Shown: one piece after another, positions 1 to 64,000 of the stretch
Numbering within the stretch: the stretch's first letter is position 1
How the letters are laid out: each line of letters opens with the position of its first letter
NCBI GenBank assembly: GCA_019638595.1
Contig: JAHBTJ010000002.1
Span: forward strand, 62,001 to 126,000
Length of the DNA stretch: 64,000 bases
Source: Chitinophagaceae bacterium
Lineage (GTDB): Bacteria > Bacteroidota > Bacteroidia > Chitinophagales > Chitinophagaceae
Direction of reading: 5' to 3'
The notes under the pieces: generated by a model
The model's database searches: none
What the model was told of the DNA's origin: nothing
Seen by the model: the letters and a program-made list of their open reading frames with translations, nothing else
Program-made: the position numbers and the translations under genes

Positions 1-848
1 CTATGAACATTGGTTTATATTCTATATATCCTCCATTCCTTTTCTTAGCTAAGATACGGATATAAAAATCTGCAAGTTTAGAATTGAGTATTGCCAGTAA
101 ATATGTATTTGCTGGAGTAATCAGAGGGCAAGGGGCATTCACAAAAAATCCCTCAGGGGCAATTGCGTAGGAAGCACTCAAGTTCAAATTGCCCCAGACG
201 ATTTTCTGTTTAGAAAAATCGTCCCAATAGCTTATGCTGTCTTGTGTTTCAAACCATTTATTATTCGTTTTCTTACGGGATGTTTTCAAGTCGGTCTCTT
301 TTAGAGAGATGCCATTGGCTTTGGCGTGAGTCATTACCTGTTCTATTTCGCTACGAGTAAGGGCTTCGCCTGTTTGCTTTAGCTTTGGTTTAAAACCTTC
401 TAAAAACAACTTCAAAGCAGGATAGTCATCAATATTATAGTTTCTGCTCGGAAAGGTGGCTATCAAATATCTTTCAGCAAAATCATATCCGTAACGCTTA
501 ATATCGCGCCCCCTGAGAATCGGTCGTATAAGTTCATCCGTTTTTTTTCGTTCTTCTGCTGTCTTACAGTTGGCTAGAATTTCCTGCTTTTTTTCACCGG
601 AAATAATAAAAGCTTCATTGTAACCGGTAAGGATACCCCGGTAAATATTGATGTTCCAATCTTTGAGCGGTATGCCAACTGCTTCTATTTTATTTTTTAT
701 TCTTTGCTCAATATCACTTAGTATCACCCAAGTATCTCCATTTGTAAAGACTGAATCTGTAGCCTTCTGTCTAACGAAATCGCTGATGTTTTTTATTCCC
801 AATTTGTCTATATAAAATCCCCAATTTTGGTTTAAAAAAATTCCTAGT
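1..848 (-). pseudogene. Type IIG restriction-modification enzyme, 3' fragment (TaqI/Eco57I-like specificity part)
   Basis: Read on the minus strand this is one open frame of about 280 codons that enters from an in-frame TAA at about 849-851 and runs off the window at position 1. The translation resembles the C-terminal half of Eco57I-family fused methyltransferase/endonucleases: a stretch like NINIYRGILTGYNEAFII, then a run ending in RPILRGRDIKRYGYDF, then APCPLITPANTYLLAILNSK in the target-recognition region. No methyltransferase NPPY motif or upstream ATG is present, so the catalytic part is missing. It is either a 5'-truncated gene or a silent specificity cassette. It faces a serine DNA invertase gene 20 bp away, which favours an invertible or shuffled arrangement. 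Family assignment is from remembered motif patterns; the cassette idea is inference. Confidence 0.72.
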
Positions 849-860
849 ATTTACTTAAAC
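830..860. repeat. Imperfect inverted repeat at the restriction-fragment/invertase junction
   Basis: GTTTAA at 830-835 is mirrored by TTAAAC at 855-860 around an AT-rich centre. It sits exactly between the truncated restriction reading frame and the invertase start. It could be a recombinase crossover site or an ordinary operator; the arms are short, so this is weak evidence. Confidence 0.3.
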
Positions 861-868
861 AAAAAACA

Positions 869-1483
869 ATGATTTACGGTTACATCCGCGTTAGCACCGA
901 CAAACAAACAGTAGAAAATCAACGTTACGAAATCAATCACTTTTGCCAAAGCAATGTGCATGTTGTGAATAAATGGATTGAAGAAACCATTTCAGGCGCA
1001 AAAAACCTGCAAGATCGAAAACTCGGCAAATTGCTCAAAAAAATGAAAAAAGGTGATATTCTTATATGCTCAGAACTTTCCAGACTTGGCAGGAACCTGT
1101 TAATGATAATGGGAATTTTGAATGAATGTATGAACCGCGATATACAAGTATGGACAATTAAAGATAATTACCGTTTGGGTAGCGACATCAATTCAAAAGT
1201 ACTGGCATTTGCCTTTGGTTTATCTGCAGAAATAGAGCGTAATCTCATTTCCCAACGTACCAAAGAAGCATTAGCTCGTAAAAAAGCGGAAGGCGTTGTA
1301 TTGGGTCGTCCGAAAGGGAGAAAGTCTTCCAAAACAAAACTTACCGGCCAAGAGAAAAAAATAAAAGAACTATTGGATAAAAAGGTTTCCTACTCTGCTA
1401 TTGGCCGAATAACCGGTGTTCATAGGCTTACAGTTTCATCATTCGTGAAAAATGGTCGGATGGCAGGCTGTCCAATTGGATAA
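869..1483 (+). CDS. Serine site-specific DNA invertase/resolvase (Mpi-like)
   Basis: This 204-residue protein is a small serine recombinase. The N-terminal catalytic domain starts MIYGYIRVSTDKQ, where the Ser is the nucleophile, and continues with SELSRLGRN (catalytic Arg region) and the long E-helix segment ending near AEIERNLISQRTKEAL. GRPKGRKSSK leads into a C-terminal helix-turn-helix (about residues 155-200) with the pattern YSAIGRITGVHRLTVSSFVK. Length and order match DNA invertases such as Bacteroides Mpi and phage Gin/Hin. The gene points away from the truncated restriction gene on its left. Such enzymes in Bacteroidota commonly flip promoters or exchange 3' gene segments, so a role in switching the adjacent restriction specificity region is plausible but not shown. 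Confidence 0.9.
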   Translation: MIYGYIRVSTDKQTVENQRYEINHFCQSNVHVVNKWIEETISGAKNLQDRKLGKLLKKMKKGDILICSELSRLGRNLLMIMGILNECMNRDIQVWTIKDNYRLGSDINSKVLAFAFGLSAEIERNLISQRTKEALARKKAEGVVLGRPKGRKSSKTKLTGQEKKIKELLDKKVSYSAIGRITGVHRLTVSSFVKNGRMAGCPIG

Positions 1484-1512
1484 ATGTAATATATTTAGAT
1501 ATCACAATGTAG

Positions 1513-1622
1513 GATAACAGGAACGAATAAAACGTCTGTTAAAATATCCGCCTTGAGTTCAAGGAGGCTGCCACTGCTTTGCCGGGTAATCTTTTTGAGA
1601 ATATCTGTTCAATACTCAGCCA
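1513..1622 (+). pseudogene. Fragment of an AlbA_2/Schlafen-type ATPase gene
   Basis: This stretch closely matches the first ~120 bases of the intact gene at 11323, sharing for example AAGGAGGCTGCCACTGCTTT followed by GCCGGG and AATCTTTTTGA. The reading frame is broken by an early in-frame TAA and a deletion of about 11 bases after the seventh codon. The homology stops near 1622, and the intact but divergent AlbA_2 gene begins at 1708. It is therefore the remnant of a third paralogue or a recombination scar. Confidence 0.8.
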
Positions 1623-1707
1623 ATTAAAGATTTTCAGGAAATACTCAGGTATATCCTGGTATGGGAGGCGAAAAAGCAGAGAACATGAATTAAAAATTAT
1701 CGGATAA

Positions 1708-3207
1708 ATGAGCCTTCCTGTAAATATCGAACAAATCTTGAACGGCCAAACGGTTGAATGGGAGCGTATTGAATGTAAGCAGGGCTGGAACCCCGAAGAT
1801 GTAATACCTGCCATTGGCGCTTTTGCAAACGATATCAACAATTGGGGAGGTGGTTACATCTTTATTGGTGTAGCAGAAAATGATGGTATAGCCCAATTAC
1901 CTCCTGTTGGTTTACATGCGGGAAGCCTTGATGGTGTTCAAAAAGAACTTTTGAACCTAAGCTATAAAATACAACCTTATTATGCACCTGTTTATCAACC
2001 CTACGTACTTAACGGTAAACATATTTTAGCCATATGGGTTCCCGGTGGTGATAACCGGCCTTATAAAGTCCCGTCAACATTAGGGGCTAAAGGGCAGCAC
2101 AGGTATTATGTAAGGAGAGGCTCAAGCGCTGTAATAGCTAACCAGCAGGAAGAGCTTTTATTACTTGAGATGGCAAAACGAATTCCTTTTGATGACCGGG
2201 CTAATCATCATTCAAAAATAGAGGGCTTAAATTTTGGGTTGATAAGGTCTTTTCTTGAAGAAATAAAGAGTGATTTGGCAAAAGAAGTCGCCCACATGCC
2301 TTTAAGTGAATTGGCTCAACAAATGCGCATTGCCGGCGGACCGCCTGAAGCCCTGCTGCCATTGAATGTGGGGCTGTTGTTTTTTTCTGACAAGCCGGAT
2401 AAATATTTTCCGGGTGCAAAAACAGATCTTGTTATTCACCAGGATAAGTCGGGCACTGTGTTTACCGAAAAAATACTTACCGGGCCTATTCAGCAGCAGT
2501 TGAGGAATGCGCTGTCGTTCATTCAGACCAATGTTATCAAAGAAAAGGTCATTAAAGTATCTGCAAGGGTTGAAGCGGAAAGAGTGTACAATTTTCCTTT
2601 GGCTGCCGTAGAGGAAGTAGTAGCCAACGCTTTTTATCACCGGAGCTATGAACAGGACAGTCCCATTGAAATTAATTGTTTTCCTGATCGAATTGAGGTG
2701 TTAAGTTTTCCCGGCCCGTTGCCTCCTGTTACGAAGGCTATTCTTAAAAAAGAAAAAAGAATTGTGGCGAGGAAATACCGTAATCGCAGGGTAGGCGATT
2801 TTTTAAAAGAACTGAGGCTTACCGAAGGGAGAGCAACGGGTTTTCCTACTATTTATAACAGCATGCAGCAAAATGGTTCGCCCAAACCGGTATTTGACAC
2901 GGATGATGAGTACACTTATTTCCTGGCCATTCTTCCATCTCGCGCAGATTTTTTATCTGCAACAGACCGGCTAACAAAAACTGAACTACAAATTTTGAAA
3001 CTATGCCTGAAACCACAAACCAGGGCAGTGATAATGAAGTCTATAGGTTTTAGCAATCAAACCAGGAACTATGAAAAACATCTACTACCGCTTTTAGAAA
3101 AAGAATTGTTGCAATATACTTTACCCGATACACCAAAGAGCCCAAAACAAAAATATATAACCAGCCATGAAGGTAAAAAGAGAATAGATAATGAACTTAG
3201 TTACTAA
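1708..3207 (+). CDS. AlbA_2 (Schlafen) domain ATP-binding protein, RecG-like C-terminus
   Basis: The 499-residue product has an N-terminal AlbA_2/SLFN nucleic-acid-binding domain (about residues 10-140), with the family pattern VEWERIECKQGWNPEDV followed by GAFANDINNWGGGYIFIGV. A degenerate HATPase_c_4 region lies at about 295-390 (EEVVANAFYHRSYEQ, FPDRIEVLSFPGP). A winged-helix-like C-terminus follows at about 415-490. Proteins of this type are often annotated as putative transcriptional regulators or RecG-like helicases, although they lack helicase motifs; their biochemical role is poorly known and many lie in defence islands. It follows a fragment of a paralogue and precedes an Mrr endonuclease. 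No Shine-Dalgarno sequence is visible. Domain calls are from motif recognition; function is unassigned. Confidence 0.85.
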   Translation: MSLPVNIEQILNGQTVEWERIECKQGWNPEDVIPAIGAFANDINNWGGGYIFIGVAENDGIAQLPPVGLHAGSLDGVQKELLNLSYKIQPYYAPVYQPYVLNGKHILAIWVPGGDNRPYKVPSTLGAKGQHRYYVRRGSSAVIANQQEELLLLEMAKRIPFDDRANHHSKIEGLNFGLIRSFLEEIKSDLAKEVAHMPLSELAQQMRIAGGPPEALLPLNVGLLFFSDKPDKYFPGAKTDLVIHQDKSGTVFTEKILTGPIQQQLRNALSFIQTNVIKEKVIKVSARVEAERVYNFPLAAVEEVVANAFYHRSYEQDSPIEINCFPDRIEVLSFPGPLPPVTKAILKKEKRIVARKYRNRRVGDFLKELRLTEGRATGFPTIYNSMQQNGSPKPVFDTDDEYTYFLAILPSRADFLSATDRLTKTELQILKLCLKPQTRAVIMKSIGFSNQTRNYEKHLLPLLEKELLQYTLPDTPKSPKQKYITSHEGKKRIDNELSY

Positions 3208-3315
3208 CCTGTAACTAAGTATAACTAAGTTGGGGAAAATAAAAACTTATGCAATTGACGGTGCAAAAGTGCCATTTAGGAAATAGCAGCTTAGTTAGAA
3301 GAGAATAACTAAGTT
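3194..3315. repeat. Cluster of AACTAAGT short repeats
   Basis: The octamer AACTAAGT, or its complement, occurs about five times: inverted at 3194-3202, direct at 3213-3220 and 3223-3230 (10 bp apart, one helical turn), inverted (partial) at 3290-3296, and direct at 3307-3315. The first copy overlaps the 3' end of the AlbA_2 gene. The arrangement suggests binding sites for a protein; no protein can be named. Confidence 0.45.
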
Positions 3316-3381
3316 TATCGAAGTATTATTATATGTCTGCTCAAAAAATAACAGGCAGGCTCTACTAAGCAGATTTAATAA

Positions 3382-3502
3382 GCCTGTACACGAACGAGTG
3401 TACAAGCAGTGTGTAAGCTAAGAGGCTAAGCCTAACTCGCATTATTAGAAAACCTGATTACTTATACACTTATACAAAAACAAGTGTATAAGCGGTGTGC
3501 AG
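3382..3502. repeat. Two diverged hairpin repeats between AlbA_2 and mrr
   Basis: The 341-bp gene-free stretch 3208-3548 contains two related hairpins. TGTACAC (3385-3391) pairs with GTGTACA (3398-3404), and CTTATACACTT (3461-3471) pairs with AAGTGTATAAG (3482-3492). Each is followed by a matching tail, AAGCAGTGTGTAAG in the first and AAGCGGTGTGCAGG in the second, so they are two copies of one ~45-bp unit about 80 bp apart. They could be REP-like elements, recombinase sites or operators for mrr. Confidence 0.55.
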
Positions 3503-3548
3503 GTAAAAAAACAATATAGAACATTATCGTACTTTAAAATATATCTAA

Positions 3549-4460
3549 ATGCCTATACCGGATTACCAAACCGTTATGCTACCGCTTCTGCAGCTATTGT
3601 CAGACGATACAGAGCATTCCATGAAAGATATAGTGCCAACATTAGGAAAACGATTTAAACTGACAGAAGATGAGATGAGTATTCTCCTGCCAAGCGGCGG
3701 CTCGTTGTTATTCGCCAGCCGTGTAGGCTGGGCAAGAACCTATCTTAAAAAAGCAGGATTGGTTGATTCGCCTAAAAGAGCAGTATTGGTTATAACAGAG
3801 CGTGGTAAAAAAGTGTTACGTGAAAAACCTTCAAAAATAGATAACCAGTTACTGAGACGGTTTCCCGAGTTCGTAGAGTTTCAGAACTTCAAAAAAGAAA
3901 CGTCTGAGTCACCGAACCAAACGCAAGCCAATGAGCAAACCCCTGAAGAAGTTGTTGACTTTGCTTATCAGAACATCCGCCAGTCTCTTGCACAGGAATT
4001 GATAGATACTGTTCGGCGATTAAGTCCTGCTGCTTTTGAACGACTGGTTGTGGAATTGTTAGTGAAAATGGGGTATGGCGGTTCCATTCAGGATGCCGGT
4101 AAAGCAGTAGGGAAAACAAATGATGAAGGAATAGATGGCACGATCAAGGAAGATAAATTAGGACTGGATATTATTTATATTCAGGCTAAGCGCTGGCAGG
4201 CGGGCAATATTGTTGGCAGACCAGAGCTCCACAAATTTGTTGGAGCATTGGCAGGTCAGGGAGCAAAGAAAGGTATATTTATCACCACATCTTCTTTTTC
4301 AAAGGAAGCGCTCAATTATGCTCCAAAAAATGAAACAAAAATTGTGCTGATTGATGGTGTTCAACTTGCGCAACTAATGATTGACTATAACCTGGGCGTA
4401 TCCGTACAACGGACGTATGAAATTAAGCGGCTGGATAATGATTATTTTGAGGAAGTGTAG
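3549..4460 (+). CDS. mrr: Mrr-type restriction endonuclease
   Basis: The 303-residue product has the layout of Mrr. An N-terminal winged-helix Mrr_N domain (about residues 1-95) includes LFASRVGWARTYLKKAGL. An acidic linker follows, then an Mrr_cat PD-(D/E)XK nuclease domain (about 155-275). That domain starts LSPAAFERLVVELLVKMGY and contains the catalytic signature EGIDG with QAKRW downstream. Enzymes of this family cut methylated foreign DNA. The length is normal and the gene looks intact. It is one of the few undamaged genes in the island and has no methyltransferase next to it, as expected for a type IV system. Confidence 0.93.
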   Translation: MPIPDYQTVMLPLLQLLSDDTEHSMKDIVPTLGKRFKLTEDEMSILLPSGGSLLFASRVGWARTYLKKAGLVDSPKRAVLVITERGKKVLREKPSKIDNQLLRRFPEFVEFQNFKKETSESPNQTQANEQTPEEVVDFAYQNIRQSLAQELIDTVRRLSPAAFERLVVELLVKMGYGGSIQDAGKAVGKTNDEGIDGTIKEDKLGLDIIYIQAKRWQAGNIVGRPELHKFVGALAGQGAKKGIFITTSSFSKEALNYAPKNETKIVLIDGVQLAQLMIDYNLGVSVQRTYEIKRLDNDYFEEV

Positions 4461-4661
4461 GTCGCTTGTATATGATCAGTTCCGGTTGGTGATATACTGC
4501 TTTGAGCTTTGACATGATGACTCGTATTGCAATGCGCTTTGCTGCCATGAAAATATACTGATGAAGTGATTGTTCGACCCCGCAAAAGCCTGATCTGCTG
4601 TTTAATTTTTATCAACAAACTAGAAAATTTAGTATTTTAGTTTTACTAATCTACAATCAAA

Positions 4662-4760
4662 ATGGATAGCAGTCCTCAACATAATGACATCATTTTTTAC
4701 AATACCCCGTCCGGTGATGTAAAAATAGAAGTGATCTTTAATGACAAACTTTTTGGCTGA
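4662..4760 (+). pseudogene. RhuM-family protein, N-terminal remnant
   Basis: The 32-codon frame starting ATG GAT AGC encodes a peptide ending TPSGDVKIEVIFNDKLFG before TGA. This matches the start of RhuM/virulence-type Fic-less proteins, which continue with a WLTQ..MAELF segment that is missing here. The sequence from 4731 (GTGATCTTTAATGACAAA) is repeated at 8726, where the next part of a RhuM gene is found. This copy is therefore truncated by rearrangement. Confidence 0.65.
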
Positions 4761-4842
4761 AACAATAATACATTATACCAAAACCATGTATCATTTTCCT
4801 GGCGTCAGGAAGGTGATAAAACAAAATTAAAAGACTTAACCA

Positions 4843-5163
4843 ATGAAAAAAGACTTATCATAACAAGGATTATCTGTGTTTGAACAAATTAAACAGACAG
4901 ATGAAAACGGTAATGAATTTTGGATGGCAAGGCAACTTGCTAAAACACTTGATTATACCGATTTCAGGAATTTTTCTGGTGTAATTGAAAAAGCTATTGA
5001 AGCCTGCAAAAACAGCGGTCACAACCCTCTGGAACACATCGTTGAAGCCAACGAGGTGTTAATTGCCGGGCAGGGAGCAAAGCAAACCTATACAAGCTAT
5101 AAGCTTTCCCGTTACGCCTGCTACTTAATTGTACAAAGCTTTGGTATGTGCACTGGGCGCTGA
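4843..5163 (+). pseudogene. DNA-damage-inducible protein D (DinD)-like, broken at both ends
   Basis: A start ATG AAA AAA GAC at 4843 is followed by an in-frame TAA at 4861-4863. After that stop the same frame continues through 5163 with typical DinD sequence: FEQIKQTDENGNEFWMARQL, VIEKAIEACKNSG, YKLSRYACYLIVQ. Family members are usually about 280 residues, but homology ends after LIVQ and is replaced by a short unrelated tail. An annotation starting at the GTG at 4876 (95 residues) would be the residue of this gene, not a real small protein. Just downstream (from 5170) lies a 23-bp sequence also found at 6736, next to the 190-bp repeat, pointing to repeat-mediated rearrangement. Confidence 0.75.
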
Positions 5164-5333
5164 GAAGAGCCCTCACTCTACGGAGAATTAAACCAGGTTG
5201 AATTTGTGGAGGTAACCCCCACCATTGATAAAAAAGTTAACGCCTTTGCTTTATAATATAGTTCCGGGGTAAGTTTAACAATAAATAATATCTTTACGCC
5301 CTTAGTAAAGTATATAATCAAATCGTTGATAGA

Positions 5334-6320
5334 ATGATTTCCCTATTTGAACTGAGGATTCCCTTATACAGGATTGTCGTGTTTGCCGCTATAATATTAT
5401 TGGCATCCTGCCAGAAAGAACTTTCTTTCGAAACACCTGCTGATCCTGGCGATATTATTCCACCTGACTCACTTGCTACATTTTCGTTTGTGCCTTCAGG
5501 TAATAATTGTTCAGACGCAACTACACAGGGTATATTACAAAAAGATGTACCACTAAGCGCTGCGAAGATTACTGTATCGGTTAATGTAACCAAAAAAGGT
5601 AAATGGATTATGAGCACGACCGCAACCAATGGTATTTCCTTTGCTGGTGCGGGAGCGTTTTCCACTACTGGTATACAAGTGATCACTCTAACAGGTTCAG
5701 GCACACCCACCACAGTTGGAGTTAGCCAGATACCACTAAAAGCAGGGAGCGCAACCTGTAGTGTTTCTGTAACAGTTACCGATGGTAGTAGTACAACAAC
5801 CGGTGATTATTATTATAAAGCTGTTATTGGAGGGGTTTCTTATGCGCAGTATGCTACTTATGATAATGGGTTTATTCCAGGTTCCGGGTTGGGAGGAACT
5901 GATGAAGTAAATTTCAGTGCTTCCATTGATTATGATGGAGATCAGGCTCCTGCAGGAACAACAGGGTTTTATATAGAGAAAGGTATAATGTCTAATTATC
6001 TGTCTGCTTCAGATGCACAATTTAAAGCATTCTTTCCCATTGGTGACCTGACTTATGCACCCAAAGGATCCGGGCCGCAAAATGGTATTGTTATTGGCTG
6101 GACAGATCCTGATGGACAATTCTGGACTACAAATTCTGGTACAGGAGATCAAACGGGAAGCACTTTCAAGATAATTAGCGTAACAGATTCATATGACGTT
6201 TTAGGTACGTATTATATTGAAGTGAAGATGCAATTTGAATGCACACTGTATAACAGCCAAACCGGAGATGAAAAAAAATTGACTAATGGAGAAATGGTTG
6301 GATTGTTTGGTAAGATATAA
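5334..6320 (+). CDS. Secreted lipoprotein of unknown function
   Basis: The 328-residue product has a signal peptide with a lipobox ending ILLASC (Cys at about residue 27) followed by an acidic/Pro-rich linker, so it is a predicted lipoprotein. The remainder is Thr/Ser/Gly-rich and probably all-beta. A first module at about 50-150 contains NCSDATTQGIL and a CSVSVTV strand, and a second region at about 160-328 has repeated FSASIDYDGDQ-like strands. No enzymatic motif is recognised. A comparable Chitinophagaceae-type lipoprotein follows at 7744. An AT-rich leader with a TATCTTTAC element around 5290 may be the promoter. Confidence 0.8.
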   Translation: MISLFELRIPLYRIVVFAAIILLASCQKELSFETPADPGDIIPPDSLATFSFVPSGNNCSDATTQGILQKDVPLSAAKITVSVNVTKKGKWIMSTTATNGISFAGAGAFSTTGIQVITLTGSGTPTTVGVSQIPLKAGSATCSVSVTVTDGSSTTTGDYYYKAVIGGVSYAQYATYDNGFIPGSGLGGTDEVNFSASIDYDGDQAPAGTTGFYIEKGIMSNYLSASDAQFKAFFPIGDLTYAPKGSGPQNGIVIGWTDPDGQFWTTNSGTGDQTGSTFKIISVTDSYDVLGTYYIEVKMQFECTLYNSQTGDEKKLTNGEMVGLFGKI

Positions 6321-6900
6321 AACTGACTTATACATAGCTCCCAATTTTTCGAATCTCAGCAGCGTTCCTCCTCCCGGTCATGTGAGTAAGCTGAACGCGG
6401 CGGCATACTGATAGTTTTTGTTTAGTCAAATCTACATATAGCAACCATATGTAATTGCCTGCCATAGGGTTCTGCTAACCCCTCATGCGCAAGCGCCTGG
6501 CTTGTGCTGTTTATACTAACAAAACTTCCAGCGCGCTGCTTAGGTTCACCGCAGCGCCTCAACGCCAAGCCTTTTGTGCATGGGCTGGACGCTGAGAGTC
6601 GTTATCATCGTTTCTGTTTCGTCAAATCTACATCATTCTTGGATGGAAGGAGTTTTAATTACAACCTTTGATTCTCCGCCTGCCGCAGGGTCGCCTGCTA
6701 ATACACAAGACTAAGTGCGGGCAGGCTGCGGAGAACCCTCACTCTACGGAGAATTAAAATGCTTTTTGAACGTAGTTCACGATACAATTAATATTCGGTA
6801 CCTCGTGCGCCACGGTTGAAGTGTGAGACTCAGGGATGATGCCACAGATACCAATACCGGATCCAACACTCCGCCATTATCGGAGGCTATTATGCTATGC
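6321..6900. other. Gene-free stretch carrying repeat debris
   Basis: No credible coding frame is seen here. The stretch contains a TTGTTTAGTCAAATCTACAT-like segment near 6420 that recurs at about 6607 inside the 190-bp repeat, copy A of that repeat (6540-6735), and a 23-bp block (6736-6758, CCCTCACTCTACGG and onward) that is also found at 5170 just after the broken DinD gene. Confidence 0.6.
6540..6735. repeat. ~190-bp dispersed repeat, copy A
   Basis: This copy begins TTAGGTTCACCGCAGCG and ends GCGGAGAA. It is nearly 90% identical by eye to copy B at 8532-8725. The right end can fold: CTCCGCCTGCC near 6671 is partly complementary to the segment leading to GGCTGCGGAG. It has no coding capacity, which suits a MITE-like or other non-autonomous element. 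Both copies end at the same point and are followed by fragments of different broken genes. Confidence 0.7.
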
Positions 6901-7524
6901 TTAGTATTTCGTAATAGGTACCAATATTCCCAGCCTGGTTGAAGTAAGTACATATGCGCCCATGTAACCACCGCCATTGCTGCCCACTATGGGCTTTAGG
7001 GAAAAATCCAGGTTACCTTTCAATTCAATTACAACCGGTTGTATGCGCCATTGCACACCCGTAATAAAATTGAAGCCGTAAATAAGATAATTATATTTTA
7101 CAGTGGAGACTTCATTGCCCGAAGTTTCATATTTGTCTTTGCTGTTTACAAAACCAAGCGCTCCGCCACCACCTGCAAACCAGTTGATCCTGGTGTCAGA
7201 AAAATCGCCGACCAGGGCTCTCTTAAAACCCAACTGGAGGTATTTATAATTATAGGTTTCCGTAATGGTTTTATTTCCGATCACAACGTCATCCTCGTAT
7301 ATCGGTTCCGAAAGCGTATTTATTGATTTTTTATACAATGAAAAATTGAGATACACTTCAGCATCGTCTTCGTTTGTATATTCCAGCATCAAAGTAGGAC
7401 CCCAACCCCTGAATTTAATGGCCGATCCCGGGTTGTTGAACGTGCCATAAGCAGCACCGGCAGACAACTGTGCATAGGAGCATTTTAAACCAAGAGAAAG
7501 GAGTAGTATAAATAACTGCTTCAT
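6901..7524 (-). CDS. Outer-membrane beta-barrel protein, unknown function
   Basis: Starting at the ATG at 7524, the 207-residue product begins MKQLFILLLSLGLKCSYAQ, a good signal peptide. An upstream in-frame start at 7557 would bury this signal and is rejected. The mature part has alternating hydrophobic/aromatic strands (for example YLNFSLYKK, YLQLGFKRAL, INWFAGGGGALGFV) and ends in LGILVPITKY, a terminal barrel strand. The size fits an 8-strand OmpX/OmpW-like barrel. It is a single gene transcribed against its neighbours, sitting between the two copies of the 190-bp repeat. No ligand can be inferred. Confidence 0.78.
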   Translation of the reverse strand: MKQLFILLLSLGLKCSYAQLSAGAAYGTFNNPGSAIKFRGWGPTLMLEYTNEDDAEVYLNFSLYKKSINTLSEPIYEDDVVIGNKTITETYNYKYLQLGFKRALVGDFSDTRINWFAGGGGALGFVNSKDKYETSGNEVSTVKYNYLIYGFNFITGVQWRIQPVVIELKGNLDFSLKPIVGSNGGGYMGAYVLTSTRLGILVPITKY

Positions 7525-7743
7525 GATGTTTGAAGTTAATAGTACGGTAGATTTCACTAAACGAGCATATCCTCCATATTATTATCGTCCATATTAACCA
7601 GATGATCTGTACATATAAAATAGCACAACCAAAAATGCGTTTATACTTTATTGCTATCATTTATGATAAAAATCTATATGAATATTCTTTTTACTATTAA
7701 AAAAATACCACATACCATTTTTAAACAGTTGGCTTCCAGTAAC

Positions 7744-8493
7744 ATGTATCGGGTTTTATATACAGGTTTTGAACGACAATTTATTTGTATGACCGTTATG
7801 GTATTGTTTATTTCATTGTTCAGTAGTTGTTCTAAAAACGATGTTGAGTGCAATTCATCTCCTCCTGTAATTACTGTTGCTACATCTGTGGAGGCTGGCG
7901 GAAATATTGAGCTTAAAGTGGAGAGCATCGGATTTGCCGAATTTTATCATTGGGAGGGACCTGACAATTTCGTTTCAGAAGACCAGAATCCAATACTTAC
8001 GAACGTACAACCTTATAATTCCGGAAGATATACACTGCGGGTAGGTGTAACCGGTGGATGCATGGTTGAAGCCATTTCTGATTCAGTTATCATCACTGTT
8101 CCTGAAGCACCTTGCAGTCCCGGAACCAACCAGGGGCTAATTTCCGACGCCGGCGCCGGATCAATGAGCTTCTATAGTGTAATCTGCGGGACTAAAGGTG
8201 ATTCGTATTTTATGACTGCAAATAGTTCAGCGGGCGACCTTGAACTGCAGTTTGCAGGTATTGATAAACCCGTGGATGGGTTATACTCCATTCAGCCGCT
8301 TGGAGGAGACTGGAATCAAGGAGATGTTCGCGTACGGTTGGTAGCCAGTAGTTCAAATTGGCCTTCTTATTCTGGCAATGTGTATGTAAAAAACAGCAAC
8401 AATAAAATTTCTGCGACATTCTGTGATATTCCTGTAACATCTCAAACGTATAATTTTTCTACAACAGCAAGTGGCAATGTAACAGAAAAATAA
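7744..8493 (+). CDS. Lipoprotein with PKD/Ig-like domain, unknown function
   Basis: The open frame begins at 7651, but only the ATG at 7744 (or 7789) puts a hydrophobic segment and lipobox (LFISLFSSC) near the N-terminus, so 7744 is preferred. After the Cys comes SKNDVECNSSPPVITV and an Ig/PKD-like domain of about 80 residues containing YHWEGPDNF and NSGRYTLRV. A C-terminal ~125-residue domain starts CSPGTNQGLISDAG. The layout resembles other secreted Bacteroidota lipoproteins and the protein encoded at 5334. No catalytic motif is seen. Confidence 0.78.
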   Translation: MYRVLYTGFERQFICMTVMVLFISLFSSCSKNDVECNSSPPVITVATSVEAGGNIELKVESIGFAEFYHWEGPDNFVSEDQNPILTNVQPYNSGRYTLRVGVTGGCMVEAISDSVIITVPEAPCSPGTNQGLISDAGAGSMSFYSVICGTKGDSYFMTANSSAGDLELQFAGIDKPVDGLYSIQPLGGDWNQGDVRVRLVASSSNWPSYSGNVYVKNSNNKISATFCDIPVTSQTYNFSTTASGNVTEK

Positions 8494-8531
8494 TGGCATA
8501 GGGTTGATTACAACAGGCCTTTAAAATGCCA

Positions 8532-8725
8532 TTAGGTTCACCGCAGCGTCTCAACGCCAATCCTTTGTGCATGAGCCGGACGCTGCGAGGCGTTATTATC
8601 GTCTCTGTTTCGTCAAATCTACATCATCTTTGGATGGCAGGAGTTTTAATTATAGCCTTTGATTTTCCGCCTGCCGCAGAGTCGCCTGCTAACACACAAG
8701 GCTAAGCGCGGGCAGACGCGGAGAA
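8532..8725. repeat. ~190-bp dispersed repeat, copy B
   Basis: This is the second copy of the element at 6540-6735, with the same ends (TTAGGTTCACCGCAGCG to GCGGAGAA) and a few small indels. It abuts a RhuM fragment at 8726 that begins with the sequence found at 4731, so the element lies at a rearrangement breakpoint. Confidence 0.7.
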
Positions 8726-9020
8726 GTGATCTTTAATGACAAAATCTTTTGGCTTACTCAAAAAAGGATGGCTGAATTGTTTGGTGTGGAAGTGCCTGGC
8801 ATCAACAAATAGTTTAGCAGGAAGGCAGCCGCATGGTAAAGCTGAATGTGGACTTTTACAATTTGGATGCCATTATTGTCGTAGGCTACGGGTAAACAGT
8901 GATCAGGCAACGCAGTTCCGTATCTGGGCTACCAAAACACTAAGGAAGTTTATTATCAAAGGCTTTGTATTAGAAAAGGAAATTAAAGAACCGGAACGTA
9001 TCTGTTTCCATATACCTTGA
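8726..9020 (+). pseudogene. RhuM-family protein, degenerate middle part
   Basis: Three reading frames must be joined to follow the RhuM family. The first, from 8726, reads VIFNDKIFWLTQKRMAELFG and stops after GINK. The second, from about 8820, reads EGSRMVKLNVDFYNLDAII. The third, from about 8890, reads VNSDQATQFRIWATKTLRKF then IIKGFVL. The expected segment between the first two parts is deleted, and at least two frameshifts are present. The 94-codon frame beginning at 8736 is an artefact of these shifts. RhuM-like proteins are DNA-binding-associated proteins of uncertain role, common beside restriction genes. Confidence 0.75.
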
Positions 9021-9167
9021 TTATGCAGAAAGCAAAATACGATAACCGGTTGTAATCCTCATTTCTTCCCCGCCTCTTTCCCCAATCGCTCTGCTTCTTC
9101 TTTTGGATAAGTTCTATGCTGTTAGATTTACTTTGGCGGTCTATATTGTGAATCCTTTTCTTTGATT

Positions 9168-10178
9168 TCAATTGCCGTTTGCCGGATACTTTAATCCAAA
9201 TCCATAATCATAGCTGATTGTATTGAAGCAATCAATATTATCAGCCCATGCATCTTCTTCATGACTTTTATTCACTATCCCGTTTACAGTATCATTTTTA
9301 AAAGCATCTGCAACTATTTGCATGACCTCCAGCTCGGATGCTGTAAATAATTCTTCATCAAATACACTTCCTTCTGCCGATACAAATTGCTCTCCCATAT
9401 AATTGCCATAATCATGCAGCAATATTTTGACTAACTTCTTTTCCATGGTGTTATCAAATAGCCAATCATAATTCTTTGGCACAGGTCCCTTTTGTATTGC
9501 CTGGTAAGTTAACCCGCTTATTGAAAAACAGGTTTTTTTGAAATGCAGAAAATCTGCATAAAATAAAAGCTTATTCAATTTGGTTTTAAAAGGCTTTACT
9601 TTTTCGGCAAAGTATAAAACCATATTATTTACCTTTTTGATACTCGGAACTTTGTAACCATTTAAAAGGCTTGGCCTTTTCTCTCCAAGCATTAACGTCT
9701 CATACAAATGCTCAAAATCATCCCACCCAAGCAAAGCATGATTAATTTTCCTGTTTATCTTCTCCAGTTCTTCAGTACTAAATTCATTTTTACTGTAATC
9801 AATCAATTGCCTGAATTCTTTTGGGTCTTTCACCATTTGAATGAGTCTTCCATTAGAAACACTGGGAACTTCGCCAGCTTCATAATTACGATATACATTT
9901 ACTCCAAGTCCTAAAATCTCTGCCATTTTATTAGCAGGTAGTCCATATTGTTCCCTTATTGCTATTATTTCGTCAGGGAATGGAATACCATATTTTGCAC
10001 GATATTGATTATAAACCTGGTTGGTATTTACCTCATCCAATTCATCATCTGTAAACTGCTCACCAGTGTCCTTGCACAAATAATACTGGAACATAACCTG
10101 GAATGTTTCCTTGCGGAAATCCATTGTTCGCATTTCTTTTTGGAGTGTAGCTTCGCCCCCTGTAAATGGACTTTTCAT
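9168..10178 (-). CDS. Panacea-domain (DUF4065) antitoxin with MqsA-like HTH N-terminus
   Basis: Using the ATG at 10178 (MKSPFTGGEATLQKEM) the product is 336 residues. Residues about 1-60 resemble the zinc-ribbon part of MqsA/YgiT but lack most of the cysteines. Residues about 65-130 form a helix-turn-helix (LPANKMAEILGLGVNVYRNY). Residues about 175-300 form a Panacea/SocA domain (LNKLLFYADFLHFKK, KGPVPKNYDWLFD). The Panacea domain is known as a toxin-neutralising module that pairs with unrelated toxins. A toxin-like gene lies 77 bp upstream on the same strand, with paired direct repeats ahead of it that the HTH could bind. The antitoxin looks intact although the partner is frameshifted. Confidence 0.85.
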   Translation of the reverse strand: MKSPFTGGEATLQKEMRTMDFRKETFQVMFQYYLCKDTGEQFTDDELDEVNTNQVYNQYRAKYGIPFPDEIIAIREQYGLPANKMAEILGLGVNVYRNYEAGEVPSVSNGRLIQMVKDPKEFRQLIDYSKNEFSTEELEKINRKINHALLGWDDFEHLYETLMLGEKRPSLLNGYKVPSIKKVNNMVLYFAEKVKPFKTKLNKLLFYADFLHFKKTCFSISGLTYQAIQKGPVPKNYDWLFDNTMEKKLVKILLHDYGNYMGEQFVSAEGSVFDEELFTASELEVMQIVADAFKNDTVNGIVNKSHEEDAWADNIDCFNTISYDYGFGLKYPANGN

Positions 10179-10255
10179 TATTTTACAATTTAAAGAATGA
10201 TTCAAGAAATACTTAACTACTCTAATTAAGCATCAAGTCCGAAATCATTGCCTTT

Positions 10256-10602
10256 CTACCTGCAGGGATAATTTATCGGATGCTCTGCAATATGAAATGA
10301 AATACATATTACCTGAGCCCCTGCTATTCCCATCGTTATTTTAATATAAATCTCTTTTCCCTTTACCTGCTTTCCAAACACCCACATATCAGCCCCGCCA
10401 TACAGCTTTTCTGGCAATGGCCCTTCAGCGTAATCTTCAACTACCAGGCTTTTCAATACCTTATTTCTGAAATCCTTAGTAATCTCAAGGTCAAGAAGTG
10501 TTTGAGCATTTTACCCCGGTCATCTCTAACAACAATCCCCCAAATGTTCATTTTAACATGAAAACCCTGTAAAAAAACGTGTATCTCATCTTGATTAGCC
10601 AT
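10256..10602 (-). pseudogene. Frameshifted toxin-like gene (possible MqsR-type partner of the Panacea antitoxin)
   Basis: From the ATG at 10602 the frame encodes MANQDEIHVFLQGFHVKMN and onward, then goes out of frame at the short T-run at 10509-10512 (A-run on the coding strand). Adding one base there restores a ~115-residue protein that continues NAQTLLDLEITKDF and ends with GKEIYIKITMG and ISFHIAEHP, stopping at 10256. The C-terminal strand pattern and placement directly ahead of an MqsA-like antitoxin suggest an MqsR/RelE-like toxin, but I cannot confirm the family. A frame starting at 10456 (66 residues) is just the 3' part. The cause may be inactivation, phase variation at the homopolymer or sequencing error. 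Confidence 0.7.
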
Positions 10603-10611
10603 TGGGTAACG

Positions 10612-10640
10612 CAAATATAAATAATTTCCTAAAAAACAAC
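10612..10640 (-). promoter_or_regulatory. Putative Bacteroidota promoter for the toxin-antitoxin operon
   Basis: On the minus strand TATATTTG (10612-10619) fits the -7 consensus TAnnTTTG, with a TTG-containing -33 region at 10638-10640. The predicted start point is close to the ATG at 10602, so the leader would be very short. Confidence 0.5.
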
Positions 10641-10697
10641 TTTAAGGTTGAAAAATATGATATTATTGAATATTATACACTTTTAAGGTTGAAAAAT
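10641..10697. promoter_or_regulatory. Paired 16-bp direct repeats, likely operator of the toxin-antitoxin operon
   Basis: TTTAAGGTTGAAAAAT occurs at 10641-10656 and again at 10682-10697. The copies are 41 bp apart, close to four helical turns, just upstream of the putative -33 element. Autoregulation by the HTH of the antitoxin is the natural reading. Confidence 0.55.
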
Positions 10698-10808
10698 TGG
10701 CATATGCAAAAAGTCAATCTAAATACCGTAAAAAACAGCTACCCATAGCATTTCCGGCAGTAAAGAAAATAAAGGGACAACCATAAGAACAGTTAATAAC
10801 GTTGGGGC

Positions 10809-11063
10809 TTAAATAATATCTTTCATGCCTTTCATTAAACCGGTAAGTGATACCACATCAATACCCTTACTCATTGTCCAGTCATCGTGCGAAGGTGTTA
10901 CTACAAAACTGTGTTTGGGTGCAATGTCGCTAATGGCAATATGGTTGCCTTTGGAGAGTGCTGGCGAATAGGATGCTTTACATTCTATAGCTATTACCTG
11001 GTGGTTGAGTTGTAATACAAAATCAATTTCGGCTCCCCCCGCAGTGCGATAATAAAACAGATT
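10809..11063 (-). pseudogene. C-terminal remnant of an ATPase with DUF4143
   Basis: The minus-strand frame from about 11063 to the TAA at 10809 reads YYRTAGGAEIDFVLQLNHQV, then IAIECKASYSPALSKGN and TPSHDDWTMSKGIDV. This is the conserved end of AAA+ ATPases carrying DUF4143, a PD-(D/E)XK-like module with E-x-D and E-C-K. No ATP-binding part or start codon precedes it, so only the last ~85 residues survive. The region 11064-11322 beyond it shows no recognisable gene. Confidence 0.75.
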
Positions 11064-11322
11064 TTACAACTAAGCAAAATTCAAAATAGATTTTAGATTT
11101 GCATATTTATGTAGCGTAGCTTTATATAAACATTTGTTGTAAAAGGTATTGTTTTTGTTTGGCGGGTAGATTCAGAATAGCGTTTTCAACTTTATTTTCC
11201 GGTCAATCATTGATAAGATTTTAACCTTGCTATGGACATAAGCCGGGATTTTATATTGGAGTATTCAAATATTACAGACCCCCGGGCTATAAGAGATAAA
11301 AATCCTAAATTGATCATTTGAA

Positions 11323-12813
11323 TTGATGAACCCGGAACGAATTAAACGTTTACTAAAGCAAAAAGAGAATATCCACCTTGAATTTAAGGAGGCTGCCACT
11401 GCTTTGCCGGGCAATCTTTTTGAAACTATCTGCGCCATGCTTAACCGTGATGGTGGCGATATTCTTTTAGGTGTTGATGACAATGGAAAGGTTTCGGGAG
11501 TTGATGAGAATGCAGTCGCGAAAATGATAACCGATCTGGTCAATCTTTCCAATAACCCGCAAAAGCTCGATCCGCCGTTTATTCTTTTCCCGCAGGTATA
11601 TGATATCAATAGCCGGAAGATCATTCATATCCAGGCGCCGGCAAGTTCGCAGGTGCATAAAACCGGGAAGATCATTTACGATCGCAGTAATGACGGCGAT
11701 TTTAAAGTAGAGCAACCTCACCGGATCGCGGAAATGGCCAACCGTAAGCGCAATCATTATACGGAAGGTCTTATTTATCCTGCTTTGCGAATGGAGGACT
11801 TTAAGCAGGAACTCTTTCCTAAAGTCCGCAACCTTATCCGCAGCAATAACCCGGCTCATCCCTGGCTTGCATTGGATGACCTGCAGATGATGGAAATTTC
11901 CGGGCTTTGGAAAAAGGACTATCTGAATGGCCAGGAAGGGTTTACGCTGGCTGCTGCTTTACTGCTGGGTAAGGATAAAGTTATTCAGCAGATCGTACCC
12001 CATTATAAGATAGATGCGCTGGTAAGAATAAACAATGTTGAGCGCTACGATGACAGGCTATATATCCGGACCAATCTTGTGGAAGCCTATGAGCTGTTGA
12101 TGGATTTTGTGAGCCGCCATCTGCCGGATAAATTTTACCTGAAAGGCGATCAGCGAATAAGCCTTCGTAACACCATATTCCGGGAAATTGCTGCCAACCT
12201 CATCATTCACCGGGAATACACCAATGCGGCGCCCGGCACTTTTGTTATTTATGCCGACCGGGTGGAGACAGAAAATGCCAATAACCCACATGGCGAAGGG
12301 CCGATTGACCCTGCTAATTTTGTTCCTTTCCCTAAAAACCCATTGATCGCAAAATTCTTTATTCAACTGGGGCGGGCAGAGGAATTGGGTTCCGGCATAT
12401 TGACCACCAGCCGATTAATGAAAGAATATGCGGGCAAAGGCAAGGCAGTATTTATAGAAGGAGGGACTTTTAAAACCATTATTCCTTTGCCTGATGGGAA
12501 AGGCATGGCGATAAATGGCACGATAAATGGCACGATAAATGGCACGATAAGTGACACGATAAATGATACGATAAATGATACTGTAAGTGATACTGTAAAA
12601 GAGAGGCTGAGTAAGGCTGTAAAACTGCTACTTGAAAAGCCGGGAATGAAAGTCAATGAATTGATCGAAAAACTGGCAGTTTCTGAGCGAACTGCGAAGC
12701 GGGATCTGGAGAAGATCCGGCCATTGGTAGAGTACAGGGGCAGTAAGAAAACAGGGGGATATTTCCTGACCGATTATATGCTTTCAAAACTGAGTAAAGA
12801 GCAGAACGACTAA
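11323..12813 (+). CDS. AlbA_2 (Schlafen) domain ATP-binding protein with HATPase_c_4 and tandem repeat
   Basis: The 496-residue product starts MNPERIKRLLKQKENIHLEF. The AlbA_2 domain spans about residues 10-125, with HLEFKEAATALPGNLFETIC and GGDILLGVDDNGKV. The HATPase_c_4-like region lies at about 285-365, with TIFREIAANLIIHREY and GRAEELGSGILT. A run of near-identical four-residue units (NGTI/NDTI type) at about 397-425 precedes a C-terminal winged helix (AKRDLEKIRPLVEYRG). Related proteins are annotated as RecG-like or transcriptional regulators; function is unproven. A broken paralogue of its 5' end is found at 1513. The gene looks intact and lies between remnants. Confidence 0.87.
   Translation: MMNPERIKRLLKQKENIHLEFKEAATALPGNLFETICAMLNRDGGDILLGVDDNGKVSGVDENAVAKMITDLVNLSNNPQKLDPPFILFPQVYDINSRKIIHIQAPASSQVHKTGKIIYDRSNDGDFKVEQPHRIAEMANRKRNHYTEGLIYPALRMEDFKQELFPKVRNLIRSNNPAHPWLALDDLQMMEISGLWKKDYLNGQEGFTLAAALLLGKDKVIQQIVPHYKIDALVRINNVERYDDRLYIRTNLVEAYELLMDFVSRHLPDKFYLKGDQRISLRNTIFREIAANLIIHREYTNAAPGTFVIYADRVETENANNPHGEGPIDPANFVPFPKNPLIAKFFIQLGRAEELGSGILTTSRLMKEYAGKGKAVFIEGGTFKTIIPLPDGKGMAINGTINGTINGTISDTINDTINDTVSDTVKERLSKAVKLLLEKPGMKVNELIEKLAVSERTAKRDLEKIRPLVEYRGSKKTGGYFLTDYMLSKLSKEQND
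12511..12594. repeat. In-frame 12-bp minisatellite inside the AlbA_2 gene
   Basis: Seven tandem 12-bp units run from 12511 to 12594. The first three are identical (ATAAATGGCACG) and the later ones drift (ATAAGTGACACG, ATAAATGATACG and so on). Each unit encodes four residues, so copy-number changes keep the frame and only alter the linker between the ATPase-like and winged-helix parts. Confidence 0.9.
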
Positions 12814-12824
12814 AAACTCCTGAT

Positions 12825-13136
12825 TTGTCAGAGCCAGGCATAGATAGAAAAATACAGCTATTCCGCTCCCTTTTCAAAGGTCGCGAAGACGTATTTGCGA
12901 CTCGTTGGGAAATACCCGCCGGTTCTCCGGGCGGGGAAGGAAAGAGCGGGTATATGCCTGCTTATTTGTATGACCCCTACCGATACAAGGCTCATAAAAT
13001 GAAAGGCGGTACTTTTCAATCATACACTGACAAAAAATATTTACCGCTTACGGATGACCAGCTTATAAAACATTTGAACGGCGGGCAGCTTATAGGAGTA
13101 TACCCTTTATTACAAAACAATGCAACATTAATATAA
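12825..13136 (+). pseudogene. TOTE conflict system primase, N-terminal stub
   Basis: The 103-codon frame, starting at a TTG, contains KIQLFRSLFKGREDVFATRW, then GKSGYMPAYLYDPYRYKAHK and LTDDQLIKHLNGGQLIGVYP. These are the conserved N-terminal segments of the archaeo-eukaryotic-type primase of TOTE conflict systems, whose full proteins run to hundreds of residues with primase, helicase and nuclease parts. Here the homology ends after LLQN and the frame stops at 13136. No continuation follows, so this is a truncated remnant of a defence gene. It starts 11 bp after the AlbA_2 gene ends. Confidence 0.75.
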
Positions 13137-13190
13137 CATTATAGTGTAACAACTTCCATATTTTGGGGATGATCTTAAATAATCACACCA

Positions 13191-13865
13191 TTATCTATTT
13201 GCATCTTGTTCACTAGTAAGTTTGTCTTTAAGTTCTTGAATAACTATTTCATAGTTTATAAGATTACTGTCTGCTATTTGAACGTTGTTCTCAAAAAGAA
13301 TAATTTTTTCGTCTTTGCCAAATGCAAGTTTGTAATTTTTCCCATGCCAGTTTTTTGATGCTGTAGAACCTGATTTTAAAAGAAAATCTGGTTGCTTTTC
13401 TAATCTATCGGAGATTTTGTTTTTTCCTAAATTAAACAGAAACAGGAATATCAAAATAAATGCTCCCCCTAAAAATATTGCTAAAAAAACCGGTTGCTTT
13501 TTTGTGGTTTTTTCACTTTGAGGCCTCTCTTCTTCAACATTTAGATCATTGGTAACGGTACCGTGAAGTATATAACCTTTCTTTGGAACGGTTTCAATTA
13601 TTTGTTTATTGGTGTCGGCAAGTGCTTTTCGCAGAATTGAAATTCCTTGATTTAGACCATCATCTGCACCTCCATAATTGTTCCATATTTTCGAAATGAG
13701 CATTTCTCTGCTAACCAGTTTTCCTTCATTTTTTACAAGAATGTCTAATATTTCTATTAACCTGGGTTCCAGCTTAGTCTGCAATCCAGTTTCAAGATTA
13801 GTGAGGAGGTTGACCGAACCATCAACCAAAAAACAATTATTTAAGACAAAAAAAATACGCTCCAT
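13191..13865 (-). CDS. CadC/ToxR-like membrane-bound winged-helix regulator
   Basis: Starting at ATG 13865 (MERIFFVLNN) the product has 224 residues; an upstream in-frame start at 13925 would add a non-conserved hydrophobic leader. Residues about 5-100 form an OmpR/PhoB-type DNA-binding winged helix (Trans_reg_C): LEPRLIEILDILVKNEGKLV, SREMLISKIWN, ISILRKALAD, VPKKGYIL. A single membrane span follows (about 125-145, FLAIFLGGAFILIFLFLFNL), then a short extracytoplasmic part. This is the CadC/ToxR one-component layout, without a receiver domain. It is divergent from the hydrolase gene at 14003 with 137 bp between them, so that gene is its likely target (inference). Confidence 0.85.
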   Translation of the reverse strand: MERIFFVLNNCFLVDGSVNLLTNLETGLQTKLEPRLIEILDILVKNEGKLVSREMLISKIWNNYGGADDGLNQGISILRKALADTNKQIIETVPKKGYILHGTVTNDLNVEEERPQSEKTTKKQPVFLAIFLGGAFILIFLFLFNLGKNKISDRLEKQPDFLLKSGSTASKNWHGKNYKLAFGKDEKIILFENNVQIADSNLINYEIVIQELKDKLTSEQDANR

Positions 13866-13961
13866 GGCAATTTTTAGCGAAACTACTGAATAAGGAAAGC
13901 TTTTGAGATATCTATAGCTAAACAAAAGGTTTTCTATAGAAATAAGACTCTAAGTAGTAGG

Positions 13962-13969
13962 TAGTTTTG
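13962..13969 (+). promoter_or_regulatory. Putative -7 element of the serine hydrolase gene
   Basis: TAGTTTTG matches the Bacteroidota -7 consensus TAnnTTTG, 33 bp ahead of the ATG at 14003. A -33 match is poor, which would suit a promoter that needs an activator such as the divergent CadC-like protein. Confidence 0.35.
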
Positions 13970-14002
13970 GAGCTCAAATTAATATCTTAAATAAGTTTTA
14001 AT

Positions 14003-15511
14003 ATGAAACTGATATTTCTGTTCCTTTTTTTACCTATTGGCACAATAGCATATGCCCAAACCAATACCCCAAAATTAGACAGTTTCTTTAATTCGCTTTA
14101 TGCTTATGGGCAGATAAACGGGAATGTTCTTGTTGCGGAAAACGGACAACCTGTTTATCAAAAGTCATTTGGGTATTCAAATTTTAAAACCAGGATGCCT
14201 AATAATGAATATTCAGGTTTTTCTCTGGCTTCGGTTTCAAAAATATTTACATCAACCGCCATTTTACAACTTAAGGAAAAGGGAAAATTAAGATTAGATG
14301 ACTTTGTAGCTAAATATTTCCCGGATTTCCCCTATCCTGAAATTACTATCCGGCATTTGCTTACCCATACATCCGGCTTACCCGAAATAGAAATTTTCAG
14401 GCAACAGGTAAAAGAAAATCCAAATAAAGTTTTTACAAATAAGGACTTTTTGCCCACCTTAAAAAAAATAAACCAGCCTTTAGCCTTTAAGCCAAATGAC
14501 AAATATCAGTACACCAATGCTAATTACATTTTATTAGCATTACTTGTAGAAAAAGTTTCCGGTCTTACTTTTCAAGAATATTTACAAAAAAACATCTTTA
14601 GTCCTGCAAAAATGACAAGTACCTATTTTCAAAATGACATTACACAAATGGGAAACAAAAATCGCGTTGTTGATTATGATTACCCTTTTCTTTTTTCTAC
14701 CGAATTAGAAAACGTTGATAGTGTAAAAAGATACAGGGTAAGAATGTTGAGTTTAAGTGGCTTCGTTGGTAATGGCAATATTATATCAACTACCGCCGAT
14801 ATGTTAAAATTTGATCAGGCGCTTTACACAGGAAAATTAATTAAACAAGCATCGTTGAATGAAGCATTCGCACCTAACAAATTAAATAATGGACAACTAA
14901 CACAAACGGTTTTTGGAGGAGAAAAAGCATCTTATGGCTTAGGCTGGTTTATTGCATCAGACAGTTCAAAAGGAAAAATTGTCGGGCATACAGGGGGTGT
15001 TCCGGGTGCGTTGAGCATTTTAGTGCGAAACATTGACAAAAAACAAACGGTTATTCTCTTTGATAACACATTTAACAGAAGCCTTCATCAAAATGGTTTA
15101 AATGCAATGAATATTCTTAGCAACAAGCCTGTATCTATTTCAAAACAATCGTTGACGAAAATTTACGGTAGTACTTTAGTTGAGAAAGGAGTTGACATCG
15201 CCTTTATCAAATTTCAGGAATTGAAAGACGATACTTCTCATTATTATCTAAGTGAAGATGATATGAATGATTTAGGCTTGCAGCTTCTTTATGCGGCGAC
15301 ATTCAACGGACATAGTGAACTTGCTTTAGAAGTCTTGAAACAAAACATCTTATTATTTCCCAATAGCTTTAATAGTTATGATAGCTATGGCGAGGCATTG
15401 GCAAAAACAGGAAAGAAAAATGAAGCTATTTTTATGTATCGTAAATCTGTTAAACTAAATCCGGACAATGAAAATGGAAAAAATTTCTTAGAGGAGTTGT
15501 TGAAAAAATAA
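14003..15511 (+). CDS. Secreted serine beta-lactamase-like hydrolase with C-terminal TPR
   Basis: The 502-residue product has a signal peptide (MKLIFLFLFLPIGTIAYAQ) and a class C beta-lactamase/penicillin-binding-protein fold. The S-x-x-K nucleophile motif lies in SLASVSKIFTS (about residue 80), the Y-x-N motif in YQYTNANY (about 170) and the third motif in GHTGGVPG (about 330). The last ~90 residues hold a TPR-like pair of helices (LYAATFNGHSELALEVLKQN; MYRKSVKLNPDNENG). Such proteins are peptidases or esterases more often than true beta-lactamases, so resistance should not be assumed. The divergent CadC-like regulator probably controls it. Confidence 0.9.
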   Translation: MKLIFLFLFLPIGTIAYAQTNTPKLDSFFNSLYAYGQINGNVLVAENGQPVYQKSFGYSNFKTRMPNNEYSGFSLASVSKIFTSTAILQLKEKGKLRLDDFVAKYFPDFPYPEITIRHLLTHTSGLPEIEIFRQQVKENPNKVFTNKDFLPTLKKINQPLAFKPNDKYQYTNANYILLALLVEKVSGLTFQEYLQKNIFSPAKMTSTYFQNDITQMGNKNRVVDYDYPFLFSTELENVDSVKRYRVRMLSLSGFVGNGNIISTTADMLKFDQALYTGKLIKQASLNEAFAPNKLNNGQLTQTVFGGEKASYGLGWFIASDSSKGKIVGHTGGVPGALSILVRNIDKKQTVILFDNTFNRSLHQNGLNAMNILSNKPVSISKQSLTKIYGSTLVEKGVDIAFIKFQELKDDTSHYYLSEDDMNDLGLQLLYAATFNGHSELALEVLKQNILLFPNSFNSYDSYGEALAKTGKKNEAIFMYRKSVKLNPDNENGKNFLEELLKK

Positions 15512-15577
15512 AAATTAGTGAGTGCTGATAAAACGTACGAACGCACAACATTACATTTGGCAGATGTGCGACCGGCA

Positions 15578-16849
15578 TCAAAACAGCGTTGCCTGCTCCG
15601 GCTTTCTTTTCAGCTCGCCCTCATTAAAAAAATAGATCCTGCCATGCTCGCCGTCATATCCCGGTGTAAAATGTTTTTCATCTTTACGAAGCCGTTCTAT
15701 GGCGATTGCCAGCGTAGGATGAAAGCGGCGGATATCTTCAACAGGTGTATGCACCAATAAATCGAATTCATTTCCGAAATAGGATATTGCCTGCGTATAT
15801 TTCTTTTCAACCGCTTTGCTTGTTTCACTAAAGCCCATGATCTCCGCGAATATTTCCGGTAACGGCAATATATATTGAAAAGGTTGAAAGCTGTTCTCTG
15901 TCTCCTGTTCCCCGCGGTTGGAAAGCTGCTCTACCCTGTGGGCTACACCTATGGTTAAGGGCCTGCCGCACGTGGGACAAATGCCGGTTGTTGCTTCTTT
16001 TGGACTTACTGAAATTTTACAGTTCCTGTGCCCGTCATTATAGTATTTGCCACGCTGCGGGTAATACTCCCAGGTGCCGGAAAAACCCTGCTTTGTTTTA
16101 ATAGCATGGAACATGGCATCATAACCCAGCCCGGCATTCAAAAGATTTACCTCACGCCCGAGCTTAAACGCAGAATGCGCATCGGAATTAGAGATCAGTG
16201 TAAGATGATCCAGCTCCGCATACCTGCGGCACATACGCGGATCGGCAGACAGGCTGGTTTCTACCGCAAATAATTCACCGGTAACATCCTTAAAGCAATC
16301 CTGCAGGGAGTTGTGCCCGTTCATACCGCCCAGTGCTGAATACCAGGGCGTCCATATATGTGCCGGGATAAAATGCACGTTAGGTGAAACTTCCAATACG
16401 ATCTTCAGTAATTCATGCGCCTGCAAATGGAGTGTAGGTCTCCCATCCAGCGACAGATCGCCATACCTGCTCAACGCTTTATTAACAAGACCTGCGGTTT
16501 CAAAATCAGGCGCGTAGATGAGGTGGTGATTTTTGTATTGCTTGCCTTTGATAATGTATTCGCAACTCACTTCCGTAGACAAGCAAAAGTAAACCGTTCT
16601 GCCGGCAGGAGTGGCTCCCGGTAGTTCCTTTAATTCAGGTATATGCTTTAAGGTGTAAAACCCGTTACCGGCGGGTTTCAGCTTCTCCTCCAACTCGCGT
16701 ATCCATGCGGGATGGGTGAAATCACCGGTGCTCACCACATCAATTCCTTTTATTACCGCCCACTGATACATGGTTTCCAGGCATAGGAATTTACTGGTAG
16801 CGGCAGCGTAGTGAGAATGCGTATGGAGATCGGCGATATATAACATCAC
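15578..16849 (-). CDS. Endonuclease Q homologue (PHP-domain DNA repair nuclease)
   Basis: The 423-residue product begins MMLYIADLHTHSHYAAATSK, a PHP metal site. More metal ligands follow in STGDFTHPAW, FIPAHIWTPWYS and SNSDAHSAFKLGRE. A Cys-rich element, HRNCKISVSP followed by GICPTCGRPL (about residues 280-310), fits the zinc finger of EndoQ, and a helical C-terminal domain follows. EndoQ nicks DNA 5' of deaminated bases (uracil, hypoxanthine) and abasic sites; it was first known in archaea and some bacteria. Length and order match. It is transcribed convergently with the hydrolase gene and stands alone. Confidence 0.87.
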   Translation of the reverse strand: MMLYIADLHTHSHYAAATSKFLCLETMYQWAVIKGIDVVSTGDFTHPAWIRELEEKLKPAGNGFYTLKHIPELKELPGATPAGRTVYFCLSTEVSCEYIIKGKQYKNHHLIYAPDFETAGLVNKALSRYGDLSLDGRPTLHLQAHELLKIVLEVSPNVHFIPAHIWTPWYSALGGMNGHNSLQDCFKDVTGELFAVETSLSADPRMCRRYAELDHLTLISNSDAHSAFKLGREVNLLNAGLGYDAMFHAIKTKQGFSGTWEYYPQRGKYYNDGHRNCKISVSPKEATTGICPTCGRPLTIGVAHRVEQLSNRGEQETENSFQPFQYILPLPEIFAEIMGFSETSKAVEKKYTQAISYFGNEFDLLVHTPVEDIRRFHPTLAIAIERLRKDEKHFTPGYDGEHGRIYFFNEGELKRKPEQATLF

Positions 16850-16894
16850 ACAAAATTACTAAAATAATTAGTTTTTAAAAACCTGTATATAGGG

Positions 16895-16910
16895 TGTGAT
16901 ATAAGTCACT
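16895..16910. promoter_or_regulatory. Crp/Fnr-type palindrome upstream of the sulfur gene cluster
   Basis: TGTGA (16895-16899), six spacer bases and TCACT (16906-16910) match the Crp/Fnr consensus except in the last base. It lies about 50 bp before the rhodanese start. A weak -7-like CATCTTTG follows at about 16932-16939. A second, perfect site lies before the oxidoreductase at 20051. Confidence 0.65.
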
Positions 16911-16960
16911 CCCGGTATTCTTTGCCTGTATCATCTTTGCAAAAGATAAATAAATAATTC

Positions 16961-17272
16961 ATGGGCATTCTATCAGCATTATTTGGAAAAAGAAGTTCGG
17001 AAGATTTTAAATTGTTGGTGAAAGAAGGGGCACTTATTGTAGATGTACGGTCGCGCGGCGAATTTGCAGCCGGGCATATAGCAGGAAGCATTAATATTCC
17101 CCTTGATGAAATACGGCAGCATGTTGCAAACCTTAAAAGTAAAAACAAAAAAATGATAACCTGCTGCAGAAGTGGTGTCAGGAGCGGGATGGCAAAGAAT
17201 ATTTTATCGGGGCAGGGACTGGTGGTGTTTAACGGGGGCGCCTGGAGTTCTTTAAACAAACAAATACAGTAA
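16961..17272 (+). CDS. Single-domain rhodanese (sulfurtransferase)
   Basis: The 103-residue product is a stand-alone rhodanese. It contains [20 protein letters not shown] and the active-site loop CCRSGVRS, where the second Cys would carry the persulfide. No signal peptide is convincing. It opens a cluster of sulfur genes: the next gene starts 5 bp downstream, and two YeeE/YedE halves and a sulfide:quinone oxidoreductase follow. A role in moving sulfane sulfur from imported thiosulfate or from sulfide oxidation is likely. Confidence 0.92.
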
Positions 17273-17277
17273 GCGGG

Positions 17278-17838
17278 ATGACTGAATTTTTAGCGCGTCC
17301 CTGGCCCTGGTATATCGCAGGTCCCCTGATAGGGCTTACTGTTCCCGCATTGCTTATTTTAGGGAATAAGCACTTTGGCATTTCGGCTAACCTGCGTCAT
17401 GCTTGCGCCGCATGCTTTCCCGCCAATATTCCTTTTTTTAAATACGATTATAAAAAGGAAATATGGAACCTGTTCTTTGTAGCGGGTATTTTCCTGGGAG
17501 GAGTAATTACAGCATGGCTATTGAGCGATCCCGGCCCCGTTGTGGTTGATCCGCGGTTGGTAAAAGAGCTGCAAGGGTATGGCATTAACGATTACAGCAA
17601 TATGGTGCCTGTGCAATTGTATAGCTGGGAAAACCTACTATCGGTTAAAGGGGTCATTATGCTGATAGGGGGTGGCTTCCTTGTGGGCTTTGGTTCGCGT
17701 TATGCCGGCGGTTGCACTAGCGGGCATGCCATAATGGGGCTCAGTACATTGCAATGGCCGTCGTTGCTCGCAACCCTTTGCTTTATGACCGGCGGATTCA
17801 TTATGGCAAATTTGATATTACCCTTTATACTATCATAA
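17278..17838 (+). CDS. YeeE/YedE family transporter, first half
   Basis: This 186-residue integral membrane protein shows several hydrophobic spans. It carries the family's conserved Cys motif in [20 protein letters not shown] near the C-terminus, and a Cys-rich segment ([14 protein letters not shown]) near residue 40. YeeE/YedE (DUF395) proteins take up thiosulfate or sulfur-containing compounds; in many Bacteroidota the protein is split into two adjacent genes, as here. It lies between the rhodanese and the second half, with short spacing on both sides, so one transcript is expected. Confidence 0.9.
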
Positions 17839-17876
17839 ATATATTAAGCGTGGTAACAAACAGCAAGATCGGAACA

Positions 17877-18365
17877 ATGGAACAAAGTACGGATCGCGAA
17901 ATACGTTCTCTCGACAGCGTTTGTGTAAACGAGTCGGGGCTGGAGCACCGGTGGTATCACAATATTAAATATCTTGTAGTGGGCGTATTATTCGGAATTG
18001 TATTTGTAAAAGCAGAAGTGATCAGTTGGTTTCGTATACAGGAAATGTTCCGGCTACAGTCCTTTCACATGTATGGTATTATAGGTTCGGCAGTAGTGGT
18101 AGGCATTGTTTCGGTATGGGCTATCAAAAAGTTCAATATTAAAACGATCTATGGCGAGCCGATCGTTTTTAGTGCTAAAAAATTCAATAAAGGACAGATC
18201 TACGGAGGCTTGCTTTTTGGATCAGGATGGGGATTAACAGGCGCCTGCCCGGGACCTTTGTTTGCGCAGATAGGTACAGGAGCAACAGTAGTGATTGTAG
18301 TGTTGTTAAGCGCTATTGCCGGCACATGGGTATACGGTAATCTAAGAGAGAAATTACCTCACTAA
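17877..18365 (+). CDS. YeeE/YedE family transporter, second half
   Basis: The open frame extends back to 17754 inside the previous gene, but the ATG at 17877 (MEQSTDREIR) gives a sensible start, so that start is used (162 residues). Spans include YLVVGVLFGIVFVKAE and GIIGSAVVVGIVSVWA. The hallmark GWGLTGACPGPLFAQIG carries the Cys thought to handle sulfur substrates. Together with the upstream gene it rebuilds the full YeeE/YedE fold. Confidence 0.88.
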   Translation: MEQSTDREIRSLDSVCVNESGLEHRWYHNIKYLVVGVLFGIVFVKAEVISWFRIQEMFRLQSFHMYGIIGSAVVVGIVSVWAIKKFNIKTIYGEPIVFSAKKFNKGQIYGGLLFGSGWGLTGACPGPLFAQIGTGATVVIVVLLSAIAGTWVYGNLREKLPH

Positions 18366-18375
18366 TATTTGTTGT

Positions 18376-18981
18376 ATGCAGAAATACCTTCCACATTTCA
18401 TACTGCTGCTGTTGCCGGTAATAATAAGCTGTAATGCTCCTGTTACATCCGTGCGGCAGGAGGAAGATGTGCAACAGTTCACTGAAAAGGCCGGTAAACT
18501 GTCGGCCATTGCCCAGCAAACGCTGTTAAAAGAAGTGTCGGGGGCTATACAGGAAGGAGGAACCGTGTATGCGGTTGCGTTTTGCAGTCAAAAAGCCATG
18601 ATATTAACCGATTCGGTGTCTAAAGCGCATGACCTTGTTATAACCCGTATTACCAATAAACCCCGCAATGCAGCCAACGGTTTAAAAACGGCAATGGATT
18701 CCGCGGTATGGCAGCGTTTTGAACAGGCGGTTCTGCAAAAAGATTCTATACCCGCCGGTATTACAGAAACAGGAGAAAAGGGAACATTGGTTTATTACAA
18801 ACCGATTTTTATAGGTATGCCCACATGCCTGCAATGTCACGGGGAACCGGGCAAAAACATAGACGCTCTCACCATGCAGGCGCTGAATGAAAGATATCCT
18901 GACGACAATGCTTTCAACTATACTGTTGGCATGTTAAGGGGTTTATGGAAGATAACTGCTGTGGGGGACTTGTCTGAATAA
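18376..18981 (+). CDS. DUF3365 (Tll0287-like) haem-binding lipoprotein
   Basis: The 201-residue product has a signal peptide with lipobox (LPVIISC, Cys about residue 19) and a Tll0287-like/DUF3365 domain. It contains one c-type haem motif, CLQCH in PTCLQCHGEPGKN at about 150-160. This domain type is thought to act as a haem-based redox or gas sensor or as an electron-transfer module. It begins 10 bp after the transporter, in the same direction, so it is probably exported as part of the sulfur cluster. An exact role in sulfide oxidation is inference. Confidence 0.88.
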   Translation: MQKYLPHFILLLLPVIISCNAPVTSVRQEEDVQQFTEKAGKLSAIAQQTLLKEVSGAIQEGGTVYAVAFCSQKAMILTDSVSKAHDLVITRITNKPRNAANGLKTAMDSAVWQRFEQAVLQKDSIPAGITETGEKGTLVYYKPIFIGMPTCLQCHGEPGKNIDALTMQALNERYPDDNAFNYTVGMLRGLWKITAVGDLSE

Positions 18982-19025
18982 AGAGGCGTGTTGTACAAAA
19001 AAGTTCAAAGGTAAAATACAGGTGA

Positions 19026-19760
19026 ATGAGAAGCCGATGGAGCATTGCGGTTGTTGTATTGTTAGGTCTATGCACACCTGTGCGGTTGAATGCCCAGGCA
19101 TATAGAAACACATGGTTTCGTGTAACCGGCAGGTATCATTTTTCCGAAAAAATGATGGCAGATATCGAATGGCAGCATCGGCGGCAGCAGGGCTATAACA
19201 ATGAAAATCCTTTTCATACTGAACTGTTGAGTTCCATGCGCCCGTGGGTATATTATTCTTTTAACCAACATATAAGGATAGATGCATCTCCTATAGCATA
19301 TTACTCTTTGCATAGTGCAATAAAAAATAAAGAGGATGCCGGCAAAAAGCCACTGTCTGAATATCGTTCAACCCTGGGTATCAGCTTTAAGCAGTCACTA
19401 ACCAAAAAGCTTGGCATTGGCGGCCGTATTATGGCAGAATACAGGAACTTTAGCAGCACAGGAGATATTGTGCGGGGTAGGGCCCGGGTAGATATACACT
19501 ATGATATGGGGAAACAGTATAAACTGGTATGGCAGGGTGAGGAATTGCTGAATATAACAGGTACTGCACCAGATCACGTATTTGATCATAGCCGCCTTTC
19601 GGCATCTGTTAATAAACAATTCGGCAGGCGCTATCATGTAGAGCTCGGATACATTTACATAAGCCGGCTGCTGCCCGGCGATTCCTTTATCCGGAGGGAG
19701 CACAACATATTCCTGAACATGATGATTGATATTAAAAGAAATATAAAAACTACTTCATGA
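19026..19760 (+). CDS. DUF2490 outer-membrane protein
   Basis: The 244-residue product has a signal peptide ending LNAQA and then alternating strands typical of the DUF2490 beta-barrel family (WFRVTGRYHFSEKMMADIEW, RSTLGISFKQSLTKK, HVELGYIYISRLLPGDSF). The function of DUF2490 proteins is not established. Its stop overlaps the start of the next gene (ATGA), showing translational coupling within the sulfur cluster. Confidence 0.85.
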   Translation: MRSRWSIAVVVLLGLCTPVRLNAQAYRNTWFRVTGRYHFSEKMMADIEWQHRRQQGYNNENPFHTELLSSMRPWVYYSFNQHIRIDASPIAYYSLHSAIKNKEDAGKKPLSEYRSTLGISFKQSLTKKLGIGGRIMAEYRNFSSTGDIVRGRARVDIHYDMGKQYKLVWQGEELLNITGTAPDHVFDHSRLSASVNKQFGRRYHVELGYIYISRLLPGDSFIRREHNIFLNMMIDIKRNIKTTS

Positions 19761-19972
19761 AAAAGAATATACTACTGGTAATAGCAGGTGTAATACTGGG
19801 AGCCGCGGGCGGTTACCTGTATTACCATTTCATTGGTTGCCATTCGGGAACCTGTGCCATCACTTCCCGGCCGGTCAACAGTACCTTATACGGTGCCTTG
19901 CTGGGCGGGCTGCTGTTTTCACTGTTTAGCAGCAATAAAAAAGTAAAGAACAACGAAAGCAAGGCAGGATAG
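19757..19972 (+). CDS. DUF6132 small membrane protein
   Basis: This 71-residue protein has two hydrophobic segments (NILLVIAGVILGAAGGYLYY and TLYGALLGGLLFSLF) joined by a Cys-containing loop, GCHSGTCAITSRP. The G-C-x-S-G-T-C-x-I-T-S pattern is characteristic of DUF6132 proteins, which in Bacteroidota sit with rhodanese and YeeE genes. The paired cysteines suggest a role in handling sulfur or copper, but no function is established. It overlaps the preceding gene by 4 bp. Confidence 0.85.
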   Translation: MKKNILLVIAGVILGAAGGYLYYHFIGCHSGTCAITSRPVNSTLYGALLGGLLFSLFSSNKKVKNNESKAG

Positions 19973-19986
19973 GAATATTCATTTCA

Positions 19987-20002
19987 TGTGATCAAGGTCA
20001 CA
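19987..20002. promoter_or_regulatory. Perfect Crp/Fnr-type palindrome upstream of the sulfide:quinone oxidoreductase
   Basis: TGTGATCAAGGTCACA is an exact TGTGA-N6-TCACA site, 49 bp ahead of the ATG at 20051. A TTG -33-like element and a GCAACTTTG -7-like element follow it, placing the site where an activator would bind. It implies a second, separately controlled promoter within the cluster. Confidence 0.75.
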
Positions 20003-20050
20003 TTTAATTGTGACGGGTAACTGCAACTTTGTGGCATAAATCAATGCCGT

Positions 20051-21301
20051 ATGAGTGTTCATTTTCAGGTGCTAATTATTGGTGGCGGTACAGCCGGAAT
20101 TATGGTTGCCGCTCAATTAAAAAGAAAGCAGGCCAATATTTCCATTGGCATTATTGAGCCATCCAAAGATCACTGGTATCAACCCGCCTGGACCTTAGTA
20201 GGCGCCGGAACATTCGATTATGCCAAAACCAGGAGGGATGAATCTTCCCTGATCCCACCGGGCGTGGAGTGGATACAGGATAAAGCTACAGAGATCAGTC
20301 CGGACCAAAACAGCGTTGCAACGGCCGGTTCGGGCATATATACTTATGATTACCTGGTAGTATGTCCGGGCCTGGTGATGGATATAGAAGCTTTGCCCGG
20401 GCTGAAGGAGGCTATGGAAACAGATATTGTATGCAGCAACTATACCGATCCTGACAAAACATGGAGAGTGCTGCAATCGTTCAAAGGAGGCAATGCGGTG
20501 TTTACACAGCCCGTTACACCTATTAAATGCGGGGGTGCTCCTCAAAAAATAATGTACCTGGCAGATGATTACTTCAGGAAAAACAATGTAAGAGACAAGA
20601 CGAATGTAATATTTGCTACTCCCGGCACCGTACTATTTGGTACGAAAGAATTTGCAGACACGCTCCATAAAGTAATAGAACGGAAACAGGCAATACTGAA
20701 GCTGTTTTATGCTCCTGTAAAAATAGATGCGCAAAAGAGAATAATTTATTACCAGTATAAAAAAGATCAGCCCTGGCAGGCCGAACAGGCAACAGGCGAA
20801 ACAATGGGTGATGACGGATTGGTAGCTATGCCTTATGACATGCTGCACCTGGCTCCGCCGCAGGCCGCCCCGGCGTTCATACAGTCCTCCCCATTGTGTG
20901 CGAAGGAAGGAGCTAATAAAGGGTGGATCGAGGTAGATCATTATACATTGCAGCACAGGGTATACGGTAATGTATATGCGCTGGGTGATGTTGCCGCCCT
21001 GCCTACAGCCAAAACCGGCGCTGCCATTCGCAAGCAGGCGCCTGTGGTGGTAGACCAGCTCCTGGCAGCGATCAACCATCACCCCGGTACTAAGCAATAT
21101 GATGGATATTCTTCATGTCCTTTGGTAACGGGGTATGGTAAAATGCTGCTGGCAGAATTTAAGTATGGGAATGTGCGCGACAGCGATCCCCTGCTCAGCA
21201 AATTCATGGATACTACCAAAGAACACTACCGTATGTGGCTTCTCAAAAAATATGGACTGCCGTGGCTGTACTGGAATAAAATGATGAAAGGAAAAATGTA
21301 A
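20051..21301 (+). CDS. sqr: Sulfide:quinone oxidoreductase-like flavoprotein (type II-like)
   Basis: The 416-residue product starts with an FAD-binding Rossmann motif (LIIGGGTAGIMVAAQL). The motif PIKCGGAPQKIMYLADDYF contains the Cys expected in the SQOR-like (type II) branch. FAD-contact residues lie in NVYALGDVAALPTAKTGAAI, and a C-terminal YSSCPLVTGYGKMLLAEFKY segment follows. The family oxidises sulfide to sulfane sulfur and passes electrons to quinone at the inner membrane. The rhodanese and YeeE genes upstream fit this chemistry. A perfect Crp/Fnr site precedes the gene. No cofactor change is visible. Confidence 0.9.
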   Translation: MSVHFQVLIIGGGTAGIMVAAQLKRKQANISIGIIEPSKDHWYQPAWTLVGAGTFDYAKTRRDESSLIPPGVEWIQDKATEISPDQNSVATAGSGIYTYDYLVVCPGLVMDIEALPGLKEAMETDIVCSNYTDPDKTWRVLQSFKGGNAVFTQPVTPIKCGGAPQKIMYLADDYFRKNNVRDKTNVIFATPGTVLFGTKEFADTLHKVIERKQAILKLFYAPVKIDAQKRIIYYQYKKDQPWQAEQATGETMGDDGLVAMPYDMLHLAPPQAAPAFIQSSPLCAKEGANKGWIEVDHYTLQHRVYGNVYALGDVAALPTAKTGAAIRKQAPVVVDQLLAAINHHPGTKQYDGYSSCPLVTGYGKMLLAEFKYGNVRDSDPLLSKFMDTTKEHYRMWLLKKYGLPWLYWNKMMKGKM

Positions 21302-21378
21302 GGGTGGGTGTGGATTGATGAATCCTTTGAAGAGAACGGAATAGCTGCAAATTTCAATAGCTGCTCAGTGCTGTCAGA

Positions 21379-21453
21379 TCAGTTATTCGTTTTTAGACTT
21401 TCTGCTTCCTCGGGCGTTTCGCTTTGTATTCTTTTTGCAACTTTGCTTCTCAT
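21379..21453 (-). pseudogene. Truncated antitoxin start (HTH-type) overlapping the toxin-like gene
   Basis: In the -1 frame relative to the neighbouring gene, an ATG at 21453 encodes MRSKVAKRIQSETPEEAESL and stops at 21379. The opening resembles the first residues of XRE-type antitoxins paired with this kind of small toxin-like protein. The helix-turn-helix and the rest are missing. The assignment rests on a short segment. Confidence 0.45.
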
Positions 21454-21691
21454 AAATTTCCTTTTCCTGTTCAAACCTGTTCAACAAGATATCTATTGCT
21501 CCGTGATCGTCGCCTGTGCTATCCAGCACAAAACTTAACAGCTTCTGAACTTCGCTTTTCAGCTCAGGAACAGCATTATATTTAGCAAAGAACTTATCAG
21601 TTTCATTACTGTTGGCCTCATCCCTTCGCACTGTATAAAAAGTGCATTTAGCACCTTTATCATCCCGTATTTCTAATGCAAAGCTATTCAC
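21383..21691 (-). CDS. Small toxin-like protein, unassigned
   Basis: The 102-residue product begins MNSFALEIRDDKGAKCTFYT and is acidic up to about residue 75 (LLSFVLDSTGDDHGAIDILL, NRFEQE), then abruptly Lys/Arg-rich. The N-terminal part resembles a widespread Bacteroidota protein encoded ahead of HTH antitoxins. The basic tail overlaps, in another frame, the start of what looks like that antitoxin, so the original gene may have ended earlier or been altered. An inverted repeat, TTAGTT-N4-AACTAA near 21697-21712, lies just upstream and could be an operator. A toxin role is inference. Confidence 0.55.
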   Translation of the reverse strand: MNSFALEIRDDKGAKCTFYTVRRDEANSNETDKFFAKYNAVPELKSEVQKLLSFVLDSTGDDHGAIDILLNRFEQEKEIYEKQSCKKNTKRNARGSRKSKNE

Positions 21692-21738
21692 TTATAAATT
21701 AGTTTTGCAACTAAAATATTAAAAGTATTGCTGGGGGC

Positions 21739-21837
21739 TTAGCTTCCAGTAACATATTCAGAAGAAAGCAATTTAACAAACTCGTCAATAGAAAGCAAAG
21801 GCATTACAAGGATATTACAATCAAGTACAACAGTCAT
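21739..21837 (-). pseudogene. PIN-domain toxin with a large internal deletion
   Basis: The ATG at 21837 lies 3 bp after the stop of the antitoxin-like gene. The 32-codon frame reads MTVVLDCNILV, the first strand and Asp of a PIN nuclease, and then jumps to MPLLSIDEFVKLLSSEYV, typical of the end of such proteins. About 90 residues, with the remaining catalytic acids, are missing. The frame is preserved, so the deletion was in-frame, but the nuclease cannot be active. Confidence 0.65.
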
Positions 21838-21840
21838 TGC

Positions 21841-22053
21841 TTATGCAGATTTGCGGAAATGTTCCTGCTTCCAACGCTCAAATGTTTCAACTGTGTAGTT
21901 TTTATTATCTGCAGCTTTGTCGGCTTCACGTACCACTTTATCGCTTAAATAGGCAATAAGTAAAGATTTTATTTCTTTCAGATCCTCTTCACTCTGGTTA
22001 GCTGCAAAAAGGTTTAAGATCTCCAATTGTGTACTGTTTAATGGAGTATCCAT
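21841..22053 (-). CDS. Antitoxin-like small protein of a VapBC-type module
   Basis: From the ATG at 22053 the product is 70 residues, starting MDTPLNSTQLEILNLFAANQ. A TTG 30 bp further up (22083) is a weaker start. It is helical and charged (SEEDLKEIKSLLIAYLSDKV, ADKAADNKNYTVETFERWKQ). This type commonly precedes a PIN toxin in Bacteroidota, and a deleted PIN gene starts 3 bp downstream. It has lost its partner and may survive as an orphan antitoxin. Confidence 0.65.
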   Translation of the reverse strand: MDTPLNSTQLEILNLFAANQSEEDLKEIKSLLIAYLSDKVVREADKAADNKNYTVETFERWKQEHFRKSA

Positions 22054-22287
22054 AACGACAAGATTTTGATTTTTTTTGGTCAACGCCTGTTAACCATTTC
22101 TCAGTGGCAGTTCAAATTTAACTAAATCTTACTATTTAGCTTTAGTTCTTTATAGTTTATAAGGATAGTATATCCGTTGGCGGTATAATAACAAAGGACA
22201 CCTCGCCAGAAATTGTGAAGTATATTTGCTTCTTATAATTGTGGTGGTATTGAATGGTAAAGAATCTAAACAAAATACCTAAAAAAA

Positions 22288-22311
22288 ACATACCTACGTG
22301 AGTAGGTATGT
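22288..22311 (-). terminator. Orphan intrinsic terminator on the minus strand
   Basis: ACATACCTAC (22288-22297) pairs perfectly with GTAGGTATGT (22302-22311) around the loop GTGA. On the minus strand the stem is followed by eight or more T residues (A-run at 22281-22288). No annotated minus-strand gene lies just upstream, since the gene at 22449 is on the plus strand, so it would end an unannotated short transcript. Confidence 0.6.
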
Positions 22312-22328
22312 TCAACGATATTTATTCA

Positions 22329-22348
22329 CTGAAATTTTTCGATTTCAG
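22329..22348 (-). ncRNA. Second hairpin of a possible small RNA ending at 22288
   Basis: CTGAAAT (22329-22335) pairs with ATTTCAG (22342-22348), 17 bp from the terminator stem. Read on the minus strand, the pair of hairpins with a terminal U-run looks like the 3' end of a short RNA that would begin between about 22350 and 22440. No promoter is convincing, so this is tentative. Apart from these hairpins the 22084-22448 interval shows nothing. Confidence 0.3.
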
Positions 22349-22448
22349 GCGGGATCTATTTTTAATCCTCTTTTGTAGGTAGTGTAAAATTACTAAAAAT
22401 CCTCAATCCTGTTAGGAAACTTGCAAATTAAAGTTAAGACTGACGTAA

Positions 22449-23702
22449 ATGGTTGATCGTAAGCTAATTGTAAAATACAGTAGTTATACTAACAGTATTG
22501 TTTTCCCAGACAGAGTTTCCGCTGGTTTGTTGCCTGATTTTGCCGCGGCAGTAAAAACCTGGCAGTCAAGAAAGCCCGAAAACGCTGTTATTTTTGATTT
22601 CAGTAGTGTCCGGAAAGCATTTGCTAATGGCATGTTAGGTATTATTGCCATAGTAACGGAATTACGAAGACAGGGAACAGCTATCGTCATCAAACTACCA
22701 AAGCAATCAGATGCACTTCGTTTTTTCTTTACCACCAGTTGGGCACATTTGCTTGACCCAACGCTAAGGGATCACTACCGCCATAATAACAAACACTTTG
22801 TTCAGCATTTTGGCAGCTTTGAAGAAATTCCACCAATCATTAACCACTTCATGGAAATCATTATGGGACATATTCAAATGCCCGGCGATGTTCTGGCTGC
22901 CCTGGAGTGGTCTATCACTGAGATCTGCGATAATGTAATAAATCATGCCGAATCAAAAACAGGGGGATTCCTTCAGGTAATCGCATACCCCCAAAATGAC
23001 CTGGTAGCTTTCACGGTAGCAGACGCTGGCAAAGGAATTTTACGGTCTTTAAGGGAAGGGTTCCCTGAGCTGAGCAATGATTTAGACGCCATTAAGGAAG
23101 CCATAAAAGCAGGCGTGACACGTAACAAAGATGCCGGTCAGGGAAATGGTCTTGCAGGCACTTCCCGGATAACCGTCATGACCGGCGGTTCGCTGAATAT
23201 ATTGACAGGTTCCGGCCGACTGTTATTACAACAGGATAAACAGACACCTACAACTTTTGCAGGAATCCGGGAATTCGAGGGTACGTGCATTAGCGGACAA
23301 ATAGTAATGAGTCACGATTTCTCAATGGTAGAAGCCTTGTCGTTTGGCCCTGTTCCTTATGAACCCTATTCAATTGTTGACGTTAAGTATCAAAAACAGG
23401 ATGAGGATACACTTTATATAAAAATGGCTGAACAGGTAGAAGGCGCAGGCACGAGAGCGGCAGGAAGAGCACTCCGCATCAAAGTGATAAATTTATTAAT
23501 TGCAAAACCCAATTATCCTATTCGTATAGATTGGCAGGATATAAACGTTGTTGCCAGCAGTTTCGCAGATGAGTTTTTAGGGAAGTTGTTTGTGGAGTTA
23601 GGAAAGAAAAAATTTGAAGCCCTGGTTCAAAATTCAAATTTGACAGAGGTCGTTGAACATATAATCAATAAAGCTATCACGGAACGATCAGCAACAGGTT
23701 AG
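22449..23702 (+). CDS. STAS-like / HATPase / DUF4325 three-domain protein
   Basis: The 417-residue product combines three signalling folds. The N-terminal STAS-like region (about 15-100) contains NAVIFDFSSVRKAFANGMLG. A GHKL ATPase domain (about 145-260) has an N-box in ALEWSITEICDNVINHAESK, a G1-like ADAGKGI and GQGNGLAGTSRI. The C-terminal DUF4325 STAS-like region (about 310-400) contains NVVASSFADEFLGKLF. The combination recalls anti-sigma/anti-anti-sigma partner switching in a single chain. No histidine phosphoacceptor or kinase HisKA domain is seen. Its partner and signal are unknown. It lies between toxin-antitoxin remnants and a tRNA, a location typical of acquired genes. Confidence 0.82.
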   Translation: MVDRKLIVKYSSYTNSIVFPDRVSAGLLPDFAAAVKTWQSRKPENAVIFDFSSVRKAFANGMLGIIAIVTELRRQGTAIVIKLPKQSDALRFFFTTSWAHLLDPTLRDHYRHNNKHFVQHFGSFEEIPPIINHFMEIIMGHIQMPGDVLAALEWSITEICDNVINHAESKTGGFLQVIAYPQNDLVAFTVADAGKGILRSLREGFPELSNDLDAIKEAIKAGVTRNKDAGQGNGLAGTSRITVMTGGSLNILTGSGRLLLQQDKQTPTTFAGIREFEGTCISGQIVMSHDFSMVEALSFGPVPYEPYSIVDVKYQKQDEDTLYIKMAEQVEGAGTRAAGRALRIKVINLLIAKPNYPIRIDWQDINVVASSFADEFLGKLFVELGKKKFEALVQNSNLTEVVEHIINKAITERSATG

Positions 23703-23774
23703 TCAGATAATCATGTTGTTCAAAAAGTAAAAATTACCTGTCATCAATCAATTTTAATTTTAGAGGAATAAAAA

Positions 23775-23798
23775 AAACGACAATCGAAATTGCCGTTT
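23775..23798 (+). terminator. Probable terminator after the HATPase gene
   Basis: AAACG-A-CAA pairs with TTG-C-CGTTT around a short loop and is followed by a T-rich run, TTTAATTTTC. The stem has one mismatch. It lies between the gene ending at 23702 and the convergent tRNA. Confidence 0.5.
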
Positions 23799-23832
23799 AA
23801 TTTTCTGTGAGATTTTCCCATCTGGGAAAAAC

Positions 23833-23907
23833 TGGTAGTCCCGGCAAGAATCGAACTTGCATCTAAAGTTTAGGAAACTTCTATTCTATCCATTGAACTA
23901 CGGGACC
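23833..23907 (-). tRNA. tRNA-Arg (anticodon CCT)
   Basis: On the minus strand the 75-base sequence folds as a full cloverleaf. The acceptor stem GGTCCCG pairs with CGGGACT, with a G-T wobble at the end. The D-arm is GTTC...GAAT. The anticodon stem is GAAGT/ACTTT with loop TTCCTAA (anticodon CCT), the T-arm is CAAGTTCGATTCTTG, and the terminal CCA is encoded. It reads AGG codons. Its position at the edge of a remnant-rich segment makes it a possible integration site, although no att duplication was found. Confidence 0.95.
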
Positions 23908-23997
23908 AGCTTAATATAATAACGGGGTGCAAAAATAATGGTTTCTTCAGATTTTCAATTTCTAATTTCAGTACTTTCATCGCCTTAAAATATAATA

Positions 23998-24450
23998 ATG
24001 AATACAGGAACACGGCTTTTATTGATTTTTTTGATCGCGTTCAGCAGCACAACTTTTGCCCAGGCGCCCAAAGCCCGCATTAATCATGTTGCTATATATG
24101 TAATGGATGTAAAAAAATCAGGCGATTTCTACATGAATATTATCGGTCTCGACAGTGTTCCCGAGCCTTTTCATGATGGTAAGCATATATGGCTGCGCAT
24201 TGGACCCGGCAGCACCATGCATATTATTGAAGGCGCCGCTACAAAAAAAGAGTATTATAAAAACAATCATACCTGTTTTACAGTGCCTTCGGTACAGGTG
24301 TTTACCGAAACATTAAAAAAACATGCTATTCCATGGGAAGATGTAAACGGTAAAAAAATGAGCATTACCAACCGGGTGGATGGCGTAAAGCAGATATGGC
24401 TGCAGGATCCCGACGGGTACTGGCTGGAGATCAATGATGCGAAAGAATAA
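23998..24450 (+). CDS. Secreted VOC/glyoxalase-fold protein
   Basis: The 150-residue product has a signal peptide (MNTGTRLLLIFLIAFSSTTF-AQ) followed by one VOC domain: RINHVAIYVMDVKKSGDFYM, HIWLRIGPGSTMHIIEG, HTCFTVPSV and IWLQDPDGYWLEINDA. The metal-ligand pattern H...E...H...E is recognisable (His in INHVA, Glu in HIIEG, His in NHTCF, Glu in WLEIND). The substrate is unknown. Export is unusual for glyoxalase relatives but common in Bacteroidota. Confidence 0.88.
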   Translation: MNTGTRLLLIFLIAFSSTTFAQAPKARINHVAIYVMDVKKSGDFYMNIIGLDSVPEPFHDGKHIWLRIGPGSTMHIIEGAATKKEYYKNNHTCFTVPSVQVFTETLKKHAIPWEDVNGKKMSITNRVDGVKQIWLQDPDGYWLEINDAKE

Positions 24451-24561
24451 TATATAGCTATCAGCCTTCAGCTTTCGGCTATCCGCAATTAACTGTCAGG
24501 ACAAGACATTTATTACTCGCCCTCCCCCAACTTTATACCTTACTTTACAGCGGGGTTTTCC

Positions 24562-24569
24562 TATCTTTG
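24562..24569 (+). promoter_or_regulatory. -7 promoter element of the TPR gene
   Basis: TATCTTTG matches TAnnTTTG, with a TTTAC -33-like element near 24544. It lies 18 bp before the ATG at 24588, which gives a short leader. Confidence 0.6.
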
Positions 24570-24587
24570 CAGCCCTAAAAACGGCAT

Positions 24588-25238
24588 ATGAAGTTTTATC
24601 TGTTCCTTATAAAATACAGGTTACCACTGGGTTTTTTGGCCCTGGCGCTGGCAATAGCGGTTAATATCTATTCGGGGTTTTGGCCCGCGTTTGCCTTGTA
24701 CCTGGTAGCGTTAATAGCTATAGTAAGTCATTTTTTACTGGGCCCCATGCGGTTAATACAGGGTTATATGGAAGAGGGGGATATTGAAGGTGCGCAAAAA
24801 GTGCTGGATTCCATTCGCTTTCCGGGGTTGCTGATAAAGCCGGTGCGCAGTGTATATTATTTTCTGAAGTCGAACCTGGCTATGTTTAAGCAGGATTTTG
24901 ACGGTGCGGAAACAATGATGAAGAAAAGCCTGAGCCTGGGTATGCCTATGAAGGAAACAGAAGGCGCCGCCTATTTTCAGTTAGGTACTATTGCCATGCA
25001 AAAAAGTAATTTAAGGCAGGCGGAAGAATACATACGTAAAGCCATCCGCGCGGGATTACCCGATAAAGAGAATACCGCTGCCGCTTACCTCCAAATGTGC
25101 CAGATATTCATTAATAAACGCGAGTTCAGAGCGGCAAAAGATTATTTCCGCAGGGCTAAGGAACAGAAGCCAACTACCCCCCAGGTGGTAGACCAGATAA
25201 AACAGATAGAAAAATACATTACCCGCATGCCCGGCTAA
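24588..25238 (+). CDS. TPR-repeat inner-membrane protein
   Basis: The 216-residue protein has two N-terminal membrane spans (about 8-25 and 30-50: LPLGFLALALAIAVNIYSGF, FALYLVALIAIVSHFLL). Tetratricopeptide-like helical repeats then run from about residue 60 to the end (DIEGAQKVLDSIRFPGLL, FDGAETMMKKSLSLGM, AAYFQLGTIAMQKSN, EFRAAKDYFRRAKEQ). The TPR part should face one compartment as a docking surface; its partner is unknown. A terminator follows at 25259. Confidence 0.85.
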   Translation: MKFYLFLIKYRLPLGFLALALAIAVNIYSGFWPAFALYLVALIAIVSHFLLGPMRLIQGYMEEGDIEGAQKVLDSIRFPGLLIKPVRSVYYFLKSNLAMFKQDFDGAETMMKKSLSLGMPMKETEGAAYFQLGTIAMQKSNLRQAEEYIRKAIRAGLPDKENTAAAYLQMCQIFINKREFRAAKDYFRRAKEQKPTTPQVVDQIKQIEKYITRMPG

Positions 25239-25258
25239 GGAACAGGATATTCAAAAAG

Positions 25259-25292
25259 AAGCCGCACACCAATCTATGTTGCGGCTTTTTTT
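25259..25292 (+). terminator. Intrinsic terminator after the TPR gene
   Basis: AAGCCGCA (25259-25266) pairs with TGCGGCTT (25280-25287), followed by a run of T to 25292. It begins 21 bp after the stop codon. Confidence 0.85.
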
Positions 25293-25527
25293 AGAACCAA
25301 TCTGCGCTGAGGAAACAAAAACTGCAGGTATATAAAGAGCCTGCTATACAGGTTAACTGTGCTGTTCCAATGGTTTCAACGGCCGGGGCTTTTACATACA
25401 GGTTTCTGCGCCGTAAAAGTATTATAGTGTAACTTACCATACAATACTACAAACCGGTTATAATGGGTTGGTGCTGGTTATAAATGCTGTGAACAGCTAT
25501 AGGTTTTCACTATTTTAATTAAGGGAA

Positions 25528-28500
25528 ATGTCTTTACTGAAAGAAAAGTTCAATATAAAATTTACCGAAGAGTATAACAGGCTCAACGAACAGCAGCGCC
25601 AGGCGGTTGATACTATAGAAGGCGCCGTTTTGGTAGATGCGGGCCCGGGTACCGGCAAAACGCAGGTATTGGCACTGCGGATAGGAAATATCCTGAAACA
25701 AACAGATACGAATCCCAATAATATACTTTGCTTAACCTATACCGATAATGGCGCTGTGGAAATGCGCAACCGGCTGCTGCGTATCATAGGCAGCGCTGCA
25801 TATGGTATTCGCATCCATACTTTTCATTCTTTTTGTAATGAAGTGATACAGGATAATCTCACTTATTTCGGTAAGCTCAATCTTTCACCTATAGGCGAAC
25901 TGGAAGAAATTGACTTGTTTTATAAGCTGATTGATTCTATTCCCGCTGATAATAAATTGAAGCGTTTTCGTGGAGATATATATTATGAAAAGGACAGGCT
26001 GAAATCGTTATTCAGCTTAATGAAAAAAGAGGCATGGACGGTTGAATATTTGAATGAAAGAATAGATGATTATATAGATGGTTTAGGGGATAGAGATGAG
26101 TTCAGGTATAAAAGAAAGTACAAAGGCTTTGAAGCAGGTGCTCCAAAAGAGGCTGCCATTAAAGAGGAAACGGAAAAGATGGAAATGTTGCGTGCCGCTG
26201 TAAACCTTTACCCGCGTTATAATGAAATGATGAAGGAGGCCGGCCGGTATAATTTTGACGATATGATATTGTGGGTACTGGATGCTTTTGAAAAAAATAA
26301 AAACCTGTTGCTTGATTACCAGGAACGGTTCCTGTATTTTTTGGTGGATGAATTCCAGGATACAAGCCGTTCTCAAAACTTATTGCTTCAATATCTTACC
26401 GGTTATTGGGATGTCCCCAATCTTTTTGTGGTAGGCGATCCGGATCAGGGTATTTTTTCTTTCCAGGACGCGAATATCCAAAATATTATAGCCTTTAAAG
26501 ACAGGTATGCCGGTAAGCTGACAGAAATCAAACTTATCAATAATTACCGGTCTGCCACTCCCATATTAAATGCGGCATATGGTCTTATAACACACAATAC
26601 CGGTCGTGCCGGTGACCAGGAAAATGATCAACCGCTGGTGGCGTCTAATCCAACAATAAAAGACATTGCTGCAGAACCCGTTATTGCTGAATATGCCAAT
26701 ACCGGGCAGGAAGCAATTGACGTTACCATGCAAATAGAAAAGCTTTTACAGCAGGGGGTAAGCGGTAAAGAAATAGCGGTAATTTATCGCAATCATGCGC
26801 AGGTGGAAACAATCAGCTCAATGCTTGAAGGTAAAAATATACCGGTAAACGCGAAGAAGAAGATTGATATACTGGAATTACCTTTTATTCAAAACCTGCT
26901 GTTAATATTACAATGGATAGAAAGAGAAAGATACATTCCTTACAGCGGTGATGATATTTTGTTTTTACTGCTGCACAGTGATTTCTTTACACTGTCTCCG
27001 CTTGAGATCGCTAAGCTTACCATTGCCGTTAATGCAAAGAATAAAACTACCAGGGAGGACCTGTTTTCCCTGCGTCGTGTGATGGCTGAATCCGGCTCTC
27101 CCAGGATAGACCTGTTCAACCAGCCCAACGGACAATCTGTAAAAGAAATCAGTGATACGCTTGAAGCCCTACTTAAAGCTTCCGCGAATAGCACCGTGCA
27201 GCAATTGCTGGAGCTTGTCATTCAAAAAGCAGGTGTGCTTTCATATATTATGCAAAGCGCGGAAAAATCCTGGCTGATGCAGGTGCTGAATGCCCTGTTT
27301 GATCATTTAAAAGAAGAAAGTCACCGGAACCCTGATATAACGCTGAAAGAATGGTTAGATAATATAGCAATGATGAAAGCCAGTCGCCTGCCTGTACCGC
27401 TTTATAAGATCACCGCGAATGATGAAGGGGTAAATATGGTAACCGCGCATGGCGCCAAAGGGTCGGAATATGCGCATGTATTTGTAATTGGCTGCACACA
27501 AAAAATATGGGATGATAACAACAAAGGAGGAAACCGGTCTTATAAGCTGCCTGATAACCTGGTAAGTAATAGCACCACCCCTCCCGGTATTGAAGAAAAC
27601 AGGCGTTTGTTTTATGTGGCGCTTACCCGCGCTAAAACGAATCTGCATATATCATATGCGGTTAAAGATGAAAAAGATAAAGAGCAAACCAGGAGCACTT
27701 TTATTACAGAACTATTGGAAGGCGGCTCCTTACAGCTCGTCAACCGGTCTGTGCCTGATGTTTTGCTGGCAGGGTACCTCCACCAACGCTTTACAGAAAA
27801 AGCAAAGCCGGAAATTGAACTGGTGGAAGCAGCATATATAGACGAGATCCTGAAACGCTATACCATGAGTGTTACACATCTCAATAACTACCTGAGCTGC
27901 CCTTTAAAATTTTATTATCAGAACCTGATACGGGTGCCTGCCGCCAAAAACGAAAGCATGGCCTTTGGCAGCGCTATCCACTGGTCAATTGAACGGCTTT
28001 TTATAAAGATGAAGGAGAATGGGAACGTATTTCTTCCCAAAGAAGATCTGCTGGCAGATTTTTACTGGTATATGAAAAACAACCGGGAAGCCTTTACCCC
28101 GGAAGCGTTTAAATTAAAAACAGCTTATGGTGAAAAGATATTGCCCGCCTACTATGATTATTATATTGATAAATGGAACAAGATCATTGTGGTAGAAAAA
28201 CCCGTTCGAAACGTTGCGGTACAAAATGTGCCGATAAACGGTAAGCTCGACAAACTGGAGTTTAACGGCAGGCTGGTGAACGTGGTAGATTATAAAACCG
28301 GTAAATACGAAAATGCTAAAAAGAAACTGGTTCGCCCAAATGAAAAGGAGCCCAATGGCGGCGATTACTGGCGGCAGGCTGTGTTCTATAAAATTTTGCT
28401 CGATAATGATAAAACCCACGATTGGAAAGTAATAAGCACCGAATTTGATTTTATTGAGCCGGTGGGAGAGGAGTATAAAACAGAGCTGGTAGAGGTAACC

Positions 28501-28671
28501 GATGCGGATATTACCACGGTTACACAACAAATTGTTACAACCTGGCAAAAAATACAGAACAGGGAATTTAAGACCGGCTGTGGCAAACCTGACTGCGACT
28601 GGTGTAACTTTGTAAAAGCCAGTCACCTGGCAGTTACCTTACACCCCGCAGAAGAGGAAGGCGATGTTTGA
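25528..28671 (+). CDS. UvrD/AddA-like helicase fused to a PD-(D/E)XK nuclease with probable Fe-S cluster
   Basis: The 1047-residue protein has superfamily 1A helicase motifs in order: DAGPGTGKTQVLALR (Walker A, about residue 38), LVDEFQDTSRSQ (Walker B), VVGDPDQGIFSFQ, INNYRS, TAHGAKGSEY and RLFYVALTRAKT. After about residue 780 comes a RecB/AddB-type nuclease: NNYLSCPLKFYYQNL, FGSAIHWSIERL, NGKLDKLEF and VVDYKTGKYE. Four cysteines fit a 4Fe-4S staple: one in LSCPLKF and three in C-x4-C-x2-C at the C-terminus. This matches AddAB-like double-strand-break processing proteins packed into one chain. It is probably a single-gene transcription unit. No frameshift or missing motif is seen. Confidence 0.9.
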   Translation: MSLLKEKFNIKFTEEYNRLNEQQRQAVDTIEGAVLVDAGPGTGKTQVLALRIGNILKQTDTNPNNILCLTYTDNGAVEMRNRLLRIIGSAAYGIRIHTFHSFCNEVIQDNLTYFGKLNLSPIGELEEIDLFYKLIDSIPADNKLKRFRGDIYYEKDRLKSLFSLMKKEAWTVEYLNERIDDYIDGLGDRDEFRYKRKYKGFEAGAPKEAAIKEETEKMEMLRAAVNLYPRYNEMMKEAGRYNFDDMILWVLDAFEKNKNLLLDYQERFLYFLVDEFQDTSRSQNLLLQYLTGYWDVPNLFVVGDPDQGIFSFQDANIQNIIAFKDRYAGKLTEIKLINNYRSATPILNAAYGLITHNTGRAGDQENDQPLVASNPTIKDIAAEPVIAEYANTGQEAIDVTMQIEKLLQQGVSGKEIAVIYRNHAQVETISSMLEGKNIPVNAKKKIDILELPFIQNLLLILQWIERERYIPYSGDDILFLLLHSDFFTLSPLEIAKLTIAVNAKNKTTREDLFSLRRVMAESGSPRIDLFNQPNGQSVKEISDTLEALLKASANSTVQQLLELVIQKAGVLSYIMQSAEKSWLMQVLNALFDHLKEESHRNPDITLKEWLDNIAMMKASRLPVPLYKITANDEGVNMVTAHGAKGSEYAHVFVIGCTQKIWDDNNKGGNRSYKLPDNLVSNSTTPPGIEENRRLFYVALTRAKTNLHISYAVKDEKDKEQTRSTFITELLEGGSLQLVNRSVPDVLLAGYLHQRFTEKAKPEIELVEAAYIDEILKRYTMSVTHLNNYLSCPLKFYYQNLIRVPAAKNESMAFGSAIHWSIERLFIKMKENGNVFLPKEDLLADFYWYMKNNREAFTPEAFKLKTAYGEKILPAYYDYYIDKWNKIIVVEKPVRNVAVQNVPINGKLDKLEFNGRLVNVVDYKTGKYENAKKKLVRPNEKEPNGGDYWRQAVFYKILLDNDKTHDWKVISTEFDFIEPVGEEYKTELVEVTDADITTVTQQIVTTWQKIQNREFKTGCGKPDCDWCNFVKASHLAVTLHPAEEEGDV

Positions 28672-28759
28672 TATTTATAAGATTATTGACAATTGAAAGC
28701 AGGCAAATTAGCAGAAAGCGTTTAAGTTTGCCGCTTATTTGAACTGGGGACAAGCAAGC

Positions 28760-30211
28760 ATGAAAAGACTTTTTTATTTAGTAGCATCGCTCCTGTTTAT
28801 GTATAAGGCTGTAGTATTTACTACGGGTTGCGCGCAGATCATTCCGCCCACAGGAGGCCCCCGCGACTCGCTTCCGCCCGTATTGCTGGGCGCATTGCCT
28901 AAAGATTCTACTACCGGCTTTAATGCCAAAAGAATTATTCTTGCTTTTGATGAATACGTCCAGTTAGAAAAAGCGCAGGAGGAAATAATTGTATCGCCGG
29001 TACCTAAAGTAATGCCGGTTATTGAAGCCAGGTTGCGCGAAGTATCTATTTTGATAAAGGATACACTGGAAGAAAATACTACCTATAGTATAGATTTTGG
29101 AAAATCGCTGAAAGACCTGAATGAAGGCAATCCGTTTAAAAACTTCACGTACGTGTTTTCTACCGGTAGCTATATAGACAGCGGGAATCTTTCGGGAAAG
29201 GTTGTTATAGCTGAAACCGGGAAAGTGGATACCACTATAGTAGCCATGTTGCACCGGAATTTCGAGGACTCCGCAGTTGCTAAGGAAAAGCCGCGGTATT
29301 ATACCAGGCTCGATAGTTTGGGCAGGTTTACATTTAAAAATATTGCGCCCGGGCAGTATCATTTGTTTGCATTGAAAGATGTTGGTGGACAAAAAATGTA
29401 TATGAGAGGAAGTGACCTGTTCGCGTTTTATGACAGTATTATTACCGTAGGTGCAGACACAGGAGCTATCCGCCCTGTATTATTTGCGTTTACCGAATAT
29501 GCCGATGAAAAAAAATCAGGGGTGGGCGGAGGCAGGGCAGCGCCTGCGGCTAAATCCAATGCTCCCAAAAAGGAAAAGAAACTTGGCTATACTACCAATC
29601 TTGAATCTAACCAGCAGGATCTGTTGTCCGACCTGGTATTTACGTTCAGCGATTCGCTGGTGGAGTTCAATGAAGATAAATTTCATTTCAGTGACACGCT
29701 TTTTAACCCGGTACAGGGATATACTTTATCGGGAGATACCACGGGAAGGGTTATTCGAATGCAATATCCCTGGCAGGAGGGGCAGGAGTTTAAAATAATA
29801 CTGGAGAAGGATATTGTGAAAGATTCCGCCGGGGTGGAACTGGCGAAAGCCGATACCATTACCTTTAAAACGAAAAAGAAAGCTGATTACGGTACTTTGA
29901 AAATAAGGGCAGGCAATCTTGATACATCGCAGCATGTAGTGTTTCTTTTCCTGAAGGGAGATAAGGTGGAAAAAGCCTACCCTGTTACAGGGAAAGAGCT
30001 GAATTTTGAGCTGTTCCATACCGGTGATTATGATATTCGCATTCTGTACGACCGTAACCGGAACGGTAAATGGGATACCGGTAACTACTGGGAAAAGCTA
30101 CAGCCTGAAAAAGTTATTTCTACTTCAAAAAAATATACCATCAGGGCAAACTGGGATAATGAAATAACGATTGAATTGCCCGCATCGCCTCCGCAGGATG
30201 TTATGAAGTAG
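28760..30211 (+). CDS. Ig-like-domain lipoprotein (Bacteroidota family)
   Basis: The start at 28760 (MKRLFYLVASLLFMYKAVVF) is preferred over an in-frame ATG at 28739, because it gives a normal signal peptide with lipobox TTGC. The signature IIPPTGGPRDSLPPVLL follows directly, as in a large Bacteroidota lipoprotein family with a bacterial Ig-like (Big_5) domain at about 35-135 (AKRIILAFDEYVQLEKAQEE). A carboxypeptidase-regulatory-like beta region at about 180-240 reads LDSLGRFTFKNIAPGQYHLF. The final part includes IRILYDRNRNGKWDTGNYW. The role is unknown but the family is broadly conserved. recR follows 100 bp downstream. Confidence 0.85.
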   Translation: MKRLFYLVASLLFMYKAVVFTTGCAQIIPPTGGPRDSLPPVLLGALPKDSTTGFNAKRIILAFDEYVQLEKAQEEIIVSPVPKVMPVIEARLREVSILIKDTLEENTTYSIDFGKSLKDLNEGNPFKNFTYVFSTGSYIDSGNLSGKVVIAETGKVDTTIVAMLHRNFEDSAVAKEKPRYYTRLDSLGRFTFKNIAPGQYHLFALKDVGGQKMYMRGSDLFAFYDSIITVGADTGAIRPVLFAFTEYADEKKSGVGGGRAAPAAKSNAPKKEKKLGYTTNLESNQQDLLSDLVFTFSDSLVEFNEDKFHFSDTLFNPVQGYTLSGDTTGRVIRMQYPWQEGQEFKIILEKDIVKDSAGVELAKADTITFKTKKKADYGTLKIRAGNLDTSQHVVFLFLKGDKVEKAYPVTGKELNFELFHTGDYDIRILYDRNRNGKWDTGNYWEKLQPEKVISTSKKYTIRANWDNEITIELPASPPQDVMK

Positions 30212-30302
30212 CAAAGCTGGTATGTCAATTGCCAGGAATATTGGTGGATTTCAATGTCTTCGGTTCAAAACAGATTTCAGTATTCAATAAAAATTCCCTC
30301 AA

Positions 30303-30310
30303 TATCTTTG
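30303..30310 (+). promoter_or_regulatory. -7 promoter element of recR, leaderless transcript likely
   Basis: TATCTTTG matches TAnnTTTG and ends 4 bp before the recR ATG at 30315. Transcription should therefore start at or within a few bases of the start codon. Confidence 0.6.
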
Positions 30311-30314
30311 CCCC

Positions 30315-30932
30315 ATGCAAATATCCTCCTCTCTGTTAGAAAACGCGGTGAATGAATTTTCCCGGCTGCCGGGCATCGGCAAAAAAACAGCGCTCAGGCT
30401 GGTGCTTCACCTCGTTAAGCAAAATCCTGAAGAGGTACAGCGTTTCAGCGAAGCGATCAATAAAATGAAGAAAGAGGTTGTGTTTTGCACGGTTTGCCAT
30501 AATATTTCAGATAGCCTCGTATGCAATATATGTGGTAACCCCTCCCGCAAAAAAGAAACCATTTGCGTGGTGGAGAATATACGCGATGTAATTGCTATTG
30601 AAAGCACGCAGCAGTTCAGCGGACTGTATCACGTGCTTGGCGGTATTATTTCACCGCTGGATGGTGTTGGCCCCGACCAGTTGAACATTGAAACGCTCGT
30701 GAATCGGGTACAACAGGGAGGTATAACCGAAATTATTTTCGCTCTCAGCCCCAATATACAGGGTGACACTACCATCTACTATATTCAAAAAAAGCTGCAA
30801 CCCTACAATGTTACCATCACCACCATTGCCCGTGGTATTTCTTTTGGCGGTGAGCTGGAATATGCAGATGAGCTTACCCTCGGCCGCAGCCTTCAAAACC
30901 GCATGCCGGTGGAGAAATATGTATCGCACTAA
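30315..30932 (+). CDS. recR: Recombination mediator RecR
   Basis: The 205-residue product is full-length RecR. It has an N-terminal helix-hairpin-helix ([20 protein letters not shown]), a Cys4 zinc finger (C-x2-C in [10 protein letters not shown] and C-x2-C in [12 protein letters not shown]) and a Toprim domain ([34 protein letters not shown]). RecR acts with RecO and RecF in loading RecA at gaps. It has its own promoter and is followed by a strong stem-loop. Confidence 0.97.
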
Positions 30933-30933
30933 A

Positions 30934-31006
30934 GGCTGTGGGCTGTGAGCTATCAGTCTATCGGCTGCCCATTGCTCAAAGCTCATAGCCCACAGCCCAC
31001 CCCCTT
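30934..31006 (+). terminator. Long stem-loop terminator after recR
   Basis: GGCTGTGGGCTGTGAGCT (30934-30951) pairs with AGCTCATAGCCCACAGCC (30980-30997) over 18 bp with a single G-U wobble. It is followed by CACCCCC and a T run. It starts 2 bp after the recR stop. Confidence 0.8.
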
Positions 31007-31027
31007 TTTTCTTTCCATTCCTTTCCC

Positions 31028-31035
31028 TACCTTTG
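31028..31035 (+). promoter_or_regulatory. -7 promoter element of metH (first gene)
   Basis: TACCTTTG fits TAnnTTTG in a region downstream of the recR terminator. It would give a leader of about 240 bases before the ATG at 31279. Confidence 0.5.
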
Positions 31036-31080
31036 CGGCGCAATACAGGCGGATTTGTTTATTGTTCGGCCTTTCAATAG

Positions 31081-31127
31081 AACTAATAAACGTACAAACT
31101 TCACAAAGTTCTCCGGCGTTTATAGTT
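31081..31127 (+). promoter_or_regulatory. Nested hairpin in the metH leader
   Basis: AACTAATAAACG (31081-31092) pairs with CGTTTATAGTT (31117-31127) with one bulged base. It encloses an inner hairpin, AACTT (31097-31101) with AAGTT (31106-31110). It lies in the long untranslated region ahead of methionine synthase, where an RNA regulator would make sense, but it matches no riboswitch class I can recognise. The rest of 31128-31278 shows no gene. Confidence 0.4.
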
Positions 31128-31278
31128 CAGGTATTTTTAGGTAGTCGGCTTCATATCGCTATTATGCATCCGTTGCGTCGCACGCTTGTGCTGCATCGCT
31201 CGGGGCAACTGATAGATGCTGGCAGGCGAATCGTAATAAATCCTACCTCATATTCTTAATTCTAATAAAGGGTTCTTT

Positions 31279-32283
31279 ATGGGCAGTATACGAGCAGCAT
31301 TACAAAAACGCATCCTGGTGATAGATGGCGCTATGGGCACTATGATACAGCGCTATAAATTAGGTGAAGCCGATTACCGGGGTGAGCGCTTTAAAGACTG
31401 GCACAGCGATGTAAAAGGCAATAACGACCTGCTGAGCATTACCCAACCACAAATTATTATTGATATACACAAGCAATATCTTGCTGCCGGCGCTGATATT
31501 ATTGAAACCAATACCTTCAGCAGCACCAGCATTGCCATGGCGGATTATGATATGCAGTCGCTGGCTTATGAATTGAATGTGGCGTCTGCTCAATGTGCCA
31601 GGGAGGCTATAAAACAAAGCGGTAAATCTGCCTGGGTAGCTGGCGCTATTGGTCCGTTAAATAAAACATTATCACTTTCACCTGATGTAAATAACCCCGG
31701 TTTCCGTGCCGTAACTTTTGATGAAGTGGTAGCGGCTTATTACGAACAGATACGCGGTCTTGTTGACGGCGGCGTAGATATCTTTTTAATAGAGACCATT
31801 TTTGATACGCTTAATGCCAAAGCGGCCATTTTCGCTATTAAAAAATTCTATCGCGAAAATCCGGGAGCTCCCCAAAAAGAGATCATGATCAGCGGCACCA
31901 TTACCGATGCATCTGGCAGAACGTTGAGCGGGCAAACGCTGGAAGCCTTTTATACTTCCGTTGCGCATGCCAGGCCATTAAGCGTTGGTTTAAATTGCGC
32001 ATTAGGCGCCAGTGAAATGCGCCCGCATATCGCGGAGCTGGCACATATTGCGTCCTGTTATGTATCGGCTTACCCCAATGCAGGCTTACCCAATGCCATG
32101 GGCGAATATGATGAAGAGCCACACCAAACCGCCCATTTTTTAGAAGACTGGGCTAAAGAAGGTTTTGTAAATATAGTAGGCGGCTGCTGCGGCACAACGC
32201 CTGATCATATAAAACATATAACGGATGCAGTAAAAGATATAAGACCGAGGGAATTGCCGGTGGTGGAGAAAGAGTTGATTTGA
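31279..32283 (+). CDS. metH: Methionine synthase, homocysteine-binding module (separate gene)
   Basis: The 334-residue product is the N-terminal homocysteine S-methyltransferase barrel of cobalamin-dependent methionine synthase. It contains [38 protein letters not shown] and [20 protein letters not shown]. Zinc-ligand cysteines are in [12 protein letters not shown] and in [13 protein letters not shown] at the C-terminus. Many Bacteroidota encode this module apart from the rest of MetH, so the split is normal. What is unusual is the ~920 bp, including a broken ORF6N gene and palindromes, separating it from the second part. Confidence 0.95.
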
Positions 32284-32321
32284 AAATGAGAGAATTTGAA
32301 AATTTGAAAATGGGAGAAGCC

Positions 32322-32420
32322 TGCCCGAATGATTCGTTCAGGCGGGGATGAGAGGATGAGGCACTATAGCATCACTCCTTTTTCCCTGCCCGTCCGGTCA
32401 GGCGGGCTTAGGAAAGGGAG
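32322..32420. repeat. Palindromic repeat debris between the metH genes
   Basis: CCTGCCCGAA at about 32322 is partly complementary to TTCGTTCAGGCGGG, and GCCCGTCC at about 32388 is partly complementary to GGCGGGC near 32401. These GC-rich hairpins stand out in AT-rich surroundings and look like dispersed palindromic elements. A TTTGAAAATTTGAAAATG repeat at about 32290 recurs near 39270. Confidence 0.45.
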
Positions 32421-32454
32421 AAAGAAGGATAGGCTTTAAAACAAAATAACATAT

Positions 32455-32998
32455 ATGAAAACATCAAAAACTATTGCTGTTACAGACAATGATATTGTGC
32501 AGAAAATTTATATAATTCGCGGTATTAAGCGGTATTAAAGTGATGCTGGATAAGGATTTGGCAGAAATGTATGGAGTTGAAACAAGAGTATTAAATCAGG
32601 CTGTTCAAAGGAATCTTACACGCTTTCCGTATGATTTTATGTTTCAGCTAACGGAAGATGAATTTAAAAACTTGATATCACAAAATGTGATATCAAGTTG
32701 GGGTGGCACCAGGAAAATGCCTTTTGCGTTTACCGAGCAGGGAGTTGCCATGCTTTCCTCGGTTCTACGGTCTGAAAGAGCGATACAGGTGAATATCCGC
32801 ATTGTAAGAGTATACACAATAATGCGGCAGTTGATATTAGACAATAAAGAACTCTGGCTAAAAATTGAAAAGATAGAACAGGCTTTAGCAAAGAAAGACG
32901 AAGAAGTACAGGCTATTTTTAAAGTATTGAAAAACCTGCTGGTAAAAGAAGAGAAACCGAGACAGCCAATCGGGTTTAAGGTTCCCGGTAAGAGATAG
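32455..32998 (+). pseudogene. ORF6N-domain DNA-binding protein, frame broken by a 10-bp duplication
   Basis: An ATG at 32455 opens a frame reading MKTSKTIAVTDNDIVQKIYI then IRGIK, the usual ORF6N start. GCGGTATTAA is then duplicated in tandem near 32519-32538, and the frame ends in TAA. The remainder is intact in another frame from 32540: VMLDKDLAEMYGVETRVLNQ, FMFQLTEDEFKNL, FAFTEQGVAMLSSVLRSERA, and a coiled-coil tail. ORF6N proteins are phage- and island-associated DNA-binding proteins. A start at the GTG at 32540 could still give a 152-residue product lacking the first strand. Confidence 0.75.
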
Positions 32999-33008
32999 CC
33001 TCTCCCGA

Positions 33009-33025
33009 CCTCTCCAAAGGAGAGG
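33009..33025. repeat. Palindrome CCTCTCC-AAA-GGAGAGG
   Basis: A perfect 7-bp-arm palindrome belonging to the same CYCTTTCC-AAA-GGAAAGRG-like family seen at 33154-33176 and inside metH at 35391-35448 and 35886-35904. Confidence 0.75.
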
Positions 33026-33153
33026 AGACCAGAGCACGAAAGGCCAGCTTTGCGGAGATGCTGATAAATTCAGTGAGTTGTTGAATATTGTAGAGTAGTA
33101 TTACAATAGTTGAGATGGAAGTTATAAAAGTTCATTAAAGGTATGCAGCACCG

Positions 33154-33176
33154 CTCTCTTTCCAAAGGAAAGAGAG
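33154..33176. repeat. Palindrome CTCTCTTTCC-AAA-GGAAAGAGAG just before metH
   Basis: A perfect 10-bp-arm palindrome in the leader of the large metH gene. If translation were taken from the upstream ATG at 33143 the palindrome would be read as [14 protein letters not shown], echoing the [12 protein letters not shown] segment inside the metH insert. Confidence 0.8.
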
Positions 33177-33205
33177 ATGGAGAGATAGGCTGCCAAACAA
33201 AAATT

Positions 33206-36200
33206 ATGTCTGAACCAATTATTATAAAACCATTTCTCCGTTTATCAGGGCTTGAACCATTGGTAGTTCGCCCCGAAACCAACTTTATTAATATAGGCGA
33301 GAGAACCAATGTAACCGGTTCTAAAAAATTTGCGCGACTTATAAAGGAGAACAAATACGAGGAAGCGTTGAGCGTTGCCCGCCAGCAGGTGGAAAATGGC
33401 GCACAGGTGCTGGATATCAATATGGATGACGCTTTACTGGATGGCGTAAAGGCAATGACCACCTTTATCAACCTCGTGCAAAGCGAACCTGATATTGCCA
33501 GAATACCTATCATGATTGACAGCTCCAAATTCGAGATCATTGAAGCGGGGCTGAAATGCGTACAGGGTAAATGTATCGTTAACTCCATCTCCATGAAAGA
33601 AGGAGAGGAAAAATTCATTCAACAGGCAATTATTTGCCAGAGTTATGGTGCAGCAGTAATTGTAATGGCCTTTGATGAACTAGGACAGGCCGACACTAAA
33701 GAACGTAAGATAAACATCTGCCATAGGGCATATAAAATATTAACGGAACAGGTAGGCTACGATCCGCAGGATATTATTTTCGACCCCAACATTTTTGCCA
33801 TAGCAACCGGGCTGGAAGAGCACAATAACTACGGTGTTGATTTTATTGAAGCCACGCAGGAAATAAAACGGCTGATGCCGTTAACCGGCATAAGCGGCGG
33901 CGTAAGTAATCTCTCCTTTTCTTTTCGCGGTAATGAGCCGGTGCGCGAGGCCATGCATGCCGTGTTTTTATACTATGCCATTAAAGCAGGCATGAACATG
34001 GGCATTGTTAATGCCGGTCAGTTGGTGGTATATGATGAAATTGAACCGGGACTTCGTACCTTATGCGAAGACGTTATATTGAACCGCAATAATGATAATA
34101 ATGAAGCCACTGAAAAACTGATTGCTTTTGCTGAAACGGTAAAGGCAAAAGGAAAGGTGGAAGTAAAAGACGAAGGCTGGCGCAAAGAAAGCGTGGAAGA
34201 AAGATTGAAACATTCTCTTGTTAATGGTATTACAGATTATATAGACACAGATACTGAAGAAGCGCGGCTTAAATATCCCAAACCTTTGGATGTAATTGAA
34301 GGCCCGCTGATGAACGGCATGAGTGTGGTAGGTGATCTGTTTGGTGCAGGCAAAATGTTTTTACCGCAGGTGGTAAAATCTGCAAGGGTGATGAAAAAAT
34401 CCGTGGCATGGCTTACCCCCTATATTGAAGAAGAAAAAAAGAATAATCCTGTAGCGCAGGATGGCAGCGCCCCTAAAATTTTACTCGCAACCGTAAAGGG
34501 CGATGTGCACGATATTGGAAAGAATATAGTGGGGGTTGTGCTGGGCTGTAATGGGTATGATATCATTGACCTGGGCGTAATGGTGCCTACGGATAAAATA
34601 TTGGATACTGCCGAAAAAGAAAATGCCGACATTATTGGCGTAAGCGGGTTGATCACGCCCTCGCTGGATGAAATGGTAAATGTAGCACATGAAATGAAAA
34701 GAAGGGGCATGAACAAGCCATTGCTGATTGGTGGCGCAACCACATCGCGTATGCACACGGCTGTAAAAATTGCCCCGCAATATGATAATGGTGTTGTACA
34801 TGTGCTCGATGCAAGCAGAAGTGTAACTGTTGCAGGCTCTTTGCTTAATGCCGATCAGAAAGAAGGATTTTTAGATAAGACGCGTTCCGAATACCAAAAG
34901 CTGAAACAGGATTTTGAAAATAAAAAGCCGGTTAAGCAATACCTTTCTTTTGCAGATGCGCAGGCTAATAAAACAGCAATTGATTGGGATAATTATACAC
35001 CGCCCGTACCCACTTTTACAGGAACGAGAGTTTTTAATGATTACAATTTAGCTGAGCTCCGTGATTATATAGACTGGAAGCCATTTTTTATTTCATGGGA
35101 GCTGCATGGCAACTTCCCGGCCATTCTTACTGATGAAAAAGTAGGTGTAGAAGCTACCAAACTATATAACGATGCCAATAAGCTGCTTGATATCATCATC
35201 AATGAAAAGTGGCTGACGGCACAGGGAGTTATCGGGTTTTGGTCTGCGAACAGCGATGGAAAAGATACAATTATTGTAAATAATAACGGTGAGACAATAT
35301 ATCTTGAATCACTGCGTCAACAAATAAAGAAAGCGCCGGGACAACCGAATCTGAGCTTGAGTGATTTTATAAAGCCATGCCCATCCCCGGCCCTTCCCTT
35401 TGGGAAGGGAGAAGAGAGCCTATCCCCAACCCTTTCCAAAGGAAAGGGAGATCAGCCCACAAAGGCCCAGGATACAGGCTTTGGTTATGAAACTGCCGAC
35501 CCAATACTATATAGACATCTTAAGGATTTTGCTGTTCAGCAAAAACAAAATCCTACAGAGGCGGAGAGGGTTTTGTGGCAGTTTTTAAGAGGGAAAAAAT
35601 TAGAGTCATATAAATTTCGCCGTCAGCATATCATTCTTCAATTTATTGCCGACTTTGTTTGCCTGCGTAAAAAACTGATCATAGAATTAGATGGCAGTAT
35701 ACACGACCTGCCTGAATCCAAAATCAGCGATCAGCAGCGAACTGAAATACTTAATGAAAAGGGATATACTGTTATCAGATTCAACAATGATGAAGTATTA
35801 CATAACACCGACAATGTACTCAATAAAATTACCGAAGCTCTTAACCACCTTCCCGAAGCCGGTAGTAGTAATGAAGATGCAGAAGCCCTCTCATTAGGAG
35901 AGGGTTTGGGAGAGGCTGCTATTGACCATCTTGGAGCTTTTTCCGTAACAATAAAGGGCATCGAACCACATCTCGAAAGATTTATAAAAGATCACGATGA
36001 TTATAACAAGATAATGTTACAGTCTTTATGCGATCGTTTGGCGGAAGCATTTGCCGAATGCTTGCATGAAAGAGTGCGCAAAGAATTTTGGGGCTATGTA
36101 AAAGAAGAGCATTTGTCCAACGAAGATCTTATCAAAGAAAAATACCAGGGCATACGCCCCGCCCCGGGTTATCCGGCCTGCCCCGATCATACGGAAAAAT

Positions 36201-36427
36201 ATAAGCTATTTGAATTATTAGGCGGTGAAGAAGTTACCGGTATCCACCTCACAGAATCTCTTGCCATGTATCCTGCTGCATCCATATGTGGCTGGTATTT
36301 CAGTCACCCGCAAAGCCAGTATTTTGGCGTGGGTAAAATTCAGCCTGACCAGTTTGAAGATTATTTTCAACGGAAGGGAATGGGTAGGGAAGAGCTGGAA
36401 AGATGGCTTAGACCGGTGACGGAGTGA
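33206..36427 (+). CDS. metH: Cobalamin-dependent methionine synthase, folate/B12/activation modules, with inserted DUF559 domain
   Basis: The ATG at 33206 ([19 protein letters not shown]) is preferred to 33143, whose extra residues are a read-through palindrome. Methionine synthase modules come in order. The pterin-binding barrel contains [20 protein letters not shown] and [17 protein letters not shown]. The B12 cap domain follows, then the Rossmann B12 domain with the lower-ligand motif in [20 protein letters not shown]. The activation domain contains [19 protein letters not shown] and, at the end, [17 protein letters not shown]. The activation domain is interrupted after LSLSDFIKP by ~181 foreign residues containing a DUF559 nuclease, then resumes [20 protein letters not shown]. 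Without the insert the protein has a normal length of about 890. The enzyme may still fold if the insert forms a loop domain. Confidence 0.93.
35391..35448. repeat. Two adjacent palindromes at the left end of the metH insert
   Basis: CCCTTCCC-TTT-GGGAAGGG (35391-35409) and CCCTTTCC-AAA-GGAAAGGG (35430-35448) are both perfect. They are translated as LPFGKGEE and LSKGKGD. Confidence 0.9.
35886..35904. repeat. Palindrome at the right end of the metH insert
   Basis: CCCTCTC-ATTAG-GAGAGGG, perfect 7-bp arms, translated as ALSLGEG. MetH homology resumes 17 bp later. Confidence 0.85.
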
Positions 36428-36443
36428 TAGAGGAAATTGTTAT

Positions 36444-36530
36444 GGAGACTTTAGTCTCCGGAGAACATAGGCTGTACGAAGTCGGAGACTTCGTACAGCA
36501 ATAGTTCCGAACCTTTCAAAGGTTCGGAAC
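36444..36530. repeat. Array of three perfect hairpins downstream of metH
   Basis: GGAGAC/GTCTCC (36444-36459), GCTGTACGAAGTC/GACTTCGTACAGC (36471-36499, 13-bp arms) and GTTCCGAACCTTT/AAAGGTTCGGAAC (36504-36530, 13-bp arms, one-base loop) stand in a row with no T-run. They resemble dispersed palindromic elements more than terminators, although they may also stop or stabilise the metH transcript. Confidence 0.8.
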
Positions 36531-36601
36531 CCTGCATTTAATCTCGTGAAAATTTTGCTTAAGTTTGAATACACAATGGATTTGCTATAACCGCTTTCCT
36601 A

Positions 36602-37252
36602 ATGCGTATTTCCATACAGGCTGACCATAGAGAAACCCCTTCCGGCATTCCGGAACTTATTGCTGCAAATACCGGCGTGTCATTGCTTATATCTTCTTTA
36701 CCTGCCGGAGATTATATTATCAACGGAACCATTGGCGTAGAACGTAAATCCGCGGAAGACTTTGTGCAGAGTATCATCATCAATCGCCTGTTCGGTCAGG
36801 TAGCAAAGCTAAAACGATCCGTGCTGCGCCCTTTATTGGTCGTGGAAGATAACCCTTACACTACTTCTCATAAAATTCAGAACTGCGTCGTTCGCGGTGC
36901 TGTATTATCAGTGCTGGTTTCGTGGCAGGTGCCTGTAATGTTTTCAAAAAACAAAGAATACACTGTGGCTTTACTGCTGATGGCTGCCAGGCAAAGTCTT
37001 GCTGATTTGTCGCAACTTGCCGCTCCACAAAATTATCGCCCCAAAAGGCTGGTAAGGCAGCAATTGTTTCTTTTGCAGGGCATACCTACCGTTGGGCCTG
37101 CAATAGCCGCCCGGCTGCTGCAAAAATTAGGCAGCATCAAAGCCGTTGTTAACGCCACGGAAGAAGAGCTAAAACAGGTAGAAGGTATAGGCGGTAATAA
37201 AGCGAAGAAGATATCCGGGTTTATCAACGCACTATTTTCAGGAGAGCGTTAA
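36602..37252 (+). CDS. ERCC4/XPF-type nuclease with helix-hairpin-helix
   Basis: The 216-residue product has an N-terminal ERCC4 nuclease domain with the full signature: LPAGDYIINGTIGVERKSAE then DFVQSIIINRLFGQ (V-E-R-K-x3-D). A C-terminal tandem helix-hairpin-helix follows (LLQGIPTVGPAIAARLLQKL, VEGIGGNKAKKISGF). This is the nuclease-plus-(HhH)2 core of XPF/Hef, without a helicase. Such proteins cut branched or flap DNA. They are typical of archaea and eukaryotes but occur in some bacteria. It stands alone between a hairpin array and a long palindrome. Confidence 0.9.
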   Translation: MRISIQADHRETPSGIPELIAANTGVSLLISSLPAGDYIINGTIGVERKSAEDFVQSIIINRLFGQVAKLKRSVLRPLLVVEDNPYTTSHKIQNCVVRGAVLSVLVSWQVPVMFSKNKEYTVALLLMAARQSLADLSQLAAPQNYRPKRLVRQQLFLLQGIPTVGPAIAARLLQKLGSIKAVVNATEEELKQVEGIGGNKAKKISGFINALFSGER

Positions 37253-37354
37253 AATTTATTCATAAGGATTATTTGATGGCTGCCGGTACATATCAAACAA
37301 TAAAAGAAAGTGGATGTGGCTTTCGGTTAGAAAAGCTATTTAACCCGGCTTGTT

Positions 37355-37386
37355 TTTTAAACCCCTCGAATTCGAGGGGTTTAAAA
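37355..37386. terminator. 32-bp perfect palindrome, probable bidirectional terminator
   Basis: TTTTAAACCCCTCGAA (37355-37370) is followed directly by its exact complement (37371-37386), with T-rich flanks on the left. It lies within the 332-bp gap between the ERCC4 gene and uxaA. A loopless palindrome can fold as a stem with a four-base tip. Otherwise 37253-37584 shows nothing. Confidence 0.65.
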
Positions 37387-37584
37387 TTTGGGTTGTGAAA
37401 CTGTTGTTTATTTTTAATAAAATGTGATTTGACAGCATCAATTGTAGATGACTGAAAGCCGGCAGAGACAGACAATGTAAAAATATACCGCCCAAATTCA
37501 ATTTTTATTATCCCCTCCCATTTCAATAATTTCGCTGTCTGTTTTAGAACAAAACCCCGGAATATTCCACTAATTATTTGAACG

Positions 37585-39228
37585 ATGAAAGCAAGAGTTC
37601 TGAAAATACATCCCAAGGATAATGTATTGGTTGCCCTTACTAATCTGAAGAAAGGCGAAGTGATTGAACATGACGGGAACAACTATACCCTGGTTGATGA
37701 TGTTGATGCCAAGCATAAGTTTTTTATGGCTGATATGAAAGCCGGCGATTCCGTATACATGTACGGTGTGCTGGTAGGTAAAATCCAGTTTGATGTGCCG
37801 AAGGGTGGGAGGATGACAACAGACAATACCAAACATGCGGCCGACCCATATTCGTATCGTGCCGTTAAATATGATTGGCATGCTCCCGATGTGTCAAAAT
37901 TTGCCGGCAGAACTTTTAACGGGTATAAACGCAGCGATGGCAGGGTAGGTACTGCCAACTACTGGCTTTTTCTGCCCACGGTATTTTGCGAAAACAGGAA
38001 CCTGGATGTTATAAGAGAAGCCTTGCATAATGAGCTGGGATATGCCGTTACTGATAAATATAAATCTTACGCGAAGTCTTTGGTGGATGCATTTAAGGAT
38101 GGCGTTGATCTAAGTTCTGTTGATATAACCGCATTAGAACCTGATCCGAAACAAAGAAGAGTTTTTAAAAATATTGATGGTATCAAATTCCTGAATCACC
38201 AGATGGGCTGTGGCGGCACCCGCCAGGATGCCAAAACACTGGGTGAATTACTGGCTGCATATTCCGACCATCCGAATGTGGGCGGCATAACGATATTAAG
38301 TCTCGGTTGCCAGAATTTACAGGTACAGGATTACCTGAAATACCTGAAGGAGCGCAACCCCGGTTTTGATAAGCCATTATACGTTTTTGAACAGCAGCAA
38401 TCGCAAAGTGAAGAGCAGTTAGTTGCTGAAGCCATTCGCAAAACTTTTGAAGGATTGGTTGAGCTAAACAAAATAGAACGCACACCGGCTCCTTTATCTG
38501 AATTGTGCGTTGGTGTAAAATGCGGCGGCAGCGACGGGTTCAGCGGTATATCAGCTAATCCTGCCGTAGGCTATTGTGCCGACTTACTGGTAGGCTTAGG
38601 CGCCAAAGTGTTATTGGCTGAATTTCCTGAATTATGTGGCGCGGAGCAGGAATTAATTGACCGTTCGGTGGATGAAGCTACCGCCAATAAATTCATTACC
38701 TTGATGCGCAATTATGATGAACTGGCACATAAAGTAGGTTCAGGATTTCATATGAATCCTTCGCCCGGTAATATTAAGGATGGTTTGATCACCGATGCTA
38801 TTAAATCAACCGGAGCAGCTAAAAAAGGAGGAACATCTCCCGTGGTGGATGTATTGGATTATACTGAAAAAGTGAAAAAGCCGGGATTGAGTTTGGTTTG
38901 CACTCCCGGTAATGATGTGGAAGCTACAACCGGCAAAACAGCATCCGGTTCAACATTGATATTGTTTACCACGGGTTTAGGAACACCAACGGGTAATCCT
39001 GTTTGTCCTACCATTAAAGTAGCAACCAATTCATCTTTGGCAAAAAGAATGAAAGATATTATTGATATTGATACCGGTGGTATTATAGAGGGCGAAAAAA
39101 CCATTGAGCAAATGGGAGAGGAGATACTGGAATATTGCATCAAAGCCGCCAGCGGCGAAATAATTCCCAAAGCGGTACAACTCAACCAGGATGATTTTAT
39201 TCCGTGGAAGAGAGGAGTGTCTTTATAG
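37585..39228 (+). CDS. uxaA: Altronate dehydratase (UxaA family)
   Basis: The 547-residue product has the fused SAF-like N-terminal domain (about 1-90, KARVLKIHPKDNVLVALTNL) and the large C-terminal UxaA domain. Conserved Cys-rich segments include NHQMGCGGTRQDA, VGVKCGGSDGFSGISANPAV and LAEFPELCGAEQEL, which bind Fe(II) in the family. It dehydrates altronate or a related sugar acid to a 2-keto-3-deoxy acid. The SDR gene at 39419 is a plausible downstream enzyme. No isomerase or transporter is adjacent, so the sugar is uncertain. Confidence 0.9.
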   Translation: MKARVLKIHPKDNVLVALTNLKKGEVIEHDGNNYTLVDDVDAKHKFFMADMKAGDSVYMYGVLVGKIQFDVPKGGRMTTDNTKHAADPYSYRAVKYDWHAPDVSKFAGRTFNGYKRSDGRVGTANYWLFLPTVFCENRNLDVIREALHNELGYAVTDKYKSYAKSLVDAFKDGVDLSSVDITALEPDPKQRRVFKNIDGIKFLNHQMGCGGTRQDAKTLGELLAAYSDHPNVGGITILSLGCQNLQVQDYLKYLKERNPGFDKPLYVFEQQQSQSEEQLVAEAIRKTFEGLVELNKIERTPAPLSELCVGVKCGGSDGFSGISANPAVGYCADLLVGLGAKVLLAEFPELCGAEQELIDRSVDEATANKFITLMRNYDELAHKVGSGFHMNPSPGNIKDGLITDAIKSTGAAKKGGTSPVVDVLDYTEKVKKPGLSLVCTPGNDVEATTGKTASGSTLILFTTGLGTPTGNPVCPTIKVATNSSLAKRMKDIIDIDTGGIIEGEKTIEQMGEEILEYCIKAASGEIIPKAVQLNQDDFIPWKRGVSL

Positions 39229-39375
39229 AGTGGTAAGTAGTAAGAGTAAGTGTAATTTGAAAATTAGTAGATTTGAAAATTTGAAAATGAGGGAAGTGCA
39301 CTAAGGGTGGCTATACATTTTATCAGAAAACAATTAATAAACACTCTTTGAAAAGCAAGGGCTGTGCTCAGGTCT

Positions 39376-39392
39376 CCTCCCCTTTGGGGAGG
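39376..39392. repeat. Palindrome CCTCCCC-TTT-GGGGAGG
   Basis: A perfect 7-bp-arm palindrome between uxaA and the SDR gene, of the same kind as the palindromes in and around metH. It is followed by GGGAGGGGTTTTAAAT. Confidence 0.7.
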
Positions 39393-39418
39393 CTGGGAGG
39401 GGTTTTAAATAATTTTGT

Positions 39419-40195
39419 ATGTTTAGATTAGATAACAAAACCGCCATCATCACCGGCGGGGGAAGCGGGATAGGAAAAGCAATAACAACAGTTTTTGCCA
39501 AACAGGGGGCACAGGTATATGTGCTGGATATGGATGAAAAGGGCGGCAATGCTACTGTACAGGAGATAGTTGACGCCGGTAATAAAGCCGCATTTTACAA
39601 ATGCAATGTGGCCGACCAGCAAAATGTAAAAGCTGTTATTGGTGAAATTGCGGCTAAGCACAGCGGTACTATAGATATTCTCGTAAATAATGCCGGCATT
39701 GCTCATGTGGGGCAGGCAGATAATACCAGTGAAGAAGATTTTGACCGTATTGTATCGGTTAACATAAAAGGCGTATATAACTGCCTGCACGAAGCCATTC
39801 CTTTTATGAAAGAAAAGGGAGGTTCAATACTCAATATGGCTTCCATTGCTGCGATGGTAGGTATACCGGACCGGTTCGTATATTCCACCGCCAAAGGTGC
39901 GGTGGCAGCTATGACGCTTTCTGTGGCCAAGGATTATATCAGGTATAATATCCGTTGTAATGCCATTTCCCCGGCAAGGGTGCATACACCTTTTGTGGAT
40001 GGATTTCTGGCTAAAAATTATGTGGGTAAGGAAGCGGAAATGTTTGAAAAGCTTTCCAAAACCCAACCAATCGGAAGAATGGCCAAGCCGGAAGAAATTG
40101 CATATCTCGCCTTATACCTCTGTTCAGATGAAGCATCTTTCATTACCGGTTGCGATTATCCTATTGATGGCGGTTTTGTTAAATTGAACAATTAA
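39419..40195 (+). CDS. Short-chain dehydrogenase/reductase
   Basis: The 258-residue product is a classical SDR. It has the cofactor motif TGGGSGIGKAI (residues 12-22), NNAG in DILVNNAGIAHVG, catalytic Ser in NMASIAA and Y-x3-K in FVYSTAKGAVAAM. D in YVLDMDEKGG suggests NAD preference. The closest family impression is sugar-acid dehydrogenases of the 2-keto-3-deoxy-fuconate type, which fits the neighbouring uxaA, but the substrate is inference. It is spaced 190 bp from uxaA with palindromes between, so joint transcription is uncertain. Confidence 0.9.
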   Translation: MFRLDNKTAIITGGGSGIGKAITTVFAKQGAQVYVLDMDEKGGNATVQEIVDAGNKAAFYKCNVADQQNVKAVIGEIAAKHSGTIDILVNNAGIAHVGQADNTSEEDFDRIVSVNIKGVYNCLHEAIPFMKEKGGSILNMASIAAMVGIPDRFVYSTAKGAVAAMTLSVAKDYIRYNIRCNAISPARVHTPFVDGFLAKNYVGKEAEMFEKLSKTQPIGRMAKPEEIAYLALYLCSDEASFITGCDYPIDGGFVKLNN

Positions 40196-40260
40196 GGCGC
40201 AGGAAGCGTATAAAGCGCAATTTTTTGCCGGGCGGCTCGTTTGCACTCAAAAGGTACAGC

Positions 40261-41169
40261 ATGAGATTTTTCCTTTTTTGCATGATCGTTTGTGTAACAG
40301 GTATATCCTGCTCCAAACAAAACGACGCTGCCACAGAACCTAAGTTGATCTTTCGCTTTAAGTTTGATTCTACCCAGGCAAGGCTGAATAATATTGGAGA
40401 ACCTTCCGTTATAGCTGCAGGGCATGCAGCTGTAAGTCCTGTGTTTAATAAAATGAGCGCTCATTACATAGAGCTTGCCGAAGCAAATAATACAGCATTG
40501 GGAGCCGGCGCTATTATTTACAAAGCACCTGAAACGACCCTGGGAGGGGAGAACGCTATTGATTTTAATAAGTCGGTTCTTGCAGGAAATAACGAGGTGT
40601 TCTATGCTGTTTCTTTAAAAGATGTTATGCCGGGAGAATATGAATGGTTGCGTGTTTCACTGGCTTACCAGAACTATTCAATAAAGTATCATGTAGACAC
40701 TACTATCGCCGATACTATTACCATAGACCAGGATTTTGACGGCACCATTGCATCGTTCATAGGATATAATACGTATATCAATTCCTATCAAATAAAAACA
40801 CAGTCACTGCTGGTGAACGAAAACCGTAAGCAGGGTTACTGGGGCTTTGAAACAGAAATAAACGGCGATGGATTCAGTGAAACCATTACAATTTCCGGCC
40901 AGGCGCCCGAAGGAGCAACAACGGTGGTAAATCCCATTGCAGCCACCTCTCCTGTGCCATCCGGCTCCTGCGTGGTAACCGCAGCGTTTTTGCCGGGTAA
41001 GCTGCTCATTACGGGCAAGGAAACTGCCAATGTTATTGTAGAAGTATCACTATCTGTCAATAAAAGTTTTGAATGGCAGGAAATCGTAGATAACGGTAAA
41101 TGGGATCCATTAAAAGGTGAACCCGTAGTGGATATGGGAATAAGGGGTATGATACCAACCATACAATAA
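40261..41169 (+). CDS. Lipoprotein of unknown function
   Basis: The ATG at 40261 gives a clear lipoprotein signal (MRFFLFCMIVCVTGISC, Cys about 17). An upstream frame from 40225 would add residues that mask it. The 302-residue product starts SKQNDAATEPKLIFRFKFDS after the Cys and is otherwise beta-rich (EYEWLRVSLAYQNYSIKYHV). It contains an acidic DQDFDGTIASF segment that could bind calcium. No known domain is recognised. Its last codons are duplicated downstream. Confidence 0.8.
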   Translation: MRFFLFCMIVCVTGISCSKQNDAATEPKLIFRFKFDSTQARLNNIGEPSVIAAGHAAVSPVFNKMSAHYIELAEANNTALGAGAIIYKAPETTLGGENAIDFNKSVLAGNNEVFYAVSLKDVMPGEYEWLRVSLAYQNYSIKYHVDTTIADTITIDQDFDGTIASFIGYNTYINSYQIKTQSLLVNENRKQGYWGFETEINGDGFSETITISGQAPEGATTVVNPIAATSPVPSGSCVVTAAFLPGKLLITGKETANVIVEVSLSVNKSFEWQEIVDNGKWDPLKGEPVVDMGIRGMIPTIQ

Positions 41170-41241
41170 GTATATTAAGCGCTTAAGCTACTATACAGCA
41201 GCGCTCACTATGTATGATACCAACCATACAATAAGTATATT
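41147..41241. repeat. 30-bp direct duplication at the 3' end of the lipoprotein gene
   Basis: The 30 bases starting GTATGATACCAACC at 41147-41176, which include the stop codon, are repeated exactly at 41212-41241, 65 bp away. The second copy would again encode MIPTIQ and stop. The spacer has an AGCGCTTAAGC-like palindrome. This looks like a recent tandem duplication. Confidence 0.85.
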
Positions 41242-41263
41242 CCGATCATCGGAGTTTAATATG

Positions 41264-42391
41264 TCAATCAAAAAACAACGCTGCTGCCAATCCATCTGCA
41301 AATAACTTTCCCTGGTTGGTTAAAGCAATATATTCCGGACTTATAATAACCTTGTCTGCAGAAAAGGACAAAGCCGTTTCAAAAGTTTTAGTATAAGCGT
41401 TCGGGCCAAAAGCGTTTTTTATTTTAATGAGATCAATGCCTTCCGAAGTACGCAGTGATGTCATGATATACTCATTTAGTTGTTGGGTGCTGGTGAGTAT
41501 TTCCTTTTCAGCCGGGATAATATTGTCCTTTATGGATTTTATGTACAATGCGTTATTGGCGATATTCCAGCTCCGGGTATCAATTCCATTATAAGAATGT
41601 GCCGACGGACCAAACCCAAGGTATGCTTTGCCCTGCCAGTAGGAAGTATTATGGCGGCTGCGTTTACCTGGCAGGGAAAAGTTGGATATTTCGTAATGCT
41701 CATACCCGGCGTTATTCAACCAGTCTATCAATTGCAAAAACTGCGTGGCCTGCTGTTCTGCATCAATGTCCTGCATTTTGTGTTTACGAATGAATTGCTG
41801 CAAAGCGGTTTTAGGCTCAACCGTAAGGGCGTAACAGCTTATATGCGGTACGCCAAGCTCAATAACTTTTTCTACGTTCCATTGCCAGTTGTTATCCGGC
41901 AGGGTAGGGGTGCCGTATATGAGGTCAATGCTCAGGTTATCAAAGCCGGTATCCTGAGCCAGCTGTATGCAATTAAGGGCTTCTGCGGCGCTATGAGCCC
42001 GGTTCATCCATTTTAGATCATCCTCAAAAAATGATTGTATGCCTATGCTCAGCCGGTTAATGCCTGCACTTTTCCATATTTGTAGTTTTGTGGCCGATAT
42101 ATCATCGGGGTTCGCTTCTAATGTAATTTCTGCGTCCGGGGAAATGGTAAATTTTGCCTGTAAAGATGAAAAGATGGCGCCTAAGTCATTTTCATCCAGT
42201 AAGCTAGGGGTTCCGCCGCCCAGGTAAATAGTTTCAATAGCAGGGCCACTTTCATATCCCGAACTCATTTCAATTTCCTTCAATAAAGCTGTTATTAAAT
42301 CGTTCTTGAGCTTAAGTGATGTTGAAAAATGAAAATTACAGTATAAGCATGCCTGTTTACAAAAAGGAATATGGATGTAAATACCTGCCAA
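41264..42391 (-). CDS. hemW: HemW, radical SAM haem chaperone
   Basis: The start is set at a TTG at 42391, which yields MAGIYIHIPFCKQACLYCNF and a 375-residue protein of normal HemW length. The longer frame to 42544 would overlap the divergent gene at 42420 and adds unrelated residues. The radical-SAM cluster motif is C-x3-C-x2-C in FCKQACLYC. ETIYLGGGTPSLL and ISCYALTVEPKTAL are also typical. The extra Cys of true coproporphyrinogen oxidases (HemN) is lacking, so the haem-chaperone role is preferred. Confidence 0.92.
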   Translation of the reverse strand: MAGIYIHIPFCKQACLYCNFHFSTSLKLKNDLITALLKEIEMSSGYESGPAIETIYLGGGTPSLLDENDLGAIFSSLQAKFTISPDAEITLEANPDDISATKLQIWKSAGINRLSIGIQSFFEDDLKWMNRAHSAAEALNCIQLAQDTGFDNLSIDLIYGTPTLPDNNWQWNVEKVIELGVPHISCYALTVEPKTALQQFIRKHKMQDIDAEQQATQFLQLIDWLNNAGYEHYEISNFSLPGKRSRHNTSYWQGKAYLGFGPSAHSYNGIDTRSWNIANNALYIKSIKDNIIPAEKEILTSTQQLNEYIMTSLRTSEGIDLIKIKNAFGPNAYTKTFETALSFSADKVIISPEYIALTNQGKLFADGLAAALFFD

Positions 42392-42419
42392 ATGCTGTAC
42401 GATTTTTGATTTACGATTT

Positions 42420-44252
42420 ATGCGTTTAGATTTGTTTACAATGAGCCGGCTACGCTGCTTTACAGGGTTGTTGTTTTGCCTGGTGCTTTCCGTGTATGCT
42501 ACAGCACAGCAAAAATACAGGCTGCAATATATAATTGTAGACAAAGATACCGCCTTCAGTCCTCAATTATTAGGTTTACAAAATGAGTTCAGTGATCAGC
42601 AGGCTTGTCGCCGTTATGTAGAAGAAATACCTAAGTATCTTCAACCAAAGGGATATATAACGGCTTCGGTTGATAGTGTACTGTATGATTCGCTGTCGGC
42701 AAATGCCTGGCTGTATATAGGCAGGTTGTACCGCTGGGAAGGCTTTAATACAGACAGTGCTGATGGTAAAATGCTGTCTGCCATTGGCTGGAATGATAAG
42801 GCCGTAAAGAAAGCAGGGGTTGATTTTGACATGCTGAAATACTGGCAAAACCGGATGCTCAATTACTACGAAAACAACGGGTATCCTTTTGCAAAAGTGA
42901 GTTTGGATAGTTTTACCATTGATAATGGCAGCATTTATACCCGCCTTATAACTAATAAGGGGCCTGCCTATAAAATAGATAGTATACGCGTATACGGCAA
43001 GGCAAAAATTTCTAATTATTTTTTGCAACGTTATTTAGGCATTGAAAACGGGTCGCCCTACAAAAGAGACAGGCTTAACCTCGTTAGCCAGCGCCTGCTG
43101 GAGCTGCCCTACCTTAAGGAAACCAAAGAATGGGATATTACCATGACTGGTACCGGGTCGGTGCTGAACCTTTATATTGACCCTAAACAAAGCAGCCAGG
43201 CGGATGTGCTGGTGGGGTTTCTTCCTGCTACCAATGAGCCGGGCAGAACAAAGCTGCAACTGACCGGCGAGGCAAATATCAATTTAAAAAATGCTTTGGG
43301 CGGAGGCGAAACCATTGCCGTAAACTGGCAGCAGATACAGGTGAAATCTCCCCGCCTGCATTTATTGTTTGAACAACCTTACATTTTCAATACGCCTTTT
43401 GGCATTGATTTTAATTTTGATCTGCTGAAAAAAGACAGCTCTTTCCTTAATCTTAACGCGCAATTTGGGGTACAATACCTAACATCCGGCAGGCAAAATG
43501 CCAAAGTATTCATTCAAACTTTTTTTACCAACGTGCTGCCGGGAGGTATTGATACGGCATTGATAAAATCGTCAAAGCGGCTGCCTTCCTTTATTGATGT
43601 AACTACAACCAACCTTGGTTTGAGCTACCGGTTCAATAATACAGATTACCGGTTTAACCCGCGAAGGGGGAACGAACTTACTGTTACTTCTACGGCAGGT
43701 ATACGTAAAATAAAGCCAAACAACGCTATTATCAATCTAAAAAAAGACCCTTCGGGCAACGATTTTGATTATGCGTCGTTATATGATACGCTTGATTTGC
43801 GTACATACGTGCTACGCCTTGTTTTTTCAGGCGCGCACTATTTCAGGACCGGCAAACAGGCTGTACTTAAAACCGCTTTGAACGGCGGTTGGCTGCTTAC
43901 CCCTAATATGTTCAGGAATGAAATGTTCCAGGTAGGAGGGTACAGGTTGCTGCGTGGTTTTGATGAAGAAAGTATTTATGCTGGCAGCTATGCGGTATTA
44001 ACGGCTGAGTACAGGCTTTTCATTGGGCTTAATTCGTACTTTTTTGGTTTTGCCGATGCGGGCCTGGCAGGCGATAAATCGTATACCGCTTTAAGTAAAA
44101 AAACGCAAAGCTATTTGGGGCTGGGACTGGGGATGGCGTTTGAAACAAAAGCGGGAATTTTTAATGTAAGTTATGCGGTAGGAAAACGGGAGGATGTTCC
44201 CCTCAATTTCCGGCAGGCCAAGATACATTTTGGATTGGTAAGCCTGTTTTAG
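42420..44252 (+). CDS. Omp85-family outer-membrane protein (BamA/TamA-like)
   Basis: The 610-residue product has a signal peptide ending ATAQQ; an alternative ATG at 42441 also fits. POTRA-like repeats run from about 60 to 270 (MLNYYENNGYPFAKVSLDSF, YKIDSIRVYGKAKISNYFL). A C-terminal barrel follows from about 290, with the Omp85 signature loop GGYRLLRGFDEESIYAGSYA. The last strand is KIHFGLVSLF, ending in Phe as expected for barrel insertion. It probably inserts or translocates proteins or lipids at the outer membrane; its exact client is unknown. It is divergent from hemW. Confidence 0.9.
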   Translation: MRLDLFTMSRLRCFTGLLFCLVLSVYATAQQKYRLQYIIVDKDTAFSPQLLGLQNEFSDQQACRRYVEEIPKYLQPKGYITASVDSVLYDSLSANAWLYIGRLYRWEGFNTDSADGKMLSAIGWNDKAVKKAGVDFDMLKYWQNRMLNYYENNGYPFAKVSLDSFTIDNGSIYTRLITNKGPAYKIDSIRVYGKAKISNYFLQRYLGIENGSPYKRDRLNLVSQRLLELPYLKETKEWDITMTGTGSVLNLYIDPKQSSQADVLVGFLPATNEPGRTKLQLTGEANINLKNALGGGETIAVNWQQIQVKSPRLHLLFEQPYIFNTPFGIDFNFDLLKKDSSFLNLNAQFGVQYLTSGRQNAKVFIQTFFTNVLPGGIDTALIKSSKRLPSFIDVTTTNLGLSYRFNNTDYRFNPRRGNELTVTSTAGIRKIKPNNAIINLKKDPSGNDFDYASLYDTLDLRTYVLRLVFSGAHYFRTGKQAVLKTALNGGWLLTPNMFRNEMFQVGGYRLLRGFDEESIYAGSYAVLTAEYRLFIGLNSYFFGFADAGLAGDKSYTALSKKTQSYLGLGLGMAFETKAGIFNVSYAVGKREDVPLNFRQAKIHFGLVSLF

Positions 44253-44277
44253 TGATAATGCTTTTGGAAGGTGTGAT

Positions 44278-45333
44278 ATGATTCAGATAATTTTGCACCA
44301 ATTAAACTTCTTTGCGTTGAAAAGAATCGTTTTTTTGTTACTGGTTTTAACAGGTTATGTATGCCCGGTGGTTGCCCAGGACGATTCTTTGATCCAGCAA
44401 ATACCGCCGCCGGCCGAAATACCGGCGGATACCGACACGGCTTTACCTAAGCCCGTAAAAAAGCCGGCACCGGTTATTAAAAAAGTGAAAGCCGATACGC
44501 TGGCGCCGGCTGCTGTAGCCGATTCAGCAGCAACGCCGGTTAAAAAAGACAGTGTGGCGGCAGTTGTTTCAAATCCCGGCAACGCGTACGGCGATTTTGC
44601 ATCGGCATATATTGCCGGGCACCCATGGCTGGCCACCGGCTCCGATACCATCAGCATGCCATCTACCCGTTACGATCCGCAGGACAAGGACTGGTTGTTT
44701 TATGGCATTTGCGGTATTGTGTTCTTTTTAGGTATCCTGCGTATAGGGTTTCCAAAATACTTTCAGGATGTTTTTGTTTTATTCTGGAGGTCCGCTTTCA
44801 GGCAAAAGCAAATAAGAGATCAATTGCAACAGGCGGGAATGACCACCCTGCTGTTCAATATTTTCTTTGTTTGCAGCGCCGCAGTATTCCTTTACTTGCT
44901 GGTTTATTATATAAACGGCACTGTGTCCGAACCCTGGCTGCTGTTTCTTATATGCTTCGTGGGTATAGCGGTGCTGTACATCTGCAAATACTTTATTTTG
45001 AAGCTGGCCGGCTGGATGTTTGGCCAGGAAGAGATAACGAACGGATATATTTTTATAGTATTCCTTATTAATAAGGTGATGGGGGTTTTGTTAATTCCGT
45101 TTATACTGATATTAGCTTTTTCCGATGCCGGAATAAAGCAGGTTGCGTTTACCGTTTCTGTTATTCTTGTAATTTTTTTATTGCTTTACCGGTTCATCCT
45201 TTCTTTTACAAGCTTACGTAACGAACTAAAAATTAGTGGCTTACACTTGCTATTGTATGTTTGCGGGTTTGAAATCATTCCTGTTTTGGTGATTTACAAG
45301 GGGTTGTTGCAATTGTTTGAAAGAAGTTCGTAA
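44278..45333 (+). CDS. DUF4271 integral membrane protein
   Basis: The 351-residue protein has a signal-like N-terminal hydrophobic segment (RIVFLLLVLTGYVCPVVAQ) and a Pro/Ala-rich periplasmic linker (about 40-105). At least six membrane spans follow from about 135 (GICGIVFFLGILRIGF, LLFNIFFVCSAAVFLYLLVY, LLFLICFVGIAVLYICKYF). This is the DUF4271 layout, regularly found just before hemD in Bacteroidota. Function is unknown. The promoter of hemD overlaps its end. Confidence 0.87.
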   Translation: MIQIILHQLNFFALKRIVFLLLVLTGYVCPVVAQDDSLIQQIPPPAEIPADTDTALPKPVKKPAPVIKKVKADTLAPAAVADSAATPVKKDSVAAVVSNPGNAYGDFASAYIAGHPWLATGSDTISMPSTRYDPQDKDWLFYGICGIVFFLGILRIGFPKYFQDVFVLFWRSAFRQKQIRDQLQQAGMTTLLFNIFFVCSAAVFLYLLVYYINGTVSEPWLLFLICFVGIAVLYICKYFILKLAGWMFGQEEITNGYIFIVFLINKVMGVLLIPFILILAFSDAGIKQVAFTVSVILVIFLLLYRFILSFTSLRNELKISGLHLLLYVCGFEIIPVLVIYKGLLQLFERSS

Positions 45334-45338
45334 CTTTG
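45331..45338 (+). promoter_or_regulatory. -7 promoter element of hemD inside the end of the DUF4271 gene
   Basis: TAACTTTG matches TAnnTTTG, with TTG at 45307-45309 at about the -33 spacing. It supports the hemD start at 45386 rather than 45317. Confidence 0.55.
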
Positions 45339-45385
45339 CAAAACCATTGCCAAGTAAAGATAAACATATAGAAAAATTGGATAAG

Positions 45386-46165
45386 ATGGCTGGAAACAAT
45401 GCAAGTACCTGTACCACCCCCAAAATTCTGATTACCCAACCACGACCAGATTCTGACAAGTCGCCCTACTTTGAACTGGCAAGGAAGTACAGTGTTGAGT
45501 TAGAGTTTTTCCCTTTTATACGTTTAGAGGGCATACCCTCAAAAGAATTTCGCAAGCAAAAGATAGATATAGCGCTGTATAGCGCTGTAATATTTACCAG
45601 CAGGCATGCCATTGATCATTTTTTTCGCACCTGCGAGGAAATGAAAGTATCCGTATCGCAGGATACCAAATATTTCTGTATTACCGAAGCGGTTGCCCTT
45701 TACCTGCAAAAATTTATTTTGTACAGGAAACGTAAGGTGTTTTATGGGGCGGATGGCACTAACAAGAGCTTGTTTGATGTAATCAATAAGCACAAGGAAA
45801 ATGAAAAGTTTCTTTATCCTTGCTCCGAAAATCAGCAGGACAACGAAATCATCAACTGGTTGAAAACAAATAAATGCGAGTTTGCCACTCCTTTTATGTA
45901 CAGAACCATCAGTAATGATGTAAAGCATATACTTACCAAAACCGAATACGAAGTAATATGCTTTTTTACGCCAAGCGGTGTTAAAAGTTTGCTTGAAAAT
46001 TTTCCACGCTATAAGCAAAACGGTACCAAAATTGGTGCGTTTGGTAATAATACCTCCAAAGCTATCGAAGAAGCCGGGTTAACTTTACATATCAAAGCCC
46101 CCGCTCCTGAAACACCTTCAATGGTAGCCGCTCTCGAAAAATATTTCAATTCCGGCAAAAAATAA
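45386..46165 (+). CDS. hemD: Uroporphyrinogen-III synthase
   Basis: The frame opens at 45317, inside the previous gene, but the ATG at 45386 (MAGNNASTCTTPKILITQPR) fits the family and lies downstream of the promoter element. The 259-residue product shows the HemD fold segments KILITQPRPDSDK, VIFTSRHAIDHFF, FCITEAVALYL, ICFFTPSGVKSLLENF and KIGAFGNNTSKAIEEAGL. It closes hydroxymethylbilane to uroporphyrinogen III. The pairing with DUF4271 and the nearby hemW fit a haem theme. Confidence 0.9.
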   Translation: MAGNNASTCTTPKILITQPRPDSDKSPYFELARKYSVELEFFPFIRLEGIPSKEFRKQKIDIALYSAVIFTSRHAIDHFFRTCEEMKVSVSQDTKYFCITEAVALYLQKFILYRKRKVFYGADGTNKSLFDVINKHKENEKFLYPCSENQQDNEIINWLKTNKCEFATPFMYRTISNDVKHILTKTEYEVICFFTPSGVKSLLENFPRYKQNGTKIGAFGNNTSKAIEEAGLTLHIKAPAPETPSMVAALEKYFNSGKK

Positions 46166-46186
46166 ATATTCCCCGAACTTCGCTGT

Positions 46187-48241
46187 ATGGCTGATCATTC
46201 CAATCATCTCATCGGCGAAACAAGTCCTTACCTGCTGCAACATGCCCATAACCCGGTACAATGGTACCCGTGGGGAGAAAAAGCGCTTGCAAAAGCGGTT
46301 GAAGAAGACAAACCCATATTGGTAAGCATTGGATATGCTGCCTGCCATTGGTGTCATGTAATGGAAAAGGAAAGTTTTGAAGATGAAGAAACGGCAGCCA
46401 TGATGAATGAGCATTTTATCAACATCAAAATTGACCGTGAAGAAAGACCGGATCTTGATCATATTTACATGAACGCGGTACAAACCATGACTGGTAGCGG
46501 GGGATGGCCGCTGAACGTATTTCTCACTCCCCGGCGAAAACCCTTTTACGGGGGTACGTATTATCCGCCTGCTCCCGCTTTTAACAGGCCTTCGTGGAAA
46601 CAGGTGTTGCAGGGTGTAATAAATGCGTATTACGAAAAAAGAGACCAGTTGGAAAAGCAGGCCGAAAACCTTACCGCACAAATTGTGCAGTCGGGAAATT
46701 TCGGTATTTCAAACCAGCCTCAAACTGAAATAGCACAGGCGGATATAGAGAATGCCTACCGCAACGCCATGGCGTCTGCCGATAAAGTGATGGGGGGCTT
46801 TGGAGCAGCTCCCAAGTTTCCGCAAACCTTTACCATTTTGTTTTTGTTAAGATACTTTTACTATACACATAATGAGGAGGCGCGTGCACAGGCCACGCTC
46901 AGCCTGAACAGTATGATACATGGCGGTATTTACGACCAGGTAGGCGGTGGTTTTGCACGATACTCGACAGACGGGGAATGGCTGGCGCCACATTTTGAAA
47001 AAATGCTGTATGATAATGCGTTGCTGCTGTCGGCCATGTGCGAGGCCTGGCAGGTAACGCACGACCGGTTGTATGCAAAAACGGTTGCCCAAACTATGGA
47101 TTTCGTAGAACGGGAGTTGATGAGTGACGAAGCCGGTTTTTTTTCCGCGCTTGATGCAGACAGCGAAGGAGTGGAAGGAAAGTATTATGTATGGAGTAAA
47201 CAGGAGGTAGAACAGCTATTGGGAGATGACGCCTCTTTTTTTTGCGCGTATTATGATATAAGTGAGCATGGCAACTGGGAAGGAAAAAATATATTAAGGG
47301 TTATACAGCCCCTGCAGGCATTTTCAGCCGGTTACGGATTGAGCATTGAAAAGGCAGAAGAGATAATAACGAGATGTTCGGCAAAATTGCTGGAAGAAAG
47401 ACGCAAACGGGTGCCGCCGGGTTTGGATGATAAAATTTTATTAGGCTGGAATGCCCTGATGAATACTGCATGCAGCAAAGCGTTCGCAGCTTTTGGCAAT
47501 GAACAGTACAGGCAGCTTGCCGTGCGCAACATGGATTTCCTGCTTAAAAATTTTTTTGATGAAGGTAACAGGGAGTGGAAACATGGTTATAAGAATGGTA
47601 TTGCCACGAATCCGGCTTTCCTGGATGATTATGCCCATCTTATCCAGGCATTGATCCATTTACAGGAAATTACGGGAAATACCGGGTACCTGTTAAAGGC
47701 AAAGCAGCTTTCGGAATGGGTAATTGACAGGTTTACGGATGAGGAATCGGGCTTGTTTTTTTACACGCACCGCAACCAGCAGGATGTTATTATCCGTATT
47801 AAAGAAATATATGATGGAGCCACTGCCTCGGGCAATGCAACAATGGCTTGGAATTTGTTATACCTGTCGTTGATTTTTGATAACAGTGCTTTCAAAAGTA
47901 AGGCAGGCAGGATGGTTACATCGCTTGCGGCTGTTGTCAGCAGGTATCCAACTTCCTTTGGTATGTGGGCAATGGTAATGCAGGGGATATATTATGGAAA
48001 GAATGAGATAGCTATTGTAGGAGACAGATATAATGAAATTCTTTCAGATGTGTTGGCTTGTTATATACCAGACAGGGTAATACAGTCCTCATTAGCCAAT
48101 AATGAAACCTTTCCTTTGCTTGCAGGTCGCTATGTGGCAAATCAAACCAATATCTATTTATGCCGCGATTTTTCGTGCAAAAAACCGGTTCAAAATGCGG
48201 TAGAATTAACGCAACTTATTGATCAGGAGAGGAAAAGATAA
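46187..48241 (+). CDS. YyaL/SPATA20-type thioredoxin-domain protein
   Basis: The 684-residue product has an N-terminal DUF255 thioredoxin-like domain with the hallmark [35 protein letters not shown] (C-x2-C) and [19 protein letters not shown]. An alpha/alpha-barrel of AGE/N-acyl-glucosamine-epimerase type follows ([53 protein letters not shown]). The family is conserved from bacteria to mammals and its biochemical role is unclear. The length is normal and the gene is intact. Confidence 0.92.
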
Positions 48242-48369
48242 AGGAATAAAAGCACAATAACTTAGGCGTAGTGCCGTTTATATTACCTGTGTTTAATTGG
48301 GAATTTGCTCCCGGACGCTAAAAAAAATATAATATTATTTGTCCGGAAAATTTAAATAAATATTTCATC

Positions 48370-48377
48370 TATATTTG
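48370..48377 (+). promoter_or_regulatory. Putative -7 element of the gldKLMN operon
   Basis: TATATTTG matches TAnnTTTG, 26 bp before the gldK ATG. The -33 region is not clear. ATTTGTCC occurs twice here, 36 bp apart, and might be a regulatory site. Confidence 0.45.
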
Positions 48378-48402
48378 TCCATATACCCTTTAAGCTATTT
48401 GT

Positions 48403-49692
48403 ATGAAAATGAAAAGCCTCTTTATCAACGTTGTTGTAGTTGCTTCTCTGGCTCTTGTGTTTGCCAGTTGCGGCAAGTTGAAGTCCTCTAAAGGGAGCAG
48501 TTTACCAAAGGATGGTCAATTACACGGAGTAGCGCCGGGTGGAAGATATACGCTTCCTAAACCCCCGGGCATGGTGTACATTCCCCAGGGAACTTTCCAT
48601 ATGGGACCCAGCGACGAAGATATCAACTATGCGTTTACTGCGCGCAACAAGCAAATTACCATCAGCGGTTTCTGGATGGATGCCACAGAGATCACCAATA
48701 ATGAATACCGCCAGTTTGTAAACTGGGTACGCGATTCAATTGCAGGTGATAAACTGGGGTATAAAGCCAAAGACGGGAACAGCCTCGACTGGAAAAAGAT
48801 CCAGACCATTAAATGGGGAGATCCCAAAACCATGGAGCAACTGGATGCTATGATCGTTTCGCCTGATAACCGCATTTTTGGTAAAAAGGAGATGGATGCC
48901 GCTAAGCTTATCTATCACTCAGAAACTTTCGACTATAAAGAGGCTGCAAGAAAAGAAAATGCCACACAACCCCGTTCAAAGTTCATAGCGAAGAAAGATA
49001 TACCTATTTATCCTGACACGTTGGTTTGGATCAGGGACTTTTCTTACTCCTACAATGAACCTATGTCTAAAAGATATTTCTCTCATCCTGCATTTGGGAA
49101 CTACCCTGTAGTAGGTGTAAACTGGAAACAGGCAGTTGCTTTCTGCGAATGGAGAACCCAATACCTGAACAGCTTCCTTGAGTCACAAAAAAGAGCGCAG
49201 GAATCAGATTTCAGGTTGCCGACAGAAGCAGAATGGGAATACGCAGCCCGTGGCGGACGCTCGCAGGCGCCTTACCCCTGGGGTGGTTATTACCTGAGGA
49301 ACAAGAAAGGATGCTTGCTGGCTAACTTTAAGCCCGGACGCGGTAACTACGCTGAAGATGGCGGATTGTACCCGGTACGTGCCGATGCTTACTGGCCTAA
49401 CGACTTTGGTTTATATAATATGGCAGGCAATGTTGCCGAATGGACTTCATCATTCTATTACGAAGGCGCTTACAACTTTCAGCACGACATGAACCCTGAT
49501 ATTCGCTGGAATGCTAAAGACAGTGATCCTCCCCGCATGAAACGTAAGGTTTTACGTGGTGGCAGTTGGAAAGATGTGGGTCACTTCCTTCAGGTTAGCA
49601 CCCGTACTTACGAATACCAGGATACAGCGAAATCCTACATCGGGTTCCGTTGTGTGATCGATCTTCCGCCATCAAGCAAGCGCACCAAATAA
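48403..49692 (+). CDS. gldK: GldK, type IX secretion/gliding lipoprotein
   Basis: The 429-residue product has a lipoprotein signal (ALVFASC, Cys about 23) and an FGE/sulfatase-modifying-factor fold typical of GldK/PorK: PPGMVYIPQGTFHMGPSDED, DATEITNNEYRQFV, GVNWKQAVAFCEWR, RLPTEAEWEYAARGG, AGNVAEWTSSFYYEGAY and GFRCVID. GldK forms the periplasmic ring with GldN beneath the outer membrane. It is the first gene of gldKLMN, and the genes are in canonical order. Confidence 0.97.
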   Translation: MKMKSLFINVVVVASLALVFASCGKLKSSKGSSLPKDGQLHGVAPGGRYTLPKPPGMVYIPQGTFHMGPSDEDINYAFTARNKQITISGFWMDATEITNNEYRQFVNWVRDSIAGDKLGYKAKDGNSLDWKKIQTIKWGDPKTMEQLDAMIVSPDNRIFGKKEMDAAKLIYHSETFDYKEAARKENATQPRSKFIAKKDIPIYPDTLVWIRDFSYSYNEPMSKRYFSHPAFGNYPVVGVNWKQAVAFCEWRTQYLNSFLESQKRAQESDFRLPTEAEWEYAARGGRSQAPYPWGGYYLRNKKGCLLANFKPGRGNYAEDGGLYPVRADAYWPNDFGLYNMAGNVAEWTSSFYYEGAYNFQHDMNPDIRWNAKDSDPPRMKRKVLRGGSWKDVGHFLQVSTRTYEYQDTAKSYIGFRCVIDLPPSSKRTK

Positions 49693-49860
49693 AGCCGGAG
49701 GCGATCCCTGTTTATTGCGTATTTAATTGAAATTAATTAACAGTATATCTGAAACTAATTATGCTTTGTGAAGTGTATAATACTTGACACGGCATGATCA
49801 TTACCTTTTGAAATCTAAAACAGAAAAACCCTATTCAAAAAAACAAAAATTCTCTTCTTT

Positions 49861-50625
49861 ATGGCAGGCACAAACAAATCCACCGAAAGACTCGTTAACG
49901 TATTAGTGTGCGTGGGCGCAGCAGTCGTTATCTTTGGCGCATGGGCTAAGATCTTACACAAATCGTTCGCCGATATCATGCTCACTGTAGGTCTTTTAAC
50001 AGAGGCGGTGATCTTCTTAATTTACGCGTTCTTACCCCCTCCCGGTGGAGAAATGAAAGAAATCGCGGAATCTCTTAAAGGCGGCGTTGGCGTTTCCGGC
50101 GGAAATCCTGCATTAGCCTCTATGGATAAAATGTTACAGGATGCAGCTATTAACCCTGCAAACCTGCAGCGTTTGGGCGAAAACTTCGGCAAATTGGGCA
50201 TTACCGTTGAAAAAATGTCGAACATAGCCGATATAACCGCTGCTACTGCCGACTATACACAAAAAACCAAGGAAGCAACCAGCGCCCTGGTACAGGTTAA
50301 AGATGCTTATGCCGGTGCAGCCAGCACAGCCAAAAGCTTTAATGACGCTGCTGAAACCAGCAAACAGTTCCACGACCAGGTGCAAACGCTTACTAAAAAC
50401 TTATCTTCTTTAAATACTATTTACGAACTGGAATTACAGGATACCAACAACCACCTGAAAGCTATGAACGGCTTTTACAGCAACCTGGTGCAGGCTTCGC
50501 AAAGCATGCAGGGCAGCGTAGATGACGCCAAGAAAGCTCAGGAGCAAATTGGCTTGTTGGCTAAAAACCTGGGCAGCCTGAATAATGTATATGGTAATAT
50601 GCTGGCTGCAATGCAGGGCAGATAA
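49861..50625 (+). CDS. gldL: GldL, type IX secretion motor protein
   Basis: The 254-residue product begins with two membrane helices (about 8-28 and 33-55; LVNVLVCVGAAVVIFGAWAK, IMLTVGLLTEAVIFLIYAFL). The Glu in the second helix is the expected ion-path residue of the GldLM proton motor. A long cytoplasmic coiled-coil region follows. GldL is the stator-like partner of GldM. It lies 168 bp after gldK, a gap with no gene. Confidence 0.96.
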   Translation: MAGTNKSTERLVNVLVCVGAAVVIFGAWAKILHKSFADIMLTVGLLTEAVIFLIYAFLPPPGGEMKEIAESLKGGVGVSGGNPALASMDKMLQDAAINPANLQRLGENFGKLGITVEKMSNIADITAATADYTQKTKEATSALVQVKDAYAGAASTAKSFNDAAETSKQFHDQVQTLTKNLSSLNTIYELELQDTNNHLKAMNGFYSNLVQASQSMQGSVDDAKKAQEQIGLLAKNLGSLNNVYGNMLAAMQGR

Positions 50626-50703
50626 TTAAAACCATCTGCGGAGCGCGGAGCGCTCTAATGTAATTAACCCTTGATTTGTAAATATATTAAATCCTGAAAA
50701 ATC

Positions 50704-52224
50704 ATGGCACTACCTAAAGAGCCACGGCAGAAGATGATCAACATGATGTATTTGGTGCTTACAGCATTGCTGGCACTGAACGTGTCTGCCGAGATCATCA
50801 ATGCCTTTAAAACAGTTGATAACAGCCTGGTAAAATCGAACACCACGCTGGCGGCATCAACCAATGAAATATATAATAACTTCCAGTCAAGCCTTGAAGA
50901 TCCAAAGACCCGCGACAAAGCGGCCATATGGAAGCCCAAAGCTGACCAGGTTAAGTCTTTGTCGGATAATTTGATCTCCTATATTGAAGGCTTAAAAGCA
51001 AAACTGAAGGAAGAAGCAAAATACAACGAAGAAACAGGAGCAGGCATTGATAACCTGGATGCTGCTACCCGTTTAATGGATACCCAAGGCGAGGGAGATA
51101 AATTACGCATTGCCCTGGAGGATTACCGGAAAAATATTTTGGCAATAGACCCGGATATAGCTAAGGAGTTTGAGTCTTCTTTGCCTGTGAATGCAGAAAA
51201 ACCAAAATCTGCTACCGGGAAAGATGACGCCAATGTTTCATGGACAAACGCCTATTTCCACATGACGCCTACCATTGCAGCTATGACGATCCTGAGCAAA
51301 TTTCAGAATGATGTAAAAAATTCTGAAAACAAAGTAGCTGGCTATCTGTTCGAAAAGATTGGAGGAGTAGTGTTTAAACTGGATAAGTTTGAACCAATGG
51401 TGGCTACAAGTTCTACCTATTTAATGCCAGGTGAGCAACTCGAGTTAAAAGCCGGATTAGGAGCTTTCAATTCTAGCGTAAAACCTGAGGTTCTTATAAA
51501 TGGCAAATCAGTAAGTGTTAACGACAATGGTGTTGCCGAAATAAAAATGCCAGCAGGTGGTTCTGGCACCCACAAGGTGAATGTTGAGATCAAATATCTT
51601 GATCCCAATACGGGAGAAGCGAAAGTTGCTCCTAAAACTATTGAATACACTGTTGGGCAACCTTCCGGTGTAGCGGTAATGGCCGATAAAATGAATGTAT
51701 TATATGTTGGTGTTGATAACCCGTTGACTATTACTGCCGGAGCCGGAAGTGAAAAAGTAAATGCTTCTATTAGTAATGGCAGCGTTAGCAAAGCAGGTGG
51801 AAGCAAATATATTGCGAAACCAAAAGAGCCAGGTACTGCAGACGTTAATGTTATGGTTGATGGTAAATCAGCAGGTAAAGTATCTTTCCGGGTAAAATAT
51901 TTGCCTCCACCAACAGCTATGGTAGGTACATTTGAAACCGGGCAGGTTCCTACTGCTCAGTTTAAAGCAATGGGCGGGGTTAGAGCAGTATTGCAAAACT
52001 CCGAGTTTGAAGCGAATTATTCAGTAGTTAGCTATACGATAGCAGATCTGAGTTCGCCAGATTACAATCCTATTACTAATAATGGACCTGTATGGACAGG
52101 AGCCGCGCAGACTTTGGTTAACAATCTTAAACCCGGCAGAGGCGTATATATTGATAATATTAAGGCTAAAGGACCTGATGGGCGAGTGATTTCTTTAAAA
52201 TCTATGTCCTTTATCCTGAGATAA
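50704..52224 (+). CDS. gldM: GldM, type IX secretion rotor/spanning protein
   Basis: The 506-residue product has the typical start MALPKEPRQKMINMMYLVLT, one membrane helix (about 12-35, LVLTALLALNVSAEIINAF) and a long periplasmic arm made of helical then repeated beta domains (about 220-506). The C-terminal domain contains ARVHTPF-free, Ig-like strands such as GSGTHKVNVEIKYL. It links the inner-membrane motor with the GldKN ring. No internal damage is seen. Confidence 0.95.
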   Translation: MALPKEPRQKMINMMYLVLTALLALNVSAEIINAFKTVDNSLVKSNTTLAASTNEIYNNFQSSLEDPKTRDKAAIWKPKADQVKSLSDNLISYIEGLKAKLKEEAKYNEETGAGIDNLDAATRLMDTQGEGDKLRIALEDYRKNILAIDPDIAKEFESSLPVNAEKPKSATGKDDANVSWTNAYFHMTPTIAAMTILSKFQNDVKNSENKVAGYLFEKIGGVVFKLDKFEPMVATSSTYLMPGEQLELKAGLGAFNSSVKPEVLINGKSVSVNDNGVAEIKMPAGGSGTHKVNVEIKYLDPNTGEAKVAPKTIEYTVGQPSGVAVMADKMNVLYVGVDNPLTITAGAGSEKVNASISNGSVSKAGGSKYIAKPKEPGTADVNVMVDGKSAGKVSFRVKYLPPPTAMVGTFETGQVPTAQFKAMGGVRAVLQNSEFEANYSVVSYTIADLSSPDYNPITNNGPVWTGAAQTLVNNLKPGRGVYIDNIKAKGPDGRVISLKSMSFILR

Positions 52225-52274
52225 TAAACATTTTGAGGTAGCGTTTAATTTATATTGACTATAACACTTTTGAC

Positions 52275-53321
52275 ATGAAATGGAAATTTGCGAAATATGC
52301 TTTGCTGGTGGCGGCTTTTGGGTTTGCGATCAATACTGTTGATGCACAAACCAGGCAGAAGACAACGAGAAAACCTGCCGCTACTACTAAAAAGAAAGCG
52401 ACCACTAAAAAAACGCAGGCCAACGTGGCAGACGCTAACCTGGGTACTCAAAAGCAGGATACGCTGGTGGTTACGGCTCCTAAACCTGATCCTATTAAAA
52501 TGGATACTATCAGGAAGTCGCTCCGTAACGACAATGCAATAGAAAAAAATCTTGTAAAAGACCGTACGCCGCTTAGCTACGAGCATATTCGCGAAGACGA
52601 TGCCATTTACAGGGAAAAAGTATGGCGGGAAATTGATATTCGTGAAAAGATCAATTTGCCGTTCCGCTACAGCGCAGATGAAGACAATGGCAACCAGCGC
52701 TTCATCGCCATTTTGCTGAATACGATCAAAAGCGGCGAGGTTACAGCTTTCGACGCTTCTATTGACGACAGGTTTACCACGCCGATGACACTTGATCAGA
52801 TCGGATCAAAGCTTGCAGGCGGATGTGATACCATTATGGTGCCTGATACCGAGAAAGATCCTGACCTTTCGAAGGGTATAATGAAGCAGTCTGTAGTGTG
52901 CGAAGAGTTCAATATGGACGATGTTACCAAGTTCAGGATCAAGGAAGAGTGGGTATTTGACAAAGAATCTTCAAGAATGTATGTAAGAATACTGGGTATT
53001 GCGCCCGTTAAAACATATTTCGATAAGATCACCGGCAAAGAATTAGGTTCTTCTCCTATTTTCTGGATCTATTACCCGGATATGCGCCCGGCGCTGGCAA
53101 AATTTGAAGTATACAATGGTAAGAACTTCGGCGCCCGCATGAGCTGGGAAGAATTGTTCGAAAGCCGTTTCTTTGGCAGCTATATTATCAAATCCACTTT
53201 AGACAATCCTCACGATCTTTACCTGAAGTCTTATGTAAAAGATGACATCCTGAGGTTACTGGAAGGCGAAAATATTAAAGACAGGATTTTTAACTACGAG
53301 CAGGATTTGTGGCAATACTAA
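52275..53321 (+). CDS. gldN: GldN, type IX secretion ring protein
   Basis: The 348-residue product has a signal peptide ending VDAQT and a Lys/Thr-rich linker (about 25-60, TTRKPAATTKKKATTKKTQ). The conserved GldN/PorN domain follows: YREKVWREIDIREKINLPFR, FWIYYPDMRPALAKFEVYN and SWEELFESRFFGSYIIK. It binds GldK in the periplasmic ring. It is the last gene of the operon and is followed by a strong terminator. Confidence 0.96.
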   Translation: MKWKFAKYALLVAAFGFAINTVDAQTRQKTTRKPAATTKKKATTKKTQANVADANLGTQKQDTLVVTAPKPDPIKMDTIRKSLRNDNAIEKNLVKDRTPLSYEHIREDDAIYREKVWREIDIREKINLPFRYSADEDNGNQRFIAILLNTIKSGEVTAFDASIDDRFTTPMTLDQIGSKLAGGCDTIMVPDTEKDPDLSKGIMKQSVVCEEFNMDDVTKFRIKEEWVFDKESSRMYVRILGIAPVKTYFDKITGKELGSSPIFWIYYPDMRPALAKFEVYNGKNFGARMSWEELFESRFFGSYIIKSTLDNPHDLYLKSYVKDDILRLLEGENIKDRIFNYEQDLWQY

Positions 53322-53343
53322 GATTGTAAAGTATAAATACTTA

Positions 53344-53377
53344 AAAGGGGTCAATGGTAAAACATTGACCCCTTTTT
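53344..53377 (+). terminator. Strong intrinsic terminator of gldKLMN
   Basis: AAAGGGGTCAATG (53344-53356) pairs perfectly with CATTGACCCCTTT (53363-53375), followed by a T-run. It begins 22 bp after the gldN stop. Confidence 0.93.
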
Positions 53378-53525
53378 CTTGTGGCTTATATTCAATGTTT
53401 AAACTGTATTTTATAGAGGCAATGTGCCCTGCGGTTACATAAAAATACCCATATTCAGGTATTGCAATCTCCGCACTCTACATTATCTTTACCGCGGTTT
53501 TTCATAGGATATTGGATTTTAAAAA

Positions 53526-53555
53526 CGGGGCTGGATTTTCATCCTGGCCCCTTTT
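53526..53555. terminator. Second, probably bidirectional terminator between gldN and uvrC
   Basis: GGGGC-T-GGAT (53526-53535) pairs with ATCC-TG-GCCCC (53540-53550) and is followed by TTTTT on the plus strand, with AAAAC before it on the left. It lies just downstream of the uvrC stop on the opposite strand and so would end uvrC transcription. The interval 53378-53525 holds no recognisable gene. Confidence 0.7.
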
Positions 53556-53577
53556 TCTTTAGGTACCGGCTTCTGTT

Positions 53578-55401
53578 TTATAAGATATTATCCTTTTCCT
53601 GCTTTTGAAAATGCTGATGTATCAACGCAGCTTTTGCATTACCTACCACAGCGGTTAATTCCTCTAATGGTTTTTGCTTAATGTTTTTCACCGACCGGAA
53701 TGTTTTTAGCAGCAGATCCGCTGTAGCCTTTCCGATGCCTTCTATTGTTTCCAGCTCATTTTTAAAAGTGCCCTGGCTTCTTTTCTTCCGGTGAAAAGTA
53801 ATTCCAAACCTGTGTACTTCATCCCTTATCTTTCTCAAAAGCTTCAGGCTATTACTGTCCCATTCCAGCTTCAATGATTGCTGGTCGCCGCTGAAAAAAA
53901 GCTCTTCTTCATTTTTTGCCAGCCCCACCAGTGTCATTTTGCCAGTCAGCCCAAGTTCCCTAATAGCTTCCAGCGCGGCGCCGAGCTGTCCTTTACCACC
54001 ATCAATAATCACCAGTTGGGGTAAGGGCTCATTTTCCGAGCTTAGCCGTTTATAGCGCCTGCACACCGCTTCTTTCATCGTAGCAAAATCATTAATGCCT
54101 TCTACGGTTTTTACATTAAAATGCCTGTAATCGTTTTTGCTTGGCATACCCATTTTAAAGCATACCATGGCAGAAACCGGGAAGCTTCCCTGGAAATTTG
54201 AATTATCAAAGCATTCTATATGAACGGGTAATTCCGGAAGTTTAAGATCAGCCTGTAGCTGTTCCAGCAGCTTTTTTTTCTCGGTATCGGTTTTCTCCTC
54301 CAGCTTCAGCATTTTTCTTTTCCGGAGCTCCTCCTGGAAATAGTTCACATTTTTTTGCGAAAGATCCAGCAGCTTCTTTTTGTCTCCTGCCCTGGGTATG
54401 GTTATGTCAACACCCACCCTGGGAAATTCTATATTAAACGGTACAATTATTTCGCTGGCGCTGCTGTTGAAGGTATCCCTTAACTGGGCTACCGCAAACG
54501 AAAGTATTTCAGCCTCGGTTTCCTCCAGCTTTTTTTCAAGGGTAATGGTTTGGGCTTGCACAATGCTGCCGTTTTCAACCATCAGGTAGTTTACATACGC
54601 TATATTGCCTTCCTGCAAAATAGAAAACACATCAAGCGTACCAAGCTTATCGTTCACTACGGTTGACCTGGCCCGGTATTGTTGCAGGTGTTCTATTTTT
54701 TTCCTGAACAGTTCGGCTTTCTCAAATTCAAGATTACCGGCATAGGTTTTCATTTCTTCCTTAAACTGGCTGATGACCGGGCCCAGGTTGCCTTTAAGCA
54801 GGTTCTTTATTTGCTGCAGCCCCATTTTGTAATCCTCTTCCGTCTGTAATCCTTCGCAAGGTCCCTTGCAATTTCCCAAATGGTATTCAAGGCACACTTT
54901 GAACTTTTTCTTTTGGATGTTTGCGGGGGTTAAATTGAGCTTACAGGTGCGGATGGGAATGTTTTGCCGGATAAAGTCCAGGAGTTCCCGCACTTTGCCT
55001 ACCGATGTATAGGGTCCCAGGTATTCAGATCCGTCGCTTATTTTTCGCCTGGTAAGAAAAATGCGGGGAAAATGTTCGTTTTTAATAACGATAAAGGGAA
55101 AGCTCTTATCATCCTTGAGGTCAATATTGTACTTTGGCTGAAACTGCTTAATAAGTGAGTTTTCCAGTAAAAAAGCATCCTGCTCCGAATCAACAATGGT
55201 GAACTCAATCCGGTGAATACGTTGCACCAGCTCATGCGTTTTATAATTGTGCTGGTTTTTATTAAAGTAGGAGCTGACCCTTTTCCTTAAACTTTTCGCT
55301 TTGCCAACATACAGCAATTCATTACTGGAACTGAAGTATTTATAAATGCCCGGCTGTACCGGAATGGTATGTACTATTTCCTGGAATGCTGCAGTGGTCA
55401 T
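53578..55401 (-). CDS. uvrC: Excinuclease ABC subunit C
   Basis: The 607-residue product is full-length UvrC. A GIY-YIG nuclease lies at the N-terminus (PVQPGIYKYFSSSNELLYVG, KAKSLRKRVSSYF). A UvrB-interacting UVR motif is near 205-240 (MKTYAGNLEFEKAELFRKKI). The RNase H-like UvrC endonuclease domain contains IECFDNSNFQGSFPVSAMVC and VIIDGGKGQLGAAL, and helix-hairpin-helix motifs end the protein (LETIEGIGKATADLLLKTF). It makes both incisions in nucleotide-excision repair. Confidence 0.97.
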   Translation of the reverse strand: MTTAAFQEIVHTIPVQPGIYKYFSSSNELLYVGKAKSLRKRVSSYFNKNQHNYKTHELVQRIHRIEFTIVDSEQDAFLLENSLIKQFQPKYNIDLKDDKSFPFIVIKNEHFPRIFLTRRKISDGSEYLGPYTSVGKVRELLDFIRQNIPIRTCKLNLTPANIQKKKFKVCLEYHLGNCKGPCEGLQTEEDYKMGLQQIKNLLKGNLGPVISQFKEEMKTYAGNLEFEKAELFRKKIEHLQQYRARSTVVNDKLGTLDVFSILQEGNIAYVNYLMVENGSIVQAQTITLEKKLEETEAEILSFAVAQLRDTFNSSASEIIVPFNIEFPRVGVDITIPRAGDKKKLLDLSQKNVNYFQEELRKRKMLKLEEKTDTEKKKLLEQLQADLKLPELPVHIECFDNSNFQGSFPVSAMVCFKMGMPSKNDYRHFNVKTVEGINDFATMKEAVCRRYKRLSSENEPLPQLVIIDGGKGQLGAALEAIRELGLTGKMTLVGLAKNEEELFFSGDQQSLKLEWDSNSLKLLRKIRDEVHRFGITFHRKKRSQGTFKNELETIEGIGKATADLLLKTFRSVKNIKQKPLEELTAVVGNAKAALIHQHFQKQEKDNIL

Positions 55402-55477
55402 AATAATTTCACTGCAAAATTAATTTAATACGGTAAAAGAAGGGATACGGGATTTGTTATAATAACCAGGCGAAATA

Positions 55478-56056
55478 TTATTCATCCCAAATAAACCTTT
55501 CCTGTATTATCTTATCGGGCTGGTTAGGCTCTTGAATAAGGGACGTGACCTGGCAGCTTTTATTGGCATTCCATAGCATTTTCTTTAGAACAACGCTGTT
55601 GCCGGCCTTTATTATTTTTTCAATATAAATGGTTTTTACGGCGGCGTTTTCCTGTGTTAGTAATATATCTGTTTTTCTAACAGACAGATCGTGATCATTG
55701 CTTTGAGGAGCATAGCTTAGGGTAATTACGCCGAGGGTAGCGTCAATAAACGAAGTTTCAGCATAGCTTTTTTTCTGATCTTCCCCACTGATATCAGACC
55801 GGATGAACTCCTGTCCTATATTTTTACGGAATTCATTTTTTTCAATGATAGCCGTATCCGTACTATTATTTACGGTGGTATAATGTATAATAGCCAATGG
55901 AACCGAATCAAGATAGTTTAGCTGGCTTTCAATGTAACCGGCTATAGGGTAAAATTGTTTTGCAGCAGTATCTTCTTCTTTGGAGCTTTCAGCATTTTTG
56001 CAGTGTATACCAGCCGTTAAAATTGAAAATACCAGGATGACCTGAAGTTTGTTCAT
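55478..56056 (-). CDS. Putative lipoprotein, unknown function
   Basis: The 192-residue product has a signal peptide with a lipobox-like TAGIHC (Cys about 19), then an acidic linker (KNAESSKEEDTAAKQ). The body looks like a small beta-sheet domain (YIESQLNYLDSVPLAIIHYT; SFIDATLGVITLSYAP). No family is recognised with certainty. It is followed on the same strand, after a gap of 76 bp, by uvrC, and may share transcription. Confidence 0.75.
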   Translation of the reverse strand: MNKLQVILVFSILTAGIHCKNAESSKEEDTAAKQFYPIAGYIESQLNYLDSVPLAIIHYTTVNNSTDTAIIEKNEFRKNIGQEFIRSDISGEDQKKSYAETSFIDATLGVITLSYAPQSNDHDLSVRKTDILLTQENAAVKTIYIEKIIKAGNSVVLKKMLWNANKSCQVTSLIQEPNQPDKIIQERFIWDE

Positions 56057-56184
56057 ACAATAAAAATAATTAGCAGAGGTTGATCAAAAAGACAGTCATT
56101 GTAACCCTTGTAACGACCTTTAGAGGCCGGTTCCAATAGCATAAAACTTATAAATGTTTATTGTATTGTTTACAAAGGAAGAAA

Positions 56185-57498
56185 TTAACGAAGCGTTTTG
56201 GTTACGCCGATCTTAAATCCAAAATCAACCATGTATTCGTTGATGGGGTACGGGTTTTTATAGCTGGAAAGGATCTGGTAGCGTAACTGGGGACCTGCCT
56301 GCATTTTAAATGAGCCCATATTGTATGATACAAAAGTTTCAACCCCGGCATTAATATTCCAGCGGCGGATAAGCGACGGATCCTGCCCGTAATGCTTGAA
56401 GTCTGTAGAAAGCAGGTACACGTTATTGGCAAAATTGTATACAGGCTGTGCGCTTGCGGCAACGTTCCACCTGAATGTTGAGTTGCCCAATACACTCCAT
56501 TCAAAGCCTACCGGCATGGATATCTGGTAATATTCATTATTAAGCCAGGCGGCGCCCCGCCCGGAATAGTTCAGCAGGGTAGAGGGCACCCTGATAGAGT
56601 CGCTTCCCTGTACGGCGAGGGTAGCTGATGATTGTTTAACAGGCAAAGCGCTCAACTGGTACCTGGAGTAATTTAACTGTAGACCCGCTTTTAACAGGAA
56701 GTTGGGAGCTACCTTATAGTTTAAGCCTATTCCAACCTCAGCCCCTATGGCCGGCTTTTGCGTTACAGAATTATTAATGGAGCTGGTTTGTTGATCAAGG
56801 CTGGCGGGCACACCCCTGAACACTTCCGTAATATCCTGTATGCCACTTGTTAGCTTCCTGTAGCTAACGGTTGGCGAAAACGAAATTTGCCATGAAAATT
56901 TTGATCTTCTGAAAACTTCACCACCCCATAAAACTTTTTTTATGGTATTTTCCCCGGCTGCTTCCTGCTCCTTATCAACTGTTACGATCTGTGTTTTATT
57001 GTTGAGCATATTAAGCGCTGCTACCGCGTTTTTTACAGGAGTTTTGGTAAACTCCGGGGCAACTTCTTCCAATGGGGCGGAGGTGGTTGTAGTTACTGCA
57101 AGAGCTCTTACCTGTTCTGTTTGGAACAGATCTTTACTGTTTACAGGCCCGGATGCTGTTACAAAAGCCTGCATCTGGATAGCAGGTGTTTGAACATTTT
57201 CTGGTTTATATAATGCTATGGGGGGCGCGTTAACAGGTATATCGGCAGCCGAAGTAAGATTGTTTTGCGCTAATGCAATATGATTCGTGTTGTACCTGAT
57301 GCCGGAAGCGCCGTTATTATAGTCGCGATGATCTACAATTACAGAAGTGCCTAATAGCAATAAAAGCGTGAGCGTAATATAGGGCCATTTTCTTTGCGGC
57401 TTAAGTGATCGTTGAATATTACTCCAAGCCTTGTCTGACGGGTAAAGTTTATATTGATCAGCTTTCTCCTTCAGGAATTTTTCAAACTCATCGTCCAT
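56185..57498 (-). CDS. Membrane-anchored protein with C-terminal outer-membrane-type beta-barrel, sigma-factor partner
   Basis: The ATG at 57498 (MDDEFEKFLKEKADQYKLYP) is preferred to the one 18 bp upstream. The first ~40 residues are helical and charged, as in anti-sigma N-termini. A single membrane helix follows (WPYITLTLLLLLGTSVIVD, about 38-56), then a ~160-residue linker. A C-terminal region of about 220 residues reads as an outer-membrane beta-barrel (SWQISFSPTVSYRKL, GVTKTLR). The gene lies 88 bp after the ECF sigma gene on the same strand, so an anti-sigma or signal-relay role is likely. An inner-membrane helix joined to a barrel is unusual, since they belong to different membranes. 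Confidence 0.75.
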   Translation of the reverse strand: MDDEFEKFLKEKADQYKLYPSDKAWSNIQRSLKPQRKWPYITLTLLLLLGTSVIVDHRDYNNGASGIRYNTNHIALAQNNLTSAADIPVNAPPIALYKPENVQTPAIQMQAFVTASGPVNSKDLFQTEQVRALAVTTTTSAPLEEVAPEFTKTPVKNAVAALNMLNNKTQIVTVDKEQEAAGENTIKKVLWGGEVFRRSKFSWQISFSPTVSYRKLTSGIQDITEVFRGVPASLDQQTSSINNSVTQKPAIGAEVGIGLNYKVAPNFLLKAGLQLNYSRYQLSALPVKQSSATLAVQGSDSIRVPSTLLNYSGRGAAWLNNEYYQISMPVGFEWSVLGNSTFRWNVAASAQPVYNFANNVYLLSTDFKHYGQDPSLIRRWNINAGVETFVSYNMGSFKMQAGPQLRYQILSSYKNPYPINEYMVDFGFKIGVTKTLR

Positions 57499-57586
57499 GT
57501 AAATATTTCTCTCCATAGTCAGTTCCTTGGTATATCCATTATAAAGAGGCTAGCTCATTACTCTTTTATTTAGTCTTTTGTTTTGG

Positions 57587-58162
57587 TCAGGGATGTACCG
57601 CCAGTAATTCAACTTTAGAATCATAGGACGGCATAAGGTTTCTCTTCAGTAAAATGTCTTCCAGCATCGCTTTTGCCCTTGTGTATTGCGATCTGCTGGT
57701 ACTTTCTTCAATGTCCAGCATTTCTGCAATTTCGCGGTGCGAGTAACCTTCAACAGCGTACAGGTTCAGCACCGTTCTGTACCCGATAGGCAGCATCCGT
57801 ATACATTCCACTACCTGCTTTGCCTGCACGATAGACGGAATGCTTTCTTCACGTATATACACGCCCGAAGCATGTATCAGGTCTACACTCGCGGTGAATT
57901 TTTTATTCTTCTTCAGGTTATTGATGCACGTATGTACAATAATTTTCCTTATCCATCCCTCCAATGCACCGCGGTTCTGGAATTGTGCTATTTGTGTAAA
58001 GATCTTAATGAAACCTTCCTGCAACATGTCTTCCGCGTCTTCACGACTTTTAGCGTACCTGTAACATACCGACAACATTTTGGGACTATACCTGTAATAT
58101 AGTTCCTGCTGCGCTGCCACATTGTTACGGATACAGCCTTTAAGCATAGCTTCTTCTGTCAT
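57587..58162 (-). CDS. ECF-type RNA polymerase sigma factor
   Basis: Starting at ATG 58162 (MTEEAMLKGCIRNNVAAQQE) the product is 191 residues, normal for ECF sigma factors; an in-frame start at 58285 adds an unconserved tail. Region 2 contains YYRYSPKMLSVCYRYAKSRE and DAEDMLQEGFIKIFTQIAQF. Region 4 contains LPIGYRTVLNLYAVEGYSHR and EIAEMLDIEESTSRSQYTRA. The downstream membrane-anchored barrel protein is the likely regulator. The target regulon is unknown. Confidence 0.92.
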   Translation of the reverse strand: MTEEAMLKGCIRNNVAAQQELYYRYSPKMLSVCYRYAKSREDAEDMLQEGFIKIFTQIAQFQNRGALEGWIRKIIVHTCINNLKKNKKFTASVDLIHASGVYIREESIPSIVQAKQVVECIRMLPIGYRTVLNLYAVEGYSHREIAEMLDIEESTSRSQYTRAKAMLEDILLKRNLMPSYDSKVELLAVHP

Positions 58163-58327
58163 GAAATCAAGGTTGATTTCATGTAATTTAGACAATTTTT
58201 TGATACCAGATGCTGCCCGGAGCGTAAAAAAATTACATTTCATCCTGCCGGCAAAAAACGGTAAACGCTGCAGAACGCCGGGCAAAAGCCGGTTGTTTTT
58301 TAAACTAATTGAAAATCAATACGATAT

Positions 58328-59854
58328 TTAATCTTCAATCAATATATTGCCCGTCATTTCCCCGGGTATGGGCAGGTTCATCATCCTGAGAATGGTGGGC
58401 GCTATATCACCCAGCTTGCCCGGGTGTATGTTGCCTTTCCAATCTTTGGCGATAATAAAAAACGGAACCGGGTTTAATGTATGTGCAGTGTTGGGTGATC
58501 CGTCTTCATTCACAATATAATCGGCATTGCCGTGGTCGGCGGTAAGAAAGATAGTGTACCCGTTTTCAAGTCCCGCAGTTATGATTTTTTCCACACAGCT
58601 ATCCACGGTTTCAACGGCTTTTACAACGGCGTTCCAAACGCCTGTATGCCCTACCATATCTGCATTAGCATAATTAAGGCATATAAAATCGGCTGCCTGG
58701 CTTTTAATTTCTGGCAGCAACAGATCTGTAAGCTCATTGGCGCTCATTTCAGGCTTTAGATCGTAGGTAGCCACTTTGGGAGAAGGCGCCATAATTCTTT
58801 TTTCGCCTGTAAAAGGAGTTTCGCGCCCACCGCTGAAGAAAAAGGTAACATGCGGGTATTTCTCGGTTTCGGCTATTCTTATTTGGTTTAAGCCATTGGC
58901 TTCTATTACTTCGCCCAGCGTGTGGGTTAGATTGTCGTTTTCAAAAATTACCGAAACATTTTTAAAGGTCCTATCGTAATCCGTCATGGTTGTATAATGC
59001 AACGCAAGCGTACGCATTCCAAAATCAGGCATATCGGTTTGTGTTAATACTTCGGTTATTTCGCGGCAACGGTCGGTTCGGAAATTAAAGCAAATAACAG
59101 CGTCGCCTTCTTTTATACGCCCCTTACCCGCGGGAATACCGGCGTTGATGATGGGTTTTATGAACTCATCCGTTACATTTTCGTTATAGGATTTTTCAAC
59201 TGAGCCGATCATGTTAGAAGATAGTTCTCCTGCCCCGTTTACGAGGGCGTCGTATGCGAGCTTTACTCTTTCCCAACGCTTATCCCTGTCCATGGCATAA
59301 TAACGCCCTGTAATGGTAGCAATGGTTCCGGCAGAATGAGCAAGATGATCCTGCAGTTCTTTCAAAAAGCCCAACCCGCTTTTGGGATCTGTATCGCGTC
59401 CGTCGGTAAAAGCGTGGATGAAAACATCATCTAGGTTGGCGGCTTTGCATATATCGGTGATGGCTTTGAGGTGATTGATATGAGAATGAACACCGCCATC
59501 GCTTACAAGACCTAAAAGATGGAGCGACCTGTTGTTTTCCTTTGCGTATTGAATGGCATTCAGCAGGGTTTTATTTTGAGCAAGCTCGCCCGTTCTTATG
59601 GCTACATTAATACGCTGGAGTTCCTGGTATACAATGCGCCCCGCGCCCAGGTTCAGGTGCCCCACTTCGCTATTGCCCATTTGTCCGTCGGGCAAGCCCA
59701 CATCTTCTCCGCAGGTAATAAGGGTAGTATGGGGGTATTTATTGTATAATGAGCTCACAAAAGGCGTTTTGGCGTGCTGGATAGCGTCGCTGGACTTTAC
59801 ATTTCCGAGCCCCCATCCATCCATGATGATCAGAATAACTTTTTTGCTTTTCAT
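58328..59854 (-). CDS. gpmI: 2,3-bisphosphoglycerate-independent phosphoglycerate mutase
   Basis: The 508-residue product has the metal-site start MKSKKVILIIMDGWGLG. The catalytic Ser is in GNSEVGHLNLGAGRIVYQEL. VSDGGVHSH, HAFTDGRDTDP and FLTADHGNADYI complete the alkaline-phosphatase-like metal centre. It interconverts 2- and 3-phosphoglycerate in glycolysis with manganese. Length is typical. It appears monocistronic. Confidence 0.97.
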   Translation of the reverse strand: MKSKKVILIIMDGWGLGNVKSSDAIQHAKTPFVSSLYNKYPHTTLITCGEDVGLPDGQMGNSEVGHLNLGAGRIVYQELQRINVAIRTGELAQNKTLLNAIQYAKENNRSLHLLGLVSDGGVHSHINHLKAITDICKAANLDDVFIHAFTDGRDTDPKSGLGFLKELQDHLAHSAGTIATITGRYYAMDRDKRWERVKLAYDALVNGAGELSSNMIGSVEKSYNENVTDEFIKPIINAGIPAGKGRIKEGDAVICFNFRTDRCREITEVLTQTDMPDFGMRTLALHYTTMTDYDRTFKNVSVIFENDNLTHTLGEVIEANGLNQIRIAETEKYPHVTFFFSGGRETPFTGEKRIMAPSPKVATYDLKPEMSANELTDLLLPEIKSQAADFICLNYANADMVGHTGVWNAVVKAVETVDSCVEKIITAGLENGYTIFLTADHGNADYIVNEDGSPNTAHTLNPVPFFIIAKDWKGNIHPGKLGDIAPTILRMMNLPIPGEMTGNILIED

Positions 59855-60015
59855 GGCGCAAAAGTAATTTATTTACAGCAAGCGGGGTAATAGAATGGGT
59901 TTACCCTGTGGATGCCTGGAACGCCCCTTATACAGGGCTATTTATCAACATCGTGCAGGGGATAGGTAATCTGGCATATTTTTAGCATTCTTCCAGGCCA
60001 GGAATTTTTCCGTTT

Positions 60016-60402
60016 ATGAAATGCTTGATACTCATATTGCTCCCGTTAGTTGTAGTATTACTTTCGTTCAGGGTTTCTTTTTCTATTGAAGATGTGGTGT
60101 CGGCTATGAAGGCCGGAAATGCCAGCCAGTTATCACAATACTTTGATAATATGGTTGAAATAACACTGCACGATAAAAGCAATGCCTATAGCCGCAGCCA
60201 GGCACAGGTAATTTTAAAAGACTTTTTCAATTCTTACGGTGTAAAAGCATTTCGCATCGTGCATAAAGGTTCCAACAGCGGTTCCGAGTTTTGCATTGGT
60301 AATCTCCAGACAAAATATGGTGAATTCCGCACCACCATTTTTATGCGCTCCCGTTCAGAAAAACAGGTGCTCCAGGAAATCCGTTTCGAAGAAAGAGAAT
60401 AG
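60016..60402 (+). CDS. DUF4783 secreted protein
   Basis: The 128-residue product has an N-terminal signal/membrane segment (CLILILLPLVVVLLSFRVSF) and a compact NTF2-like domain: IEDVVSAMKAGNASQLSQYF, DNMVEITLHDKSNAYSRSQA, LKDFFNSYGVKAFRIVHKG. This is the DUF4783 family, common in Bacteroidota and of unknown function. It is divergent from gpmI and convergent with the following molybdoenzyme operon. Confidence 0.87.
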   Translation: MKCLILILLPLVVVLLSFRVSFSIEDVVSAMKAGNASQLSQYFDNMVEITLHDKSNAYSRSQAQVILKDFFNSYGVKAFRIVHKGSNSGSEFCIGNLQTKYGEFRTTIFMRSRSEKQVLQEIRFEERE

Positions 60403-60473
60403 AAAGGATATTACAGGCTACTAAAATTATGCTTCCATACAGGGAATAGATAAAGAACGTCTTTAGCAGATCA

Positions 60474-62819
60474 TCAGCCCTGGTTGCCTTCACTTTTTTG
60501 CACTTTTAAAATTACAGATTTACTGGTAGGGGTATTGCTTTTTTCCGCCACGCTTTCAAGAGGTACCAGCACATTGGTTTCGGGGAAATAGGTAGCGCAA
60601 CATTTTTCCGGGATGTTGTAGGCAATTACAATAAATTTATGAGCCACTCTTTTTTTTCCGTTGTAGAAGTTGTATAAGTCTACCACATCTCTGTCTTTCA
60701 ATCCCAGCTTTTGTATGTCTTTTTCATTCATAAAAATCACTCTTCGCTCATTCAGCACACCCCGATACCGGTCATTCAGCCCATAAATAGTAGTATTAAA
60801 CTGATCGTGACTACGGATCGTCATCATGAGTAATTCATCTTCTTCAAGCTTAACAGGCGTTATATCAGCCACATTAAAATTTGCCTTTTGAGTTTGCGTG
60901 GGAAAATATCCCTCCCTCGAAGAATTGGGCAGGTAAAAGCCACCGGGTTCGCGAACCCGGTGATTGTAGTTGTCAAAGCCCGGAATGGTACGTTCAATGT
61001 CATCACGGATATTATCGTAGTGCTGTACATATTTTTGCCAGTTTACCCTGGTTCGGTTATTCAAAACCGTTAGCGCCAGCTCGCATATAATGGCGCTCTC
61101 GCTTTTCAGTTGATCGCTTACAGGATTTAAATTTCCCTTGCTTTTTTGAATAACGCCCATGGAGTTTTCGCAGCTTATAAATTGTTCTTCTCCATTCATC
61201 ATATCCCTGTCGCTGCGTCCATAAGTAGGTAGTATCAATGCTTCCTCGCCGGTAATGAGGTGGCTGCGGTTTAATTTGGTGCTGATCTGCACCGTTAGCC
61301 TGCATTTGCGCAAGGCTGCCGCAGTATAAGCTGTATCGGGAGTGGCAGATAAAAAATTCCCTCCCATTGCTATAAATACTTTTACCTTTCCTTCGTGCAT
61401 GGCTTTAATAGAATCCACCACATCAAAGCCATGATGTTGCGGCGGACGAAATCCAAAATTTTTCTCAATGCTGTCCAGGAACTTTTGAGAAGGCTTTTCG
61501 TATATACCCATAGTACGGTCTCCCTGCACATTGCTATGCCCACGCACGGGGCAGGTACCTGCCCCGGGTTTGCCAATGCTGCCCTTCAGCAACAATACGT
61601 TTACGATCTCCTTAATAGAATCCACCGCATTTTTATGCTGTGTAAGCCCCATTGCCCAGCAGGCAATGATTTTTTTCTTTTTGCAGAAAACAGAAGCTAC
61701 TTCCTGCAACTGGCTTATGCTAATGCCACAGGCTTCCGATAATTCTTCTAACCGGTACTTATCTATGTTGGAAAGAAGCGCATCGTACCCGGTGGTATGT
61801 TGTTTAATAAAATCGTGATCGAACACAGTACCCGGTTTTTTTCGTTCTTCTTCCAGCATCAGTTTTGAAATAGCTTTCATTAAAGCCAGGTCGCCATTGA
61901 TCTTTACCTGTAAAAAAATATCTGCTAGTTTGGCTTTTATGCCCAGCACACCTTTAATTGTTTGTGGATTGCTGAAAGCTACCAAACCGGTTTCAGGTAA
62001 AGGATTTACAGAAATAATAGTACAGCCGTTTTCTTTGGCTTTGCTGAGCGCGGTCAACATTCGCGGATGATTGGTACCCGGATTTTGCCCAAGAATAATG
62101 ATCACCTCAGCTTCATAAAAGTCTTCCAGCGTTACGGAGCCTTTACCAATGCCAAGACTTTCACTCAATGCCACGCCGCTGCTTTCGTGGCACATGTTGG
62201 AACAATCCGGTAAATTGTTGGTTCCATATTCCCGCACAAAAAGCTGGTATAAAAATGCTGCTTCATTACTCGTTCTGCCGGAGGTATAAAAAGTAGCTTC
62301 ATCGGGTGAAGCCAGTGCATTTAGATGTTTAGCTATAAGATCAAAAGCATCCTTCCAACTGATGGGCTGATAATGCGTACCATTTTTGGGAAGATACACA
62401 GGCTGCGCGATGCGCCCTTTTTTGCCGATACGGTAGTCGTCAAAATCGGCAAGCTGCTCAATGGAATTAAGTGCAAAAAAGTCTGACCGCAATGCTTTGG
62501 TAGTGGCTTCTTCCGCTACAGCTTTAGCCCCGTTTTCGCAATATTCCGCAATCCTGCTGCGATCATCGTCGGGGTCGGGCCAGGCGCAGCCGGGGCAATC
62601 AAAGCCACTTTTTTGGTTCACCTTCAGCAGGGCTTTCATACCCCGCAACGGATCCATTTCGCTGAGAATATGTTTTACGGAAGAAATAACCGCAGGAACA
62701 CCTGCCGCTACCGTTTTGGGAGCAGTAACTTTCAGTCCCTCGAACGACTCCGGGTTTTCGGGATTGGAACGCTGGCTTTCTGTTGACGTATTATTCTCCT
62801 GGTTGTTATTTTCCTCCAT
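60474..62819 (-). CDS. FdhF/YdeP-family molybdopterin oxidoreductase
   Basis: The 781-residue product contains CPGCAWPDPDDDRS near the N-terminus and the usual molybdopterin-oxidoreductase segments: FYTSGRTSNEAAFLYQLFVR, CHESSGVALSESLGIG, IILGQNPGTNHPRMLTAL, PVRGHSNVQGDRTMG and MTIRSHDQFNTTIYGLNDR. The first region lacks the full four-Cys Fe-S pattern of formate dehydrogenases, matching the YdeP branch. It lies with fdhD in one transcription unit (gap of 10 bp to the DUF7009-like gene), which fits a bis-MGD cofactor. Substrate and electron partner are unknown; YdeP proteins have been linked with acid tolerance. Confidence 0.9.
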   Translation of the reverse strand: MEENNNQENNTSTESQRSNPENPESFEGLKVTAPKTVAAGVPAVISSVKHILSEMDPLRGMKALLKVNQKSGFDCPGCAWPDPDDDRSRIAEYCENGAKAVAEEATTKALRSDFFALNSIEQLADFDDYRIGKKGRIAQPVYLPKNGTHYQPISWKDAFDLIAKHLNALASPDEATFYTSGRTSNEAAFLYQLFVREYGTNNLPDCSNMCHESSGVALSESLGIGKGSVTLEDFYEAEVIIILGQNPGTNHPRMLTALSKAKENGCTIISVNPLPETGLVAFSNPQTIKGVLGIKAKLADIFLQVKINGDLALMKAISKLMLEEERKKPGTVFDHDFIKQHTTGYDALLSNIDKYRLEELSEACGISISQLQEVASVFCKKKKIIACWAMGLTQHKNAVDSIKEIVNVLLLKGSIGKPGAGTCPVRGHSNVQGDRTMGIYEKPSQKFLDSIEKNFGFRPPQHHGFDVVDSIKAMHEGKVKVFIAMGGNFLSATPDTAYTAAALRKCRLTVQISTKLNRSHLITGEEALILPTYGRSDRDMMNGEEQFISCENSMGVIQKSKGNLNPVSDQLKSESAIICELALTVLNNRTRVNWQKYVQHYDNIRDDIERTIPGFDNYNHRVREPGGFYLPNSSREGYFPTQTQKANFNVADITPVKLEEDELLMMTIRSHDQFNTTIYGLNDRYRGVLNERRVIFMNEKDIQKLGLKDRDVVDLYNFYNGKKRVAHKFIVIAYNIPEKCCATYFPETNVLVPLESVAEKSNTPTSKSVILKVQKSEGNQG

Positions 62820-62829
62820 AATAAGATGG

Positions 62830-63198
62830 TTAACAGGTTTTATTGGGGTTCAGGTACATATCGCTTTGATCTTCGAGCGTATGATCAAGGCACTGAAAAT
62901 CTTTTTCTACGAGGATGAAAAGCTTACTGCCATGGTTGATAGATTGAACAGCATCATATCCCACCCTGTCGGTTTCCACCAATGTTTTTACAAAATCATC
63001 GGGGATGAACACTGTGATCTTTCCATCTGAGAAATCTGCATATATATCGCCGGCGGTATTACTACGCCGCAAACAATAGCCGAATATGGCATTTGCAAAA
63101 TGTGTTTGCTCCTGCACATATCCCTGCTGTCCTAAATTGCGTATATCAGTTTGGGTAAGCCGTAGCCGTACGCTGTCTCCCTTAATGCGGATTTTCAT
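62830..63198 (-). CDS. DUF7009-like small protein of the fdhD cluster
   Basis: The 122-residue product starts MKIRIKGDSVRLRLTQTDIR and includes FSDGKITVFIPDDFVKTLVE and FQCLDHTLEDQSDMYLNPNK near the C-terminus. It has no signal or membrane helix. Small proteins of this kind sit between molybdoenzyme and fdhD genes in Bacteroidota; a role in maturation is plausible but unproven. It is 10 bp upstream of the oxidoreductase start and 57 bp downstream of fdhD. Confidence 0.75.
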   Translation of the reverse strand: MKIRIKGDSVRLRLTQTDIRNLGQQGYVQEQTHFANAIFGYCLRRSNTAGDIYADFSDGKITVFIPDDFVKTLVETDRVGYDAVQSINHGSKLFILVEKDFQCLDHTLEDQSDMYLNPNKTC

Positions 63199-63254
63199 GC
63201 AATAAATTTAATCATTATTCTGTGGTTAAGCTATAGTAAGAGCAACATATAAGC

Positions 63255-64000
63255 TCATTGCTCCATTTTCTTTATTCGTTCTTCGCCGCAATAAATATTA
63301 AAGCGTTCATCGCGTAAAAAACCGATCAGTGTAATACCAAAAGCTTTGGCAATTTGTACAGCAAGGCTGCTGGGAGCGCCAACAGCGCATACAATTGGTA
63401 CAGACGCCATGGCTGCTTTTTGTAAAAGCTCAAAGCTGGCGCGCCCGCTTAACAATAAAATGCCGCATGCGGGATCAGCCTGGCGATTTTTGCCTGCATG
63501 AGCGGCGCCAATTAATTTATCCAATGCATTGTGCCGTCCTATGTCTTCGCGCAGCAAAATCAAATTCCCGCTTAGGTCAAACAATGCGGAGGCGTGAAGT
63601 CCGCCCGTATATTCAAAAACATTTTGCTTTTTTCTTAATGTCCCCGGCAGGCTAAGTATGGTTTCCGGCAATACCTGTATACCTGTTTGTAAAACGGGAT
63701 TGCATTGTATTCTTACGCTTTCAATACTTTCCTTACCGCAAACACCGCAACTGCTGCTGGTATAAAAATTTCTTTTCAGCCTGTCTATATCAACAACCAC
63801 GTTTTCCTTCAGGTATACGCGAACGATATTGTTCCTGTTTTCATGCGTCTGCATATCGGTGCAATATCGTATCATATGCACATCATCGGCAGATGATATA
63901 ATAGCTTCTGTAAATAAAAATCCAAGTGCCAGCTCAAAATCATTGCCTGGCGTTCGCATTGTTACTGAAATGGGCTGAGATCTCCTTTCGGCAACGCTGC
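63255..64000 (-). CDS. fdhD: FdhD, sulfurtransferase for formate-dehydrogenase-type cofactor (5' end outside window)
   Basis: The frame is open through the right edge of the window, reading SVAERRSQPISVTMRTPGND and onward, so the gene starts beyond 64000. FdhD motifs follow: LALGFLFTEAIIS, the active Cys pair in SSSCGVCGKESIE, TGGLHASALFD and REDIGRHNALDKLIG, then LLLSGRASFELLQKAAMASV. FdhD transfers sulfur to the molybdenum cofactor of formate dehydrogenase-like enzymes, in keeping with the oxidoreductase downstream. An annotation beginning at the internal ATG at 63959 would be too short. Confidence 0.95.
   Translation of the reverse strand, partial: SVAERRSQPISVTMRTPGNDFELALGFLFTEAIISSADDVHMIRYCTDMQTHENRNNIVRVYLKENVVVDIDRLKRNFYTSSSCGVCGKESIESVRIQCNPVLQTGIQVLPETILSLPGTLRKKQNVFEYTGGLHASALFDLSGNLILLREDIGRHNALDKLIGAAHAGKNRQADPACGILLLSGRASFELLQKAAMASVPIVCAVGAPSSLAVQIAKAFGITLIGFLRDERFNIYCGEERIKKMEQ

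Follow-up and report, generated by a model that had tools for sequence, protein, structure and literature searches.

A DUF559 nuclease with inverted hairpin ends sits in frame in methionine synthase and other housekeeping enzymes of Bacteroidota: a probable homing element retained in its host protein

In the Chitinophagaceae genome studied here, the gene for the C-terminal half of cobalamin-dependent methionine synthase (MetH) is interrupted by an in-frame insert that carries a DUF559 nuclease between inverted hairpins, and the same architecture is found in at least 12 unrelated host proteins. Taken as a whole, the best explanation, and in our judgement a probable one, is a palindrome-ended homing element that is permanently retained in the protein of its host. 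The window is the whole 64,000-nucleotide stretch of DNA that was analysed, and the features concerned are the following:

33143..36427, + strand: host gene, C-terminal half of cobalamin-dependent methionine synthase, with pterin-binding, B12-binding and activation domains (ORF, Pfam)
31279..32283, + strand: partner gene, MetH N-terminal half (homocysteine S-methyltransferase), a separate gene in this genome (ORF, Pfam)
35378..35923, + strand: whole in-frame insert in metH, 182 codons (alignment to empty MetH proteins from congeners and from other genera; open ORF)
35380..35409, + strand: left end, C-rich tail and hairpin (35391-35409)
35419..35448, + strand: second, tandem left end, tail and hairpin (35430-35448)
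35519..35842, + strand: DUF559 nuclease domain, ORF residues 793-900 (Pfam, alignment, fold match to I-Bth0305I and Vsr)
35886..35917, + strand: right end, hairpin (35886-35904) and G-rich tail, inverted relative to the left end

The C-terminal half of MetH is encoded by a single ORF of 1094 amino acids without an internal stop, in whose product Pfam finds Met_synt_B12 split into two stretches around DUF559 (PF04480; E 1.1e-35, 122.3 bits vs. a gathering cut-off of 20.6). This agrees with the first-pass annotation, which had described a stop-free DUF559 insert in the activation domain. Alignment with related MetH proteins, which that annotation had called for, fixes the insert at 182 codons instead of about 181; by codon count, the last clear host residue is P (35375-35377) and the host resumes with D (35924-35926). 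The insert occupies the place of a short turn, LTTGKQ or QTTGIQ, in the empty homologues of two congeners. The annotation's bordering palindromes are present at both ends, with the correction that the left end consists of two tandem tail-plus-hairpin units, while the right end is one inverted unit. The window holds five matches to the palindrome pattern at up to 3 mismatches, vs. 0.45 on average and never more than 2 in 100 shuffles. Elsewhere around metH, an ORF6N-domain ORF (32540-32998) lies between the two metH genes and is followed, just past its stop, by a palindrome in the style of those in the insert (33000-33033), and a congener (L198) has a decayed ORF6N-like stretch upstream of metH. 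Directly 3′ of metH, at 36471-36530, there are two perfect 13-nt inverted repeats that resemble a terminator.

A nuclease placed in frame within a housekeeping gene is typical of inteins, and the insert shares with those that carry homing endonuclease domains its frame, its housekeeping hosts, its sporadic presence and its single sites. Even so, it is very improbable that the segment is removed from the product as an intein, an intron or a bypassed segment. Pfam identifies no intein or Hint domain in the metH ORF, and Rfam no group I or II intron up to E 1 between 31000 and 37500 of the window, in keeping with the annotation's statement that the insert is neither. Furthermore, the frame is kept through both linkers and the domain, which an intron would not need, and the linkers are themselves translations of the palindromes. 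The insert thus differs from inteins in having no splicing domain and in being kept, with tolerant turns in place of excision.

The nuclease domain of the metH insert matches I-Bth0305I and Vsr structurally over most of its length, i.e. it has the Vsr-like/EDxHD fold, and it contains the acidic residues conserved in the DUF559 family, namely D in FIADF and E and D in IIELDG (31 sequences aligned). I-Bth0305I is encoded in a self-splicing intron. It has a long DNA-binding region, whereas here there are linkers only and no intron; similarly, phage homing enzymes carry an extra DNA-binding module that the metH insert does not have. EDxHD enzymes are treated in PMC3943268, and a DUF559 gene has already been assigned to the EDxHD homing family (PMC9403480).

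The insert is sporadic in MetH. Its activation domain is found in 284 of 294 family genomes, and the profile match is split by an insert-sized gap in 11 of these 284 (G000, G123, G012, G040, G074, G126, G129, G130, G227, G243 and G249); nine of the 11 loci were read, and G129 and G249 are counted by split score alone. Most related MetH proteins therefore do not carry it, contrary to the distribution that, according to the annotation, would have refuted its reading. Two congeners of the source genome (G239 and G028) have an empty MetH that keeps the ordinary turn.

DUF559 itself is present in 156 of the 294 family genomes. The loci analysed were, among the matches listed, those with a long open frame together with eight free-standing ones. 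At least 95 long-frame DUF559 ORFs are among these matches, and every one contains a host protein: LeuRS or MetRS (40), an IcmF-like mutase (10), the MetH C-half (9), ArgB (8, start-fused), AroC (7), CinA (5), and the MetH N-half, adenine deaminase and an Lhr-like helicase (3 each). HsdR, an M23 peptidase, acetyl-CoA synthetase and IspG are single cases, as are the start-fused homoserine-kinase-like protein, PriA and a nucleotidyltransferase. Ten representative hosts were identified by Pfam, while HsdR, AroC, ArgB, the nucleotidyltransferase and the synthetases were named by reading; matches in the PDB back the names MetRS, LeuRS and AroC. With the 11 start-fused copies left out, the in-gene set comprises 87 domains from 70 genomes among the matches listed. 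Across the phylum, 222 of 395 genomes have DUF559, and seven of ten loci read are in frame inside a larger protein, with three free-standing (hosts besides LeuRS named by eye). A contig scan gave three loci, among them a DUF559 insert in a DEXH helicase (named by eye) of the isolate Mucilaginibacter sp. OK268.

The annotation's premise that DUF559 genes are normally free-standing thus fails in Chitinophagaceae, where, as in the phylum, in-frame inserts are common; the search of relatives that it proposed returned many such inserts with palindromes, family- and phylum-wide. Its suggestion of a nuclease-carrying palindromic element that enters tolerant loops, with a logic like that of the Rickettsia palindromic elements (RPEs), gains support from the range of hosts and from hairpins at both ends far in excess of shuffles. 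Free-standing DUF559 genes belong to the same Pfam family, but they have a start codon and fall mostly in a separate clade (branch support 96). Relatives on plasmids and phages (40 and 3 records, respectively) are all below 60% identity, and the two plasmid loci inspected are separate DUF559 genes. Many of the source genomes are drafts or metagenome-assembled, as an assembly artefact or pseudogene would have it; the chance of this is negligible, since inserts also occur in single-contig genomes (e.g. G141) and in the OK268 isolate, have no stops and show low dN/dS.

Some individual loci are worth recording. Three LeuRS proteins (L041, L046 and L043) each hold a pair of DUF559 inserts, at separate sites. 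The HsdR of G052 (L037) contains, besides DUF559, an apparent in-frame GIY-YIG nuclease at another place, and no palindromes were seen in the flanks inspected around the latter. On the Sphingomonas parapaucimobilis plasmid NZ_CP155753.1 (L321), a free-standing DUF559 gene lies between sufB and sufC.

Empty alleles and solved structures place the insertion sites in turns and loops, as the annotation had supposed. In empty alleles, LeuRS forms a short turn at site A and has a variable loop at site B, MetRS contains about five turn residues that are absent from filled alleles, and MetH has a turn of six. On solved structures, the breaks map to residues 154-159 of the MetH activation fragment (1msk), 242-244 of MetRS (1rqg), 237-243 of LeuRS (1h3n) and after residue 146 of AroC (7rca). 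AlphaFold predicts the host and nuclease domains well, and both linkers with low confidence. Inspection by eye of filled and empty alleles from the same genus (MetRS, AroC and MetH) showed no target-site duplication; for AroC, the anchors failed at three empty loci and the loop is too variable.

The filled enzymes probably still work, because AroC and MetRS are single-copy and host dN/dS is low. AroC yields a single match per genome in six empty genomes, and five filled genomes have only the two halves of the filled gene; for MetRS there is likewise one gene above the cut-off per genome. The argument is weaker for MetH because the source genome also has MetE.

The ends are usually arranged as a C-rich tail followed by a hairpin on the left and a hairpin followed by a G-rich tail on the right, i.e. 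as inverted repeats, and are translated into linkers such as SPNPSPKERG and LSFGEGRGEA. In the in-gene set, the best hairpin within 150 nt scores at least 7 to the left of 68 of 86 inserts and to the right of 65 of 86 (one insert per side has too little flank to be counted), compared with 28/430 and 37/430, respectively, for dinucleotide shuffles, which disregard codons. Start-fused copies rarely have hairpins beside them (2/11 per side).

Hairpin-plus-tail units inverted around a gene are also a feature of REP/RAYT systems, and the palindromes could be a REP-like family moved by another enzyme, e.g. a Y1 REP-associated transposase, with DUF559 as a trapped passenger. Single palindromes without a nuclease do occur both between genes and in frame, and 14 of 16 genomes tested have Y1_Tnp genes. 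In addition, nuclease distance and end similarity are uncorrelated across host sites (r -0.035; 298 of 1000 permutations as low), so that a partnership of nuclease and palindromes is unsupported by that test, which covers 75 of 87 elements (12 were dropped for a hairpin score below 6 on a side) and in which the automatic choice of hairpins is noisy. We nevertheless regard the passenger explanation as unlikely. G141 and G052 have in-gene DUF559 inserts and palindromes with no Y1_Tnp match, the left and right ends of one element resemble each other, and purifying selection would not be expected for a passenger. The nuclease is moreover PD-(D/E)XK/Vsr-like, not Y1, and the units are in-gene and in frame.

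Palindrome-only derivatives exist, which is one of two refinements to the first-pass reading. At site A of the LeuRS in the source genome, there is a peptide that joins the outer halves of the congeners' left and right ends, and we call it a scar because it matches both ends of those inserts; it would arise by deletion between direct repeats of two 5′ hairpin arms. A strict hairpin scan of nuclease-less LeuRS is positive at site B in 4 of 55 and at site A in 0 of 51, the source-genome scar failing it because its arms are imperfect. In other proteins, single or paired palindromes without a nuclease are found in frame at L225, L235, L236 and L237 (18 loci examined). The source LeuRS (L204) also has a second palindrome-like peptide, TLAAPTSLERAEDEP, near its C-terminus, where L236 has a clear hairpin. 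The source genome further contains a partial DUF559 remnant fused to the start of argB (L002; G000:C9:142577-142714), and complete start-fused copies precede argB at eight other loci among the matches listed.

The second refinement is that the same sites have been entered repeatedly across genera, a pattern closer to homing than to free transposition. A tree of 106 nuclease domains, built on few columns and weak at many of its forks, shows overall clustering by host site (33 changes vs. a shuffled mean of 73.4), but most large host sites need several origins. Inserts of LeuRS site B, the MetH N-half and adenine deaminase show no such clustering, and those of HsdR and IspG group with free-standing DUF559. 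For MetH, grouping G000 with SJ21 is rejected (AU test, p 0.0019, two filled rows; the host tree and test omit L062 and L061, which the anchor pattern missed). An old domain that was inherited vertically and lost many times would account for the clustering by site, and also for host and nuclease diverging together in close same-site pairs. It is nonetheless improbable: the filled alleles number 11 of 284 for MetH and at least 15 of 107 for LeuRS, filled and empty alleles alternate between sister species, and the empty ones show an ordinary turn without a scar. On the MetRS host tree, for example, the near-identical sisters G167/G219 and G037/G128 each comprise one filled and one empty allele. 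Such scattered occupancy of one site among related alleles is the pattern of a homing element.

Host codons up to 12 from the site diverge more than the rest in 2 of 7 MetRS and 4 of 5 MetH filled/empty comparisons (p < 0.05, uncorrected; the comparisons share sequences and are non-independent), and in none of 7 same-state controls; the signal is absent in the other 5/7 and 1/5. The pattern hints at gene conversion that takes in short flanking tracts, short of proving it. In the MetRS of G128, compared with its sister over up to 30 codons, four of four differences on the right and one of three on the left equal the filled allele L072 of another genus; no clear donor was found for the MetRS of G219. 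Against this, conservation is lower in the nuclease than in its host for most close pairs listed, which fits long vertical residence and not very recent spread.

The nuclease in the inserts is under purifying selection, with low dN/dS. Its conservation, and weak PADLOC matches (the best, at 0.0019, being to a homing endonuclease model), might be taken to indicate a domain that serves the host, e.g. a defence guard nuclease in essential enzymes. We likewise consider this improbable, since sporadic occupancy, inverted palindromic ends, palindrome-only remnants and unrelated hosts fit selfish DNA better.

The homing explanation that we favour would work as follows. The unit comprises inverted GC-rich ends, each an outer C/G-rich tail with a hairpin, around a start-less DUF559 nuclease in one open frame throughout, with a possible role for the palindromes. 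It sits in an exposed turn or loop of a housekeeping enzyme in place of a few turn residues, and would be translated as part of the host protein. Its ends would form disordered linkers, so that the enzyme would keep working while the nuclease gets made. The nuclease would cut the empty allele at its cognate site, and repair off the filled allele would copy the insert with a little flanking DNA. Occasionally, the element would land in a new loop, and copies would decay by deletion to palindrome-only scars.

RPEs are likewise palindromic units that lie in frame within unrelated protein-coding genes and seem to stay in the product (PMC10969869 and PMC3733652). They are about 150 bp and lack a nuclease, whereas the full unit here encodes a conserved one and has entered single sites in several genera. 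Palindromic elements in frame and homing nucleases are each known; as far as searched, the combination of both without splicing is not. No account of in-frame DUF559 elements was found in open-licence PMC papers, and subscription papers could hold one.

The usual view is that a homing element requires an intron, an intein or an intergenic location if it is to spare its host. The inserts described here look like an apparently unrecognised kind of selfish gene that needs no splicing out, presumably because it picks tolerant turns. More tentatively, and at somewhat less than even chances, they may form a mobile-element class of their own: a unit with inverted palindromes and a Vsr-like nuclease made only within host enzymes, which homes to the same surface turns in essential genes throughout Bacteroidota and decays to palindrome-coded peptides kept as new loops. 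As we read them, nuclease inserts reside permanently in single-copy enzymes that presumably still function, e.g. chorismate synthase and two aminoacyl-tRNA synthetases, and many annotations of a 'DUF559 fusion' should be read with caution, as insertions without a functional fusion. If this reading is true, the elements may be an autonomous form of the Rickettsia-type in-frame palindromes, and would offer natural domain-insertion sites for engineering, new site-specific nucleases and a testable route by which proteins acquire new loops.
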